A DNA stretch of 57,574 nucleotides from Thraustochytrium sp. TN22 (Eukaryota > Sar > Bigyra > Thraustochytrida > Thraustochytriidae): the NCBI GenBank assembly GCA_013306675.1, contig JABLUY010000234.1, positions 1 to 57,574 of the forward strand. Direction: 5' to 3'. The position numbers were made by a program, and so were the translations under genes. This document shows positions 1 through 57,574 of the stretch, one piece after another. A model generated the notes under the pieces. That model ran no database searches and was not told the origin of the DNA. It was given only the letters and a program-made list of their open reading frames with translations. Position 1 is the first letter of the stretch. Every line of letters starts with the position of its first letter.

Positions 1-1583
1 CCGCCGCCGCCCGCGCCGCCGCCGCCGCCGCCGCCGCCTGCGCGCGCGCCGGCCCCGTACGGTCTTTGCTGTCGAGTGCGCGCGCGCCGGGCGGGCGCTG
101 TGATGCGAGGATGCCGCGCGCGCCGCCTACTAGCTAGCCAGGGGCTGGATGGATTCGGCGGCGCGCCGCCGCCGGGCCGCCGCGCCACCGCCAAGGCCGC
201 GCCGCCGCCGCCGCGCTGCTCCGCGGGCCGCGCCGCGCCGCGCAGCGCCGCCGCGTCGACGCGTTGCGCTCTGTTTTGAACGAGACCGGGCCTCCGTCGC
301 TGACGAGGACTTGACTCGGGCCGCGCGTGCACGCGCTGGCCTCCGGCAGGCTAGGTTAGCCCAGGTTTTATTGCCTTACTAGCCTATAGCAGGCTTGACG
401 GGGCGGCCATGGGCTGCTAGCTAGCTAGAGCACTAGCAGGCTGACAGGCAGCGGCCGCGCAGGGGCGGCACCCGGCTGTGGGGCTTGCGCGGCGCGCGCC
501 GCCGCTGGCGGAAAGGGAGGGCCGGGGCGGGCTAGCGCGCAGAGCGTGTGTGCAGGGCGTGCACACCCGCGCTGCGGGGCGGGGGCCGCGGCGCGAGGAG
601 GGAGGTGCGGGCCCGCAGAGCACCACAGCGCCAGGACTGCCGCTGGCACTAGCAGGCTGATTAGGCGACAAAACGTTGTTGAACTTGAAGCAAGGTGGGC
701 CGCCGCGACGAGGGTTCTGGCAGAATCTGTTGCCGCCCAGGCAACTTGAAGGTCACAACGCCCTGTGGCCGGTAGATGACCGACCAGCGAGCGGCTTGGA
801 GCGAGCGAGTGAATTCCGGCTGAAGTTAGTCTGGCTGCCGTGATCTGGTGAGCTCGAGCCTTCGACTTCATCTTTTTGTACGCGCGCCCGCGTCTGCTTC
901 AGGTTCAAGTTCAAGTTGTCGGGCGGAACGTCCTCTGGCCTCTGACAGCGCCTGGCTACAACTTGAAGCAGCGCTGGCACCTGCAGTGACTCGGACTCGA
1001 AGGAGAACATCCTCGCAGAAGAACAAGGCGAACAAGACGAACAAGGGCGAACAAACGAAAGGCCGCAAAACGCGGCCAAGATCAAGCACGACAGTCCGCG
1101 CGTTGCGATGCACAACATCCGAGTCGAGTCGGTACGTGCAAGTCGTCTGCAGTCGTCCAGGCCTGCTGCACGTGCCGCATGACGCAGGCTGCCAGCCAGG
1201 AGAACCAGACCGAGCTCTGCTGCGCTGGCAAGTTGGCCTCCACCACGGCGTGGCACTTGCTGCAGAACTCTCTTGGGACGACTCGCGACTGATCAGCGTC
1301 CAGCTCAACCTGGGCTACTCCTTGACTGGGTTGGCGGGGTCCATTCGCATGTCCGAGTTCTGGTTCTCTGCTCTGACCGTCTGACATACCAGACGAGTCT
1401 GACGAGGCCGCCGGCGCGCGCCGCGGTGCTGCACGCGCTGCCGCGACTTCTTCAAATCCGCACGGAGTCGGCCTGTCCGGGCTGCCAGTGTCCGGGGTTG
1501 ACGGCCTGAGGCCGGCCACGGCGGGACAAAGCGCGCTGCACTGCACTGGCAGTCTGGCACTACACCGCACGGGTCGTGGGCCG
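1..1583. other. GC-rich stretch without a recognisable gene
   Basis: The first 250 bases are almost pure GCC/CGC low-complexity sequence. The rest has short open frames on both strands, but none shows a recognisable motif, a compositional change or a continuous long frame. I see no gene here. It may be the distal upstream region of the Nudix gene, or the flank of a gene outside the window. Confidence 0.5.
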
Positions 1584-1665
1584 GCTGGAGCTCCCCGCCG
1601 GCCTCGTGGACGCGCGCGAAACTGCCGAGGCCGCCGCGCTGCGCGAGCTCAAGGAGGAGACCGGC
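1584..1665 (+). repeat. Exact 82-bp extra copy of a Nudix box
   Basis: These 82 bases are identical to 2911-2992 inside the downstream Nudix hydrolase gene. They encode the last residues before, and all but the final hydrophobic residue of, the Nudix signature (G-5x-E-7x-R-E-L-K-E-E-T-G). The identity stops abruptly at both ends. The copy sits in a short open frame (1576-1863) that continues into unrelated low-complexity sequence, so it is a displaced fragment and not a second gene. Perfect identity suggests a recent copying event, gene conversion or an assembly artefact. Confidence 0.9.
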
Positions 1666-2170
1666 ACTGCACTTGCAGGCATCGGCAGCCGTCCCGACTC
1701 GGACCTTCCGCCGCCTCCGGCCGCCACCGGCGCGCGTTGCGATCTCATGCGGCCTGATCCATTCTGGTACTACTCCAGGCCGCCAGGCGCCGGTGCACCT
1801 CCAGGCCGGCAGGCCGGGCGCGCGCTCAACCGCAAGGTCCGGAACCGAGCGGTGCCCCAGTAGTCGCTCTCTGAGTCAGAGCAGGCTCGCCTCCTGCGGC
1901 GCAGCCGCTGCGCGCCGGATCCCGGATCCGAGTCGCTTGCAGAGCTGAGCCTGCTCGCTCGCTCCGCTCCGAGTCGCTCGCCCGCTCGCTCCGAGTCCGA
2001 GCCGCGCGACAGTCGCCGACTCGCCGCGACTCGACCCGGACAGCTCGTACGTAGCCAGCACGGCTGGAAGGCAGCCCAGCTGGAGGCAGCCGCAGAGCGG
2101 CCAACTCGCCCGGCCCAGGCACCCAACTTGGACTTGCTTCGCGCGCGGCGGCGGCGGCGGGCGGCGGCGA

Positions 2171-2211
<41 letters not shown>

Positions 2212-2518
2212 GAGCGGCGCGCGCGCTGGGCGGCTCCGGCCCCGCGCGGAGAGCGACGGCGAGAGCGGAGGTGCTGATTGGCCCAGCGTGACTCCTCCCT
2301 TCCAGTGAGAGCGCGACAAGGCCGCCAGCGCGGCACGCGCGGTGCTGGCCGCGGTGAGCGCTGAGAACGGCGCGCGTGGAGAGTGCGGCGAGAGGCGCGG
2401 CGCGGCGCGGCGCGGCGGCGCGCAGGCGGGCGGAGGCCGGCAGAACCCGAAGCGCCGCGCGCACGCAAGCAGAGAAGCGGAGGAAAGAGGCGCGCAGGCA
2501 CGCAGGCAGGCAGGCAGG
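1666..2518 (+). promoter_or_regulatory. 5' region of the Nudix gene; (CGG)n and (CAGG)n tracts
   Basis: No gene is seen. The stretch has a long CGG/GGC run around 2149-2210 and ends in a short AGGC repeat directly in front of the ATG at 2519. The frame stays open upstream of that ATG, but only from a GTG and through low-complexity Arg/Ala/Gly codons. It is probably promoter plus 5' leader. Confidence 0.4.
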
Positions 2519-3274
2519 ATGAGCGGCGAGAGCGAAGGCTTCTTTGCGCGCAAGCTGGGGTCCATGAAGGAGAGCATGCGCAGGCACAGCATTGGGTTCG
2601 GGCTGAAGCGCGCGGCGCAGCAGCACGGCGGCAGCGCGCAGCACATGGAGGCAGAGGAGGACGGCACGGTGTCGGCCGTCGTGACGCACGAGACGCCTGT
2701 GCAGCCCGAGGGCTTCCGCTGGCTGCGACTCAAGAAGACCTACTTCGTGGACGAGCACGGGCGCGAGCGAGAGTGGGAGACCGCGGAGCGCTCCACGCGC
2801 AAGGTCGGCGTGCCAGACGCCGTCTTCGTGATCGCGTTTCTTAACCGCGACGCTGGGGAGGATGAGTTGCTGCTGGTCTCGCAATTTCGCCCCTGCGTCA
2901 ACAGCTACGTGCTGGAGCTCCCCGCCGGCCTCGTGGACGCGCGCGAAACTGCCGAGGCCGCCGCGCTGCGCGAGCTCAAGGAGGAGACCGGCTACGTCGG
3001 CACGGCCGAGGAGGCCTCGCCTCTCATCCCCATCGACGCCGGCATGTCCAACTCCACGCTCAAGTTTGTCCAGGTTCACGTCGACATGTCGCGCCCGGAG
3101 AACAGGAACCCTCAGCAGCACCTTGAGGACACCGAAATCATTCAGCGCCACTACGTACGCCGCAGCGACCTTCTCGAGACTATCCGAAACCCGCAGGACC
3201 TGCGACCTGGCAAGCCCCTCATGGTCGACGTACGCCTCTATGCCATCGTCTTCGGTTTGCTCGGCGGCCTGTAA
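2519..3274 (+). CDS. NUDT5: Nudix hydrolase, ADP-sugar pyrophosphatase (NUDT5-like), copy 1
   Basis: A 251-residue protein. The ATG at 2519 is the first in frame, preceded by an AGGC-repeat leader. The Nudix box is complete at about residues 137-159 (G, then E, then R-E-L-K-E-E-T-G-Y), with the Glu residues that bind Mg2+. Upstream come the W-L-R-L-K-K-T-Y strand and the E-R-S-T-R-K motif typical of NUDT5-type enzymes. Downstream a D-A-G-M-S-N segment matches the family's catalytic loop (D-P-G-L-S-N in human NUDT5). Known family role: hydrolysis of ADP-ribose and related ADP-sugars to AMP plus sugar phosphate. The N-terminal 45 residues are Ser/Lys/Arg-rich and not part of the fold. A diverged paralogue lies tail-to-tail at 3768-4505. 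Family is firm; the exact substrate is inferred. Confidence 0.93.
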   Translation: MSGESEGFFARKLGSMKESMRRHSIGFGLKRAAQQHGGSAQHMEAEEDGTVSAVVTHETPVQPEGFRWLRLKKTYFVDEHGREREWETAERSTRKVGVPDAVFVIAFLNRDAGEDELLLVSQFRPCVNSYVLELPAGLVDARETAEAAALRELKEETGYVGTAEEASPLIPIDAGMSNSTLKFVQVHVDMSRPENRNPQQHLEDTEIIQRHYVRRSDLLETIRNPQDLRPGKPLMVDVRLYAIVFGLLGGL

Positions 3275-3657
3275 ATCAGCGGGACCCACCAGAGAGAGAG
3301 AGAGAAAAGTCTGAGTCTCCGCGCGGCTTGAGTATGCTGCCGAATGGGACGCACGTTTCCTTTCGGGGGCCGTGCATCTGCTGCAGGGAGCTCCTCCGAG
3401 GCGCAAGCCAAGGTTGCGGTCCGGTCGGCGGCAAGTTGGGGCCGTCTCGACGCCTGCCCTCCAGCCACCTAGCTAGCCTCCTCGATTAACTAATCCAGTG
3501 TGCACTGCATCGTATTCGGAACCGCCTCGGCGCTTGCGTGAGCACGCGGACGACAGATCCAGCTCATGTCGCCGCCATCAAAAGCCGTCGTCAAGGGCCG
3601 GTCTTCGACATCAATGCTCGTGTTGAGCGTGAACGTTAACCTCTTGATACCGGGTGG
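3275..3657. other. Spacer between convergent Nudix genes
   Basis: 3' flank of the first Nudix gene, starting with a GA microsatellite near 3292-3304. On the minus strand, 3480-3650 holds an open frame of about 55 codons without a start, next to the 45-bp repeat described separately. No gene could be supported. Confidence 0.4.
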
Positions 3658-3747
3658 GTACCACGAATGGTCTTGACAAAGTTGACACCTTCATCAGCAT
3701 CAGTACCACGAATGGTCTTGACAAAGTTGACACCTTCATCAGCATCA
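3658..3747. repeat. Perfect 45-bp tandem duplication
   Basis: Two head-to-tail identical 45-bp units, 3658-3702 and 3703-3747, in DNA less GC-rich than its surroundings. The unit is 15 codons long. On the minus strand one frame reads D-A-D-E-G-V-N-F-V-K-T-I-R-G-T twice, preceded by TTTCAG, which resembles a splice acceptor. This frame has no ATG and stops soon after the repeat. It may be an exon relic just downstream of the second Nudix gene, or simple slippage. Confidence 0.85.
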
Positions 3748-3767
3748 CTGAAATTATCATTTCTCAC

Positions 3768-4505
3768 TCAGGGGCCAGGCACAATCACATGCGCAGAAAG
3801 GCCCATTGCATAGGCATAAATGAGGCCACTGACACTGACGCACTCGCGGTCCTTTAGCGGAGTCAAGTGCTCCAGCTTGCCGTTGCGTCGCTTCTGCACG
3901 GTCGGGATGCTCTCCGGATTGCGAATGGCCCTGAGGAAGTCCTTGCGCGGGATGAGGTGCGTACTGATGAATTCGTTAGCGTCTGGCTTGGAGTCGGGGT
4001 CCTTGTTGAGATCGCTGTTGCAGTCAACGATGACGTTGACGAACTGCAGATTCGCGTTGGTCATGCCCGGGTCCACGAAGAGCACACGCGAGACAGACTT
4101 CACCTCGCCGAAGTAACCCGTCTCCTCACGGAGCTCGCGCAGGGCCGCCGTCTCCGCGTCCTCGCCTTCGTCCACGAGGCCGGCAGGGAACTCGATGATG
4201 TACGACCTCGTGGGGGGGCGGTACTGCGAAATGCAAAGAATCTTGGGCTCCGTGTCGCCCTCGTGGTTGATGACGTGCGCCACGATGAAGACGGCGTCTA
4301 CATCGCCCTTGCGAGTCGTGCGCTTGGCGCACTCCCATTCCTCGACCTTCTGCTTGTCCGTCATGTACCTGATCTTGCTTAGCGTCACCCAGCGGAAGCC
4401 AGGCAGGTCCTCGCGCGTATCAGAGACGATGTGCGCATCCTTGCTCTGCGAGTCGTCCTCGGCCGAGTCGCGCTCGGCCATGCTGCCGTGCGCGCGTGCC
4501 TCCAT
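3768..4505 (-). CDS. NUDT5: Nudix hydrolase, ADP-sugar pyrophosphatase (NUDT5-like), copy 2
   Basis: A 245-residue protein starting at the ATG at 4505; a second in-frame ATG at 4481 would give 237 residues. The Nudix box is complete at about residues 109-131 (G-L-V-D-E-G-E, then R-E-L-R-E-E-T-G-Y), followed by D-P-G-M-T-N as in NUDT5. The C-terminus (G-L-I-Y-A-Y-A-M-G-L) matches the usual end of the family, so the stop at 3768 looks genuine. It shares the architecture of copy 1 (F-R-W-V-T-L-S-K-I-R-Y, R-T-T-R-K) but is clearly diverged, so this is an old duplication. Predicted activity is hydrolysis of ADP-ribose-like substrates; substrate choice may differ from copy 1. It diverges from the LRR-kinase gene across a 0.9-kb spacer. 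Confidence 0.93.
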   Translation of the reverse strand: MEARAHGSMAERDSAEDDSQSKDAHIVSDTREDLPGFRWVTLSKIRYMTDKQKVEEWECAKRTTRKGDVDAVFIVAHVINHEGDTEPKILCISQYRPPTRSYIIEFPAGLVDEGEDAETAALRELREETGYFGEVKSVSRVLFVDPGMTNANLQFVNVIVDCNSDLNKDPDSKPDANEFISTHLIPRKDFLRAIRNPESIPTVQKRRNGKLEHLTPLKDRECVSVSGLIYAYAMGLSAHVIVPGP

Positions 4506-5432
4506 CTGCGCCAGCTCCGCGCGCGGAACGCGGTCTGTCTGCCCGGCCCGGCCCGATTCCGCGCGCCTGCTCCCTCGCGCCTCGCCTCGCCTCGCCTCGC
4601 CTCGCTTCGCCGCGCGGAGAGCGGGCTTGCGCGTTGCGGCTGTGCTGGCCGCGCCGCGCTGCCAGTGGCCGCGCGTGTGCTGCCTGCTCTTGCTCAACTT
4701 GTCGCTCGAGTTCAACTTGTTGCTCGACTTGTGCACGTGCAGTAGTAATGATAAGGGCCCAGTCACAGCTGCTTGTCGTCAGCCGGCGCGAGCGTGTGCG
4801 GCGCCGGCACCGCGTCCGTAATCGCCTGCCACGCCCGCCAGGGCGGCAGCGCCGCGCTTGCACCGGCGCCACGCCGCCACCGCACGGGACCCGGCGTACC
4901 GGCGCGCGGGGCGCGGCGGGCCTGCCTGGGCGCGCGTGCACGCGATCTGGCCTTGCCTCCTTGGAGAGCGAGGCGGCGAGCGGCGGCGACGGCATGGCAA
5001 CGCACGACGGCAACGCGCGACGGCCGGGCGGCGAGCCAGCGCCAGCCAGCGCCAGCCAGCACCAGCACCAGCCAGCGCCGGCTAGCTGAGGAGAACGCGA
5101 GCCGAGCAAGCACGCGGCGGCACGCGAGGACTCGGCGAAGACGACGAAGGGCGCGTGCGTCCTGCCAGTCATCACGGCCGCGGCCGCGAACCTAGCTTCG
5201 AACTGACCGCAAAAGCGCACGAAAGCGCACGAAAGTGGGAAATGACCCGGACGAGCGTGGCGAGTCCGTCGAGTCCGAGTCGGACCAGTGGCATGATGCG
5301 TAGCGTAGCCGAGCAAGGTCGAGCAGGCGCAGGCCGCACCGACACCTCGAAGCAAAAAGGAATCGCGGCGCGAGACCCACGCGACGGCGGCCGCGCTGCC
5401 ACTGGCAGTGCCAGCCACAGGCAGTGGGCAAG
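4506..5432. promoter_or_regulatory. Divergent promoter region, Nudix copy 2 / LRR-kinase-TIR gene 1
   Basis: Spacer between two divergently transcribed genes. It has short tandem tracts (CTCGC repeats near 4576-4605, CCAGCG/CCAGCA repeats near 5036-5080) but no open frame with recognisable protein features. It probably contains both promoters and 5' leaders; no specific element could be identified. Confidence 0.4.
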
Positions 5433-8400
5433 ATGCTGCGCCTCTGGGCGCGGAACAGGCAACCTGTAGGCGACGCGAGGTCGGTGAGGCAGTTGACGCA
5501 AGGCCCCACGGTCCTGCCAGTGGTGCCGCCAAGCAGCTCTAGCTTGGAGCTCGAGACGCCGAGCGACTGCGTCGAGAAGGTGCTGCGAGTGGATCGCGCG
5601 GCCAAGGTGGCCGAGGACATCGTGGAGGGTCTGCGAAAGGCGGACGGCCGCGACGTGGAGGTGCAATTCGACGACGACCGCGTGCGCCTACAGGACAGGG
5701 TCCGCGGCGAGGATGGAGACGATGACCGCGAGGTCTTCGACGACGTGCTGGACATCATCGAAAGCGACCCCGAGCATATGGTCGCGATTGACATGAGCAA
5801 GAATGGCTTGCAGAGCACGCCGCCGCCTGGCAAGGAGCCGCGCGTGGTCCGGCTTGCTGCGGCACTCACGCAAAACAGCCATCTTGTTCGCGTCGACCTA
5901 AGCGGCAACAGCCTCGGCGAGGACGGCGCTCGCGAGCTCATGAAGGGCCTGGAGGACCACGCGAGCGTCAAGGAGCTGCTCCTGTACAACAACGGCCTGG
6001 GTGACGAGGGCTGCCGGGAGGTGAGCGACTTCCTCGGCAGTCCCGGATGCAAGCTCGTGAGTCTGAGCCTGCGCAACAACATGATCGGGCAAAAGGGCGC
6101 AGAGTATCTTGGCAGCGCCCTGCGTACGAACACGACCCTCGAGAGTCTCAACCTGTGGATGAACGCCATCGGCGACCGCGGTTGCTGCAGCATCGCGGAC
6201 GCTCTGGCGGAAACCCCGTCCTCAAGCCTTCAAGTGCTCGGGCTCTTCTACAACGGCATCGAGGACAAAGGCGGCCTCGCTGTGGCCAAGTTGCTGGGGA
6301 AAAACCCTCGCCTCACGCGGCTGGATCTCGGGAACAACGTGCTGCGCAAGGAGGCAACCACGCGCAGCAGTGTTGCCGGTCGAAAGGACGTCGGTCTTGC
6401 GCTGGCCAAGGCCCTCAAGGTGAACACCAACATCACCTGGCTCAACCTGTATGGAACCGGTCTAGGAGACAAAGCGGCCAAGGAGGTCATGACGGCTCTC
6501 GTAGATCGGCAGGTGGACATGGTGCTGGTCGCCCTTGGCCGGAACGGCCTGACCGATGCATGCGCAGAAGGAATCTGCAGCGTGCTCGATCGCTGCTCCA
6601 TCCAGAAGTTCGACCTCATGCGCAACGGCCTGGGCAAGGGTCTGCGCACAATCGCGGAGCATCTCGCGAAGCCTGTCGAACGGGATGTCGAAAGCCTCGT
6701 CCTCATCAGCAACGATCCAGATGACCTGCGCGACTCGACAACTCAGGGCGGGAGGAAGCCGTCGGAGACCGAAGAGGAAAAGAAGACGAGAGAAGAGAAG
6801 GAGAAACAGAAGAAACAGAAGAAGTCCGACAGGCTGGCGGAGACCGGCGCCGAGTTCGTCAGCGCGGCGATCAAGCAACGCACGGTGCGTTTCGACATCC
6901 GAGAGAACAAGCTCGGGAAAGCATGCGAGGATGTTATCGAGAAGCTGCTGGCCGATGACTCAGCCATTGCGGCGAACCCCACGGAGAGGCTTCTGAACTA
7001 CCTTCTCCCGAAGCCGCCAGAGGAGCAATCGTCTTCGGGCGATGGCGACTCTGCGTCGCATGCTGACGCCAGGCAGCACTGGAAGTGGTCTGATGAGGCT
7101 TTTACCATGGCCTCGCAGAACAACTGCCTGCTGTACCGATGCCTCGAATACTTGGCAAACGAAAACGCGGGGGTTCCGTGGGATTCCCCTGACCTGTGGC
7201 TGCAGCGCGGGCCTCAGTCTGATGTGCCCATGATCCACCGCATCTTCTCGCAGCAGAGTGCGGTGGGCCTGTACGACATGTGTCGGTTCCTGGAAACACA
7301 TGTTGGAGCAGAGACCATCTTCGAGCTCTTCTCGAGCGTCGACGCACGCGCGCGCACTCTGCGCTCCATCATGTTGGCAGGCGAGAAACAGGTGAAGGAG
7401 TGGGCCACCGCGTTTGGGACCTACCTCAACCGCTACCAGATTGACGACGCCCCACCCGTCCACGAAAGCAGCACGTGCGTCGTCTTCTTTGCCACTGACA
7501 TCAAGAGGGTTGGCGAGATCGAAGAGAGCCGCAGCAAAGGCGGCGGGGGCAACCTGGCCGAGGCCCGCGTAGCACTCAAGATCATGCGCAAGCAGGACGA
7601 TTTTGATCGCGAGCTCAGGGCACGCGGCATCGCCTTGTCCCATCGGATCGAAGTCAAGGAAGAACCAGATCAGCACCGCTTCAAGCATACGATCGGCGTG
7701 CGTGCCTACCACCCGAAGGAACGCTGCCTCGTCATGGATCAGGCCAACCGCACGCTCTACGATGTCATTCAGACCGAGCGTCTGACGCTTCATCCGGGGC
7801 CAGCGGACAAGGACAACCAGAACCTCTTCCGCGTCCGCCGCGTGGCGCGCAGCGTCGCCAAAGCGATCGAGGAGCTCCGGAACAAGGGCCTGCTCCATGG
7901 CGACATTAAGCCGCGAAACATCATGCGCACCAGCTCGTCCTCGCTTTCGCGCTACTTCCGCTCAACCAAGCACTCACCGCGCTTGCGCAAAGACTTCTGG
8001 GAGGTCGAAGGTACGGAGAGGCAGGCCACAACCCGTCCGCCGGCACGGGGCCTCTCGCGAAGCGACTCGATCCAGATAGCCTACAAGGAGATGCAGGAAG
8101 CAAGGCACGTGGCGCGAGACAAGCTTCCGGACGAGGAGTGGAAGCTGGTGGACATGGACGCCGCCGTGGAGCTAGGCGAAGGCCTCAGTGGAAAGTACAG
8201 CACTGGCTACATGCCTCCGGAAGTCGCCAAGTCGCACTTTCGCGACGGGGGTTCAAGCGCGCCCTTGGAGGCCGAGGAGAGCTTCGACGTATGGTGCTTT
8301 GGCGCAGTCCTGTTTGAGCTGCTCAGCGGCACGCCGCTCTTTAACGTGGATCGTACCACGGACAATCTCACCTCAAAAGCCGACGTTGCGGAGCTCATGA

Positions 8401-10193
8401 ACTGGCTCGTGCTTGACGACGACCGCTTCGTCCGCCTCCCGGCAAACTCGGAGAGCGCCAAGCTCGCCGGTGAGCTCGTGCGCAAGTGCCTCATTGGCGA
8501 CCCGAAAGAGCGCATTGGCATCGACGAACTCTGCGAGCATCCCTTTATCCGTCGCGACCCGGACTGCCACAACACGGCGAGGAGCGTGCCGGTCACCACG
8601 GCGCACGAGTCCACGTCGGACCGGACGGAACAACCTGCACGTTCGCGCTCTAGGGGAACGGCAGCCTCGGGCCCGGCGTCTCTGGCCAAAATTTTGTCGC
8701 CTTCAAGACTTTTTCGAAGGGCGCCCCCCTTGCGTCGCATTGAAGAAGACACCGCCGCTGAGCACGACGACCATGAGGACAACAACGACGATGATGACGA
8801 CGGCAGTGACGATGACCGGCAACGACAAGGCGCTCGTGGTCTTCACCAAGAAGACCAGCGCCGCGAATGCGCTGCGCAAGCTGGACAACAAGACCTGGGC
8901 GACGCCCGCCCGATGTCACGAGACGATTACCTGGCGGACACGAAGGCGATGCTCTACCACTTTTTTATCAGCCACGCGCAGCGTGAGGCGGGGGGCGTCG
9001 CCAAAGACCTTTACCTGATGATGCGGCGCAAGCGCTCCTCTGCATGGCTCGACGTCCTCGCGGACGATCTCACGTTCAAGGGCATGATGAAGGGCATCGA
9101 CCGCGCTGAAACCTTCGTTTGCGTGCTCACCAGGACCTCACTCATGCGGCCATTCTGCCTCCAAGAGCTATTCCATGCCCTCGGGCTCGGGCTCGACGGC
9201 CCTTCCAGTACGGAGAGCGGCAGCAGCAAGAAGCCAATCATCTTCGTGCAGGAGGTAGACCCGCGCTTTCAGACCTTTGAGCAAGACTTGGTACCGTGGA
9301 TAACCCCGAAGGAATACCGAGACAAGCACTGCAATCACGAGGAAGGCGAGAACCCCGACTGCCGCTGCAACGAGCTCGAGCGCAACCGAGAGCAGCTCAT
9401 TGCCGCCATGAAGGTCATGGACATGAAAGAGGAGGTCCTCATGGAAAATCTGGAGCACGCCCGAGCGGAATTCGAGAATGCGCTGGAAGATGGCCGCATT
9501 GTCAACTACAGGCGCCGCCTTTTCGAGACGGATGCCATGGTCAATCAGCTCATGAAACTAGCGGAAATTACGCCGCCCGAAGAGGTTCCCGACAGTGCCT
9601 TCGCGGGCGCTCGCGTCTCCTCTCCTACACCGCGCCGCCTCAAGTTGTTCGTCGTATGCACGTGGGATTCCGACCATGAGTCCCACAAGAAGGCGGCGGC
9701 CTTCGTCGACACTCTCCATTCTGAGGACGGCATCAGCCCCACGCAGGACTACGCCGACGAGAAGGTTACATTCGAAGCATGCCTGGATCCTGGCGCCGAT
9801 AGCTACTGGGCGGAGGTGAAGGAAAGGGTGAAGCGGCCTGACAGGTCTGAGCCCGACCCGGTAGTAGTCCTTGTTCTCGCGGACGGTATCTTCGAGGAAC
9901 CGAACCAGGACTTGCCGAAGCGCCTTTTGCGCTGCTTCCACCACCACCGTGACCAGGCGGACAAGTCGCGCCCCAGGCTCGTCGCGCTGCAGGTTGAGGA
10001 TCAGTTTAATCTTGACGTGAAGGAGGAGAAGCTGCGTTCAGGAACCAACACGGATGTAGACAGGACCTTCTACAGCTCTCTCTTCAACTCCGAGATTCTC
10101 ACCTTGCGTGAGGTACCGCACGAGCGCAAGGCAATGTTCAAAGAAGTCTTCCGGATCCTGGCCACCAACACGCGCCGCGACCATGCCATGTAG
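5433..10193 (+). CDS. LRR - protein kinase - TIR-like multidomain protein, copy 1
   Basis: 1,586 residues from the ATG at 5433, single exon. In order: a charged N-terminal region (1-110); ribonuclease-inhibitor-type LRRs (about 115-500; repeats like L-x-L-x-x-N-x-I-G-x-x-G) broken by a Lys/Glu-rich insert near 445-468; a helical linker; a divergent kinase (about 675-1042) with V-A-L-K (K716), H-G-D-I-K-P-R-N in place of HRD (D824, N829), D-M-D in place of DFG (D907), P-P-E in place of APE and D-V-W-C-F-G; an acidic linker (1100-1165); a TIR-like domain (about 1172-1280) with F-F-I-S-H-A-Q, W-L-D-V-L and F-C-L-Q-E-L (E1245); and a 190-residue C-terminal module. Catalytic Lys, Asp and Asn are kept, so kinase activity is possible. 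The Glu in F-C-x-x-E-L lies where TIR NADases carry their catalytic Glu. Role as an NLR-like sensor or signalling protein is inferred. The paralogue follows 1.05 kb downstream. Confidence 0.88.
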   Translation: MLRLWARNRQPVGDARSVRQLTQGPTVLPVVPPSSSSLELETPSDCVEKVLRVDRAAKVAEDIVEGLRKADGRDVEVQFDDDRVRLQDRVRGEDGDDDREVFDDVLDIIESDPEHMVAIDMSKNGLQSTPPPGKEPRVVRLAAALTQNSHLVRVDLSGNSLGEDGARELMKGLEDHASVKELLLYNNGLGDEGCREVSDFLGSPGCKLVSLSLRNNMIGQKGAEYLGSALRTNTTLESLNLWMNAIGDRGCCSIADALAETPSSSLQVLGLFYNGIEDKGGLAVAKLLGKNPRLTRLDLGNNVLRKEATTRSSVAGRKDVGLALAKALKVNTNITWLNLYGTGLGDKAAKEVMTALVDRQVDMVLVALGRNGLTDACAEGICSVLDRCSIQKFDLMRNGLGKGLRTIAEHLAKPVERDVESLVLISNDPDDLRDSTTQGGRKPSETEEEKKTREEKEKQKKQKKSDRLAETGAEFVSAAIKQRTVRFDIRENKLGKACEDVIEKLLADDSAIAANPTERLLNYLLPKPPEEQSSSGDGDSASHADARQHWKWSDEAFTMASQNNCLLYRCLEYLANENAGVPWDSPDLWLQRGPQSDVPMIHRIFSQQSAVGLYDMCRFLETHVGAETIFELFSSVDARARTLRSIMLAGEKQVKEWATAFGTYLNRYQIDDAPPVHESSTCVVFFATDIKRVGEIEESRSKGGGGNLAEARVALKIMRKQDDFDRELRARGIALSHRIEVKEEPDQHRFKHTIGVRAYHPKERCLVMDQANRTLYDVIQTERLTLHPGPADKDNQNLFRVRRVARSVAKAIEELRNKGLLHGDIKPRNIMRTSSSSLSRYFRSTKHSPRLRKDFWEVEGTERQATTRPPARGLSRSDSIQIAYKEMQEARHVARDKLPDEEWKLVDMDAAVELGEGLSGKYSTGYMPPEVAKSHFRDGGSSAPLEAEESFDVWCFGAVLFELLSGTPLFNVDRTTDNLTSKADVAELMNWLVLDDDRFVRLPANSESAKLAGELVRKCLIGDPKERIGIDELCEHPFIRRDPDCHNTARSVPVTTAHESTSDRTEQPARSRSRGTAASGPASLAKILSPSRLFRRAPPLRRIEEDTAAEHDDHEDNNDDDDDGSDDDRQRQGARGLHQEDQRRECAAQAGQQDLGDARPMSRDDYLADTKAMLYHFFISHAQREAGGVAKDLYLMMRRKRSSAWLDVLADDLTFKGMMKGIDRAETFVCVLTRTSLMRPFCLQELFHALGLGLDGPSSTESGSSKKPIIFVQEVDPRFQTFEQDLVPWITPKEYRDKHCNHEEGENPDCRCNELERNREQLIAAMKVMDMKEEVLMENLEHARAEFENALEDGRIVNYRRRLFETDAMVNQLMKLAEITPPEEVPDSAFAGARVSSPTPRRLKLFVVCTWDSDHESHKKAAAFVDTLHSEDGISPTQDYADEKVTFEACLDPGADSYWAEVKERVKRPDRSEPDPVVVLVLADGIFEEPNQDLPKRLLRCFHHHRDQADKSRPRLVALQVEDQFNLDVKEEKLRSGTNTDVDRTFYSSLFNSEILTLREVPHERKAMFKEVFRILATNTRRDHAM

Positions 10194-11244
10194 TTATCAG
10201 CAGCCACAATGTCTTTTATTTTTCTCCGCGTGCACATGTCAGAGTCAGGTAGAGACGAGTCGTCCGGGCCACGAGACTTGCATGAGTCATGCTTTGCAGT
10301 GATCTCTGGGCCTTGCGATCCCTTGGTACCTTAGTAGGGTAGTACCTTGGCACGGTACCTCTTACGTACCAATGAAGAAGCACTGGCAGCAGAAATACCA
10401 CGGGTAAGCTGAGTCACCCACCCTCCCGGTCCTGGTAATTAGAGATTACCACGGCAAGCGGCGACTTACAAGTTGCCTCGCAGTCAGTCCCGGAGGCTGG
10501 CGCCCTGCCGCGTGACGTCTCCGACCGAGCCTCTCTGTCCACTGCAGCCTGCTAACGGGCCGCCCCGGGCCCCGGCCCTTCAAGTTGGCGCGGCGGCGGC
10601 CCGGGCCGGCGGCGGCGGCTTGGTTGGTGATGGCTGGCCAGACAGGGCCGACTCAGGACAGCAGCAGCGTGGGTGTGCGGCCTGCGAGCGCCAGGTCCAT
10701 GTTTGCACGCCACCCCAAGAGCGCCATGACGCACCTCGCCTCCCTCAGGTGATACCGGACTCGACGCGGGGGGCCTCGGTCGAGGGGGCGCGCGCCGCTC
10801 TCCAAGCGCGCGTGCAGTGCTGCGCGTGCAGTGCAGTCGAGCGACCGTCAGTGACAAGACAAGATAACTTACTCGGACTCGGACCAACCAAGCACTGCAC
10901 TCACATCAGCTCAGTGCACTGCTCAGGCAACGTCAACTTGTCATCAAGCACGCGGCTCCGAGCCGCACGCTCTCTGAGTCGGTGCGAGCGCGACCTCGAA
11001 GAGCGAGTCGCGGCGCGCGGCGAGCCTCGAAGCAGCAGCAGACCTAGAACTCCGTCCGGACTAGGCTTAGGCGCGCGCAGGAGCGCGCGCGCAGCTGCGA
11101 GAGCGGGCTGAGAGCGGCCCGCGCGGCGGCGGCAGAGCCCCTGAGCGCGACGCGGCGGCGGCGGCGGCGGCGGCGGCGACTGCGCGGCGGCTGGGAGCCC
11201 GGAGCTGGGCGCCCGCAGCGTCGAGGCAGGCGCGGGCGGGCAGC
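10194..11244. promoter_or_regulatory. Spacer between the two LRR-kinase-TIR paralogues
   Basis: 1.05 kb without a gene. Around 10320-10370 there is a cluster of GGTACC-type palindromes (five GGTAC/GTACC motifs within 50 bases). The part before the next ATG is a GGC-rich leader (11155-11180). It probably holds the terminator of copy 1 and the promoter of copy 2, so the two genes are likely transcribed separately. Confidence 0.4.
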
Positions 11245-14200
11245 ATGGGGGCCGAGAAGCGCGGGTCGGTGCTGGTGCCAGACCAGGAGGCGCTGGGGCA
11301 GCACAACGAGAAGGTGCTCGTGCTCAATGTGCTGTCCGTGGAAGAGAAGGCGCAGGACGTGGTGGCGAAGACCGCAGAGCGACTGCAGCGCAGGGGGGAG
11401 GGCGTGGAGGTGAACTTTCATCACGTAGGTCTTCAGGAGAAGGTGCATCGTGACCCGGACGATGACCGGCCCGAGGTCTTCGACGAGGTGCTGGAGCTCA
11501 TCGAGGAGAATCCGGAGCGCATGCTGGCACTGGACCTGAGCAAGAACGGTCTGCAAAGCGCACCTCCGCTTGGTTATGAGCCGCGCGTGCAGCGGCTCGC
11601 GCGGGCGCTCCAGAAGAACACGCATCTGGTCCGCCTCGATATGAGCGGCAACAGCCTGGGCACGGAGGGCACGGAGCTGCTGCAGGCCGGCCTTGTCGAG
11701 CATGCGAGCATCCGGGAGCTGCTCATGTACAACAACGGCCTGGGCGACATGGGTTGCGAGATCTTGAGCGAGTTCCTTGCGGACCCCGGTTGCTGGCTCG
11801 AAAGCCTGAGCCTACGCAACAACGTGATCGGGCCCAAGGGCGGCATCAAGCTGGGTGAGGCGCTCAAGAGAAACACCCACCTGAAGCGTCTGAACCTATG
11901 GATGAACGCCATCGGCGACGAAGGGTGCATTGCAATTGCCGAAGCACTCGAGACCAACACGCAACTGGAGGTGCTGAGCCTGTTTTTCAACGCCATCGAG
12001 GACGAGGGCGGTCTCGCGTTGGCCAGAATGCTGGCCAAGAACGAGACGCTCAGGTATTTGAACCTGGGCAACAACGCGCTGCGCAAGGCCGTCCGCAGAG
12101 CCGCCCACGCCGCCGAACGCGGGGAGGACGCGACGCTGGTTGGCGAAGACGAGGACGCTGGCATGCAGATCGCCAAGGCGCTGGAGAGGAACGCCAAGAG
12201 CGGCATCAACTGGCTCAACCTGTACTGCACGGACCTCGAGGACGCCGCGGCGATGTGCCTCATGAAGGCCTTCCTCAAGCACAAGCGCCCTATGGAGCTT
12301 CTGTCACTGGACCGCAACCAGCTCACGGAGGCTTGCGTCCCTCTGGTGCGCAGGATGCTGCTTGAGTGCGAGATCGAGAAACTGAACCTGAAGCGCAACT
12401 CGCTCGGGTCCGGCCTCATGGAAATCGCCGAGACGCTGACAGGGGACGAGCGCGACTCCATCCAAGTAGACAAGCTCGTGCTCATCAATAACACGAGCGC
12501 CGCGCTGCGCAAGGACACGGAGAAGCTCGCGAAGATTGGCGCCGAGTTCGCGAAGGCCGCCGTGATGCAGGACAAGGTGCTCTTCGACGTTCGCGAGAAC
12601 AAGTTCGGGTCCGTGTGCGAGGAGCTCATCGCGAAGTTGCCGACCGCGGGCCGCGCTGTCCCCGGGTTTCCCGAGAGCGTCCAGTCCACCCGCGACGAGC
12701 GTAAGAAGACGGTCATCGACTATCTCCTACCTCGTGATGGTGGCTCGCGTTCGCCGCGACGGTGGTCTAAAGACGCCTTTGCGCTGTCCAACGAGAACAA
12801 CTTCCTCCTGTACCAGTGTCTGAGACACATCTACGAGGACGACCGCGGAGAGATTGAATGGGACAGCACGGACCTGTGGACGCAGCAAGACGCCAACAAG
12901 GAGAAGAAGCCCATGATCCACCACATCTTCTCCCAAACGATCGGCCTGAAGGAGATGCGCGAGTTCATTAAGATGGTCATCCCAAGTGCCGAGTCAGGAA
13001 TCATGGCAAAGCTCTTCAAGTGCGTCGACTCCCGCAACCGCACACTGCGATCTGTCTTGCTGGCGTCCGCGGACGAGGACGTGCGGCAGTGGGCGACCTC
13101 GTTCGGCACGTACTTGAATCGGTTCCAGATCGACGACGGCCCGCCTGTTCACGAGAGCAAGACCTGCGTCGTCTTCTTCGGCGTCGACGTGGAGGTGATG
13201 AGCAGCCTGCAGCGCGAAGACGACCGTACCAAGGCCGAGGACGGCGCGAACAAAGAGTCGGCCGCGCGCTCGGACAAGACCCAGATGGATGCGCGCGTTG
13301 CGCTCAAGATTATGCATCGCGAGGAGGACTTTGAGCGCGAGCTTCGCGCGCGCGGCATCGACTTGGAGACCGGGACCAAGGCAACGGACTCACTGTGCGA
13401 AGACTTCGCGCAGAACCATCTTTCGCACACGCTTCGCCTGCGCGCCTTTCATCGGGGCCAGCGGTGCCTAGTCATGGACCAGGCGGACCGCAGCCTGTAC
13501 GAGGCGATGCAGACAGAGCGGCTGGCGCTGAACGCAGAGGACGTGACCGGATCGATGGTGCGTCGCAACGTGCTGCGCGTGCGGCGCGTGGCGTGGTGCC
13601 TGGCGTGTGCCATCGCGGAGCTGCATGAGAAGCAAAAGCTGGTGCACGGCGACATCAAGCCGCGCAACGTTCTGCGCACCAAAGGGCTCGCACCGTCGCG
13701 ATTCTTCAAGGACGCGGACGACGGCTCACGCGACTTCCGCGAGTCGTACTGGGAGAGCCAACACCACGACGAGGCCTTCCCTGCGTGGCTGTCCTCTCGA
13801 TCTCTTGACGCCACCGACGCGGAGATCGAGGGCGAGACTGCGGCCGCGGAGCGCCAAGTGGCAACCGATGAGGCGCAGAAGCTAGCGAGGGAAGACAACT
13901 TCAACAACAAGGCCATCAAGGAGAGGTGGAAGCTCATCGACATGGACGCGGCCGTGCATCTCGGAGACCCACTCAGTGGCAAGTTCAGCACGGCCTACAT
14001 GCCGCCCGAGGTGGCGCGTGTGGTCTTCCGCCGCAGCAAGGAAGTCGAAGAGGAGCCGGGGCCGGAGCAACGGCGCCGCCAGTATGCCGCGCGCCCCGGG
14101 GCGGCGACCCAGCACGGTGTGCAGGCAAAGGCGTCTTTTGACGTGTGGAGCTTCGGCGTCGTGCTCTACGAGCTGCTCACCGGCACTTCGATTTTCAACA

Positions 14201-15984
14201 TGGAGCGCACCACGGACAACCTGGTCTCGCACGCGGACAAGGCGGAGCTTGTGAACTGGCTCGCCCTCGACGACGACCGCGACGCGCGGCTGCCTCGGAA
14301 CACGGCCAACGCGCGTCTCGCGCGTGACCTCGTGCGCAAGTGCCTCATCGGCGACCCAAAGGACCGCATCACCATGGCGCAAATCCTCTCGCACAGGTTC
14401 ATTAGGCGCGAGGCGTATGAGGAGGGAGACGAAGAAGATGATCTCGACGCGTACGAGCACGAGCGCGAGCATGACGAGCGCGAGTCGTCGGCGATCGAAG
14501 CCCAGTTGGCCCACGCCAACGGAGCGCAACATTCGGGACGCGGGTCGATCATTTCGCGTGCCTTGTCGATGGTGCGCCGGTCAGTCTCTTCGACCGGGAG
14601 ACGATCGACACAACGAGCCAGCAGGGCCACGTCAGCCGCGGCGGAGGCTGCGGCGGCGGCCGCGGCCGTGCGGCCGTCGGCTACTCTTCAGCGGGCTGAG
14701 TCGACCCGGCCCGGGTATCGCGAGACGGACCGCGACCCGTCAGAAGACGTCAAGGCGAAGACGCTGTACCACTTCTTCTTGAGCCACGCGCAGTCGGAGG
14801 CGGCCGGTATCGTCAAGGACCTGTACCTGGTGATGCGTCGCAAGCGCTCCATCGCGTGGCTGGACGTGCTCGCGAACGACCTCACGCTCGATGGCATGAT
14901 GTCAGGCATCGAGCACGCGAGGGCCTTCGTCTTCGTGCTGACGAGGTCTGCGCTGATGCGGCCGTACTGCATCAAGGAGCTCTGCCACGCGAATAAGCTC
15001 GGAAAGGCCATCATCTTTGTCCAGGAAGTGGACCCGCGCTTCACGCCCTTCGACCCGGCCTTTGTCCCGTGGGCGGACCCAGAAGAATATCGCGCGGCCT
15101 ATGCCACGGCCAACCCGGAGGCATCGCCGGAGGCCATCGACGAGGCCGTCAAGGAGCTCACGGACGGCCACGACCGGGTGTGCGATGCCTTTAAGGATGA
15201 CGAGGACGTCGGTGCCGACGACGTCCTGGCCAGCGTTCGAGACCTTGTGGAAGACGCGTTCCGTGGTGGCGACAACGTCGTCAAGTACCGCCGGCGCTAC
15301 TTTGAGACCGACGCCATGGTCAACCACATGATGTCCATGGTGGAGATCACGCCGCCGGAAGAGATTCCCAGCAAGACGCCGGGCGTCACCAGCCTGGGCA
15401 CGTTCCGCCAGTCCACAGCCAGCGTCGGGATGCCCGTCTCCACTCGCACGATTCATCTCAACGTGGTCTGTGGCAAGAAGGGCGTCTCGCGCGAGAAGGC
15501 CGAGGCACTCGTGGAAAGCATGAAGGCCCGTGACATGTCTTTCCAGGATGCTGAAGAACACGTCGTCTTTGATGTCCATCTCGACGTCAACGGCAGCCGT
15601 TGTGCCAGGTCCATTGTGGAGGAGAGACGCTCTGGCTGGCACGACCCGAACCTCGCCGTGGTCCTCGTCCTCGCCGACGGCATCTTCCAAGGCGCGCGGC
15701 ATCTCCCTGTCAACTTTCACAAACTCTTCTTCAGGTCCGAAGGCTCCCAGAGGCGTCACCATCACCGCGCACCCCTGGTCGCCGTCCAGGTTGAGGACCA
15801 CTTCCACTTCGACTCGGACGAGATGGCCGACATCAGGGAGTCCGCGAGCGCCTACGAGACGGAATTCTATGAGCGCGTCTTCGTCAACTCCGAGGTGCTC
15901 TTCCTCCGCGAGGTTAAGCACGAGCGCGAGGCCATGTTCAACGAGATCCTCCGCATCCTCGCCATGAACTCTCGGAGCCGCTGA
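11245..15984 (+). CDS. LRR - protein kinase - TIR-like multidomain protein, copy 2
   Basis: 1,579 residues from the ATG at 11245 (context GCAGCATGG), single exon, colinear with copy 1 over its length. LRRs of the ribonuclease-inhibitor type cover about 95-480. The kinase-like domain has K688 (V-A-L-K), D803 (H-G-D-I-K-P-R-N), D899 (D-M-D) and P-P-E. The linker to the TIR-like region carries a poly-Ala run where copy 1 has an acidic tract. The TIR-like domain starts near 1174 (L-Y-H-F-F-L-S-H-A-Q) and has Y-C-I-K-E-L with E1245. The conserved C-terminal module ends in the motif R-E-V-K-H-E-R-E-A-M-F-N-E. All catalytic-type residues of copy 1 are kept, which argues that both copies are under selection. 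The paralogues differ most in the linkers. Function as an intracellular receptor/kinase with TIR output is inferred. Confidence 0.88.
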   Translation: MGAEKRGSVLVPDQEALGQHNEKVLVLNVLSVEEKAQDVVAKTAERLQRRGEGVEVNFHHVGLQEKVHRDPDDDRPEVFDEVLELIEENPERMLALDLSKNGLQSAPPLGYEPRVQRLARALQKNTHLVRLDMSGNSLGTEGTELLQAGLVEHASIRELLMYNNGLGDMGCEILSEFLADPGCWLESLSLRNNVIGPKGGIKLGEALKRNTHLKRLNLWMNAIGDEGCIAIAEALETNTQLEVLSLFFNAIEDEGGLALARMLAKNETLRYLNLGNNALRKAVRRAAHAAERGEDATLVGEDEDAGMQIAKALERNAKSGINWLNLYCTDLEDAAAMCLMKAFLKHKRPMELLSLDRNQLTEACVPLVRRMLLECEIEKLNLKRNSLGSGLMEIAETLTGDERDSIQVDKLVLINNTSAALRKDTEKLAKIGAEFAKAAVMQDKVLFDVRENKFGSVCEELIAKLPTAGRAVPGFPESVQSTRDERKKTVIDYLLPRDGGSRSPRRWSKDAFALSNENNFLLYQCLRHIYEDDRGEIEWDSTDLWTQQDANKEKKPMIHHIFSQTIGLKEMREFIKMVIPSAESGIMAKLFKCVDSRNRTLRSVLLASADEDVRQWATSFGTYLNRFQIDDGPPVHESKTCVVFFGVDVEVMSSLQREDDRTKAEDGANKESAARSDKTQMDARVALKIMHREEDFERELRARGIDLETGTKATDSLCEDFAQNHLSHTLRLRAFHRGQRCLVMDQADRSLYEAMQTERLALNAEDVTGSMVRRNVLRVRRVAWCLACAIAELHEKQKLVHGDIKPRNVLRTKGLAPSRFFKDADDGSRDFRESYWESQHHDEAFPAWLSSRSLDATDAEIEGETAAAERQVATDEAQKLAREDNFNNKAIKERWKLIDMDAAVHLGDPLSGKFSTAYMPPEVARVVFRRSKEVEEEPGPEQRRRQYAARPGAATQHGVQAKASFDVWSFGVVLYELLTGTSIFNMERTTDNLVSHADKAELVNWLALDDDRDARLPRNTANARLARDLVRKCLIGDPKDRITMAQILSHRFIRREAYEEGDEEDDLDAYEHEREHDERESSAIEAQLAHANGAQHSGRGSIISRALSMVRRSVSSTGRRSTQRASRATSAAAEAAAAAAAVRPSATLQRAESTRPGYRETDRDPSEDVKAKTLYHFFLSHAQSEAAGIVKDLYLVMRRKRSIAWLDVLANDLTLDGMMSGIEHARAFVFVLTRSALMRPYCIKELCHANKLGKAIIFVQEVDPRFTPFDPAFVPWADPEEYRAAYATANPEASPEAIDEAVKELTDGHDRVCDAFKDDEDVGADDVLASVRDLVEDAFRGGDNVVKYRRRYFETDAMVNHMMSMVEITPPEEIPSKTPGVTSLGTFRQSTASVGMPVSTRTIHLNVVCGKKGVSREKAEALVESMKARDMSFQDAEEHVVFDVHLDVNGSRCARSIVEERRSGWHDPNLAVVLVLADGIFQGARHLPVNFHKLFFRSEGSQRRHHHRAPLVAVQVEDHFHFDSDEMADIRESASAYETEFYERVFVNSEVLFLREVKHEREAMFNEILRILAMNSRSR

Positions 15985-17243
15985 GTCAGCCTAGGCCCTA
16001 AATCAAAACCAACGATGGAATCTAATAACTGACGGACTTGTGCAGGCTCAGGCCGAGGCGCACTTTCAAGGCTCCTCCTACACTAGCCTACACTTAGAGT
16101 AGTGCTCGCTGCTCGCAGCCCGCGACGCAGCCTGGCCGGTGCCGCCACGACGCGCTGGCCGACGACGCTTGGCTCGATCACCCAGACGTTGGCTCGATCA
16201 CCCATCCGCGATCAGAATCTTGCTGTCATGGCCGTGACCGGCGGCGCCCTCTCCGGCCCTCGCACACCCTCCTCCCTGGCCAGCGGGGCGGGGCGGGAGC
16301 CTGCGAGCAGGTAGTAAGCTCCAGGCAGCCAACGATGTACCTTTTAGGCCTCCCACAACTTGCTCCAATTATCCGCCTCTTGCCCCGCGAGGCGGCCTCG
16401 GCCGCGGCGCTGGCCGCCACCACAAGCCTTGGCCACGCAACGTGCACAAGCCTTGCAGTGCCGCCGCCAGCCACGCCCCGTCGACGAGCCCGCCGCTGCA
16501 GTGCAGCGCCGCACACTGCGCCAGCCTGGCCGCGCCAGCCGTGGCTGCTGCCGTGCCATGACCAGTGCAGGCCGGCCGCGGCCCGTACGAGCGTCGCCGC
16601 GAGACGCCGCGGCGCCGCCGGCTCGGCACTCACTCGCTTGCGCGCGCAATCAGCGGGACCTCCCCGGCCACGGGCGGCCTGCGCCGGCCGCCAGTGATCA
16701 CGAGAGAGAGAGAGACGAAGCAAGCTGCTGCTGCTCGCGAGCTCGCTCGCTGCGCTCTGCCAGAGCGCTGCGCTGCGGCCTCGGCCTGCAGTGCCTTGCT
16801 CCGCGCGCCGCGCCCAGCCGCGCTCGGCTTGGCGGAGCGGCGCGGCTCGGCCCCGGCGCGCCGCCGGCGCGTGCGTGCACGCGCGCACCGCGCTGCACCC
16901 GGAGTAAAGAACTCAAGTTAGCCGGGTTGGACGCAGTTGGACGGCTCGCTGTAAGTAGGTTGCCGCTGCAGCCAAGTCCAAGTTGCCCCCGCCGCCGCGC
17001 GCACAGCGCCAGGGAGGCCGGCGCTGGTCACGGCAGTCCTGCGCTTGCAAGCGCTGCTGCAAGCGCTTGCAAGCGCTTGCAAGGCGTGCAGCTGGCTTGC
17101 TTACAGTGTTAGTAAGTTAGGTCGCGTGCACTGGCAGGCTGCGGCGGCAGCGGCGGGGCAGAAAGCGGACGAGGCGGAGGCGAGCCCGGCAGTCCGGTCG
17201 AGCGAGGCGCGGCGCGGCGCGGCAGGACGCGCGCGGCGGCGCG
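15985..17243. promoter_or_regulatory. Upstream region of the START-like gene; palindrome cluster and short direct repeat
   Basis: No gene seen. At about 16164-16205 an 18-base sequence (TTGGCTCGATCACCCA plus flank) is repeated directly. At 17044-17083 the perfect 12-base palindrome GCAAGCGCTTGC occurs in overlapping copies. Both lie upstream of the ATG at 17244 and could be protein-binding sites, but this is only suggested by their symmetry and repetition. Confidence 0.4.
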
Positions 17244-19625
17244 ATGGGGTGCGGCGGCAGCAAGGGCGCGGGGGAGGGCGCCTTCGTGGAGGACTTCGTG
17301 GCGGTGGCGCGAGATGCGGTGGGGAGAGGCACCGCGGCCGGGTGGAGGGACTGGTCGAGGCCGGACGTGGACGGGCCGCGCGGCACGCGGGTGGAGCTGC
17401 TCGAGCGAGACGGCGTCAGGGTGTGGAGGGGCAAGGCGACCTTCGAGGCGCCCATGGATATAGTGGCGTTCATGCTGAGGAATCAGACGGAGTTCAACCG
17501 GTTTGCGGACTCGCTGGACGTGGAGGTGCTGGGCCGGGAGCTGGCCGAGCTCTTCAAGGGCGACAAGCTCGAGGTGCTCAACATGACGTCGACGGACCGC
17601 GCGAAGCTGATCTGGACCATGCAGATGCCGGCGCCGCTCGCGCCGCGGAGGTTCAAGCTCACGGAGCTCACGCAGCAGCTGCCGGACGGCTCGCTCGTCA
17701 TCGTGTGCCACGACGACGGCACGGAGATGCGCAGCGAGGCCGCCTCGCGGCGGCCCAGCAGCAAGTACGTGAGCCAGTACTCGGCGACGAGCGGCGAGAC
17801 CAACGGCCGCCCGCTGTCGCGACCCATCTCCGGCGCCGTCTCGGCGCTGCTGCGCGCCGCCACCAATGGGTCCAGCGACCAGGTCAGCACGGCGCTCGCC
17901 TCGCACGCGGACGCCGCGCCCCCTGTGCCGGCCCACTCGCGCATGCTGGGCTACCTGCTGGAGTCCGTCGTCGAGCGCAAGGAGACCGAGGTCACGTTTC
18001 TGTGCTCGCTCGATCCGGAGCTGTCCGAGGGCGACTTCGAGGCGCTCAACCTGCTCGAGTCTCTCCTCCCGCAGGCTCAAGAACGGGATGGCGACGAGGA
18101 TGGAAATGATGAGGTCGGGGGCGGGGACGAGGACGAGGACGAGGACCAGGACAGGACCGACGAGGCGGCGGTCGCCTCCGAGTCCGTGGGCGCCAGCGCC
18201 GCCACCGGGCCCCAGGGCTCGGCGCAGGGGTCCCGCCTGCGTGGGCGACGAGGGCCGGCGCCGTCCATGGCCGACGAGGCGCAGCAGATGGAAAGCTCCA
18301 ACGACGCGACGACGGGCGCGCAAGGCAAGCTCGACCAGGTGCTTGGCCAGATGCGCGTGCTGGCCCACATGGAGAGCGCGCGGCGGTACTTTGAGGACCC
18401 CAAGTCGATCTGGGCCGAGCAGCTGTACCGGCTGGCGGCGTCCAAGCTCGGCGAGTTCGGCTTCAAGCCGGTGGAGGCCGTCCAGTACGGCGAGGAGCGT
18501 CTGCAGCCCGGCACGCACGTCAAGAGCCACAGCCATGGCCACGGCATCGTCAAGATGATCGACCTCATGGGCCGCCTCACCGTGCTCTTCGACAGCGGCG
18601 AGGAGCACGTGTACACGCCGTCCGAGGTGGCCAGCCAGCTGACGGCGCCCGTCGAGGTCGGCACGCGCGTGCAGCACTTGGACCGCGGCTTCGGCACGGT
18701 GAAGCGCTTTGATGACGCCGAGGGCAAGATCCACGTGGTCTTCGACTCGGGCAGCTATCACCGCTACAACGCCTCCTCGTGGAAGGAGAAGATGGTTGTG
18801 GTTGACCAGGGCCGCGCCTATGCCAACGTCAGCCTCGCCAAGTGCGCACAGGTTGAGCTGGAGGGCATCACGCAGGGCAACTTCAGGCTTCGCGCTGGTG
18901 TCGCGGCGCCCTCGGTCGATGCGGGCCGCCGCGGGACACTCACGCTGCAGCTGCCAGGCCGCAAGAAGGCGCCTCCATCGCCGCCCATCCACGCCGAGGC
19001 GCAGCGCATCTCCTTTGTCATCCACGCGCCCGCGGTGGACGTGCTCGACTACATTTTGCACTACGTTGAAGACGAAAAGGCCGGCAACATCGTCGAGGAG
19101 CGCGTCTTGCGCGAGCACTCGGAGCGCCACCGCACCATCTACCAGCGCGTGCGCTACCCACAAGGGCTCAACGACCGCGACTTCACCTATGACCAGTTCT
19201 GGCAGGAGGTCGACGATGAGACCTTTCTGCTCGTGGAGAAGTCCACCGAGACCAACGAGGTTCCGGTCACGCACCAGGCCATCCGTGCCACCGTCGTCAT
19301 CCGCGGCTATCTGCTCGAGCCGCTCTACGACACGTCGCAGCCCATCTCGCTCGAAGACGCCGCGCACCTCACGACGCGCGTCACCTACCTCACCTGTGTT
19401 GAGCCCAATGGCATGGTCCCGCCCAAGGTGGTCGCCACGCAGAACCGCACCGAGCTCCTCGGCGTCCTCACCGACATGCGCTCCTACTTTTGGCGCCGCA
19501 ACCAGGACGCCGGTGTCGCGCTCTCAGAGCGCGCCACTAAGCACACCTCGGCCGACGTCAAGGCCAAGCTGAAGCGCCGCAGCCTTCGCCGCCGCAGCGT
19601 CGCCAATGTTCTCCCAGCCCTTTGA
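17244..19625 (+). CDS. N-myristoylated-type protein with two START-like regions and two central beta repeats
   Basis: 793 residues, ATG at 17244, single exon. The N-terminus M-G-C-G-G-S-K fits an N-myristoylation signal, with Cys3 available for palmitoylation, so membrane attachment is predicted. The region around 45-150 (G-K-A-T-F-E-A-P-M-D-I, later M-Q-M-P-A-P-L-A-P-R-R-F) and the C-terminal region around 585-760 (S-F-V-I-H-A-P-A-V-D-V-L-D-Y, then Y-P-Q-G-L-N-D-R-D-F) both resemble START lipid-binding domains. Between them are two related segments of about 45 residues (from about 423 and 473; G-x-x-V, G-x-G-x-V, then V-x-F-D-S-G) that look like small SH3/KOW-type barrels. An acidic linker lies near 285-310. 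Likely lipid binding or transfer at membranes. It is convergent with the following large gene. Confidence 0.75.
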   Translation: MGCGGSKGAGEGAFVEDFVAVARDAVGRGTAAGWRDWSRPDVDGPRGTRVELLERDGVRVWRGKATFEAPMDIVAFMLRNQTEFNRFADSLDVEVLGRELAELFKGDKLEVLNMTSTDRAKLIWTMQMPAPLAPRRFKLTELTQQLPDGSLVIVCHDDGTEMRSEAASRRPSSKYVSQYSATSGETNGRPLSRPISGAVSALLRAATNGSSDQVSTALASHADAAPPVPAHSRMLGYLLESVVERKETEVTFLCSLDPELSEGDFEALNLLESLLPQAQERDGDEDGNDEVGGGDEDEDEDQDRTDEAAVASESVGASAATGPQGSAQGSRLRGRRGPAPSMADEAQQMESSNDATTGAQGKLDQVLGQMRVLAHMESARRYFEDPKSIWAEQLYRLAASKLGEFGFKPVEAVQYGEERLQPGTHVKSHSHGHGIVKMIDLMGRLTVLFDSGEEHVYTPSEVASQLTAPVEVGTRVQHLDRGFGTVKRFDDAEGKIHVVFDSGSYHRYNASSWKEKMVVVDQGRAYANVSLAKCAQVELEGITQGNFRLRAGVAAPSVDAGRRGTLTLQLPGRKKAPPSPPIHAEAQRISFVIHAPAVDVLDYILHYVEDEKAGNIVEERVLREHSERHRTIYQRVRYPQGLNDRDFTYDQFWQEVDDETFLLVEKSTETNEVPVTHQAIRATVVIRGYLLEPLYDTSQPISLEDAAHLTTRVTYLTCVEPNGMVPPKVVATQNRTELLGVLTDMRSYFWRRNQDAGVALSERATKHTSADVKAKLKRRSLRRRSVANVLPAL

Positions 19626-20006
19626 AGAAAAATTAAGAATGACACAGCCTGCCTGCCTGAGCTGAGCTGAGCGGCCTCAGGAAGCAGGGCCAGCGGGCGC
19701 ATCAAGGAAGGCGGACATCCAAGGGACTCGAGCATTTTCACCAAGCCAGGACAAACGGACGCTTCCCAGCTCTCTGCTCTGACGCGGCAGCACGGAGCGA
19801 TTGAACAATGGTACACTACGATGCGCATCCTTCTCCTTGTGTTCGTCCCACGCATTCCAGGACCCTCCTTTTCAAACAAAAATAAAAAGCCAAACATTTT
19901 GTTGATCATTGCTGCGTTGGCTTGACCATGCTCATGCACTGCCAGTGCCAGAGCCGGCTATGGGTCGGTCTCGGCCAGCAGCAGAGCCTGGCAACACGCA
20001 TGCACA
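19626..20006. other. Spacer between convergent genes
   Basis: 3' flanks of the START-like gene and the large orphan gene. A short CTGAG repeat (19657-19672) and an A-rich stretch near 19875-19895 are visible. No gene is seen. Confidence 0.4.
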
Positions 20007-23000
20007 TTACGCCAGCGCTGCAAGTCGCGCGCACAGGCTGTCAATCCTGATGCTGCTCGGGAGCAGACCAGCCGCCTGCAGGCGCTTGAGCGCATCAGGA
20101 TTGGCCGTAAAGAGCGAGAGCGCCTCGCACACGTGAGCGAGGACGGCGCGGTTCGCCGACGAGGGCTTCTCGGCCATGAGCTCCGAGAGCAAGGCGACCG
20201 TGCGCTCAAAGCGGGCGGACGCTACCGCACGAACGTTCAGGTCCAGGCCCGGATGCTCGAGGATGACCTGCAGATCGGCCTCGAGTCCCGCGGCCGTCGC
20301 CTGCGCACCCGACGCGCCCTGGCGCACCGCGCGGTGCCAGGCGAGCGTGGTGCTGAGCACGCGAGCCATAAAGAGCTCGGGACCAGCTTCGACGAGGATG
20401 GACACCTGACCCACGTCCGCAAGGCAGGTCATGCGCTGCGGCTCCACACGATCCAGGAGCGCCTGCACAAAGGCGGCGTCGGGGACCTGGTGCGCCCATG
20501 CGTAGGAGACCCAGGCGGCCGCCGCGGGGGTGATAAAGGTGTCCTCGTTCGCGCGCGGCGTCTCCACGAGCGGCTGCAGCACGCGCGCAAAGAACGCCGG
20601 GGCGTGCGTGCGGTGCACATGCATGGTGCGCTCGGTTGCGGCCGCATGCGACTCGGACACGCTGACCTCGGAGAGGTCCACCTGCAGGCTGTACCTGCGA
20701 ATGAGGTCGCCGAGGCCGGCGTGCGCGCTGGGCCAGCGCTCGTGCGCGGGGGCATGGCTCGAGAGCTCGTCCTCGGGTCGCGCGATGAGCAGGCAGGCGC
20801 GCAGCTGCATCTCATGGCGCGGCGAGGTGGCTAGGTCGCTGAGGACCTCGAGCGCGAAGATCGCCTCTTGCGCGCACCACGCCGGGTCGCCGTGCTCGCG
20901 GGTCGCGCGATCCTTGTCCAGGCAGGCCAGCGCGAAGTCGACAATGACGCGCTTCACGTCGAGGTGCAACGCGGGCTCCGTCTGCGCCCACTCGCTCCGG
21001 AGGACCTCGAGCGCGCGCGGCACGGGCGACCCGACGAGGAGGCGGAGCACTGCCTTGTGCAGGCCGACGCGCAGCGCCTTGCGGCGCTGCGGGCGCAGCA
21101 AGAGCGCCAGCACCTCGACGAGCTTCTCAGGCCCAACCTTGCGGCTGACGCCTGCGAGCGCCGTGGCCGTGGCGTTGTTGGTGTCCTTGCGGATGGCCTC
21201 GGGTGAGAGCAGAAAGATGAGGCAGGCAAAGGGGTCCTGCGTCGCGAACATGCGCTGGATGATGGTTCCGATGCTGCCCTGCGTCTCGGGCGTCACGGCA
21301 CCGGACTCGTTTTGCTCCTCGGCAGCCTTGGTGTAGAGCTGCGTGAGGCAGTCCACGACGGCGCGCGGCGCGAGCGCCGGATTCTGCAGCCAGGCCGCCA
21401 GCGCGCTCTTGCGCTGGCTCAGGTCCAGACTGCCGTTCTCGAAGTCGGCCCGGCGCATGGCTGCCGCCATCTCCGCGACCCCGTGCGGCACCTTATGCAG
21501 CTCGACAGGTTCGAGGGCGTCCAGGCGCAAGCCGACCGTCGCGAGGCGGGCCTCCTCGCGCTCCTCCTCGTTGGTGATGGACTGGAGCGGGTCCTCCTTG
21601 AAGCGTCCAGAGAAGGCCTGCGCCGGCGCCTCCGGCGTGACGAAGCGGGCGAGCTGGTCCTGCCGGACCGATCCGAGCGCCGACTGCACCGTGGGGAGGT
21701 GGATGGCGCTCGCGTCGACCTCGAGCAGGTCGCGCGCCAGCGTGGCCCGCTGCACCGGGTCACGACGACGGCGCTTCTGCGCCTTGGTGACGGCTTGGTC
21801 AGCGAGCCACTGCCCTCTGGCAAGCACCGCCTGGACGACCGGCGCTAGCGCCTGGAGCTCGCCCTTGCGACAGCCCTCCTCGATGACGGCGCCCAGCGCC
21901 TGAAAGCCCGGTGGCACACGCTGGCAGGCGAGCCAAAAGGTGGTCACCTCCTTGTGGAGGTAGACTTGAAACTCGGGCTCGGCGGCGCCCGGGAGCTGGA
22001 CGCCCTGCGCGCGGCTCACTGCCTCCAGCAGGATGCGCGCTGTGGCCTGCGCGCAGGGCGTCGTCTTGAAGAGCGGCCCGAGCTCGGACTGCAGGATGCC
22101 CACGAGGCGCATGGTGGTCTCCAGGTCGCACAGGCGGTCCGACGGGTCGCAGGCGGCGCGCGCGAGCGACTCGAGCGCGGATTGCAGCTTGGGCAGGCGC
22201 AACCACTGCGAGGCGAGTGGACCGGCCCGCGCAAGGAGCGTGGCGAGCGGGCTCCTCGGCTTGAACGGGTCATCGATGCCCACGGCCTCGTAGCCGGCCG
22301 CGACGAGCTGCAGCACCTCGCCCGCGTCAGCCTCGAGGCGCAGCCAGGCCTCGCGCTCCTCGCGCTCCTCGCGGCGCGACTTCTCGTGCAGAGCGCGCGC
22401 GTGCAGGAGGCTGGCCTCGTCCAGCAGGCCGACGAGGAGCGGCTGGACCTCTTGATCGAAATCGACCTCGCTCGTCGTGAGGTTTGTGGCGTGCGGCAGC
22501 ACCAAGTGGTCCACGGCACGCGCGCCGTGCTCGTTGCCCGCCAGCGTCAGCAGGCACCGTGCGCCGGCGACGTACCAGGTCTGGCGGCTGGCCAGGCTCA
22601 CCGCGGCGCCAGCCGCCGCCGCCGGGCAGCCGCGCATGCAGGCGGTGACCATGACCACGGTGGCCATCCGCTGCAGGGTGGCCATGGCATCGGCGCGCTG
22701 GCGCGCGTCCATGTTGTTGGCGGCCACGACGTCGCGCGCGAGCGTCTGCAGCGCGTCCTGCACGCGCTCGGCACAGGCGGCCTCGGGCTCCTCGGGCGCG
22801 AAGCCGTCAACGGCGACGGCAGGCGCCGCCAGCCCAGGCTCCACGAGCGGGTCGACCAGGAAGCAGTCGACGAGGCGCGACCAGACAGACTGCAGCGCAC
22901 GCAGCGCGTCCAGGCGGTTCTGCGCCTGTTCGTTGCGGATGCTGCGCACGAGCGCGGCAAAGAGGACCGCGCACGAGGTTCGCGAGCGGCGGTCGAGCGC

Positions 23001-26000
23001 GGTGTTGAGCTGGCTCGTGTAGGCGTCGAGGCGGCCACTGGGCGCAAAGTTCTTTTGCTGCTGCGACGCGCGGCGCATCTTGAGAAAAGCCTCGTCTCGG
23101 GGGTGCGCGATGGCGTCCAGGTCCGCGACGAGTTTCTGCCGCTCGCGATTCGTGAGCAGGCGCAGATCGCTGGTGTGGTTCTCCATGACCACGTGCACGG
23201 TGCGGTCGTAAAAGTCGACCCTCGCGTCGCGCGCGGCCCCGGCCTTGATGCGGGTGAGCGCCTCCACCATGACGTGCTCGTGGCAGGTGACGGCCGTCAC
23301 GAAGGCCTCGTGCAGACCGGGGAACATGGTGTCCAGCGGCAGGCAGTCTCGCACCTGCACGAGCACCGTGACGAGGTCCAGGAGCGGCTGCTTGCTCAGC
23401 GAGGTGCCGAGACTGGCGCCCTCCCTGAGTGTGGCGAGCACCTCGAGCAGGCCGTTGGCGTCTTCGACCTCCTGGCTGACGATGCGTGCCAGGAGGGAGG
23501 CCAGGATGCGTGGGTCGACGCGGGGAGCGCGCTCTAGCGGCCACTTGGCGCTCGCCTTGTTGCGCGGCTTGACGACCTGGTCAGGCCAGCTGGCGAGTGC
23601 GCGCGCGCACGTGGTCCAGATCGCGAGAAGATCGGTTTGAACTCGCGTGGACGTCTTCTTGTCGTACTTGGTGGGAACGAGCTTGGCAGCCTCCTCGCTC
23701 CAGACGAAGCGCGAAAGCTCCTCCGCGTCGCCGTTTTCCTGCCGTGGCCGGCCCGCGAAAGGCGCAAACTTGGACGCCGTGGCGTGGGCGCGCCAGGCCT
23801 CGACAGCCGCCTCGAGCGCCGCGACGAGCGCCTCGTCCGCAAAGGCGACGAGCGCTCTGTTGTTGCGGTTCCCGCTGGCACCACCGTGCGCGCGGAGACC
23901 TGAGAGCGCGTTGCGCGGGTCGACGCGACGGGCGAGCTCGTGCGTGCTGAGACTGCCGATGTTGCGCGGCTCGAGCTGCCAGCGCAGGCGCGTCAGGTAG
24001 CCCTCGAGCCAGGTCTCGGTGCTGGCGCGAACCATGCGGAGCCAGTGCCGGTTGTCGGGACGCAGCTGGGCCAGGAGGTCGCTCAGAAAGCTGGCGCCAC
24101 ACTCGTCGAGCGGCGGGAGCGCGCTGGCCTCCTCGCTCGCGGTCTTGTGGCGGCGCTTCCGCCCGTGAAACCCGTTGAAGCGCGCGTCTGCATGCGAGTC
24201 CTGGGCGCGCAGCACGAGCGCGCGGCCAAGCATCTCGTCCCGGACCAGCGCCTCGAGCGGCGCGGCGTCCTCGACCCAGCGCACCGTGGCCGCGGCGCAG
24301 AGGATGAGAGTCCGGGCCGAGGCGACGCATTGTGTGCTCGTTGCGTGCGTCGTACCGGCCACGGAGGCGCGGTCGAGCAGCGAGCGAGCGAGCGAGACGG
24401 CGGCGTCAAAGACGAGCGGTCCGAGGCGGGGATTTCCCGAGAGGCTCTCATCCGCAGCGGTGGCGTCTTCTTTGAAGAAGGCCCCGCTAAGCCGGGAGAT
24501 GATACCTACGTGCTCGCTGAGGCGCTCCTTCAGCCGCGCGCGCTCGCGCCGACGACGATCAAAGGCGTCCGGCCCCTGCGGCGCGAGGATCTCGTCCACC
24601 GCGCTGCCAAGGGGCGCGGGCGCAAAGGTCCAGCACCAGGAGCCGGACGTCGGGCCGTCGCCGAGCACAACGTCCGGGTCCGCGACGAGCGCCTTGAGGT
24701 CCTTGACGACCCAGTCGAGGAGCGCCTTGGCGGCAGCCAGCTTGGACGCCGCCGCCTCACCCGTACCGAACGCGAGCGCTCGCCTAAAGGAGGGCGCGCG
24801 GAGGGCGTGGTCCGCGCACAGCGCGAGCTGGCCGAAGAGCAACTGGCGCGAGCTGGACACGACGGCCACGGGGCCGGCCGTCGCCTCGTTGCCAGAGACG
24901 CAGCGCTGCATCGTGTCCACGAGGTCCTGCACGGGCACGCGCTGGAGCAACCCGGCACGGTTCCCGGCAGGCACGCACCAGGTAGGCGTTTGCACCGCGA
25001 GGCTGCGCGTGTCGAAGGGGGCCGCAGGCGTGGCGTTGTCCATGAGGTCGATGAGGCGGCGCTCCTCGATGTCCGACAGATTGTCGGGCAGCACGTAGGC
25101 CGGGAAGGTCATGCAGAGGTCCATGAGCTTGACGAGCGCGGCGTGCGGCAGGCGCGCCCAGGCGCCACTCGCCGCGGACCAGGCGCGGTGCACGCGAGCG
25201 GGCGTGAGAATGCCGTGCGCGCCGCCCTGGTCCACGGCGCGCTGCAGCTGTGCGCGGTAGGCGTCCAGGAGGGCGTCGTGGTGCCTGGCCCAGACCCGCC
25301 CAAGCGGCACACCAGCAAAGTCCGGCACTCGCGGCCAGGCGAACTTGCGGGCCGGCTCGGCGAGCACCTCTTCGATGGGCGCCAGCGCGCGGCGTACCAC
25401 CTCGTCCGCAGGGCACAGGACCAGGCACTGGTCCGCGAGCTCGGGCGCACGCAGGCGCACGGCCTCGTACAGCGGGCTGGCCACCTTGGCGGCGCGGTTG
25501 CCCTGCTGCAGCAGGTTGCGCACCCAGAGGCGCAGGTCGGCCGCCGCGTCGCTGGCCAAGGCCATGCGCACTAGCTCCTCGTCCGAGAGCTCGGCGCACT
25601 GCGCACAGGCGCGGATCGCCAGCGGCCGGATGTGCTCGTTGGCCTCCGGCACGACGCGCCGCAGCAGGTCGGCACCGGCCTCGCCCAGCGCCGGCGCCGC
25701 CACCAGGGCCATCTCGACGAGGTCGCGCCGCGACGACAGTCGCAGTGCGCCCGCGTCCGAGCGCAGCACGCGCACGAAGTCCTCCGAGTCGTCCGCCTCC
25801 TCGCCATCCTGCGCCGCAGCGTCCGCCGCGAAGCACGCCAGGTCCGCCACGAGCTTGACCAGTGCCGAAAGGTCCTCGCCGCGCTGCCGCGCCTCGCGGA
25901 TCGCCCGCGGCACCGTGCTCACGCGCGTCTTGTGCGGCAGCCCTTGCAGCGTCCTCACCACCGCCTGCACCTCCGGCACGCGCCCTCCCTCGAAGAGCGC

Positions 26001-26057
26001 CGCAACGGCGAGCTCCTTCTCCTCGTCCCCGGCGAAGCCGCCCACCAGCGTCGCCAT
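20007..26057 (-). CDS. Very large helical protein of unknown function
   Basis: 2,016 residues from the ATG at 26057, single exon. I do not recognise it. The whole sequence is rich in Ala, Leu, Arg and Glu, with amphipathic helix-like patterns and no transmembrane segment, signal peptide or catalytic motif that I can name. This is the look of an alpha-solenoid (HEAT/ARM-like) scaffold. A basic patch (K-R-R-R-R) occurs in the C-terminal half, and another (G-R-K-R-R-H-K) near residue 630. The open frame extends a further 51 codons upstream but only from a TTG. Size and helicity resemble nuclear-pore or vesicle-coat scaffolds, but no signature supports a specific assignment. That it is a gene is certain from its length and codon use. 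Confidence 0.8.
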   Translation of the reverse strand: MATLVGGFAGDEEKELAVAALFEGGRVPEVQAVVRTLQGLPHKTRVSTVPRAIREARQRGEDLSALVKLVADLACFAADAAAQDGEEADDSEDFVRVLRSDAGALRLSSRRDLVEMALVAAPALGEAGADLLRRVVPEANEHIRPLAIRACAQCAELSDEELVRMALASDAAADLRLWVRNLLQQGNRAAKVASPLYEAVRLRAPELADQCLVLCPADEVVRRALAPIEEVLAEPARKFAWPRVPDFAGVPLGRVWARHHDALLDAYRAQLQRAVDQGGAHGILTPARVHRAWSAASGAWARLPHAALVKLMDLCMTFPAYVLPDNLSDIEERRLIDLMDNATPAAPFDTRSLAVQTPTWCVPAGNRAGLLQRVPVQDLVDTMQRCVSGNEATAGPVAVVSSSRQLLFGQLALCADHALRAPSFRRALAFGTGEAAASKLAAAKALLDWVVKDLKALVADPDVVLGDGPTSGSWCWTFAPAPLGSAVDEILAPQGPDAFDRRRRERARLKERLSEHVGIISRLSGAFFKEDATAADESLSGNPRLGPLVFDAAVSLARSLLDRASVAGTTHATSTQCVASARTLILCAAATVRWVEDAAPLEALVRDEMLGRALVLRAQDSHADARFNGFHGRKRRHKTASEEASALPPLDECGASFLSDLLAQLRPDNRHWLRMVRASTETWLEGYLTRLRWQLEPRNIGSLSTHELARRVDPRNALSGLRAHGGASGNRNNRALVAFADEALVAALEAAVEAWRAHATASKFAPFAGRPRQENGDAEELSRFVWSEEAAKLVPTKYDKKTSTRVQTDLLAIWTTCARALASWPDQVVKPRNKASAKWPLERAPRVDPRILASLLARIVSQEVEDANGLLEVLATLREGASLGTSLSKQPLLDLVTVLVQVRDCLPLDTMFPGLHEAFVTAVTCHEHVMVEALTRIKAGAARDARVDFYDRTVHVVMENHTSDLRLLTNRERQKLVADLDAIAHPRDEAFLKMRRASQQQKNFAPSGRLDAYTSQLNTALDRRSRTSCAVLFAALVRSIRNEQAQNRLDALRALQSVWSRLVDCFLVDPLVEPGLAAPAVAVDGFAPEEPEAACAERVQDALQTLARDVVAANNMDARQRADAMATLQRMATVVMVTACMRGCPAAAAGAAVSLASRQTWYVAGARCLLTLAGNEHGARAVDHLVLPHATNLTTSEVDFDQEVQPLLVGLLDEASLLHARALHEKSRREEREEREAWLRLEADAGEVLQLVAAGYEAVGIDDPFKPRSPLATLLARAGPLASQWLRLPKLQSALESLARAACDPSDRLCDLETTMRLVGILQSELGPLFKTTPCAQATARILLEAVSRAQGVQLPGAAEPEFQVYLHKEVTTFWLACQRVPPGFQALGAVIEEGCRKGELQALAPVVQAVLARGQWLADQAVTKAQKRRRRDPVQRATLARDLLEVDASAIHLPTVQSALGSVRQDQLARFVTPEAPAQAFSGRFKEDPLQSITNEEEREEARLATVGLRLDALEPVELHKVPHGVAEMAAAMRRADFENGSLDLSQRKSALAAWLQNPALAPRAVVDCLTQLYTKAAEEQNESGAVTPETQGSIGTIIQRMFATQDPFACLIFLLSPEAIRKDTNNATATALAGVSRKVGPEKLVEVLALLLRPQRRKALRVGLHKAVLRLLVGSPVPRALEVLRSEWAQTEPALHLDVKRVIVDFALACLDKDRATREHGDPAWCAQEAIFALEVLSDLATSPRHEMQLRACLLIARPEDELSSHAPAHERWPSAHAGLGDLIRRYSLQVDLSEVSVSESHAAATERTMHVHRTHAPAFFARVLQPLVETPRANEDTFITPAAAAWVSYAWAHQVPDAAFVQALLDRVEPQRMTCLADVGQVSILVEAGPELFMARVLSTTLAWHRAVRQGASGAQATAAGLEADLQVILEHPGLDLNVRAVASARFERTVALLSELMAEKPSSANRAVLAHVCEALSLFTANPDALKRLQAAGLLPSSIRIDSLCARLAALA

Positions 26058-26259
26058 GTCGGCCAAGCGCGTGCCACGAGCCGTCGATCGGTACGAGTCT
26101 GCCGCGCTGCGCGGCAGGCTTCGTTCGATCTTGCGGCCGGCACGCGCCAGGATCGATCCTAGGATCGATCGGTCAGTCTGACAGCAAAGAAAACGAGGTA
26201 TAAGTACCAAACACGACCCTGATTCGAGACTTGGATAGCGCGCACTGCGCGCGGCACGT
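26058..26259. promoter_or_regulatory. Upstream region of the large orphan gene, with GATCGATC palindromes
   Basis: The perfect palindrome AGGATCGATCCT at 26149-26160 is followed directly by AGGATCGATC, giving a nested GATCGATC cluster about 95 bases upstream of the ATG. It could be a binding site; this is not testable by eye. Confidence 0.35.
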
Positions 26260-26357
26260 CACGCGTCCCAAAGGTTGGCAACCCAAATTTTCTCCTCATA
26301 AGCCAGTCCGGCTATTTGTACTTTGGGTTGATTGAAGTTCAATCCTTCAGCGCGTGT
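26260..26357 (+). ncRNA. Pol III-type tRNA-like RNA gene, element 1
   Basis: A 98-base element. 26260-26266 (CACGCGT) pairs with 26350-26356 (GCGCGTG) as a 7-bp acceptor stem. 26333-26349 is a T-arm (TGAAG/CTTCA) with loop TTCAATC, a good B-box. 26268-26278 forms a small D-arm-like hairpin (CCAA/TTGG). A central arm of 9 bp pairs 26279-26287 (CAACCCAAA) with 26322-26330 (TTTGGGTTG). A T7 run follows at once, as in Pol III terminators. I could not assign a normal anticodon arm or D-loop, so it is either an intron-bearing, divergent tRNA or a tRNA-like non-coding RNA. Two relatives follow downstream. Confidence 0.5.
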
Positions 26358-26448
26358 AGAATTTTTTTCCACCACCACGCTGCCCCGGTCAACTTATCAA
26401 AGCACGCTGGCGCCTCTGCGAGAAGCACCGAAATTGTGTGCAACACGT

Positions 26449-26573
26449 CACGCGTACCAAAGGTTGGCGACCCGAATTCTCTCCCTCGAGCCCGCGCAAG
26501 CGAGCAGTGATGGGTGTCCGAAAGACACTCGTTGTGCTTCGGGTTGTTTGAAGTTCAATTCTTCAACGCGTGC
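26449..26573 (+). ncRNA. Pol III-type tRNA-like RNA gene, element 2
   Basis: A 125-base homologue of the element at 26260. The acceptor stem is perfect (26449-26455 CACGCGT with 26566-26572 ACGCGTG). The T-arm is 26549-26565 with loop TTCAATT. The central 9-bp arm is kept by covariation: CGACCCGAA at about 26468-26476 pairs with TTCGGGTTG using one G-T pair. The apical part is longer than in element 1 and includes the hairpin GTGTC-CGAAA-GACAC. A run of ten T follows. Covarying stems in otherwise different sequence argue for a functional RNA. Confidence 0.5.
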
Positions 26574-26785
26574 AGATTTTTTTTTTCACTGCTCAGCCGC
26601 AGCCCGCAGCCCGGGCTGCGTCCGGGCCGCGTCCGAGCTGTAGCCCGGACGCAGCCCCGACGGCCGGGCCGCCGCCCTCCTCCGGCCCGCCGCCAACTTG
26701 GATTCGGCTTGGATCTTTTCTTCGAACCGGAACGGAATTGGAACTGGCACGTGCACAGAACTGGCACATGCACAGAACCACGATC

Positions 26786-26831
26786 CCATGTAGTTGAAAA
26801 GCAAGAGACCATGTAGTTGAAAAGCAAGAGA
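26786..26831. repeat. 23-bp perfect tandem repeat, two copies
   Basis: CCATGTAGTTGAAAAGCAAG plus AGA is repeated exactly at 26786-26808 and 26809-26831, between tRNA-like elements 2 and 3. Just upstream, 26741-26775 holds another imperfect direct repeat (GAACTGGCACRTGCACA twice). No gene is seen between these elements. Confidence 0.85.
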
Positions 26832-26964
26832 AGGCGAGCTTGACCCGAGTCAAGGAGATGGAACTCTCGAGTCTCTCGTACCGGCGATGATCGCTAGGCA
26901 TCGGCTACCTGGCGGCGCAGGTAGAGAGTTCCAGCCGCCTTGGTGGGTCCGAAGTGGACTATGT

Positions 26965-27067
26965 CACGCGATGCCGCAGGTCGGCGGCCCATATTATTTC
27001 CTCGAAAGAAAACGGCAAGCGAAAGCTTACAACTTTAGGCAGCGAGGTTCGAGTCCTCGTCGCGTGT
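26965..27067 (+). ncRNA. Pol III-type tRNA-like RNA gene, element 3
   Basis: A 103-base relative of the two preceding elements. The acceptor stem is a perfect 7 bp (26965-26971 CACGCGA with 27060-27066 TCGCGTG). The T-arm 27043-27059 (CGAGG/CCTCG) holds the exact B-box GGTTCGAGTCC. The D-arm-like stem is CCGC/GCGG (26974-26987). A-box-like sequence lies at 26972-26984 and an oligo-T run follows at 27067. The central arm pairs less well than in elements 1 and 2. A 7-base loop CTTACAA flanked by AAAG/CTTT (27022-27036) could be an anticodon arm (UAC) if 32 bases before it are removed, but this is speculative. Confidence 0.5.
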
Positions 27068-27555
27068 TTTTTCTTTTTGGATCTTTTTCTCTTGGAGTTC
27101 TCGTCGACGGCCGCGAGGGTCCAAACAGCAAAATATTACTGTCAGCCATTGGCACGCGTTGGACGCATGGCCCGGGAGTCGGGTGCTGCTGGCAGTATGC
27201 TTTGATGTCTGCTCGCCAATGACACGGTCGTCCGAGTCTCGATGAGTGGTGAGTTTGTGGATGTCATCTGGGTGAGTCGGCGAAAAGCATTGCGCAGCTG
27301 CCCATTTGTCGAGCGACTTGAAGACGCAGACGGACAACGTCGTGCCCTACATGCACGGCACAATCCGATCCTCCGAGAGAAGCCGATGTGAAGCGTGTAC
27401 GCGAGACAGCTTGAAGTATCAGATACTCTCTCCGCAAGGACCGAAGCCTCGCGCAAGCGAGCAGATCTCTAACTCGTTCAGCACGGCGACTCGAGCAGTC
27501 GAAGAGCGACGAGCAGCAACGTTCGCACCCCACACTGCAACTCTCCCCGCGTCCT
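27068..27555. other. Intergenic stretch downstream of the tRNA-like elements
   Basis: About 490 bases with no recognisable gene on either strand. Open frames are short, and base composition is less GC-rich than the neighbouring genes. Confidence 0.35.
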
Positions 27556-27687
27556 CGATTCGCCTCACGATTCGCCTCACGATTCGCCTCACGATTCGCC
27601 TCACGATTCGCCTCACGATTCGCTCCACGATTCGCCTCACGATTCGCCTCACGATTCGCCTCACGATTCGCCTCACGGTTCGCCTCA
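27556..27687. repeat. 12-bp minisatellite, 11 copies of CGATTCGCCTCA
   Basis: Eleven head-to-tail 12-base units with two slightly changed copies (one CGCTCCA variant, and CGGTT at the end). Because 12 is a multiple of three, all frames stay open across it (repeating I-R-L-T on plus, R-E-A-N on minus), but no gene context supports translation. It lies about 95 bases from the 3' end of the YIPF3-like gene. Confidence 0.9.
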
Positions 27688-27782
27688 CGGCGAGTCGAGG
27701 TGCGGGTCCTTTTTCTTTTTCCATGAGAAAGAAGAAGTGCTTTGAGACGCAAATGCATGGCAGGTCAACATTTTTTTCATCA

Positions 27783-28598
27783 TCAGGGCAAGGCGCCCAA
27801 GAGGGCTGGCCATAGGAGGCCGTGGAGAAGAATGACGGCGAGCCCGAGCCCAGATGCGACGGAACTATCGGCTAGCACCGAGAGACTCCTGAAGACGACG
27901 AGCGCGATTGAAGCGCCGCTGGCGAGCGCGAGCAAGAGCTTAACGAGCAACAAGAGAAGGCCGCCACTGGGTGGGAGGACGCCGACGAGCAGGCAGTGCG
28001 CGAAGGTGCCATAGCCGCATACGCAGAGCAACTGGTCCATGCGCAGAGGACTGCGGTAGACCTGGCCGAGGGGCGCGTCCGGGGCCGCGTCCGAGGGTGC
28101 GGGCGCGTTCGAGGACGATAACGGCGGCGACACGCCAGCCTCGAGCCCGGCGTCCTCGTCTTGGTGTTGGTGTTGAAGACCGGCGTAATTATGATGCGCG
28201 GCGCCGGCGCCGCGGTGCATGTGGAGGATGCGCTGCGTGGCGGCGAAGAGACCGCCCGCAAGGCCGACCCAGTAGGCGAAGGCAAGGAGGAGACCTGTGG
28301 CGGTGGCAAAACCAGCATTCTGCAGCAGCAGCGCCTCAGTGGCGACGAGCATGAGCGGGCCGAAGAGGTCCGGGTCTGCGATGAGCGCGACCGTTGGCCT
28401 GTGCATGGGCACGAGCGAGTGCACGAGCCTGCGCAGCACGAGCTTGGTCTCGGCTCGCTCGAAGAAGGGCTGCAGTGTCTCCATGAGCGCGGCCAGCTCG
28501 CGCGCCGCCAGGTCCTCGAGGCCAGCGGGCGTGCGGCCGCTTCCACCGGCAGCCGCCATGCTCGCAGCGCCTGGGCTCAGGTCGGCGGGCGCGCCTTG

Positions 28599-28632
<34 letters not shown>

Positions 28633-28685
28633 AGCGCCTTACGTTCGCGTTGTTCGGGCGAGCCGACGCGCCGCTTGGACGCCAT
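27783..28685 (-). CDS. YIPF3: Yip1-domain membrane protein, YIPF3-like
   Basis: 300 residues from the ATG at 28685. The N-terminal third is cytosolic and low-complexity, with a Gln run encoded by a CTG/CAG repeat (28600-28632). The Yip1 region starts with D-P-D-L-F-G-P-L-M-L-V, the family hallmark, followed by about five hydrophobic segments. The segment C-G-Y-G-T-F-A-H-C matches the G-Y-G-L-F-G-H-C motif of YIPF3, which I consider the closest relative. A His/Gln/Asp-rich loop interrupts the region after the second membrane segment. Family role: Golgi membrane proteins working with YIPF4 and Rab-linked trafficking. The gene diverges from FEN1 with 373 bases between the starts. Confidence 0.8.
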
Positions 28686-28943
28686 GCCGCGGCCGCGCGG
28701 AGCGAGCCTGGCGCCCAGCCCCTGGAGCAAGGCCGAGGCTAACCACTGCTCTCTGTCAGTGAGTCGGTGAGTCAGCAGCTTGACTCGAGTCGTTGGGTGA
28801 ATGAACGAATGCAGAGAAGAACCTAACCACCTGCCTGACGGAGCTCGCTTGCTCGCGACCAGTCCGCAAACTTGAAAGAGATCAGGGCCTGCGCGGCGCG
28901 GCGGCAGCAGCGGCGGCGGGCGGCGGGCGGCCGGCAGCGCGCA

Positions 28944-28985
<42 letters not shown>

Positions 28986-29058
28986 CAAGGCAGGCGCGAG
29001 CGGCTGCGCCAGGAGCCGCGGCAAGAGCGCGGAGGCGGCGCGCGAGGGCCTCAGCACC
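28686..29058. promoter_or_regulatory. Divergent promoter YIPF3-like / FEN1 with (CAGG)n
   Basis: A 373-base shared spacer. 28946-28986 is an uninterrupted tetranucleotide (CAGG) repeat of about ten copies, some 75 bases upstream of the FEN1 ATG. A shorter version of the same tetranucleotide stands directly before the Nudix copy 1 ATG. No defined promoter element was recognised. Confidence 0.45.
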
Positions 29059-30255
29059 ATGGGCATCAAGAACCTGATGAAGCTGCTGGACGAGGAGGCG
29101 GAGGGCTGCTACAAGCAGGCGGAGAAGGCGAGCTACATGGGCCGCACGGTGGCCATCGACGCGTCGATGCAAATGTACGCGTTTCTGGTGATGGTGCGCA
29201 CGGCGGGCGCGGGCGGCGCGCCGGCGCAGCACCTGATGAACGAGGCGGGCGAGGTGACCTCGCACATCAACGGGTTCTTCTACCGCACGATCAACCTGCT
29301 GCAAAAGGGGCTAAAGCCGGTGTTCGTGTTTGACGGCAAGGCGCCGGAGCTCAAGAGCGGTGAGATCGCCAAGCGCAAGGAGCTCAAGGCCAAGGCGGAG
29401 GCGGACCTGGCCAAGGCGCAGGAGGACCACGAGGGCGCGGAAGACCAAACCAAGGCGCAGGAGGAGATCGAGAAGGCGGCGAAGCGCACGACGCGGGTGA
29501 CGCGCGAGCACAACGCGGACATTCAGAAGCTGCTGCGGCTCATGGGCCTGCCCGTGATTCTGGCGCCCGGCGAGGCGGAGGCGCAGTGCGCGGAGCTGGC
29601 CAAGTCCGGCAAGGTGTACGCGGCGGCGACGGAGGACATGGACGCGCTGACGTTCGGCGCGCCGATTCTGCTGCGGCGGCTGACGCTGCCGGACTCGCAG
29701 AACCAGCCGGTGGTGGAGATCCACCTGGACAAGGTGCTGGCGCAGCTGGATCTGAGCATGGATCAGTTCATCGACCTGTGCATTCTTTGCGGGTGCGACT
29801 ACTGCTCGAGCATCAAGGGCATCGGGCCGAAGAAGGCGCTCAAGTATATCCGCGACCACAAGTCGCTGGACAAGGTGCTGGCGGTGCTGGAGAAGGAGGA
29901 GAAGTACGACATCCCGTCCGGCCTGCGCGACAACTTGGACCAGATCCGGACCATCTTCAAGACGCCGGACGTGACGGCGGGCGCCGAGGTGGACTTTAAG
30001 TTTGAGGCCGTGCAGACCGAGGAGCTGCTCAAATATCTTGTGGAGGAGAAGGGATTCGACGAGAAGCGCGTCAAGGCGGCGCTGGAGCGCCTCGAAAAGA
30101 GCAAGTCGCAGACCTCGCAGTCGCGCCTCGAGTCGTTCTTCAAGCCCAAGCCCGGCAGTGCGCCGGCTGCCGGCTTCAAGCGCAAGCCTGCGGGCGCGCA
30201 GCGCGGTCGTGGCGGCGGCGCCAAGCGCGGTCGCGGTCGTGGTGGGCGGCGTTGA
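29059..30255 (+). CDS. FEN1: Flap endonuclease 1
   Basis: 398 residues, ATG at 29059, single exon. It is the structure-specific 5' flap endonuclease of Okazaki-fragment maturation and long-patch base excision repair, in the nucleus. The N-terminal M-G-I-K-N-L and the XPG-N motif with D34 and D92 (V-F-D-G-K) are present. The XPG-I motif G-E-A-E-A-Q-C-A and T-E-D-M-D carry the metal ligands, and the helix-hairpin-helix reads I-K-G-I-G-P-K-K-A. A PIP box for PCNA binding (Q-S-R-L-E-S-F-F) sits near residue 353. The tail is Arg/Gly-rich (R-G-R-G-G-G) and longer than in animals, probably for nuclear localisation or RNA/DNA contact. Length and residues fit an active enzyme. Confidence 0.98.
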   Translation: MGIKNLMKLLDEEAEGCYKQAEKASYMGRTVAIDASMQMYAFLVMVRTAGAGGAPAQHLMNEAGEVTSHINGFFYRTINLLQKGLKPVFVFDGKAPELKSGEIAKRKELKAKAEADLAKAQEDHEGAEDQTKAQEEIEKAAKRTTRVTREHNADIQKLLRLMGLPVILAPGEAEAQCAELAKSGKVYAAATEDMDALTFGAPILLRRLTLPDSQNQPVVEIHLDKVLAQLDLSMDQFIDLCILCGCDYCSSIKGIGPKKALKYIRDHKSLDKVLAVLEKEEKYDIPSGLRDNLDQIRTIFKTPDVTAGAEVDFKFEAVQTEELLKYLVEEKGFDEKRVKAALERLEKSKSQTSQSRLESFFKPKPGSAPAAGFKRKPAGAQRGRGGGAKRGRGRGGRR

Positions 30256-30359
30256 AGGGGTCTAATTTAGAGAGGCTGTAAGAAACTTGAAGAGGCCATG
30301 GATTCAGTGGGTACGATCTTTGGTACCGCTTTGGTTATGTTAGCTAAAGAGGACACGGT

Positions 30360-32351
30360 TCAGTCTGTTGACTCCGCCAGCTCGAATGGCTCTAGCTGCT
30401 GCTGCTGCTGCTGCTGCTGCTGCGGGGACTGATCCTGCTTCTGCTTCATGAGACTGCGACCGTGAGCACGCAGCGTTTCCCTCAGGTAGCGCCAACGAGC
30501 GCTGCGCTTCCAGGCCGGCGGCTCAAGCTGCAGTGCGCGCAGAATGGCGCGACGCGGGATAAAGATGGCCTCTGAAAAAGTGAGGAAGCAGAGGCTAACG
30601 AGGTAGGCGCGCGCCGGGTGGTCGTCCTCGAGCAGGACCTGACCCGCGCCTACAACGGAGCCCGTCGTGCGTGCCACAAGCGGTGTGACGCGGCCCTCCA
30701 GGTCATACTGCGTGGACAAGGCGGCGCCGAGTGTGAGCACGTAGATGCCTCGTTCGTCGTCCGAGTCGTCAATGTGCATGTGGAGGGCCTCACCAGGCGA
30801 AAAGTCGACGAGCTCGCAAGAGTCGGCGATCATGAGCTGAGCGGCGGGACGCAGGTAGACGCGCGAGAGGTAGCGCACGCGCGAGATGGAGCGCTCGCAG
30901 AGCGCGAGCGCGGCGGCGCGGCGCAACTCGTCGGGCAAGGCCTGCAGCACGGAGAAGGCCTCGGCCATGCTGGAGCGTGCCGCGCCAGTGCTGCCGTTGC
31001 CGCGCAGCCACTTGATGCGCAGGTAATTGCGGATGCGGTCTGCGAGGAGCTCCTGCTGGCGCAGGTGCTCAAGGCTGTGCCTACGTATGCGCTCCTCGGC
31101 GTCGCGCAGCGAGGCGTCGTCCCCGCTCTCGTCGTCATCGGCATCAGCCAGCAAGGCGGCTTCCTGTGAGGCCATGAGCGCGCGCTGGTGCGCGGTGAAC
31201 TGCGAGATGAGGCGGTTGGCCTCGTCCATGCGCTCGCGAAAGGCGTCCTGCTCAGCGTGCAGCGAGGCGGCGATATTGACGGTGCTACCGACCACGTAGG
31301 CCCAGCAGATCCCAGCGAGGAGCATGAGAAAGGAGGCGATCCACCACTCGGCCGGTGTGTAAGGCGACAGCGTGCCGTAGCCGATGCTGGTGAGCGTCTG
31401 GATGGACCAGAAGAGCGCCAAGACGTAGCGGTCCGAGCTGTGCTCCCACCCCAGTGGGTTCAGCCCCGTGGAACCCTCATTCTGCTCCACGTAATTGGAG
31501 ATCCAATTGTCCGAGTTCGTGAGCGCCTCGCCAAAGCCGCCCGCCTCGCAGAGTGCCACGAAGACCCAGAGGCACGCCAGCCAGTGGCTCACGAGCGCCA
31601 GCATCAGCACGAACCACCCGAGCTGCAAGTAGCTGGACCGCACATTGGCGCGCAGCGAGGCCATGAGCTCGGAGTTGTTCATGATTTGCGACGCGCGCCA
31701 GAGCCGTGCGAACTTGAGGATGTCCACGGTCTTGAGCATGATCATCCAGTCCTGGTGCATGCCGGCCAGGTCAATGTTCAGGCGCTCACGCAGCACTGTG
31801 CGCCCGTATACCGCGAAGATGATGGTGCTCGGGATGCACGACAGCAGGTTTGGCAAGAACATGCCGCGCAGGTATCGCCGCTGGATGTCGCGCAGGTCCA
31901 CGAGCAGGTGGCCTCGCGCGTCGTACTGCGAGCGGAAAAAGTACAAGAAGGTGTCCACGAAGAACGACCCGTTCATGATGATGTTGAGCGCCAGCCACGC
32001 ATCGCTCACCAGCAGCAGGTAGCCGCCTGACACGCCGATTTGGTACGGCAGCGTGAACGACAGCACGAAGAGCAGCCACAGCATGTAGCCGTCCCACCAT
32101 CGGATCCACTTGTTCGTCGGGAAGATGACCCACTCTGGCCGCCGCCGCGCCAGTCGCCGCCGCCACGCGTCGACCTCGCGCTCCAGCGCCGACTGCGTCC
32201 TCCCGGCCTCCAGCTCTCCCTCCGGCAAGCTCATGCCCTTGTCCTTGGTCAGGCCGCCGTTGCCCTCTGCCGGCGGCGGCGGCGACGCCGCGAACGCCGC
32301 CGGCCCGGCCAGCCCGCCCGCTGGCCGCTCGTCCACCTTGCCGCCCGCCAT
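30360..32351 (-). CDS. Voltage-gated-type K+ channel of the EAG/CNG class
   Basis: 663 residues from the ATG at 32351. S1 is around 84-106, S5 around 243-268, then the pore helix and selectivity filter T-S-I-G-Y-G-T (321-327), and S6 around 335-360. The filter GYG means K+ selectivity. The S4 region (near 205-222) has few spaced basic residues (K-T-V-D-I-L-K-F-A-R-L-W-R), so voltage sensing may be weak. After S6 comes a C-linker with acidic inserts and a cyclic-nucleotide-binding-like fold (about 470-620: V-D-F-S-P-G-E-A, then G-S-V-V-G-A). The F-G-E and R-S/T-A phosphate-binding motif is missing, so it probably does not bind cAMP/cGMP, as in animal KCNH channels. A CAG-encoded Gln run precedes the C-terminus. 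Confidence 0.9.
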   Translation of the reverse strand: MAGGKVDERPAGGLAGPAAFAASPPPPAEGNGGLTKDKGMSLPEGELEAGRTQSALEREVDAWRRRLARRRPEWVIFPTNKWIRWWDGYMLWLLFVLSFTLPYQIGVSGGYLLLVSDAWLALNIIMNGSFFVDTFLYFFRSQYDARGHLLVDLRDIQRRYLRGMFLPNLLSCIPSTIIFAVYGRTVLRERLNIDLAGMHQDWMIMLKTVDILKFARLWRASQIMNNSELMASLRANVRSSYLQLGWFVLMLALVSHWLACLWVFVALCEAGGFGEALTNSDNWISNYVEQNEGSTGLNPLGWEHSSDRYVLALFWSIQTLTSIGYGTLSPYTPAEWWIASFLMLLAGICWAYVVGSTVNIAASLHAEQDAFRERMDEANRLISQFTAHQRALMASQEAALLADADDDESGDDASLRDAEERIRRHSLEHLRQQELLADRIRNYLRIKWLRGNGSTGAARSSMAEAFSVLQALPDELRRAAALALCERSISRVRYLSRVYLRPAAQLMIADSCELVDFSPGEALHMHIDDSDDERGIYVLTLGAALSTQYDLEGRVTPLVARTTGSVVGAGQVLLEDDHPARAYLVSLCFLTFSEAIFIPRRAILRALQLEPPAWKRSARWRYLRETLRAHGRSLMKQKQDQSPQQQQQQQQQLEPFELAESTD

Positions 32352-33415
32352 CGCTCTCGCGCTGCGGCGGCGGGCCGCCGATTCTGGTTTGCCATGCTTG
32401 GAGTGGAGACTTTCTGGCTTGACTCCGCAGACGAGTCACGGGTCACGAGTCCTTGTCGCGTCCGTCGCGTCCAACTTCGTCTCCGTGACCCGCTTGCCAG
32501 TGCCGGGGTCATCGTTCCCTGCGAGCAGGTGACTGGCAGAAGCGGAGCTTGGACTTGAACTTGAAGGCGACGCGACGCTGCCCGACGACCCCCGCCCTGA
32601 CTGACAGCGCTCGCTCGCGAACACAAAACAGAAAGAGAGCGGCGCTGTGCAGTGCTTGCTTGCCCCCTGGTCCGTGGTACCGATGTGGAGCGCAGCCTGG
32701 TAGCTCGAGGCCACTGCTGCCGGTAATGAATGATTGATCACAACAACCGTGATGGCCAGGCAGCCTGCCCTGCAGGTGTAAGATCTGCCAATGCCAGTCT
32801 ACAGGTAGGCGTATCCTGAAAAACGCTGCGCGGCGGTCGCGCTGCGCAACTTGGAGATGGATGTTGATGAGGTTCGATGATCTCAATAGCAAGCAGCGGC
32901 TGGCACTAACGTTAGGCCTAGTACTACTTTGACATTCCATTGTGCGCCGCGACGGTCCTGTCACACCCACCAGTCAGTCGCTCGTGCCCTTCAAGCTACT
33001 GCCATCGTCTCACCCCCCCCTCTCATCTCTCACCACACTTCGCTGCTGAGGGGCATCTGCTGGCACCATCTTCACCCCATCGCCACCTCACCCATCCCCA
33101 CATCCCTTTCCCATCTCGCCCCCACCATGCAAAGCGGCCAAAGATACTCCCCCCTCCGACACTCCGGGCGGGTCCGCAGCCCCTCCCGCGGCCCACTGGC
33201 CCCGCAGCCGCCCCGCACCGCTCCGCAGCGGGCGGCGGCAGAGGCGCGGCGGCCTGGCGCTGCCAGTGGGCCAGGGGCAGTGGCGGCGGCGGCGGAGGGT
33301 GGCGAGCCTCGCTCTGTCTCTGCGCTGCACCGGCGCCCGCCTCGGCCGGCCAGGGTTTCACGCGCGCGGCGCGGGCGGCAGATCGGCAAGCGCGGCGCGG
33401 GCGGCGCGCGCGGAG

Positions 33416-33453
<38 letters not shown>

Positions 33454-33560
33454 GGCGCGGCCCAGCAGCGGCTTCGGCGGCTTCGGCGGCTTTGGCGGCG
33501 GCTTTGGCGGCAGCGGCGGCGGCGTCGGCTCCCGTGGCGGCGGACGAGGGCGAGGGCAAG
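32352..33560. promoter_or_regulatory. Divergent promoter and leader, K+ channel / V-ATPase a
   Basis: 1.2-kb spacer between divergent genes. The right part (33170-33560) is a very GC-rich leader with CGG and GGC runs. The a-subunit frame is open through the leader but without ATG until 33561. The middle (32740-32940) is less GC-rich and is the best place for the core promoters. No element was identified with certainty. Confidence 0.4.
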
Positions 33561-33702
33561 ATGGCGGAGGAGGATACGGGCGTGGCGCAATGGTTCCGGT
33601 CCGCGGACATGGAGTACATCAACGTGGTGCTGCAGGAGGACTGCGCGCACCGCGTGCTGTCCCAGGTGGGGCGGCTGGGCGCCGTGCAGTTCACGGACCT
33701 GA
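33127..33702 (+). promoter_or_regulatory. Long upstream ORF overlapping the V-ATPase a start
   Basis: An ATG at 33127 in good context (CCACCATGC) opens 191 codons in another frame, running past the a-subunit ATG at 33561. Its product would be Arg/Ala-rich low-complexity protein, so it is unlikely to be a gene. If the mRNA begins upstream of 33127, this frame would repress translation of the main ORF; otherwise transcription starts later or an intron removes it. Confidence 0.35.
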
Positions 33703-36218
33703 ACCCTGACCTGACGGTGTTCCAGCGGCGGTTCGTGAACGAGGTGCAGCGGTGCGACGCGGTGGAGCGCAAGCTGCGGTACCTGGAGGAGCAGCTGTCG
33801 CGGTTCGACATGGCGGCGATCGGCAGCCCGAGCGTGGACGCGTTCCTGGACCGGCTGGACCAGCGCCAGGGCCTGGACGGCGAGGTGTCCCGGCAGCAGG
33901 TGAACTACATGGACAACCTGGAGAGCCACGTGGAGGAGAAGGAGTCCGAGCTCGTGCAGCTGAACATGTACAACTCGACGCTGAGCAGCGAGTACTTTTC
34001 GCAGATTGAGCTGCGTCACGTGCTGCAGCAGGCCAAGGCGTACGCGCAGGAGAACGTGACGAACGCGACCTTTGACGCGCAGAGCGTGGAGGTGGGCGGC
34101 GGCGCGGAGGCCGGCACGGGCGGCGCGGCGTACGAGGACTCGTCGCTGCGGTTCCGCTTCATCTCGGGCGTGGTGCTGCGCGAGAACCGCAACCGGTTCG
34201 AGCGCATGGTCTTCCGCAGCACGCGCGGCAACTGCCTGATGCGGTTCTACGACATTGACGACGACACCATCAAGAACGTGGACACGGGCGAGGTGGTGCG
34301 CAAGGACGTCTTCATCGTCTTCTTCCAGGCGCCGTACATTGAGAAGAAGATCCGTCGCATCTGCGATGCCTTCGAGGCGCGCCTGTACCAGATCCCGGAC
34401 CTGAGCAACGTGGCGGCCATCGAGGACCGGCTGCGCGAGGTGCACACGGACATTCAGGACCGTCAGCGCGTGCTGCAGAAGAACGAGGCGGACATCAAGG
34501 CGCTGCTGGCCGAGGTGGCCCAGTACCTGGAAGTGTGGAAGTGGATCGCCATGCGCGAGAAGTCCATCTACCACACGATGAACCTCTTCACGGCGGACGT
34601 GGCCGGCGTGCTGCGCGGCGAGGGCTGGGTGGTGGCGTCCAAGCGCCAGGAGGTGGCGGACGTGATCGCGCGCGCGCACGCCGAGTCGTCGTCGGCGCAG
34701 GCCATGCCGAGCTCGGTGAACGCTGTCCCGGAGGCGGAGTGGCCCTCGTCGCCGCCCACCTTCTTCCGCACCAACAAGTTCACTCGCGTCTTCCAGGTCA
34801 TCGTGGACACCTACGGTGTGCCGCGCTACCACGAGGCCAACCCGGCGCTCACCACGGTGGTGACCTTCCCCTTCTTCTTCGGCGTCATGTTCGGCGATAT
34901 TGGCCACGGCCTGCTGCTCTTCCTCTTCGCGCTCTTTGTCATCCTCAAGGAGAACGAGATCGCCAAGCATGTCGGCACCAACGAGCTCATGGACATGATC
35001 TATGGCGGTCGCTACGTGCTCGTGCTCATGGGCTTCTTCGCCACGTACTGCGGCTTCATCTACAACGACTGGTTCGCCATGGGCCTGCGCCTCTGGCCGT
35101 CCAAGTGGATCGAGGTCAACACCACGGACAGCGAGGTCATCTACTTCTCCCCGGACCCGGACTGGGTCTACCCGCTCGGCGTGGACCCGACGTGGCATCG
35201 CGCCACTAACGACCTGCTCTACTTCAACTCGCTCAAGATGAAGATGGCTGTCATTTTCGGCGTGGCGCACATGATGATGGGTCTCTTCCACCGCCTCTTC
35301 AACGCGCTCTACTTTCAGGACCGCGGCCTCATGCACAACCTCGACCTCTGGTTCGAGGCGCTCCCCATGATCCTTTTCATGGGCCTGCTCTTTGGCTACA
35401 TGTGCTTCCTCATCCTCTACAAGTGGTCGCTCTCCTGGATCGACGGCGACGACTGCGGCCGCACCAACTGCGGCAACCCGCCCGCGCTCATCTCCACGCT
35501 CATCAACATTGCGCTTTCCCCCGGCAACGTCCCTGTCGAGGAGCAGCTCTTCGACGGCCAGGGCGGCGTCCAGGCCGTCCTCCTCCTCATCGCCGTCATC
35601 ATGGTGCCGCTCATGCTTATCCCCAAGCCGTACTTTCTCATCCAGCGCATGAAGCACGAGCACGAGCGCGACCACGGGTCCTCTGCCAACGGTGGCGCCG
35701 GCGTCCAGGATGTCCCGGGCCATCACCAGGATCCCGAGTCCCACACCGACCTCATGCTCAACGACAACGACCACGAGGACGCCACGCTTAACCCGTCCGC
35801 ACCGCCCCACAAGGAGGAGGAGGAGGGCCATGGCTCCGGCGACATTATCATCCACCAGGCCATCGAGACCATCGAGTTCACCCTCGGCTGCATCTCCAAC
35901 ACTGCCTCCTACCTCCGTCTCTGGGCTCTCTCCCTTGCGCACTCGCAGCTCGCCTCCGTCTTCCTCGAGAAGGCCCTCCTCGACTACATCTCCGATGACT
36001 CCGCCATGGGCGTTATTCTCGCCTTTGGCGGCTACGCCGTCTTTGCCGCCATCACCTTTGCCGTGCTCATGTGCATGGACAACCTCGAGTGCTTCCTTCA
36101 CTCCCTTCGTCTCGCCTGGGTCGAGTTCCAGAACAAGTTCTACAAGGGTGATGGCGTCGCCTTCTCCCCGCTCGACTTTCGCGCCACTCTCCTCGCCGGC
36201 ATGTCTGCGGCCGAGTGA
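33561..36218 (+). CDS. ATP6V0A: V-type H+-ATPase subunit a (Vo sector)
   Basis: 885 residues from the ATG at 33561 (AAGATGGCG), the first in frame with the conserved N-terminus F-R-S-A-D-M-E-Y-I-N-V-V-L. The cytosolic half (1-415) has the usual coiled coil around L-E-E-Q-L-S-R-F and R-F-I-S-G-V-V. The membrane half has about eight helices starting at P-F-F-F-G-V-M-F-G-D-I-G-H-G. The essential Arg of the proton path is R786 in S-Y-L-R-L-W-A-L-S-L-A-H-S-Q-L, equivalent to yeast Vph1 R735. It forms the two proton half-channels against the c-ring in acidic organelles or the contractile vacuole. The acidic/His-rich loop before the last helices is longer than usual. Length is slightly above the family's typical 820-860. 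Confidence 0.97.
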   Translation: MAEEDTGVAQWFRSADMEYINVVLQEDCAHRVLSQVGRLGAVQFTDLNPDLTVFQRRFVNEVQRCDAVERKLRYLEEQLSRFDMAAIGSPSVDAFLDRLDQRQGLDGEVSRQQVNYMDNLESHVEEKESELVQLNMYNSTLSSEYFSQIELRHVLQQAKAYAQENVTNATFDAQSVEVGGGAEAGTGGAAYEDSSLRFRFISGVVLRENRNRFERMVFRSTRGNCLMRFYDIDDDTIKNVDTGEVVRKDVFIVFFQAPYIEKKIRRICDAFEARLYQIPDLSNVAAIEDRLREVHTDIQDRQRVLQKNEADIKALLAEVAQYLEVWKWIAMREKSIYHTMNLFTADVAGVLRGEGWVVASKRQEVADVIARAHAESSSAQAMPSSVNAVPEAEWPSSPPTFFRTNKFTRVFQVIVDTYGVPRYHEANPALTTVVTFPFFFGVMFGDIGHGLLLFLFALFVILKENEIAKHVGTNELMDMIYGGRYVLVLMGFFATYCGFIYNDWFAMGLRLWPSKWIEVNTTDSEVIYFSPDPDWVYPLGVDPTWHRATNDLLYFNSLKMKMAVIFGVAHMMMGLFHRLFNALYFQDRGLMHNLDLWFEALPMILFMGLLFGYMCFLILYKWSLSWIDGDDCGRTNCGNPPALISTLINIALSPGNVPVEEQLFDGQGGVQAVLLLIAVIMVPLMLIPKPYFLIQRMKHEHERDHGSSANGGAGVQDVPGHHQDPESHTDLMLNDNDHEDATLNPSAPPHKEEEEGHGSGDIIIHQAIETIEFTLGCISNTASYLRLWALSLAHSQLASVFLEKALLDYISDDSAMGVILAFGGYAVFAAITFAVLMCMDNLECFLHSLRLAWVEFQNKFYKGDGVAFSPLDFRATLLAGMSAAE

Positions 36219-36656
36219 TGAGAGTGTGATGCAAGCTCACGGATAGCATCTCGCATTTCACCTCGCCTTTTTAAACGTCTTTCTTTTTCTTGATACCATG
36301 GTAGACTCTCTCTCTGTCAGAGTCTTGTCTTGCTTGCGGTGTTGTTCATGACGGAAGAGCAGGGGGAGCTCCAACTCTTATAGTTAGTTAGCACGTACTT
36401 TTTCGGGCACCTCACTCACTCACAACATGGCAGTTAGGCGTGTGAGAGTGAGCCGAGCCGCCAGCCAGGGCACCGAGCAAACGAAAGCAAATCAACAACA
36501 ACAAGACCGTCGCCACAGCCGCCGCCGCCGCCGCCGCCGCCGCGGACCAAGGGCGCAGAGGCGAACACAGCGCGCGCGAGAGAGAGAGACACACGTCCGG
36601 AGCGCTGCGCTCGCTGCCAGGTGCAGGACGGCCTTGACTTCCTCGTCCTCTTCATC
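36219..36656. other. Spacer upstream of the zinc-knuckle gene
   Basis: Begins with the 3' flank of the V-ATPase gene, including TTTTTAAACGTCTTTCTTTT-type T-rich sequence near 36265-36290. It ends with a GCC repeat (36515-36541) and a GA repeat (36577-36590) in the leader of the next gene. No gene is seen. Confidence 0.4.
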
Positions 36657-37169
36657 ATGAACAAGCTCGACCTCTCGCTGGATGAGCTGGCGGCCATGAG
36701 CCGCAAGGAGCAGCAGGAGAAGCGAAAGAAGGAGCAGCAACAGGCTGCCACGAAGCGCGCGGGCGCAGGCGCAGGTGGTCCGGCTGCGGGCCCCAGCAAG
36801 CGCGCCAACAAGCGCAAGGAGCGCCGCGAGGCGGCCGGGCCGCTGGGCTCCGGCGCGAAGCAGCCGCCTGGTGCCGCGAAGCTGCAGCATCAGCAGCAGC
36901 AGCAAGGCGTGCCGAGCTGCAAGGGGTGCGGGTCGACCAAGCATGCCAAGGCGGACTGCCCGTACAAGACGCAGCGTTGCTCGCAGTGCTTCCGCGTGGG
37001 GCATGCCAAGGCGACGTGCGTGCAGCCCAAGGCGTGCCGCGCGTGCGCGTCCACCAAGCACGTCCGGGCTGACTGCCCGCACAAGGACAAGGAGTGCAAG
37101 AACTGCAAGCGCACGGGCCACATCAAGGCTGCCTGCCTGCAGCCGCTCCAGCAGACTACCGTCAACTAA
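36657..37169 (+). CDS. Four-CCHC zinc-knuckle protein with a UAP56-binding-like N-terminus
   Basis: 170 residues from the ATG at 36657; the frame upstream of it has only GTG. Residues 1-14 (M-N-K-L-D-L-S-L-D-E-L-A-A-M) resemble the UAP56-binding motif of mRNA export adaptors such as ALY/REF (D-M-S-L-D-D-I-I). The middle is Lys/Arg/Gln-rich. The C-terminal half has four perfect C-X2-C-X4-H-X4-C knuckles in an alternating pattern: knuckles 1 and 3 have S-T-K-H, knuckles 2 and 4 have G-H. The set therefore arose by duplication of a pair. CCHC knuckles of this type bind single-stranded RNA or DNA. A role in mRNA packaging or export is suggested but not proven. It is convergent with the OPT transporter gene. 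Confidence 0.85.
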   Translation: MNKLDLSLDELAAMSRKEQQEKRKKEQQQAATKRAGAGAGGPAAGPSKRANKRKERREAAGPLGSGAKQPPGAAKLQHQQQQQGVPSCKGCGSTKHAKADCPYKTQRCSQCFRVGHAKATCVQPKACRACASTKHVRADCPHKDKECKNCKRTGHIKAACLQPLQQTTVN

Positions 37170-37287
37170 GAGCGACTCCCCCAGAGCAGCTTGCTCGCTG
37201 CAACTGCAGCGACAGCAACAACACTATTCGATCTCAAATCACATCACACATGAGAGCTGGTTTGTATAGGCTACCACCCACTTATCT

Positions 37288-39426
37288 CTACACGGTCTGC
37301 ATCTGCTGGGCACCATGAGGGCTCTCCTCTTCCTCAGGGTTCACGGCCTCGGGGTGGTCCGCCTTCTCCTTCGAGGGCGCCTGGTCCGCCGGATCCTGCA
37401 TGTCGCTGTCACCGTCGGAGCCGCCCACGTCGCCACCCGTAAAGGGGGTGTACCTGGCGATGAGGGTGATGGAGGTGACAATGGCGAGGAACGGGAGCAG
37501 GGCGGGCCAGGACTTGTCGTAGCCAACGACCTCCATGATGGCGCCGTCGGAGCTGGCGACGATGGGGATGGCCGAGATGATGCCGAAGAGCGCGTCGCCC
37601 GCCACGAGGCCAGCGCTGTACAGCACGCCCTCCGAGGCGTTGTCGTCCGGACGTGTGCCAGCGACAAAGTGCAGCAGGCTGCCGACGAAGATCGGCACCA
37701 GATAGGTGCAGGGCAGGTAAAAGGCGACGGCAAAGGCCAGCACGGGAAGGCGGAAGGCGCAGTTGTTGCGCTCGAGCAGGAGCTTGTCGATGGCAATGAT
37801 GACGACGCCGAGCCCCGCGCCGATGCCAATGTAGGTCCAGGGCAGCGTGCCGTTGAGGAGGCCCACGGGGATGGTGGCGATGATGCTGGCCTGCGGCGCC
37901 TGCAGGCCCTCGCCCAGCGTGTAGGCCTCGTCGAGCAGCTCAAGAATAGGCGCGATGACCAGCGAGGTGGAGGTGACACCGATGACCATGGCAACCTCCT
38001 GCTTCCAGGGCGTGGCGCCCAGCAAGAGGCCGCTCTTGAGGTCCTGGCTCTGGTCGCCCGAGATGGCGGCGGCCGAGGCGAGCGCCGCGCACATGATGAC
38101 GGCCGTGGGCGGGCCGACCGGGTCGTCCGACCCCCAGAGGCCGAGGATGAGGGCGGAGATGACCAGGCTGGACGAGATGGTCACGCCCGAGACTGGGTTG
38201 TTGGAGGACCCCACCAGGCCGGCCATGTAGGCAGCGACCGAGGAGAAGAGAAAGGCCAGCACCATGACGACGAGCGCCATGAAGAGGCAACGCCCCCAGC
38301 TGTCGGTGAAGCACGAAAAGATGATGTAGAGCGCCACAAAGCAGCCGCCAATGATGCCGAGCGTGAGCTTGAAAGGAAAGTCCTGGTCCAGGCGCGCCGG
38401 CAGCTGAACGCCATTGTGCACGCGGTCCATGTGCGTCGCCGTGCCGCGCAGCTGGCGGATGCCGAAGCGCACGCTCGTCACGAGTGCCACGCGCAGGTTG
38501 ACGAGGCTCCACAGGCCGCCCACGATCATGAGGCCAATGCCGGCATAGCGCGCCTCGCCGAACTCGGCGCTCGCCACGTTCTCGCCGTTGAACTCGCCGT
38601 TCTCTGCCACGTTCCAGTCCGCCTCGCTCCAACGGTTGTTGGCCACCGCCGAGAGCGGGATCATGATCAGGTACTGGCACATGCTGCCCAGAAAAAGCAC
38701 GCCGCCAATGGCCGGGCCCACCACGTAGCCCACGCCGAAGAGCGCCGAGGACACGTTCATGCCAATGTAGCTTGGGTACATGTTCTTGTACAGCCAGCCG
38801 ATGCCGAGCGTCGGCGAGTACATGGCCAGGGTCTCGAAAAGCTTGGTCAGCAGACCCAGCGCGCCGCCGCACACCACGGCCAGCGCCGCCTTGCCGCCGC
38901 GCTCGCCCGACCGCAGCACCTGCGCCGTCGCCACGCCCTCGGGGAACTTGAGCGGCGGCTCGATCTCCAGCAGCAGCGCGCGCCGCAGCGGGATGCTAAA
39001 GGCGATGCCCATGAGGCCGCCGAACAGCGTCAGCGTTGTCACATATGCGTAGTTGGTGCCCAGAAAACTGTCCCAGCCTTGCACGCCAGCAAACGCCGGG
39101 TTGCCCGCGTCGCGCTCGTGGTTCAGAATCACCAGGCCTGGGAGCGTGAAGATGGCGCCGGCTGCCAGCGACTCGCCGGCCGACGCCGCCGTCTGCACAA
39201 TGTTGTTCTCCAAAATGTTGGACCCCGGGAAGCACTTGAGGCACGCCATGGAGATCACGCTTGCCGGGATCGACGCGCTCACCGTCAGGCCGACCAGCAG
39301 GCCCAGGTACACATTGGCCGCGCCCAGCACTACCGCCAGCACAATCGATAGAATCGTGCCGCGCACCGTGATTTCCTTGTAGCGGTTGTGCGTCACATAC
39401 GGCACGAAGGACGTGTCCTCGCCCAT
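37288..39426 (-). CDS. OPT-family transporter, prokaryote-type
   Basis: 712 residues from the ATG at 39426 (M-G-E-D-T-S-F-V-P-Y-V); a further ten codons upstream begin only with GTG. About 14-16 hydrophobic segments. Hallmarks of the OPT family: A-A-N-V-Y-L-G-L-L-V-G-L-T-V near the start, then N-I-L-E-N-N-I-V-Q-T-A-A-S-A-G-E-S-L-A-A-G (broken by conservative changes only), and S-S-N-N-P-V-S-G-V-T-I in the middle. These match the bacterial/archaeal OPT branch better than plant or fungal OPT or YSL proteins. Family members import peptides or metal chelates with protons; the substrate here is unknown. The C-terminal tail is acidic and Pro/Glu-rich, a eukaryotic-style addition. Confidence 0.9.
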   Translation of the reverse strand: MGEDTSFVPYVTHNRYKEITVRGTILSIVLAVVLGAANVYLGLLVGLTVSASIPASVISMACLKCFPGSNILENNIVQTAASAGESLAAGAIFTLPGLVILNHERDAGNPAFAGVQGWDSFLGTNYAYVTTLTLFGGLMGIAFSIPLRRALLLEIEPPLKFPEGVATAQVLRSGERGGKAALAVVCGGALGLLTKLFETLAMYSPTLGIGWLYKNMYPSYIGMNVSSALFGVGYVVGPAIGGVLFLGSMCQYLIMIPLSAVANNRWSEADWNVAENGEFNGENVASAEFGEARYAGIGLMIVGGLWSLVNLRVALVTSVRFGIRQLRGTATHMDRVHNGVQLPARLDQDFPFKLTLGIIGGCFVALYIIFSCFTDSWGRCLFMALVVMVLAFLFSSVAAYMAGLVGSSNNPVSGVTISSSLVISALILGLWGSDDPVGPPTAVIMCAALASAAAISGDQSQDLKSGLLLGATPWKQEVAMVIGVTSTSLVIAPILELLDEAYTLGEGLQAPQASIIATIPVGLLNGTLPWTYIGIGAGLGVVIIAIDKLLLERNNCAFRLPVLAFAVAFYLPCTYLVPIFVGSLLHFVAGTRPDDNASEGVLYSAGLVAGDALFGIISAIPIVASSDGAIMEVVGYDKSWPALLPFLAIVTSITLIARYTPFTGGDVGGSDGDSDMQDPADQAPSKEKADHPEAVNPEEEESPHGAQQMQTV

Positions 39427-40564
39427 CTTGGCTGAATCCGATGCACGCAAACTCACAATCAGAGCCAGTCAGCCAAACAGGCAAATGGCAGCCTGCGGTC
39501 GCTAGCTTGAAGGCGAGAGAGAGAGATTTTTTGGTGTGAAGGTTTGGGTTTTGCCTGGGCTGCCGCGGCCGCGACAGCTGCGGCCTCGCCCCGCGCGAAC
39601 GGCCGCGTTGGCGCTGCGCTGCTGCAGCTTGGAGAAGCGGCGGGCCTCCGAAGCCTCGACGCGAGCGACCACAAACGTCTTCCCATGATCGTCCTGCCAG
39701 TGCGAGTGCCAGTGGCGTGCGTTTCAGCCTCGGACCGCGCATGCCATGCACGTTGCGCGAGACTGGGAAGCGAAGAAACATCCTTGCGAGATTTGGGCCA
39801 CTCGCCGGCGGGGCAAAAAGCTCAGCCAGCCAGCCAGCCACGCTGCCTGCCGCACGAAGCCGCCGGCAGAACAGCCTGCCAGCCAGGCGTGCGACCATGG
39901 CGACACCAGTGAAGCTGACCTCGTCTTCCGCCCCCAACGCGCTCCGAGACTTGAGTCAGCGCCGCCGCCGGAGCGCGTGCGGCCTCCGAGTCGCGCCAGC
40001 CAGCCAGGCCAGGCGCGGTGGCAGGATGGTCGGCGGTGGCCGACGCAGCTGCCCAGCCCGAACTTTATTGATACGAGTGCTCAAGGACCAAACTGTTGGA
40101 GCCGCGGCCAGGCAAGGATGGCTGACGCCCGTGGCTGCAGTGCCAACAAATCGGCCACGGACAAAGATGTTCGCACACCGAGTGCGCAGGCACCCGCAAA
40201 GCGTGCTGTGCGGGGCGTCGCGGGCCGCTCGAAGCTTCCGCTGGCGCAGCGGAACTCTGACTCTCAGGTCATGCAGCGCGCATTTTTCGAGCTAAACATC
40301 ATCATCCCTTACTGTAAAAAGGGGGGTACGGGTACGGGTAGCCCAGGCTGAGCGACAGCCCGGACAGGTGCACGAATCTGCTCGGCCTCACAGTCAACGG
40401 ACCAGGCCTCGGCTCGAATAAATCGAGACCAGGTGGAGAGAGCGAAGCGCAGTCTCCGTCAGCACGCGACGGGACGCAGTAGACCTCGTCAGCCCGACTC
40501 TTCTGCAATGAATGAGCTCGTCTTTTGTGCGCCCGAAATGAGGGCCAGAGCCAATATGCAACAT
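39427..40564. other. 1.1-kb stretch without a recognised gene
   Basis: Upstream of the OPT gene and downstream of ENY2. It contains a GA microsatellite near 39514-39525, CCAG/CAGC repeats near 39826-39842 and a G-rich GGTACGG repeat near 40321-40340. Open frames on both strands are short and without motifs. A small intron-containing gene could be hidden here, as with ENY2, but I found none. Confidence 0.4.
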
Positions 40565-41119
40565 TCATGACTCGCTCAAGAAGGTCCGGATGCGAGCGAG
40601 CAGCTCCGCCTTGATCGAGTCCGGCACAGTTGCTGTGCGGAGTAGAATACGCATCATTAGCACGCACGCACACACGCACGCACGCACGCACGCCTGCACC
40701 TCGACAAGAGATGCACTCTTCACGTACCACGGCCTCGAGGAGTCACCTCTGCGATGAGCTTGTCCACCGTGATGCTCTCCGTACCCTTGGTCTTGATGAT
40801 CTCTGTGACGAGAAAGGGGTGAGCTTTGGGGTGGAAATGGTGGCGTGCGCGCGCTCCATTTGAACGACTTACCCTTGGCGAAGGCCTTGAGGTCCTCGCG
40901 CCAGCCGCAAGCAATGAGCCGCGTTCGCAGGAGCTCCTCGAGCCTGCCATGTGTCATTCAGGAGGCGTCAGTCACCGTCGACGATCCCTTCCAGGACTTG
41001 GCCGCCCTCGTTGTCCACACGCACCGCTCGCGCTCACCTGTCTCCTCAAGCTTGGCGGCGATGGAGGCGCGGACCTGCTGCTCGCGCTGCTTGCGCTCCA
41101 CAAGGCCTGTGCCCTCCAT
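40565..41119 (-). CDS. ENY2: ENY2/Sus1, four exons
   Basis: A 102-residue protein assembled from four exons: 41119-41025, 40943-40873, 40802-40728 and 40632-40565. Introns of 81, 70 and 95 nt start with GTGCGT, GTAAGT and GTACGT and end in CAG. Phases agree at each junction. Features shared with animal ENY2: E-T-G-E-R-E-R-L-E-E-L-L-R across junction 1, C-G-W-R-E-D-L-K in exon 2, I-T-V-D-K-L-I-A-E-V-T-P-R-G-R in exon 3, V-P-D-S-I-K-A-E-L-L and R-I-R-T-F-L in exon 4. Length equals human ENY2 (101). ENY2/Sus1 serves the SAGA deubiquitinase module and the TREX-2 mRNA export complex at nuclear pores. Intron 3 carries a GTGC repeat. Start ATG at 41119 is the first in frame. Confidence 0.95.
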
Positions 41120-41504
41120 GGCGGCTCGCGCAGCGCAGCAGCTCAGGCCCACGGCGCTTCGTGCCGCTTCGTAGCGCTTCGTGGCACGCCTCCGCGCAAC
41201 GCCGCTTAGCGCACGCACCGCGCCGCGCCGCGCCGCGCGCCGCGTCGCGCCACACGAAGGTTCTGAACGGAGCACGAGCCCAAGCGCGGGCTCGAGGTCC
41301 GAGTCTGCGCTTTGCCGTTACGCTGAGTGGACAGGACATGGCTGTCCCGATGGCAGCAAAGAGGCAAGAGGATGGATGAATAAGGATTAGCTGATCAGGT
41401 GGGCCAGGGTATCGGGCATGCGGGCCGCGGCACACTGCGGCGTCCCTCTTTTATTTTGTTTTCGTGGTGGATGGGGTGGTGGCCGGGCCGGGCCGGCCGT
41501 CTCC
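41120..41504. other. Spacer upstream of ENY2
   Basis: 5' region of ENY2 and 3' flank of the next minus-strand gene. It has a GCCGC/CGCCG-rich stretch (41200-41250) and no recognisable gene. Confidence 0.4.
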
Positions 41505-42863
41505 TCACGCATTGTGGTCGAGAAAGTCCGTGCCGTAGCAGCGCGGGTCAGGCCCAATGGTAACGCCCTTGGCCTCGAGCGCGGTTTTGTAATTCTTGGC
41601 AAAGGCAGGGAGATCCTTGCACTGCAAGACGTAGGTGGCGTCCTTGGCCTTTTTGACGAAGTCGTCGACGGCCTTGCAGGCCTGATTCGCCGTGAGGCCC
41701 GCGGGCAGCGTCGGGCAGTCGCCGTCCATAAAGCAGGAGCAGCCGCACATGGTTCTGGAGCAAGTCTTGAGCATGTCCTCCTTGCCATAGTAGCGGAAAA
41801 AGGTCGGCAGCGGCTTGGCGTCAGAGTCGCGGCGAATGGGCGCGGTGCAAATCTCAAGGTTGTCGGCGAGCGCGGCGGAGACCTGGTCCGAGTCGCAGCA
41901 ACGAGAATTGGCGCCTTCCTCCATCTTGAGGCCCCGAAAGAGTTTCTGCCAAAAGGAGAGCATGCGGCCCGCGGTGTTGCCCTCGCAGTTGACGGCCTCC
42001 TTGAGCGCGGACGGGCTGCCCGGCATGCAGCGCGTGATCTTGACGGTATCAAAGCTCTGGATGCGGTCGTCTGTGCACGCTATGGCCGTATCCACCTTGT
42101 CGCTCTCCTCCTCGAGGACGGCAACCTCCACGGCCTGCGCCGCCGACCGCTTGTACACCTCGATGCTGAAGTCGTGGAAGGGAACCGCGTCCAGCTTCTC
42201 GACCAAGGCGCGCGCCATATCCAGGCTTGTGACAATCTCCTCGTCCGCCCAGGTCACCGTCTTGCCTCCCTCGCGGAAGGTGATGAGATAGACGTCGCGC
42301 CGCTTGCCGGCGCGCTCCATCACGGGTACGACGCCGTCCTTGGCGCCGTGCAGCGCGGACTCCGCGATGATGACGGCCACTACGATGATGAAGAAGAACG
42401 CAAAGAGCCCGATGACAACCCAGCGCCGGTGCCCGATCTCCGTGGGCGCGCGGTTGCCGGACGCGACCACGTTCATGGACTTCATCGCCTTGCTCTCGTC
42501 CAGCCGGTGCACCTCAAAGGTCGTCGACGACAGCGTCCGCTCTCGCTTCTTCTTCTTCTTCCTCTTCTTCTCTTCCGTTCCCATCTCCGTGTCTTTCTTT
42601 TTCGTTTGCGTCAGCTTTTTCGGCTGGCCTGGTCCGCCAGCGTCTTCGTCGCCCGTCCCGGCCAACTCCCCGTCGCGCTCCAGGTCGTGCTCGCCGTCCA
42701 CTTCCTCGTAGCTCTCCTCGTCCTCCTCGTCCCCGTAGTCATCATCATCATCATCATCGTCGTCGTCGTCGTCGTCGTCGTCTTCATGGTGCATGAACGC
42801 GAGCTTGTTGTCGCCGCTGCCCGTGCCGCCGACCTGGTGGTAGCCCTGCGACGGTTGACTCAT
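41505..42863 (-). CDS. Single-pass membrane protein with acidic N-terminus and Cys-rich outer domain, orphan
   Basis: 452 residues from the ATG at 42863. No known family recognised. The N-terminal part is cytosol-like: a run of 15 Asp encoded by an ATC/GTC microsatellite (42737-42783), more acidic residues, then a Lys-rich segment (K-K-R-K-K-K-K-K-R). One transmembrane segment follows (R-W-V-V-I-G-L-F-A-F-F-F-I-I-V-V-A-V-I-I). The C-terminal region of about 280 residues has about 12 Cys, including R-C-C-D and M-C-G-C-S-C, which suggests disulfides in a luminal or extracellular domain. The positive charges before the membrane segment predict a type II topology. No signal peptide is seen. Confidence 0.75.
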   Translation of the reverse strand: MSQPSQGYHQVGGTGSGDNKLAFMHHEDDDDDDDDDDDDDDDYGDEEDEESYEEVDGEHDLERDGELAGTGDEDAGGPGQPKKLTQTKKKDTEMGTEEKKRKKKKKRERTLSSTTFEVHRLDESKAMKSMNVVASGNRAPTEIGHRRWVVIGLFAFFFIIVVAVIIAESALHGAKDGVVPVMERAGKRRDVYLITFREGGKTVTWADEEIVTSLDMARALVEKLDAVPFHDFSIEVYKRSAAQAVEVAVLEEESDKVDTAIACTDDRIQSFDTVKITRCMPGSPSALKEAVNCEGNTAGRMLSFWQKLFRGLKMEEGANSRCCDSDQVSAALADNLEICTAPIRRDSDAKPLPTFFRYYGKEDMLKTCSRTMCGCSCFMDGDCPTLPAGLTANQACKAVDDFVKKAKDATYVLQCKDLPAFAKNYKTALEAKGVTIGPDPRCYGTDFLDHNA

Positions 42864-43266
42864 GCTGCCTGTCGTGTGGGCCGCTGCCGCCTCGGGCCGG
42901 GCTCGCGCTCGCGCTCCGCCGTACCAGCGCCGTGCGCGTCCCGCTGCGCTGCGCCGCGCCGCGCCGCGCTGCCCCAAGTGACGCTTCGGCTTCGCTCCGA
43001 CGAGGTTGGGGTCTGGCTTCGCTCGCTCGAGCTGCTCGGCGCCGGCTCCGTGCAGGCTGCTGGGTTGTCAGTGCAGACCACGAGCCGCGACGAGCTGAGC
43101 CGCTGCGCTGCGCGGAAAAGGCTCGATGCATGTCGCGCCCTGGCGAGCGATGAGTTCACGATCACACAAGCTGTTTGTCTTGAGCCTTGATGGCGGACAC
43201 TTCTTCGCTCGCTCCACCGCATCGCGTCTTCACTTCATCAAATAGCCTACATCGCTTCATGACACA
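42864..43266. other. Spacer between minus-strand genes
   Basis: About 400 bases, GC-rich near 42880-43000 and less so towards 43260. Nothing recognisable beyond the likely 5' leader of the acidic membrane-protein gene and the 3' flank of the next gene. Confidence 0.35.
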
Positions 43267-44157
43267 TCAGTCCGTGTTGAGCTTTACGGGCAAAGCAGCA
43301 CCCTGCACAAAGCGCCAGAGGCCATAGCCCTGGCTCCCCCAGGCCATGGCGAGCCAAGTGTGCATGAGAGCGTTGGTGATGCCGAGCGGAAGCCTGACCG
43401 CATTGAAAAAGTCGTAGGCAGGGAGCAAGGCGGCATTGGCGATGGCGCCGACGATGAGGATGATGACGTCGCGCTGCGCCACATGGACGTTGGCCCAAGA
43501 AGGCCGTGAGAGCAGCACGTAGACGAGGTAAAAGGTGGAGGGCGTCTGCGTGACGCCCGTGAGGAAAATGTCGCAAGCCGGCTGCTTCATGGAGTAGAGC
43601 CCCGCAACGATGATGAGCACGAAAATGACGGACCAGATGATCCAGCAATAGAGCGGCACGACCGGCACCGGGTAGCGCAACGGCGCGGCGCGCTCATCGA
43701 CCGGGAGCTCCGCAATGGCCGAGGCGGCAGCGCCCATGATGCCGCCAGCGGCGCCCACGGCGCCCACGCAGACCTTCCAGAGCATGCGAAAGAGCCGCGT
43801 GTGCAGCGCGCCGGGCAGGAACTGGTGACAGAGCGCACCGGCGAGCGTGGAGATGCCGTAGGACGCTAGCAAGGTGGCGCCGGCGTCCATGATGCGCGCG
43901 TTCTGCACAGTGCGCGTCTCGGCGCCCATGGTGATGGCCCAGGCCGTCATGATGATGGCCAGCGCGTAGTCCGTTCCCCACGTCAGCCAAGAGTCGTCAA
44001 AGCGCACGACGGCCTCGTACTTGAAGTTCGCCGCCGTGTACAGTTGCGGCCCGGTCAAGAAGGCGGTGAGCGGCGGGAACCATCGCGCGAAGACCGCCGT
44101 CGCCAGCGCCGCCGCCACCGACCCGGCTGCCCATGCTGCCTCCTCCTCGGGCCGCAT
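43267..44157 (-). CDS. Polytopic membrane protein, orphan
   Basis: 296 residues from the ATG at 44157. About seven to eight hydrophobic segments separated by short loops. Single polar residues lie in or next to them (D-S-W-L-T-W-G-T-D-Y before segment two, C-H-Q-F-L near segment three, N-A-L-M-H-T-W near the end). No family could be named. Conserved-looking Asp/His in membrane segments might mean a membrane hydrolase or channel, but this is only a hint. It starts at an ATG directly followed by R-P-E-E-E-A-A-W, without a signal peptide. Confidence 0.7.
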   Translation of the reverse strand: MRPEEEAAWAAGSVAAALATAVFARWFPPLTAFLTGPQLYTAANFKYEAVVRFDDSWLTWGTDYALAIIMTAWAITMGAETRTVQNARIMDAGATLLASYGISTLAGALCHQFLPGALHTRLFRMLWKVCVGAVGAAGGIMGAAASAIAELPVDERAAPLRYPVPVVPLYCWIIWSVIFVLIIVAGLYSMKQPACDIFLTGVTQTPSTFYLVYVLLSRPSWANVHVAQRDVIILIVGAIANAALLPAYDFFNAVRLPLGITNALMHTWLAMAWGSQGYGLWRFVQGAALPVKLNTD

Positions 44158-44582
44158 GCTCGCTCGTGCGCTTGCGCTTGGCGGCCGACCCGAAGGAGTT
44201 CTGCGCGGCGATGCGCATTCGAGTCATCTGCAAGTGCACTGCGTCAGTGCGTCGTCGCCGCGCGCCGAGCCTTGACCAGTCCGCGCCAGACCAGCCCGCG
44301 CCAGACCAGCGCGCGCTGGGTTGGTAGGGCTGGCACGTGAGGCGTACTGGGCGCGTACTGGGCGCGGGCGCAGGGGCTTTTTGCAGGCGCAGGCGCTGGC
44401 GCAGGCGCTGGCGTTGGCGCTGACTGCGAAGCAGGGTGAAAATGCGAGGCGAGGAGGCACGCAAACAACCTCTTGCGAGTCGCCATGGTCGAGCAGCGTC
44501 GAGCACAGCAAGCGATGGACCCGCCGCCAAAAGGCATAAAGTAAGAAGGTTTCATCATGGCGTGCAGTGGATAAGTAGCGGG
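44158..44582. other. Spacer between minus-strand genes
   Basis: About 425 bases. A GCCAGAC/CGCGCCAGACCAGC direct repeat lies at 44281-44310 and GCGCAGGCGCTGGC repeats at 44388-44415. No gene is seen. Confidence 0.35.
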
Positions 44583-45323
44583 TCAAGCGTCAAAGAGACC
44601 GCGGAAGAGCGCAGATGATTTGAGCAGGCGGAGGCCGCCGGCACGAAGGAGGGCGTCATCGACGTCGTCTTCTGCCTGCAGCTGCACCTTGCCAACTCCC
44701 GAAGATGGGACAGCACCATCTGCAACACGAAGTAGCGTCTTGTCCAGCTCCAGCTCCGCGTCGAGGCTACCACCCGTCCTGGACGATGACGAAAATGACG
44801 AAGATGATGATGAGGATGATGATGATGAGGAGGAGGAGGTGCTTGGCGAGAAGCCGGCATCATCGTCGTCCTCCTGATTCCTGCTCAACATTGAGCCTCC
44901 CACTCGGGTGTGGGTATTTGCTCGTCCTGTGGCTGGTGCCCGTGTCGGTGCTGGTGCTGGTGCTGGTGCTGCAGCAGCTGAGTGGAGAGCAGTCTGGCGA
45001 GCCTCTCGCTGCTGACGCGCCAAGACAATGCGTTTGCTCTTGTCGCAAAGCACTGGCGCGAAGGTACACGCGTCAGCCTCGCGCTGCTCGCGCTCGTCGC
45101 GGTGAGCCTGCAAGCGACGCTGGCGGCGCTCGTCCCACGAGCGCCGCTCCACACCAGCACCTGCTGCTAGCCTCAACGGAGCGACGGCGTCCTTGCGCTC
45201 ATCGCGTGACGTAGCAGGCAGCTCGCGTTTGAGCGCTTGCAAGAGGTCGAACGTGTTGGCTATGGAGGCTGCAAGTTGCTCGGCCTCGGCGCCGGCTGGC
45301 AGGGCGAAGCTCGCCATGCTCAT
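44583..45323 (-). CDS. Small coiled/low-complexity protein with a C-T-F-x-P motif, orphan
   Basis: 246 residues from the ATG at 45323. Residues 55-105 are rich in Arg/Glu and likely helical (R-R-Q-R-R-L-Q-A-H-R-D-E-R-E-Q). They include A-C-T-F-A-P-V-L-C-D-K-S-K-R-I, a pattern (x-T-F-x-P-x-x-x-x-x-S) seen in many protist cytoskeletal and flagellar proteins. A Pro/Ala-rich stretch and a run of about 15 Ser (from TCA/TCC repeats near 44800-44850) follow. The C-terminus (L-L-R-A-G-G-L-R-L-L-K-S-S-A-L-F-R-G-L) is amphipathic. No enzyme features. The frame is continuous and start and stop are clean, but low complexity makes the call less secure. Confidence 0.6.
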   Translation of the reverse strand: MSMASFALPAGAEAEQLAASIANTFDLLQALKRELPATSRDERKDAVAPLRLAAGAGVERRSWDERRQRRLQAHRDEREQREADACTFAPVLCDKSKRIVLARQQREARQTALHSAAAAPAPAPAPTRAPATGRANTHTRVGGSMLSRNQEDDDDAGFSPSTSSSSSSSSSSSSSSFSSSSRTGGSLDAELELDKTLLRVADGAVPSSGVGKVQLQAEDDVDDALLRAGGLRLLKSSALFRGLFDA

Positions 45324-46059
45324 GCTCTGCTCGCCGTCGCTCGCCGTCTACGCAGCGCACAGGCGCCGGCACGCGGGTGTTCGCGCACGCGAGCGCAGGC
45401 ACGTGAGCGCGGGCACGCGAGCGCAGGCACGCGAGCCCACGCAATACCGGGCCTGAGACGACCGCTGCAACCCGACTGACAGTGCGGTCCTGCCGCAACG
45501 GAGCAGCCTGCGCGGTTGCACCAACACCAAGCTACCGGACATACACATTCATGCGATCCATCGTCACTGCGTTCGTCGGCGCAAAAGTACCAGCAATTAC
45601 CAGCAATGCATAGCTAATCTTGGCGTGGATTGGATGCGGCGTAGAAGCAACAGAGCGGGCGTTTGCGTGCACTCACGTGCGCTCGCGCACTCACGTCGCA
45701 TGTGCTCCACGATCACTTTGGTGTACGCCCGGCGCATGCATTCCTGTTCGCGCGCATGAAGTACAGTCTTAGTTTATCAACACACGAGACACGAATGCGT
45801 TCCGCGATAGGGTCACGTGACCTCCTACAAATGGCGTGGTGGGTGGGAAAAGAAGAACAAAAAAAAGGCCAAGTCCAAAGGCGCTGTCGCTGGTGCCGCT
45901 TGGCCAAACGCTAGCGGCTTTGCGAGGTGGGTACATGGCACTGCTTGTTCAGCACTGGCTGGCGTACATCACCTGCTCTTGGAAAAAAAAGAGAAGGCTG
46001 TCTGTCTCTTTCCCGTTTCGCGCGCTCTTGCCTTGTTTCGTTCTTCGTCCCGGCAGCCT
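45324..46059. other. Spacer with GCAGGCACGCGA-type repeats
   Basis: About 735 bases. 45378-45435 contains five to six imperfect copies of a 12-base motif (GCGCAGGCACGC/GAGCGCGGGCACGC). The rest has no recognisable gene; an A-rich patch lies near 45848-45870. Confidence 0.4.
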
Positions 46060-47625
46060 CTACCCTGATCCGCCCTCGCCAACGACGACGGAGGAAAAGC
46101 AGACGACGGTGGAGATGAGACCAAAGATGGTGATGGGATGGGCCAGGGGCCGCATGCGTGAGCCTGAAGAGAGCTTGGTGAGCGCAGCGTAGCAGAGACC
46201 CGGAATGGTGACGGCGAGCGAGACCGCAAAGGTCGATCCGACGAAGCTAATGACAAAGCCCAGACTGGTGAGCACCATGGAGACGACGAGCGAGAGCACG
46301 CAGACAATGAGGCCGACAGTAAAGTCGAAGCAGGTAACGCCGCCCGCGACGGCAGCCTCGGCCGAGGGCGCCCCAGGCGTGGCGAGCGAGGCGTGCGTGG
46401 CGCCGGTGAGCGCCATGTAGGGCGAGTAGCTCATGGGCACCGACATGGTGCCCGCCTCGATGCGCTGTGAGAGGAGGTTGTGGCCGCGCGAGGCGGAGTT
46501 TGGCGAGTCGGCGCCGTCGAACTCGTCCTCACGCCAGGCCTTGATGACGTGCACGAGCTCGACGATGATGGGGAAGCGAATGACGGGAATGGCGCAAAAG
46601 CACTTGGCGATGATGCAGATCTGCGCCACAAGGTTGATGGTGGTGCCCTTTTGCAGCGAGCCCGTGGGCAGGTCCGTGTTGTGCGTGCCAAAGGCACCCA
46701 GCATGAGCACGCCCAGCACAAGAAGCAGCACGAGCATGAAGCCAAAGGTCCAGTCCACGACGCGGCGGTAGTCACGCTTATGGCGCAAGTTCTCGTAGAT
46801 GGACGGGTACACGGCGTGGCCGGCGAAGAGCAGCAGGATGCCACCATAGCTGTTGCCGAAGCTGACGATGCGCGAAGGGAAAAAGGGCCAGTCCGTGTGC
46901 ACGACGCCTGTGTCGATCATGGTGCGCACGCTCTCCACGGCGAGCAGGCCGTAGAGCACGAAGAAGATGGCGATGCCGGCCAGGCTCATGTAGCTGAGGT
47001 GCAGCGGGTGGATGCAGAGCACGGTGGGCCCTGCAATGGCCCACGTGAGCACCTTGGCCATGGGGTGCAGGCTCGGGATCTGCTCCAGGGCCTCCTTGAT
47101 GGCCACCGTGTTGACGAGCAGGTACGAAAAGAGCTCGAGCAGCTGGAAGATGCGCAGACCAAAGGCCGCCGCGACCGTGGCGCCGCGCGCCGAAAACGCG
47201 CGCCGCGCAGCCTGATTGCCAATGTCTGCGTAGCTGTGAATGCCCGGGAAGCGCTCCAAGATGTCGCCCAGCATCGTGGCCGTCACCCAGCACACGCAGA
47301 AGGAGATGGCCGTGATGATGAGGCCGGACCACCCGTCCTTGCTCAGATTGTACGCAAAGCAAAGAATGCCAAAGCCGCAGTTGTAGTTGAGCGACGTAAA
47401 GAGCGCCATCTGGAAGCTCAAGCCCTCCTTGTTGTCCGCCGCGTCCAGCAGCGCCTCCAGGTCCACCTCGTCCTGCGAGTCCACGTCGCCCTCGCTAGCG
47501 GCCTCGCCGCTCAGCAGCGGCGCCCGCGCCTGCTGCAGTCGCGCGTGCCGTGCATCTGACCCGTCCAGGTCCGCGCTGCTCGCGCGCTCGCGCTCCGCGT
47601 CCGAAAACGTGCGCCCGCGCGCCAT
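46060..47625 (-). CDS. Amino acid/auxin permease (AAAP) family transporter
   Basis: 521 residues from the ATG at 47625 (M-A-R-G-R-T-F-S-D-A); the frame extends further upstream only as low-complexity Arg/Ala sequence. The cytosolic N-terminus is acidic with several Ser. About 11 transmembrane segments follow. The first carries N-Y-N-C-G-F-G-I-L-C-F-A-Y, the broken-helix substrate site of the family (G-x-G-I-L). The sixth region has S-F-G-N-S-Y-G-G-I-L-L-L-F-A-G-H-A-V-Y-P, also typical (F-x-G-H-x-V-x-P). Known role: proton- or sodium-coupled uptake or organellar export of neutral amino acids. A variable loop (E-D-E-F-D-G-A-D-S-P) lies before the last three segments. Specific substrate unknown. 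Confidence 0.88.
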   Translation of the reverse strand: MARGRTFSDAERERASSADLDGSDARHARLQQARAPLLSGEAASEGDVDSQDEVDLEALLDAADNKEGLSFQMALFTSLNYNCGFGILCFAYNLSKDGWSGLIITAISFCVCWVTATMLGDILERFPGIHSYADIGNQAARRAFSARGATVAAAFGLRIFQLLELFSYLLVNTVAIKEALEQIPSLHPMAKVLTWAIAGPTVLCIHPLHLSYMSLAGIAIFFVLYGLLAVESVRTMIDTGVVHTDWPFFPSRIVSFGNSYGGILLLFAGHAVYPSIYENLRHKRDYRRVVDWTFGFMLVLLLVLGVLMLGAFGTHNTDLPTGSLQKGTTINLVAQICIIAKCFCAIPVIRFPIIVELVHVIKAWREDEFDGADSPNSASRGHNLLSQRIEAGTMSVPMSYSPYMALTGATHASLATPGAPSAEAAVAGGVTCFDFTVGLIVCVLSLVVSMVLTSLGFVISFVGSTFAVSLAVTIPGLCYAALTKLSSGSRMRPLAHPITIFGLISTVVCFSSVVVGEGGSG

Positions 47626-49196
47626 GCCGGCGCCTGCGCTTGCGCTGGCGCACGAGGATTGATATGATACCGGGGTCTGCCGCGCGCTCCGCTGTGGCCG
47701 CCTGCGCCGGGCTTGGCCGCGCGCGCCGCCGGGAGGCCGAGGCGGTCTCCGCCCTCGCCTCACCTCGCGCCGCCTCGCGCTCGCGCTTGCACTCGCTCGC
47801 GCGCGCGAACCGGCCCGCCGCTTCGCGCTCTGCTGCGCAGCTGCCGCGCCGAGCGCGCCACAGCTTCGCAGCCAAGGCCGCCAAGACTCGAAGCGCCCTG
47901 GTTGGCCGGTGGCACGGCACTGGCAGGCAAGCTGCAGAGAGGCAGGCCGCAAGGAGAACTAGCCTACGAAGTTGGTTGACAGTGAGGCACGCACGCCACG
48001 CTCCTAGCTAGCTAGCTAGGGACGCACGCACGCAATGGCCACGCACGCACGCACGCACGCATGCATGCATGCATGGACCGTGAAGCGAAGCAAAGCGAGC
48101 CGGAGCAAAGCGAGCAAGCTGTGGCGCGCTGCAGCCTGCATCAGGGTCGACGCGCGATGCTACTTGGGCGACGTGCGCGGCGGTTCGAGCAAAGCATGCA
48201 AACCCATCGGAAGCAGATCTGAGCGGAGATCATCAGAACCCGACTCCGAGCGCCTCCGAGCGCAGCTGTTGGCCAACAAACAGCTGGCAACCTGGCACCC
48301 GCGGGCCGCTGCCGTCACGCCACTTGCTTGGCGCACTTTTGTCTCTGAACGCTCGGGTAGAAAGTCACCGCCGGCGACCGTGGTATGGGTGCTGTCACGA
48401 TGCACGGGCAGCCTGAGCTGGCGAACAGCAGCGCTCGGTAGACGCTCGTTTGAAAACGTGAGGCGAGGCCATCCGTCCACGACTCCACGACTCCACTGGC
48501 ACGCACGCTTGCACAGATGCTGGGTGCTGCACAGCAAGATCTGACTTGGACAATGGAGCGACCCGCTGCGTCCGGGTCCAAAACAATACAAATGTCCAAA
48601 AAGAAAAAAACATTCAACACCGGGGCTTCGCATGCAGTCCCCTATCATACTACTAGCCCGGCCCTACGTGACTTTACTTCTCAGTGCGAATGAGATGAGG
48701 TGTTGCCCACGTGGTATGATCGAATGTGATTGTTAAGGGAGGATTGCGTTTATATTGACTCGCATCGACGAGCCAAGCTTTGTCCTGTACACAGACGTAA
48801 GTGAACCGGCCGCCCCACAAGCTTCATTGATGTTAGCACGCCCCACGAGCTGCAGCGTTCTGCAGTGCATCTTGACGGAGCGATTGCCACTCGGTGATGA
48901 CGTTTTTCAATGGACAGCGGCGACTCGGAGCTCACGTCCGAGACACGCGCGGGAGAACCTCTTTTACGGACCAGAGCCAGTGGCCGCGAGGCATCGCAAT
49001 GACATTGACTGACCATGAAGCACCAACTCACGCAGCTACGCATACTTCGGGTCGCCTTGGCTTCGGTCACGGTGCCCGCCGCACCCCTCATGGACGCTCC
49101 GCCGCACCTCTCACAGACGCTGACACGCGCAGTCGCACACGCGAGCGAGAACAGAAGCTGCGCACGATTTGACTTTGTGAGGCACTGATATATATA
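47626..49196. other. 1.6-kb intergenic region with CTAG, ACGC and ATGC tandem tracts
   Basis: 48005-48020 is (CTAG)n, followed at 48021-48073 by (ACGC)n and (ATGC)n, a run of alternating purine-pyrimidine sequence that could adopt Z-like DNA. The region 48560-48760 is less GC-rich. Open frames are short and show no motifs. I see no gene, although a short spliced gene cannot be excluded. Confidence 0.4.
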
Positions 49197-51730
49197 TCAC
49201 GGGTCGGGCGCCTCGGAGCCTTCATGCATCTTAAGAACGTGTACCATGCCAGATTGATCACCGGCAATGATCGTTGTGCCCTGGCGGAGGCAACAGGCCG
49301 GGTACATGGCGTGATCCGTCGTAAAGCCCACTCGGCCAATGCCTGCCTGCAGCCTGACTCCGCTCGCTACCTCGACAGTGCGAGCGCGGCGCCCAGAGTC
49401 TAAACGCGCCTCCGCGGCTTGCCCGTCCACTCGCGCATAGGTTTTCAGGTCCTAGCACAAGGCATTGCCAGCGCTGTCCTTGCTGGTGATGACGCCACCG
49501 TCAATTGCCAACCTGGTGACGGAGCTCGTGTGCCCTTCGAGCACCTGCAGCTGGTCGCCGCTCCGCGCGTCCCACACACGCACCGTGTGGTCTGCAGACG
49601 CAGATACAATTCGGTCGCCGTCCAGAGCCACGCTGGTGATAAAGGTCGTATTCCCCTCGAGCACGTGCAGCTGCTCACCGGTGTGAACATCCCACACGCG
49701 GACCGTTTTGTCGCTGGACCCAGACACAATCCGATTTCCGTCCAAAGCCACGCTGTAGACATCGGACGTGTGCCCTTGGAGCACGAAGACTTCGTCGCCA
49801 GTCCGAGCATCCCATACGCGCACCGTCGTATCCCATGACCCAGACACGATCCGATCACCGTCCAAGGCCACGCTGTTGACCCTCGACCTGTGCCCCTCCA
49901 GCACGTGCAACTGGTCGCCAGTCTGAGCGTCCCATACGCGCACCGTGTTGTCGCTTGACCCAGACACAGCCCAGTTGCCAAGGCCACACAGTTGACCTGG
50001 TGCGTGTGTTTCGCGAGCAGGTTCCGCTGGTCCCCGGCGTGGGCATCCCATACGCGCACTGTCTTGTCGAAAGACCCAGACACGATCCTGACGCCGTCAA
50101 AAGCCATGCTGTAGACGTTATCGGTGTGGCCCTCAAGCACGCGGAGCAGATCGCCGGTGTTGACGTCCCATACGCGTACCGTGTCATCAAAAGACCCAGA
50201 TACGATCCAGTCGCCATGCAAAGCCACGCCGAGCACGGCGGAGGTGTGTCCCTCGAGCACCGCTAGCTGCTCACCGGTGTGAGCGTCCCACACGCCAACC
50301 GTCTTGTCCTCAGACCCGGACGCGACCCTGCCGCCATTCAAAGCCACGCTAAAGACAACATCAGTGTGCCCCTCGAGCACGTGCAGCAGATCGCCGGTGA
50401 GAACGTCCCACACGCGCACCGTGTTGTCTTCAGACCCAGATACGATCCGCTCGCCGTCCAGAGCCACACTAAAGACAGCCGACGTGTGTCCCTCGAGCGC
50501 GTGCAGCTTGTCGCCGGTGCGAGCGTCCCACACGCCCACCGTTTCGTCAGAGGCAGACACGATTCGGTCGCCGTCCAAAGCCACAGCGAAAACGGCACAC
50601 GTGTGGCCGTCGAGCAAGAACAGGTGCTCGCCGGTGCGAGCGTCCCACACGCGCACAGTTTGGTCGTGCGACCCCGATACGAGTCTGTCTCCGTCCAGAG
50701 CCACGCTGTAGACGGCGGCCGTGTGGCCCTCGAGCACGCGCAGCTGCTCGCCGGTGTGAGCGTCCCACACACGCACCGTGTTGTCTAAAGATCCAGACAC
50801 GATCCGGTTGCCGCGCAAGGCCACGCCATGAACGGCGCCTTCGTGCCCCCTGAGCACGCGCAGGAGCGCATCGCGCGGCGGCGCGAGAGACGGCTTGGCA
50901 GGGCAGAGCCACGGGATTTGCGGCGGTCGGAGCGTGCGTCGCAGAGGGTGGTCGGGGTCGACGATGCGCGCGAGGATCTGGCCGGCGAGCTGGTCCGGGT
51001 CGGTGGTGACGGCGAGCATGGCCTTGCTCAGGAGTCGCGGCGTGTCGCTCTCGTCGTCAAGCTTAACCCGCAGCGCGTCGCGGAGAACGCCGCCAACAAA
51101 GGCATGGCGACCTGCGGGCGACGACCTGGCCGAGAGAAGTCTGTGCACCCAGTCAAAGTTGTCGAGCAGCGAGCAGGCCTCCTCGAGCTCGCCGGACTTG
51201 GAGAGGTGGAAAATGACGTGCTTGAGCGCGAATGTCGTGCGGTCGTCCACGAGGACCTTGGCAAGCGTGGCGTGACCTCGACCGCACTCGACCAGCAGCC
51301 GGCTTCCCGCGCGGGCCCGGTCCGTGAGGAATATGGAGATGGACTTGTGAACGAAGCGCACGGTGGTGGCGTCCACGTCGAGGAGCTGCGAGGCTCCAGC
51401 GAACAGAGTTTTCGCGTCAAGTGGGTCGAGTTTGATGACCTTGGCCGCGACGCTGATGGGCAGGGGGGCGCGCGCGGCGCACAGGGCGCCAAACAGGTTG
51501 GCGTAGACCTCCTTGTCGTCCCGCAGCCGCCCATCGAGCAGCCTCCCAAAGTACTCCACGTACATGGCGTCAAGGCCGGAGGGAAGGAGGCCGAGCAGCT
51601 CGGCGGCCGAAAGCTCGCTCACGCCATCCTCCTTGAGCTTGTTGTACAGCATGGCAGCGTACAGGAAGAGCCCCTGCGCGTGCTCCTCCAGCTTTGGCAG
51701 AGCCATGTCGAGCTCTGCGTCGCTAGCCAT
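49197..51730 (-). pseudogene. Decayed NACHT-type WD40-repeat gene
   Basis: Read on the minus strand, the frame opens at ATG 51730 (M-A-S-D-A-E-L-D-M). About 290 residues follow that look like the helical part after the NACHT domain in NWD proteins (A-Q-G-L-F-L-Y-A-A). From about 50863 there is an array of 40-residue WD repeats (L-x-V-L-E-G-H-T, V-A-L-D-G-D-R-I-V-S-G-S, T-V-R-V-W-D). Seven repeats lie in this frame. In repeat 8, near 49975-49982, the frame shifts; four bases are missing compared with sister repeats. Repeats 8-11 and a partial 12th continue in the new frame to a TAG at 49452-49454, which stands where the W of a W-D pair is expected. The same frame then runs on to 49197 with a last blade-like segment. 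No P-loop NTPase part is present. No GT-AG intron explains the shift, so it is most likely a recent pseudogene or a sequencing error. Confidence 0.8.
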
Positions 51731-51740
51731 GAAGTTCCGG

Positions 51741-52133
51741 AGCTTGGCGCGGAGACAGCGCACCTAACCGGCCGCCGTCTGTCGCGCTGACGTGGATGCC
51801 GAGTACCGTGTTGCACGTAAGCCGAGCTTCTGTTGCTGCGCAAGTTGGCGTGCGCGCGGTCTGGCAGCCAAAGCCTCGCCTCGCAGCGCGCTGAGTGCCG
51901 TCACGGCCGCAGCGGCACAGCGACGCAAGTCGGCGCCCGCAGCGCTGTGCGTGGTCGCTCGCGCCCGACGCCGCAAGCCGCAAGCCGCCGCGTTTCGGCT
52001 CTGCCACCGCCAAGTCGAACCTGAGCTCATGCTCCAGCGGGGTTCGCGCCTGCCTCCATCTCGCGAGGCGCTGGTTAGCAGAGCAGAGTCAGCCGGCCAT
52101 GGCAGCACGCGAGCGCGGCGCGCGCGGTGCGGT
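51741..52133. repeat. Segment A: copy of the 5' segment also found at 55740-56145
   Basis: About 390 bases similar over the whole length to 55740-56145, including an identical run of 43 bases (51918-51960 equals 55931-55973). On the minus strand it lies immediately upstream of the WD40 relic. At 51764-51766 it has TAG on the minus strand where copy B reads TGG, so the frame G-x-V-R-C-L-R is interrupted only here. It may hold promoter and the beginning of the gene. Confidence 0.85.
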
Positions 52134-52709
52134 GTGCGGTCCCTGCCTCTTTGTCGCGCGACTGGCAGGTAAGCAAGCTTGTCTAACTCCTGATCCACCT
52201 CGAGAGAGAGCTAATTGCCGCTCCTCGAGCTACGCGTCTCGCTTGCCGGTCTTGTCCTTGCGACCCGAGCTTGCCCTACGCCCGACCTTGCAGGTCGGGC
52301 GCCAGGCGCCGGAGGCAGGGAGGCGGCGAGCGGCTTGGCTATGGAAAAGAGAGAAAGATTGGTGATCGATTTGGTTATGCTGGCCGTGCCGCGATCGCGG
52401 CGCTGGCCGGGTAAGAGGAAAGCATGCCGTAGGCTGCAATAAATCCTCCTCCCAAGATGGTGAAGATTGGTACGCCAGGTGGTGGCGATTGGTACGCCAG
52501 GACGGACGTGCACGCGCGCTGCTGGGACTTGGAGGCTTTGTGCGCGGTCGCGTGCACGAGCCATCGTGTGCTCGCTGATGTTGTCGATCCGAGTTGGCCC
52601 CGATTGGGCCTGTCGACGCGGACGGCACAGCCCTGATCCTCGTCCTCAGTCTGGCCAGAGAAAAAGGAGGCAACGCGCATTGCCATGCGAGGGCCAGCTT
52701 GCAAGGCTC
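52134..52709. other. Spacer between the LRR gene and the WD40 relic
   Basis: 3' flank of the LRR gene. It has a short direct repeat of GATTGGTACGCCAGG (near 52465-52505). On the minus strand around 52380-52470 a hydrophobic stretch of about 30 codons (I-F-T-I-L-G-G-G-F-I-A-A-Y-G-M-L) is open but has no clear start. No gene is called. Confidence 0.35.
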
Positions 52710-55394
52710 TTATGCCCCGGGGCGCCACCACTTGGGCACAACTTCCTCCTCCCTGAGTTCGTCGGGGCGCCACCACCTGAGTTCGTCGGGGCGCCACCAC
52801 TCGGGCACATCTTTCTCCTCCTCGAGTTCGACGGGGCACCACCAATTGGACACAACTCTCTCGTCCACGAGTTCGATTTCGAAGGGGCGCCACCCTTTGG
52901 GCCCAACTTCCTCGTCCTCGATTTCGTCGTCGTCCTCAAGTTCGTCGTCGTCCTCGAGTTCGTCGTCGTCCTCGACTTCTTCGTCCTCGAATTCGTCTTC
53001 GTACTTGATGTACGACGCGAGCAGATCACCTTGAGCGTGGAGTGCCTTGCAGCGCGCACGGAGTACCGCGATCCGCGCGGTGTTGGCAGCACTCATGCTC
53101 TGCTTCGTAGGCGTGGTGGCAGCCTCGGCGGTCGCCGCAGGCTGAGCAGGAGGCGACAGGCTGAGCCCGCTGGGGCTGCTCGTGGGCAAGCCTAGTTGGC
53201 GCGAAAGCTGGATGCAGCAGCGGAGCGCCTGCGCTTGGCGTGCGAGGTCCTTGATGCAGTCGCGCTGCGAGGCGAGCGTCTTGTTGCGCTGCAGCTCCCT
53301 GCGCATTGCAGCCGTGAGCTCGGCAGAAGGGTCGCTGGGATTGTGTAGTGTTCACATCATTTGTCAGTCGCTCGTTCCGTCTTTGTCTCTTCGGAGAACT
53401 CACGTGACCTCGAGATACTTCAGCTTGCACTTGGTGCTTCCCAACGCTCGCGCGAGGGCTCCAGCGCCCGCGGAGCCGATGCTGTTGCCGTAAAGGCTGA
53501 GTTTTGGCAAGGCGCGTCGTCAGCTTGACAAGATGCTCCTGGCCAGGTGAGGCCAGGCCTGCCTGCACGTGTCGTCCAAAAGCCCGGTGGCTGACTGCTA
53601 CAAAGCAGGCCTGCCGTGCCTGACGAGCTGGCCGCGCCCATGCGCCATCATCGCATGAGATGGACCGCTGGCTCGTGCTTTCAGAGGCTGCCGGACGGGA
53701 AATGGAAACGACATACTCACTCCAGAATCGTCAGCCTGCACTGGCCGCTCTCCAGCGCTCGCGCCAGCGCTTCAGCGCCCGCGGAGCCGATGCTGTTGCC
53801 GTAAAGGCTGCGTTTTGGCAAGGCGCGTCGTCAGCTTGACATGATCCTCCAGGCAAGGCCAGGCAAGGCCAGGCCTGCCTGCACGTGTCGTCCAAGAGCC
53901 CGGTGGCTGGCTGCTACGAACCAGGCCTGCCGTGCCTGACGAGGTGGCCGCGCCCATTCGTAATCATCACATGAAATGGACCACTGGCCCGTGCTCTCAG
54001 AGGCTGCCGGGCGGGTGAAGGAAACGAGAAGAACTCACAAAAGCCTCGTCAGCCTGCACTGGCCGCTCTCCAGCGCTCGCGCCAGCGCTTCAGCGCCCGC
54101 GGAGCCGATGCTGTTGCCGTAAAGGCTGCGTTTTGGCAAGGCGCGTCGTCAGCTTGACATGATCCTCCAGGCAAGGCCAGGCAAGGCCAGGCCTGCCTGC
54201 ACGTGTCGTCCAAGAGCCCGGTGGCTGGCTGCTACGAACAGGCCTGCTGTGCCTGACGAGCTGGCCGCGCCCACTCGTAATCATCACATGAAATGGACCA
54301 CTGGCCCGTGCTCTCAGAGGCTGCCGGGCGGGTGAAGGAAACGAGGAGAACTCACAAAAGCCTCGTCAGCCTGCACTGGCCGCTCTCCAGCGCTCGCGCC
54401 AGCGCTTCAGCGCCCGCGGAGCCGATCTCGTTGCCGTAAAGGCTGCGTTTTGGCAAGGCGCGTCGTCAGCTTGACATGATCCTCCAGGCAAGGCCAGGCA
54501 AGGCCAGGCCTGCCTGCACGTGTCGTCCAAGAGCCCGGTGGCTGGCTGCTACGAACAGGCCTGCTGTGCCTGACGAGCTGGCCGCGCCCACTCGTAATCA
54601 TCACATGAAATGGACCACTGGCCCGTGCTCTCAGAGGCTGCCGGGCGGGTGAAGGAAACGAGGAGAACTCACAAAAGCCTCGTCAGCCTGCACTGGCCGC
54701 TCTCCAGCGCTCGCGCCAGCGCTTCAGCGCCCGCGGAGCCGATCTCGTTGCCGTAAAGGCTGCGTTTTGGCAAGGCGCGTCGTCAGCTTGACATGATCCT
54801 CCAGGCAAGGCCAGGCAAGGCCAGGCCTGCCTGCACGTGTCGTCCAAGAGCCCGGTGGCTGGCTGCTACGAACAGGCCTGCTGTGCCTGGCGAGCTGGCC
54901 GCGCCCACTCGTAATCATCACATGAAATGGACCACTGGCCCGTGCTCTCAGAGGCTGCCGGGCGGGTGAAGGAAACGAGGAGAACTCACTAAAGCCTCGT
55001 CAGCGTGCACTGGCCGCTCTCCAGCGCTCGCGCCAGCGCTTCAGCGCCCGCGGAGCCGATCTCGTTGCCGTAAAGGCTGCGTTTTGGCAAGGCGCGTCGT
55101 CAGCTTGACATGATCCTCCAGGCCAGGCCAGGCCAGGCCAGGCCTGCCTGCACGTGTCGTCCAAGAGCCCGGTGGCTGGCTGCTACGAAGCAGGCCTGCT
55201 GTGCTTGACGAGCTGGCCGCGCCCACTCGTAATCATCACATGAAATGGACCACTGGCCCGTGCTCTCAGAGGCTGCCGGGCGGGTGAAGGAAACGAGGAG
55301 AACTCACAAAAGCCTCGTCAGCGTGCACTGGCCGCTCTCCAGCGCTCGCGCCAGCGCTTCAGCGCCCGCGTCGCCGATGTTGTTGCGGTCAAGG
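52710..55394 (-). CDS. Multi-exon LRR protein built of tandem one-LRR exons (5' end unresolved)
   Basis: Minus-strand exons, in order of transcription: 55394-55308, 55076-54990, 54759-54673, 54442-54356, 54125-54039, 53807-53721 (each 87 nt), 53496-53404 (93 nt) and a last exon 53334-52710 ending in TAA. Each 87-nt exon encodes one 29-residue ribonuclease-inhibitor-type LRR, for example L-Y-G-N-E-I-G-S-A-G-A-E-A-L-A-R-A-L-E-S. Every LRR exon starts with one base and ends with two bases of a split codon, so all are phase-compatible. Donors are GTGAGT, acceptors CAG, with a CTGAC branch-like site about 25 nt before. The last exon continues the frame (D-P-S-A-E-L-T-A-A-M-R-R-E-L-Q-R-N-K) as a cap, then a helical region, an acidic run and a repeated W-W-R-P-D-E-L tail. 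Likely a ligand-binding or NLR-type LRR protein. The first exon(s) are not certain; 55551-55808 is a candidate. Confidence 0.85.
52720..52890. repeat. Minisatellite coding for W-W-R-P-D-E-L repeats
   Basis: Four imperfect copies of a GGGGCGCCACCA...GAGTTCG unit of variable length (27-60 bases) within the last exon of the LRR gene. Read in the gene's frame they give W-W-R-P followed by acidic residues. Indels between copies keep the frame. Confidence 0.7.
53404..55394. repeat. 317-bp tandem array, seven LRR exon-intron modules
   Basis: Acceptor-side exon borders lie at 55394, 55076, 54759, 54442, 54125, 53807 and 53496, so the period is 317-318 bases, shortened to 311 at the end. Both exons and introns are repeated; modules at 54125-54759 are nearly identical. 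Homology to the intron continues upstream to about 55540. Array ends are more diverged than the centre, as expected from unequal crossing-over. Confidence 0.95.
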
Positions 55395-55550
55395 CTGCGT
55401 TTTGGCAAGGCGCGTCGTCAGCTTGGCATGATCCTCCAGGCCAGGCCAGGCCTGCCTGCACGTGTCGTCCAAGAGCCCGGTGGCTGGCTGCTGCGAAGCA
55501 GTCCTACCGTGCCTGACGAGCTGCTTGGGCCCATGCCCGAGCTTGGATAC

Positions 55551-55808
55551 TTCCAGGGCGTGCCAGGCTACTGGGTCGCCCTGCATCAACAGCAGGACTA
55601 TCACGTACATGAGTCCTGTCGCGCCGTTTTCGATCAAGCGAATGGCGCCCTTCACGATGGCGCGCACCCTATCGTCCATGATGAAGGTGAGGATTCCGTA
55701 CACAAGGTCCGCGTCGAGAGCAGAGAGGCAGCAGCGGAGGTCGCCACGGAGGCAGCGCACCCAACCGGCCGGGCCGCCGTCTGTCGCGTCGACGCGGCCG
55801 CTGAGCAC
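55551..55808 (-). CDS. Possible upstream exon of the LRR gene
   Basis: An open minus-strand frame with coding look: V-R-C-L-R-G-D-L-R, then L-V-Y-G-I-L-T-F-I-M-D-D-R-V and a hydrophobic stretch G-L-M-Y-V-I-V-L-L-L-M-Q-G-D. It ends before intron-like repeat sequence begins at about 55540; a GTATCC donor at 55550 is possible. That donor gives phase 0, whereas the first LRR exon needs two bases carried over, so the junction is not solved. The first part matches the region before the WD40 relic. Confidence 0.35.
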
Positions 55809-56145
55809 CGTTGCACGCCGGCCGAGCGTCTGTTGATGCGCAAGTTGACGCGCGCGCGGTCTGGCAGCCTCTTAGCCGCGCCTCGCAGCGCGCTGACTGT
55901 GCGTGCCGTCGCGGGCCGGCCGCAGCGGCGCAGCGACGCAAGTCGGCGCCCGCAGCGCTGTGCGTGGTCGCTCACGCCCGACGCCGCGCGTCGCAAGCCG
56001 CCGCGTTTCGGCTCTGCCACCACCAAGTCGAACTTGAGCGCCTGCTCGAGCAGAGTTCGGGCCTGCCTCCATCTCGCGGGGCGCTGCTAGCAGAACAGAG
56101 TCAGCCTGCCACGGCAGCAAGCGCGTGCGGCGCGCGCGGCGCGGC
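55740..56145. repeat. Segment B: copy of the 5' segment found at 51741-52133
   Basis: Homologous to segment A with small indels. It lies directly upstream (minus strand) of the LRR gene as A lies upstream of the WD40 relic. Thus two genes with different bodies share the same 5' region. Confidence 0.85.
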
Positions 56146-57574
56146 TTCGCAGGCTGGCGCGGCGGCGTGGAGCGGCATTGGCGCCACGGCGTAGGCGCTG
56201 CGCACGGCGTGCAGACAGGCGCGCGCGCTGACAGCGAGGGCAAAGACTAAATGACGAGGCGGCGTCGCCCTGGGCTTGCGCCGCGCGGTGCTGCTGTCTT
56301 GCTCGCTGCGCGCAGCGGCGGCAGCACGAGGGCAGGGAGCTCGTGGAGGCGTGCGCTGCGGAGGCCGTGCTGTACGTGGTGACGCGCAGCATTGCGGACA
56401 GCCACGCGACCGGCGACGCCCATCCAGGTGCTGAGCAACGCCAAGCGCGGCTCCTGCAACGTAGCAGGAAGGCCGTGGGCCTCGCCTCGCCTCGCCTCAC
56501 GCAGCGGCATCGCGGTGCATCTTGTCGAAGAGCGTCGAAGAGCAGCTCGCCCAGCACCACGATTGGGCTGGCGCACGCGCGACGTCGCCGAATCCGTGCT
56601 GGCGCGGGGCGTGCTGGGCAGAGGCTTGTTGCACGCCAAGACGAGGAGACGGGTGAAATCGTTCACGACATTGCCATCGTGCACGCGCTACCAGACCCTG
56701 GCCGACGCGCTCCTGGGCGCCAGCGGCGACGCGCGCGCACCGCCAGCGGCAAGCAGCGCCTGGGAGGGCTCCGAGGACGCGGGCGTGCACGCTAACCTGG
56801 CCCGCTTCAAGGAGCGTCTCGCAGTTGGCCGAGATGCCCGCTGACGGCGTGAGCGTGGTCAGCGCGCCCATCAACGAGGCACTATGCCGCTTCGACCTCG
56901 GCGCCTGGATCTCGGAGCTGGCGCGCGACCTCGCCGTGAGGAGAGCGAGGGCGAAGGGTTGCGGCGGCGGCGCCGCGAGCGCCAGCAAGACGCGGCGGCC
57001 CATCCGAGCCTGTGCGGTCCGTCGCGTGCGCAGGCGAGCGGGGGCACGCCGGCGGCAGCCCCGTCGCTGGCCCCATGGCGTAGGCTGCCGTGCGCAGGCT
57101 GTGGTGCGCGACGCGCAAGCAGGCGAGCGGCGAGAACGTGCGTGGCGATGCGGGAGTGTCGCCCGCTGGCAGCCGCTGCGCGCCAACGAGAGCTGGACGG
57201 GCGCGCGAGGATGGCGCAGGCGTCGTGGCTCGCCAGGTGTGGCGCGCCAGGCGGCGCTCTCCTCGATGTCCAGGAGCCGCAGGACCGTGGACAGCAAGCC
57301 CATCTTGAAGCTGCACGCCCCGGGCTGCACCTCGAGCGCCAGCCAATCGAAGGCGAAGAGTGCAGCACCTGCGCAAGGCGCCCAGGCCAGCGTGGAGTCG
57401 CAGGCACGCCATGCAGGGGGGCGGGGGAGCGAGATGCAGCGGGCGGCGCCGTCAACATGCGCAGCGTAAGCCGGAGGTCCCTGCGCGCTGCCCCTGCTGG
57501 TTGGGTCGCGCGCCGCGGAGACATGTGCGACGCAGGGCTCTCGGATGAACTGTTGTGAAAAGAGCTTGTCGTGC
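56146..57574. other. Right edge, no certain gene; possible partial coding on the minus strand
   Basis: Very GC-rich with many overlapping open frames. On the minus strand, 57210-57400 reads A-L-F-A-F-D-W-L-A-L-E-V-Q-P-G-A-C and then G-L-L-S-T-V-L-R-L-L-D-I-E-E-S, which looks like protein, but start, end and splice sites could not be fixed. It may belong to a gene that continues beyond the window. Confidence 0.3.

Follow-up and report, generated by a model that had tools for sequence, protein, structure and literature searches.

Tandem one-repeat LRR exons with near-identical introns and variation focused on the predicted binding face in Thraustochytrium sp. TN22

The minus strand of the analysed stretch of Thraustochytrium sp. 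TN22 DNA (57,574 nucleotides, hereafter the window) carries all seven units of an LRR array, and direct reading of its sequence indicated that each exon of the array codes for one LRR of the ribonuclease-inhibitor type. We propose, with a probability of roughly 0.8, that the array belongs to a family of sensor-type LRR genes shaped by germline concerted evolution, via recombination between alike introns, and by diversifying selection at the face predicted to bind ligands. The anatomy, the phase, the homogenisation of some arrays, the exchange between loci and the focal diversity were read from the sequence itself. A sequence-only reading had described an expandable array of one-repeat exons; direct reading and TRF bore out this observation, and its interpretation was supported in part. 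Beyond it, the array sits within a predicted nine-exon gene, this gene is one of a large family, and diversity is focused on codons of the putative face. As the variation is concentrated in concave-face codons, residue diversity appears to matter at least as much as repeat number.

The TRF analysis of the window detected a tandem repeat with a period of 317, 6.7 copies and 95% matches. All seven modules could be read, with exon-to-exon spacings of 318, 317, 317, 317, 318 and 311; the 317 bases previously given for every module hold exactly for three of the six spacings only. Likewise, the 87-nt exon ascribed to each module was found in six of them, and the last exon has 93 nt. The claimed framing by a CAG acceptor and a GTGAGT donor was seen in 7/7 exons, and reading past each exon into the intron met a TGA at once (7/7). 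The features of the predicted gene are as follows:

55609..55679, minus strand: exon 1, start codon and LRR N-cap, MDDRVRAIVKGAIRLIENGATGL plus 2 nt; donor GTACGT, phase 2
55395..55608, minus strand: intron 1, 214 nt; its 3' part is homologous to the array introns
55308..55394, minus strand: LRR exon 1, 87 nt; LDRNNIGDAGAEALARALESGQCTLTRL
54990..55076, minus strand: LRR exon 2, 87 nt
54673..54759, minus strand: LRR exon 3, 87 nt
54356..54442, minus strand: LRR exon 4, 87 nt; identical to LRR exon 3
54039..54125, minus strand: LRR exon 5, 87 nt; matches exon 4 except for a GAG/AGC difference at the codon of LRR position 10
53721..53807, minus strand: LRR exon 6, 87 nt
53404..53496, minus strand: LRR exon 7, 93 nt; C-terminal LRR
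53497..55307 (whole stretch), minus strand: six near-identical phase-2 introns between the LRR exons, 231, 230, 230, 230, 231 and 224 nt
53335..53403, minus strand: last intron, 69 nt, phase 2
52710..53334, minus strand: last exon with LRR C-cap, coiled/acidic tail and stop (open frame and splice model)

The repeats have 28–29 residues of the LxxLxLxxNxIGxxG...LxxAL kind, and the top PDB match was the ribonuclease inhibitor 1dfj (E 2.3e-46), with NLRP proteins matched too. As had been noticed, the exons are symmetrical, with phase 2 throughout; since all of them split a codon alike, the gain or loss of a module leaves the frame intact. The introns are indeed near-identical and the central modules are the closest. 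Namely, modules 3 and 4 are identical in both exon and intron, and the introns of modules 2–5 differ by at most five mismatches and one gap per 230 bases.

The open splice model of the window gene comprises nine exons (1311 nt, 436 aa) from the ATG at 55679 to the stop at 52710, and its introns are GT-AG and phase 2 in 8/8 cases. The array would form the sensor portion of an LRR protein, and the gene is presumably spliced and expressed. A phase-0 donor of exon 1, with the cut between TAC and GTGATA, was rejected because a stop then arises in the first LRR exon. We chose the phase-2 donor GTACGT four bases upstream instead, as it fits the frame and as a phase-2 donor (GTACGT or GTATGT) at that place is common to all six N-cap loci (the window, C379, C86a, C38, C11b and C398). 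The Pfam scan of the window LRR protein (minus the 24-residue start) gave only LRR families over the cut-off, with no ROC, COR or TIR and neither NACHT nor WD40. The predicted gene is an LRR-only member of the family; it might serve as a decoy or as a reservoir of modules, or be a copy in decay. The sole Rfam match over the window at the gathering cut-off was a 5S rRNA at 48609–48727; a functional RNA in the introns as the cause of their likeness gets no support from this search.

Related exons were sought in the genome with an exon finder that demanded AG/GT. At 21 loci 122 such exons were read, of which 111 are 87 nt long and 105 have GTGAGT. None of the 122 contains a stop; it should be noted that they were located by a coding motif spanning part of each exon. 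In a motif-only scan, the AG was in place for 107 of 109 matches at 20 loci. The strict exon-start pattern matched the genome 129 times and the reversed pattern 0 times, so the array pattern is not due to chance. Of the 21 loci, 10 are directly followed by a Roc/COR match (nine scripted, C77 by inspection) and 11 are not, three of them because the contig ends. In the downstream frames tested, Roc, COR-A and TIR_2 exceeded the Pfam cut-offs in 5/5. The genome has 46 COR-A matches, 42 of them over the cut-off; when 37 of these 42 loci were compared, 17 had a strict LRR-exon start at most 6 kb upstream among the pattern matches listed, which run up to C398 and are part of the 129.

The homogenisation of introns was examined in modules whose introns were longer than 40 nt, shorter than 330 nt and free of masked bases. 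Sixteen arrays had two or more listed introns; six of them keep one intron length of their own within 8 nt (for example, 228 nt in nine introns of C11a, 189 nt in eight of C398 and 173 nt in five of C407). In the other ten the lengths spread over 20–249 nt, so not every array is homogenised. A nearest-intron comparison drew on 57 modules of 14 arrays: of 54 modules, 32 had their nearest intron in their own array (against a mean of 5.2 and a maximum of 14 after label shuffling) and 22 had it in a different one. Exact copies of exon and intron together occur in C11a (modules 3–5 and 7–9) and C398 (modules 4–7), and the introns of C379 module 1 and C321 module 2 align over 228 bases with 0 mismatches and 2 gaps. 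As far as can be read from the sequences, these comparisons show that intron likeness reflects exchange within and between loci, and the repeats evolve in concert both within and between loci.

The recent module turnover suggested by the sequence-only reading found support in locus C379, whose 5' flank is 97.8% identical to that of the window and which has six modules against seven. Introns 1–5 of the window are mutually closer than to C379, and intron 6 has a C379 intron as its nearest relative (8%). The 226 nt past the 3' end of the array are only 90.3% identical, and C379 may therefore be a recent duplicate rather than an allele. In the other near-identical pair, C11b/C359 (98.1%), 7 and 7 exons were found.

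The near-identical introns, only a few bases from the face codons, serve as a neutral yardstick for how strongly the face has diversified. For this, we used a family of ten related arrays, excluding the C398 type and divergent arrays; C359, which nearly duplicates C11b, did not enter the diversity counts, and the codon counts were confined to 87-nt exons (11 of the 122 have other lengths). The between-array mean difference was 0.132 in introns, 0.066 at framework positions 1+2, 0.079 at framework position 3 and 0.487 in the four most variable face codons. The concave location of LRR positions 2, 3, 5, 7, 8 and 10 is probable from the LRR class. By a counting method (not PAML), pN/pS was 2.14 for the structure-defined face versus 0.67 for the framework, which points to diversifying selection on concave-face residues. 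The framework value itself corresponds to just mild constraint.

A first face/intron ratio (32 and 12.8 times) was dropped. It was inflated because the pairs had been selected for small intron distance, and the framework third positions there also exceeded the introns (0.058 vs 0.013). The accompanying binomial p-values, which assume independent sites, were set aside. It was replaced by a design in which pairs were picked by one intron half: at the closest cut the face differed by 0.098/0.096 and the intron by 0.019/0.016 (5.2 and 6.0 times), and the wider cuts gave ratios of 3.2–4.4. Diversity above 0.5 was seen in 10/87 exon columns versus 4/229 intron columns, and 104 exons contained 79 distinct five-residue combinations. 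The variation is not uniform. Face position 2 varies little (1.17 bits), less than two codons outside the face (2.10 and 2.04 bits). The exons of C379-1 and C321-2 have 9/10 of their differences in the face; in C398 modules 2/4 and C11a modules 3/6 the differences are mostly in the framework.

We suggest that one exon, standing for one ribonuclease-inhibitor-type LRR of usually 29 residues between phase-2 introns, would be the unit of exchange. Through unequal crossing-over and gene conversion, entire modules would be gained, lost or exchanged, inside one array or across loci, with the frame kept; this is possible because introns and exon frameworks of the modules are alike, and such exchange would in turn homogenise both. 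Diversifying selection would target a few codons on the concave surface of the LRR sheet, where ligands would bind. The intron interrupts the codon of strand position 5. Each beta-strand face would take positions 2, 3 and 5 from one exon and 7, 8 and 10 from the next, so a module swap may also re-pair half-faces. The outcome would be a germline repertoire of recognition surfaces, with ROC-COR(-TIR) parts attached at about half of the loci read. Interchangeable one-repeat exons look like an inherited way to make many recognition proteins, which would bind ligands and might serve in recognition or immunity.

Plain tandem duplication, in which a coding minisatellite grows and shrinks through unequal crossing-over and its modules diverge by drift, diversity itself not being selected, would leave the blocks of identical modules seen in C11a and C398, but it is very unlikely. 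Face codons differ far more than introns and framework third positions, pN/pS is higher in the face than in the framework, highly diverse columns are concentrated in exons, and the five-residue combinations are numerous; we rejected plain drift on account of the face-codon excess. A template-directed mutator or localised hypermutation at exon ends, with selection secondary, appears highly improbable. Multi-base changes restricted to face codons (GAG/AGC between window exons 4 and 5), the concentration of C379-1/C321-2 differences in the face beside nearly unchanged introns, and the high variability (0.56) of synonymous base 84, which adjoins the split codon, would all suit it, and amino-acid selection alone does not explain base 84. 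However, the third base of the position 8 codon varies no more than the intron (0.11) although hypervariable bases flank it, and the third base at position 3 varies still less (0.05). This indicates selection on amino acids, and localised hypermutation as the main cause was rejected. Moreover, A, C, G and T are each common at positions 7 and 8. In a target of a diversity-generating retroelement, only sites with adenine in the template would vary; at position 10, adenine is the predominant base.

A pseudogene or assembly product with a dead or decaying array is an unlikely account of the window gene, in spite of the missing ROC-COR-TIR part, the contig end nearby and the interrupted WD40 frame adjoining it. 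The 436-codon open model has eight phase-2 GT-AG introns, the exons are stop-free, N-cap and C-cap are both present, and the assembly kept identical tandem copies separate, with private differences in other modules. Combinatorial alternative splicing or somatic rearrangement, with the modules as a menu, is compatible with concerted evolution under diversifying selection, and we regard it as unlikely. The exons are symmetrical and interchangeable, and tandem LRR exons of brown-algal ROCO genes are reported to be alternatively spliced; somatic rearrangement of LRR-ROCO loci is not reported in brown algae (both PMC11378527).

The resemblance to other LRR receptor diversification systems, proposed earlier, was upheld. 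Brown-algal LRR-ROCO genes, as described in PMC11378527 (with Zambounis et al. 2012 as cited there), have one LRR per exon in phase 2, tandem LRR exons ahead of ROC-COR, shuffled exons, concave-face sites under positive selection and LRR-only relatives in the genome. The thraustochytrid arrays share the single-LRR exons, the uniform phase 2, exon shuffling, concave-face selection and LRR-only members, and relatives of the window gene in the same genome have ROC-COR after the LRRs, whereas the window gene has none. The two systems differ in host lineage and in exon size (72 nt with a 23-residue motif in brown algae; here mostly 87 nt, 111/122, with a 29-residue ribonuclease-inhibitor type). The strand motif lies inside the brown-algal exon and is cut by the intron here, and the C-terminal TIR found in all frames tested is a further difference.

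The HNWD genes of Podospora (het-d, het-e) have near-identical repeats with concerted evolution within and between loci, varying repeat number and, in each repeat, four codons of the interaction face that diversify (PMC1805685, PMC12222747). Our arrays resemble them in the concerted near-identical repeats and the diversifying face codons. As to repeat number, the window and C379 have 7 vs 6 modules and may be alleles or duplicates, and the C11b/C359 pair has 7 and 7 exons. The HNWD repeats are WD40 repeats in NLRs with a known allorecognition role, and RIP has been proposed for them; here, the repeats are LRRs in a protein without NACHT or WD40, with one LRR per exon, introns as a neutral yardstick and a possible recognition role. 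Brown-algal LRR-ROCO and fungal HNWD genes already exemplify the principle; the LRR class, the exon size, the split beta-strand and the lineage differ. The zinc-finger array of PRDM9 is contained in one exon. It is a coding minisatellite with selection at the recognition positions of otherwise alike repeats (PMC3890296), and differs from the LRR exons in that its zinc fingers bind DNA and have a meiotic role. Vertebrate ribonuclease inhibitor and NLR LRR domains belong to the LRR class found here (PDB 1dfj, NLRP matches). Their LRR exons also follow the repeat unit; these are old, stable repeats that are not known to have homogenised introns.

Brown algae and thraustochytrids are distant stramenopile lineages. 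If real, LRR-exon shuffling in both, with unlike LRR classes and the same phase-2 solution, would point to convergence. A single-celled protist would then also possess a large ROC-COR receptor family that evolves fast (the genome has 42 COR-A matches above the cut-off); at most four ROCO copies were found in each of several other SAR species searched, including Schizochytrium aggregatum (PMC11378527). Candidate uses of such protist repertoires (virus defence, self-recognition and food sensing) would become testable. As a tentative extension that we think improbable, well over 100 exchangeable LRR exons might feed receptors including a large part of the approximately forty ROC-COR genes, and strand-internal introns would yield new half-by-half faces with each swap, possibly also through alternative splicing or clonal growth, so that diversity would arise faster than by point mutation.

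The chlorophyll-binding family was searched for in the genome and not found, which suggests that the organism does not photosynthesise. In the mitochondrion, TTA is mostly used as a stop (Thraustochytrium code).

The array of leucine-rich repeat (LRR) exons that the sequence-only reading placed at 53404–55394 was recovered at that position, on the minus strand, by direct reading of the sequence and by a repeat scan. The proposed exon length of 87 nt was found in six of the exons, the last one having 93 nt, and the proposed period of 317 nt fitted three of the module spacings (318, 317, 317, 317, 318, and 311), a module being one LRR exon with its adjoining intron. The CAG acceptor and GTGAGT donor were present at all seven LRR exons. 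The first base of each of these exons is the third of a codon, and its last two bases begin a codon that the following exon completes. As the codon is split alike at the exon ends, the introns are of phase 2 and the exons are symmetrical, so that gain or loss of entire modules preserves the reading frame, as had been suggested. The central modules are indeed the most alike: modules 3 and 4 do not differ at all, in either exon or intron, and the introns of modules 2–5 differ pairwise by at most five mismatches and one gap per 230. When the intron is translated in frame, TGA immediately follows all seven LRR exons on the 3' side. We conclude that the array is real and belongs to a large family, with more features than were first noted.

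The following exons were assigned to the predicted gene:

55609–55679, minus strand: start exon encoding an N-cap, donor GTACGT
52710–53334, minus strand: last exon according to the splice model

With predicted splicing, the start exon, the seven LRR exons, and the last exon give a single open frame of 1311 nt (436 aa), in which all eight GT-AG introns are of phase 2. An N-cap with a phase-2 donor was present at five further loci. By its matches to Pfam LRR_6 (E 2.8e-23) and, as best PDB match, to ribonuclease inhibitor 1dfj (E 2.3e-46), the repeat is of the ribonuclease-inhibitor type. The protein ends C-terminally in an acidic tail; a Pfam scan of the protein excluding the N-cap gave no match to ROC, COR, or TIR. 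The tail part of the gene also holds short tandem repeats of 18, 24, 45, and 51 nt (52752–53002), which encode acidic and WWRPDEL-type repeats.

The array was then used as a DNA query against the genome (453 contigs, 37.9 Mb), giving 108 matches on many contigs, and 20 regions were retrieved for reading. In a motif-only scan of the retrieved loci, AG stood at the expected place in 107 of 109 hits; this count is not an independent sample because the loci were selected by their likeness to the array. When splice sites were required, and with eleven exons of locus C11a added by hand, 122 LRR exons were read at 21 loci, the window included. Their lengths were 87 nt (111 exons), 84 nt (7), 93 nt (3), and 90 nt (1); the donor was GTGAGT in 105, and none of the 122 contained a stop codon. 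A strict exon-start pattern matched the genome 129 times, and the reversed pattern had no match. Of the 16 arrays for which two or more introns were listed, six had a single intron length within 8 nt, each array having its own: 228 nt in C11a (9 of 10 introns), 189 nt in C398 (8 of 10), and 173 nt in C407 (5 of 5), with C321, C1, and the window also in this group. The lengths in the other ten arrays spread over 20–249 nt. A second type of array, with a different framework (EGAGSLAGALGSGQCALTSL), was seen on contigs C398, C407, C239, and C160.

At 10 of the 21 loci, the 6 kb downstream held a Roc or COR-A match on the array's own strand (nine found by script and C77 by inspection); 11 had no such downstream match, and three of these stop at a contig end. 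Roc, COR-A, and TIR_2 exceeded the Pfam cut-off in all five downstream frames scanned, the COR-A score of C381 only barely (35.4 vs 35.3), and a sixth frame, that of C398, had a protein-kinase match below the cut-off. The genome gave 46 COR-A matches, 42 of them over the cut-off. Among the matches listed, a strict LRR-exon start was found within 6 kb upstream of 17 of the 37 COR-A loci over the cut-off that lie on contigs in the pattern list.

The relationships among modules were examined by their introns, using 57 modules from 14 arrays, of which 54 had at least one companion in their array. For 32 of these 54, the most similar intron came from their own array and for 22 from a different one; when labels were shuffled 1000 times across the 57 modules, the same-array count averaged 5.2 and peaked at 14. 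Between arrays, the introns of C379 module 1 and C321 module 2 showed no mismatches and two gaps in 228 bases, and C398 module 1 differed from C407 module 2 by 1.2%. The 5' flanks of the window and C379 are 97.8% identical (1815 of 1855 aligned bases), the final 55 bases of the window are also present in C379, and the 226 bases past the 3' end of the array show 90.3% identity. Meanwhile, the window has seven modules and C379 six. Window introns 1–5 are closest to each other (0–1.7%) and at least 3.9% from C379, intron 6 has its closest intron in C379 (8%), and C379 modules 1–2 are closest to C321. We read these differences as module turnover since the flanks split. Among the matches listed for C379 bases 4300–9999, no other partner above 87% was longer than 84 bases; C379 may be an allele or a recent duplicate. 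Another pair of loci, C11b and C359, is 98.1% identical over 7.6 kb, with seven exons in each.

The diversity of the family is focal. Across 86 distinct exons of 87 nt, LRR positions 7, 8, and 10 had amino-acid entropies of 3.56, 3.35, and 3.06 bits and position 3 one of 2.43 bits, these four positions all lying on the predicted concave, ligand-facing side (the face); at 11 of 28 codons the entropy was 0–0.3 bits. It should be noted that face position 2 had just 1.17 bits and that two non-face codons had 2.10 and 2.04 bits. Ten arrays have introns that can be aligned; between modules of different arrays among these ten, introns differed on average by 0.132, framework codon positions 1 and 2 by 0.066, framework third positions by 0.079, and the four codons of greatest variability, selected on the basis of the entropy values, by 0.487. 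When LRR structure was used to set the face (positions 2, 3, 7, 8, and 10), its pN/pS was 2.14, vs 0.67 for the framework. Pairs were also picked on one intron half and their intron difference measured on the other half. In pairs within 3% (9 and 8 pairs), the intron differed by 0.019 and 0.016, framework third positions by 0.005 and 0.011, and the face, with split-codon bases counted, by 0.098 and 0.096; wider cuts gave face/intron ratios of 3.2–4.4. The third base of the position 8 codon, flanked by hypervariable bases, differed by 0.11 vs an intron mean of 0.131, and therefore the excess there sits in amino-acid-changing bases. In the ten-array family, the leucine codon that precedes the split codon was also highly variable at its synonymous third base (exon base 84): the value of 0.56 matched the face codons (other leucine codons, 0–0.16) and may come from exon ends being exchanged as blocks. 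Altogether, 104 exons carried 79 five-residue face combinations.

Recombination among modules together with selection on the predicted ligand face is probably how the system works. By recombining at similar introns and frameworks, modules would move within and between loci and stay alike, and selection would retain and favour differences in the ligand face. The codon of strand position 5 is interrupted by the intron; therefore, the face halves of each strand come from neighbouring exons, and, judging from this anatomy, any module exchange would re-pair them. A paper on brown-algal ROCO genes (PMC11378527) describes one LRR per 72-nt phase-2 exon, exon shuffling, alternative splicing, and four concave sites under positive selection, and papers on Podospora HNWD genes (PMC1805685, PMC12222747, PMC4986451) describe WD40 repeats in concerted evolution with four codons under diversifying selection. 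The principle is thus already known, but the LRR class, exon length, intron position, lineage, and ROC-COR-TIR link differ here. No report of such LRR-exon arrays in thraustochytrids was found in the open-licence papers searched.

Several other features were observed:

49445–51763, minus strand: WD40 repeat gene adjoining the LRR gene, period 120 nt, about 11 copies
48609–48727, minus strand: 5S rRNA gene
27556–27689: 12-nt repeat, 11 copies
3658–3747: perfect 45-nt duplication

The WD40 repeats continue in a second frame from 50096 down. WD40-like matches spaced 120 nt apart also occur on C243 and C283, so homogenisation may extend to WD40 arrays. A comparison by way of C379 showed 85% similarity between roughly 400 bases at the WD40 gene's 5' end (51738–52132) and the sequence lying upstream of the LRR gene (about 55736–56145), as if the two gene types shared one 5' segment. 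A 129-base stretch 98% identical to the 5S rRNA region lies on C160, less than 2 kb from another LRR array.

A chlorophyll-binding protein was not found in the genome. On the mitochondrial contig (22,353 bases), TTA acts as a stop in most frames examined; a TTA stop is a feature of NCBI code 23, the Thraustochytrium mitochondrial code, which makes a thraustochytrid the most likely host. The survey covered 13 of 16 frames of at least 150 codons, with gene names assigned by eye. TTA was absent from cox1, cox2, and putative atp6, confined to the last 16 codons in seven frames (cob, nad4, nad1, cox3, putative nad6, and two unnamed) and to the last 23 codons in putative nad5, and present at codons 48, 708, 768, and 769 of 776 in putative nad11. 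One unnamed frame has eight TTA along its length, which is at odds with TTA as a stop.
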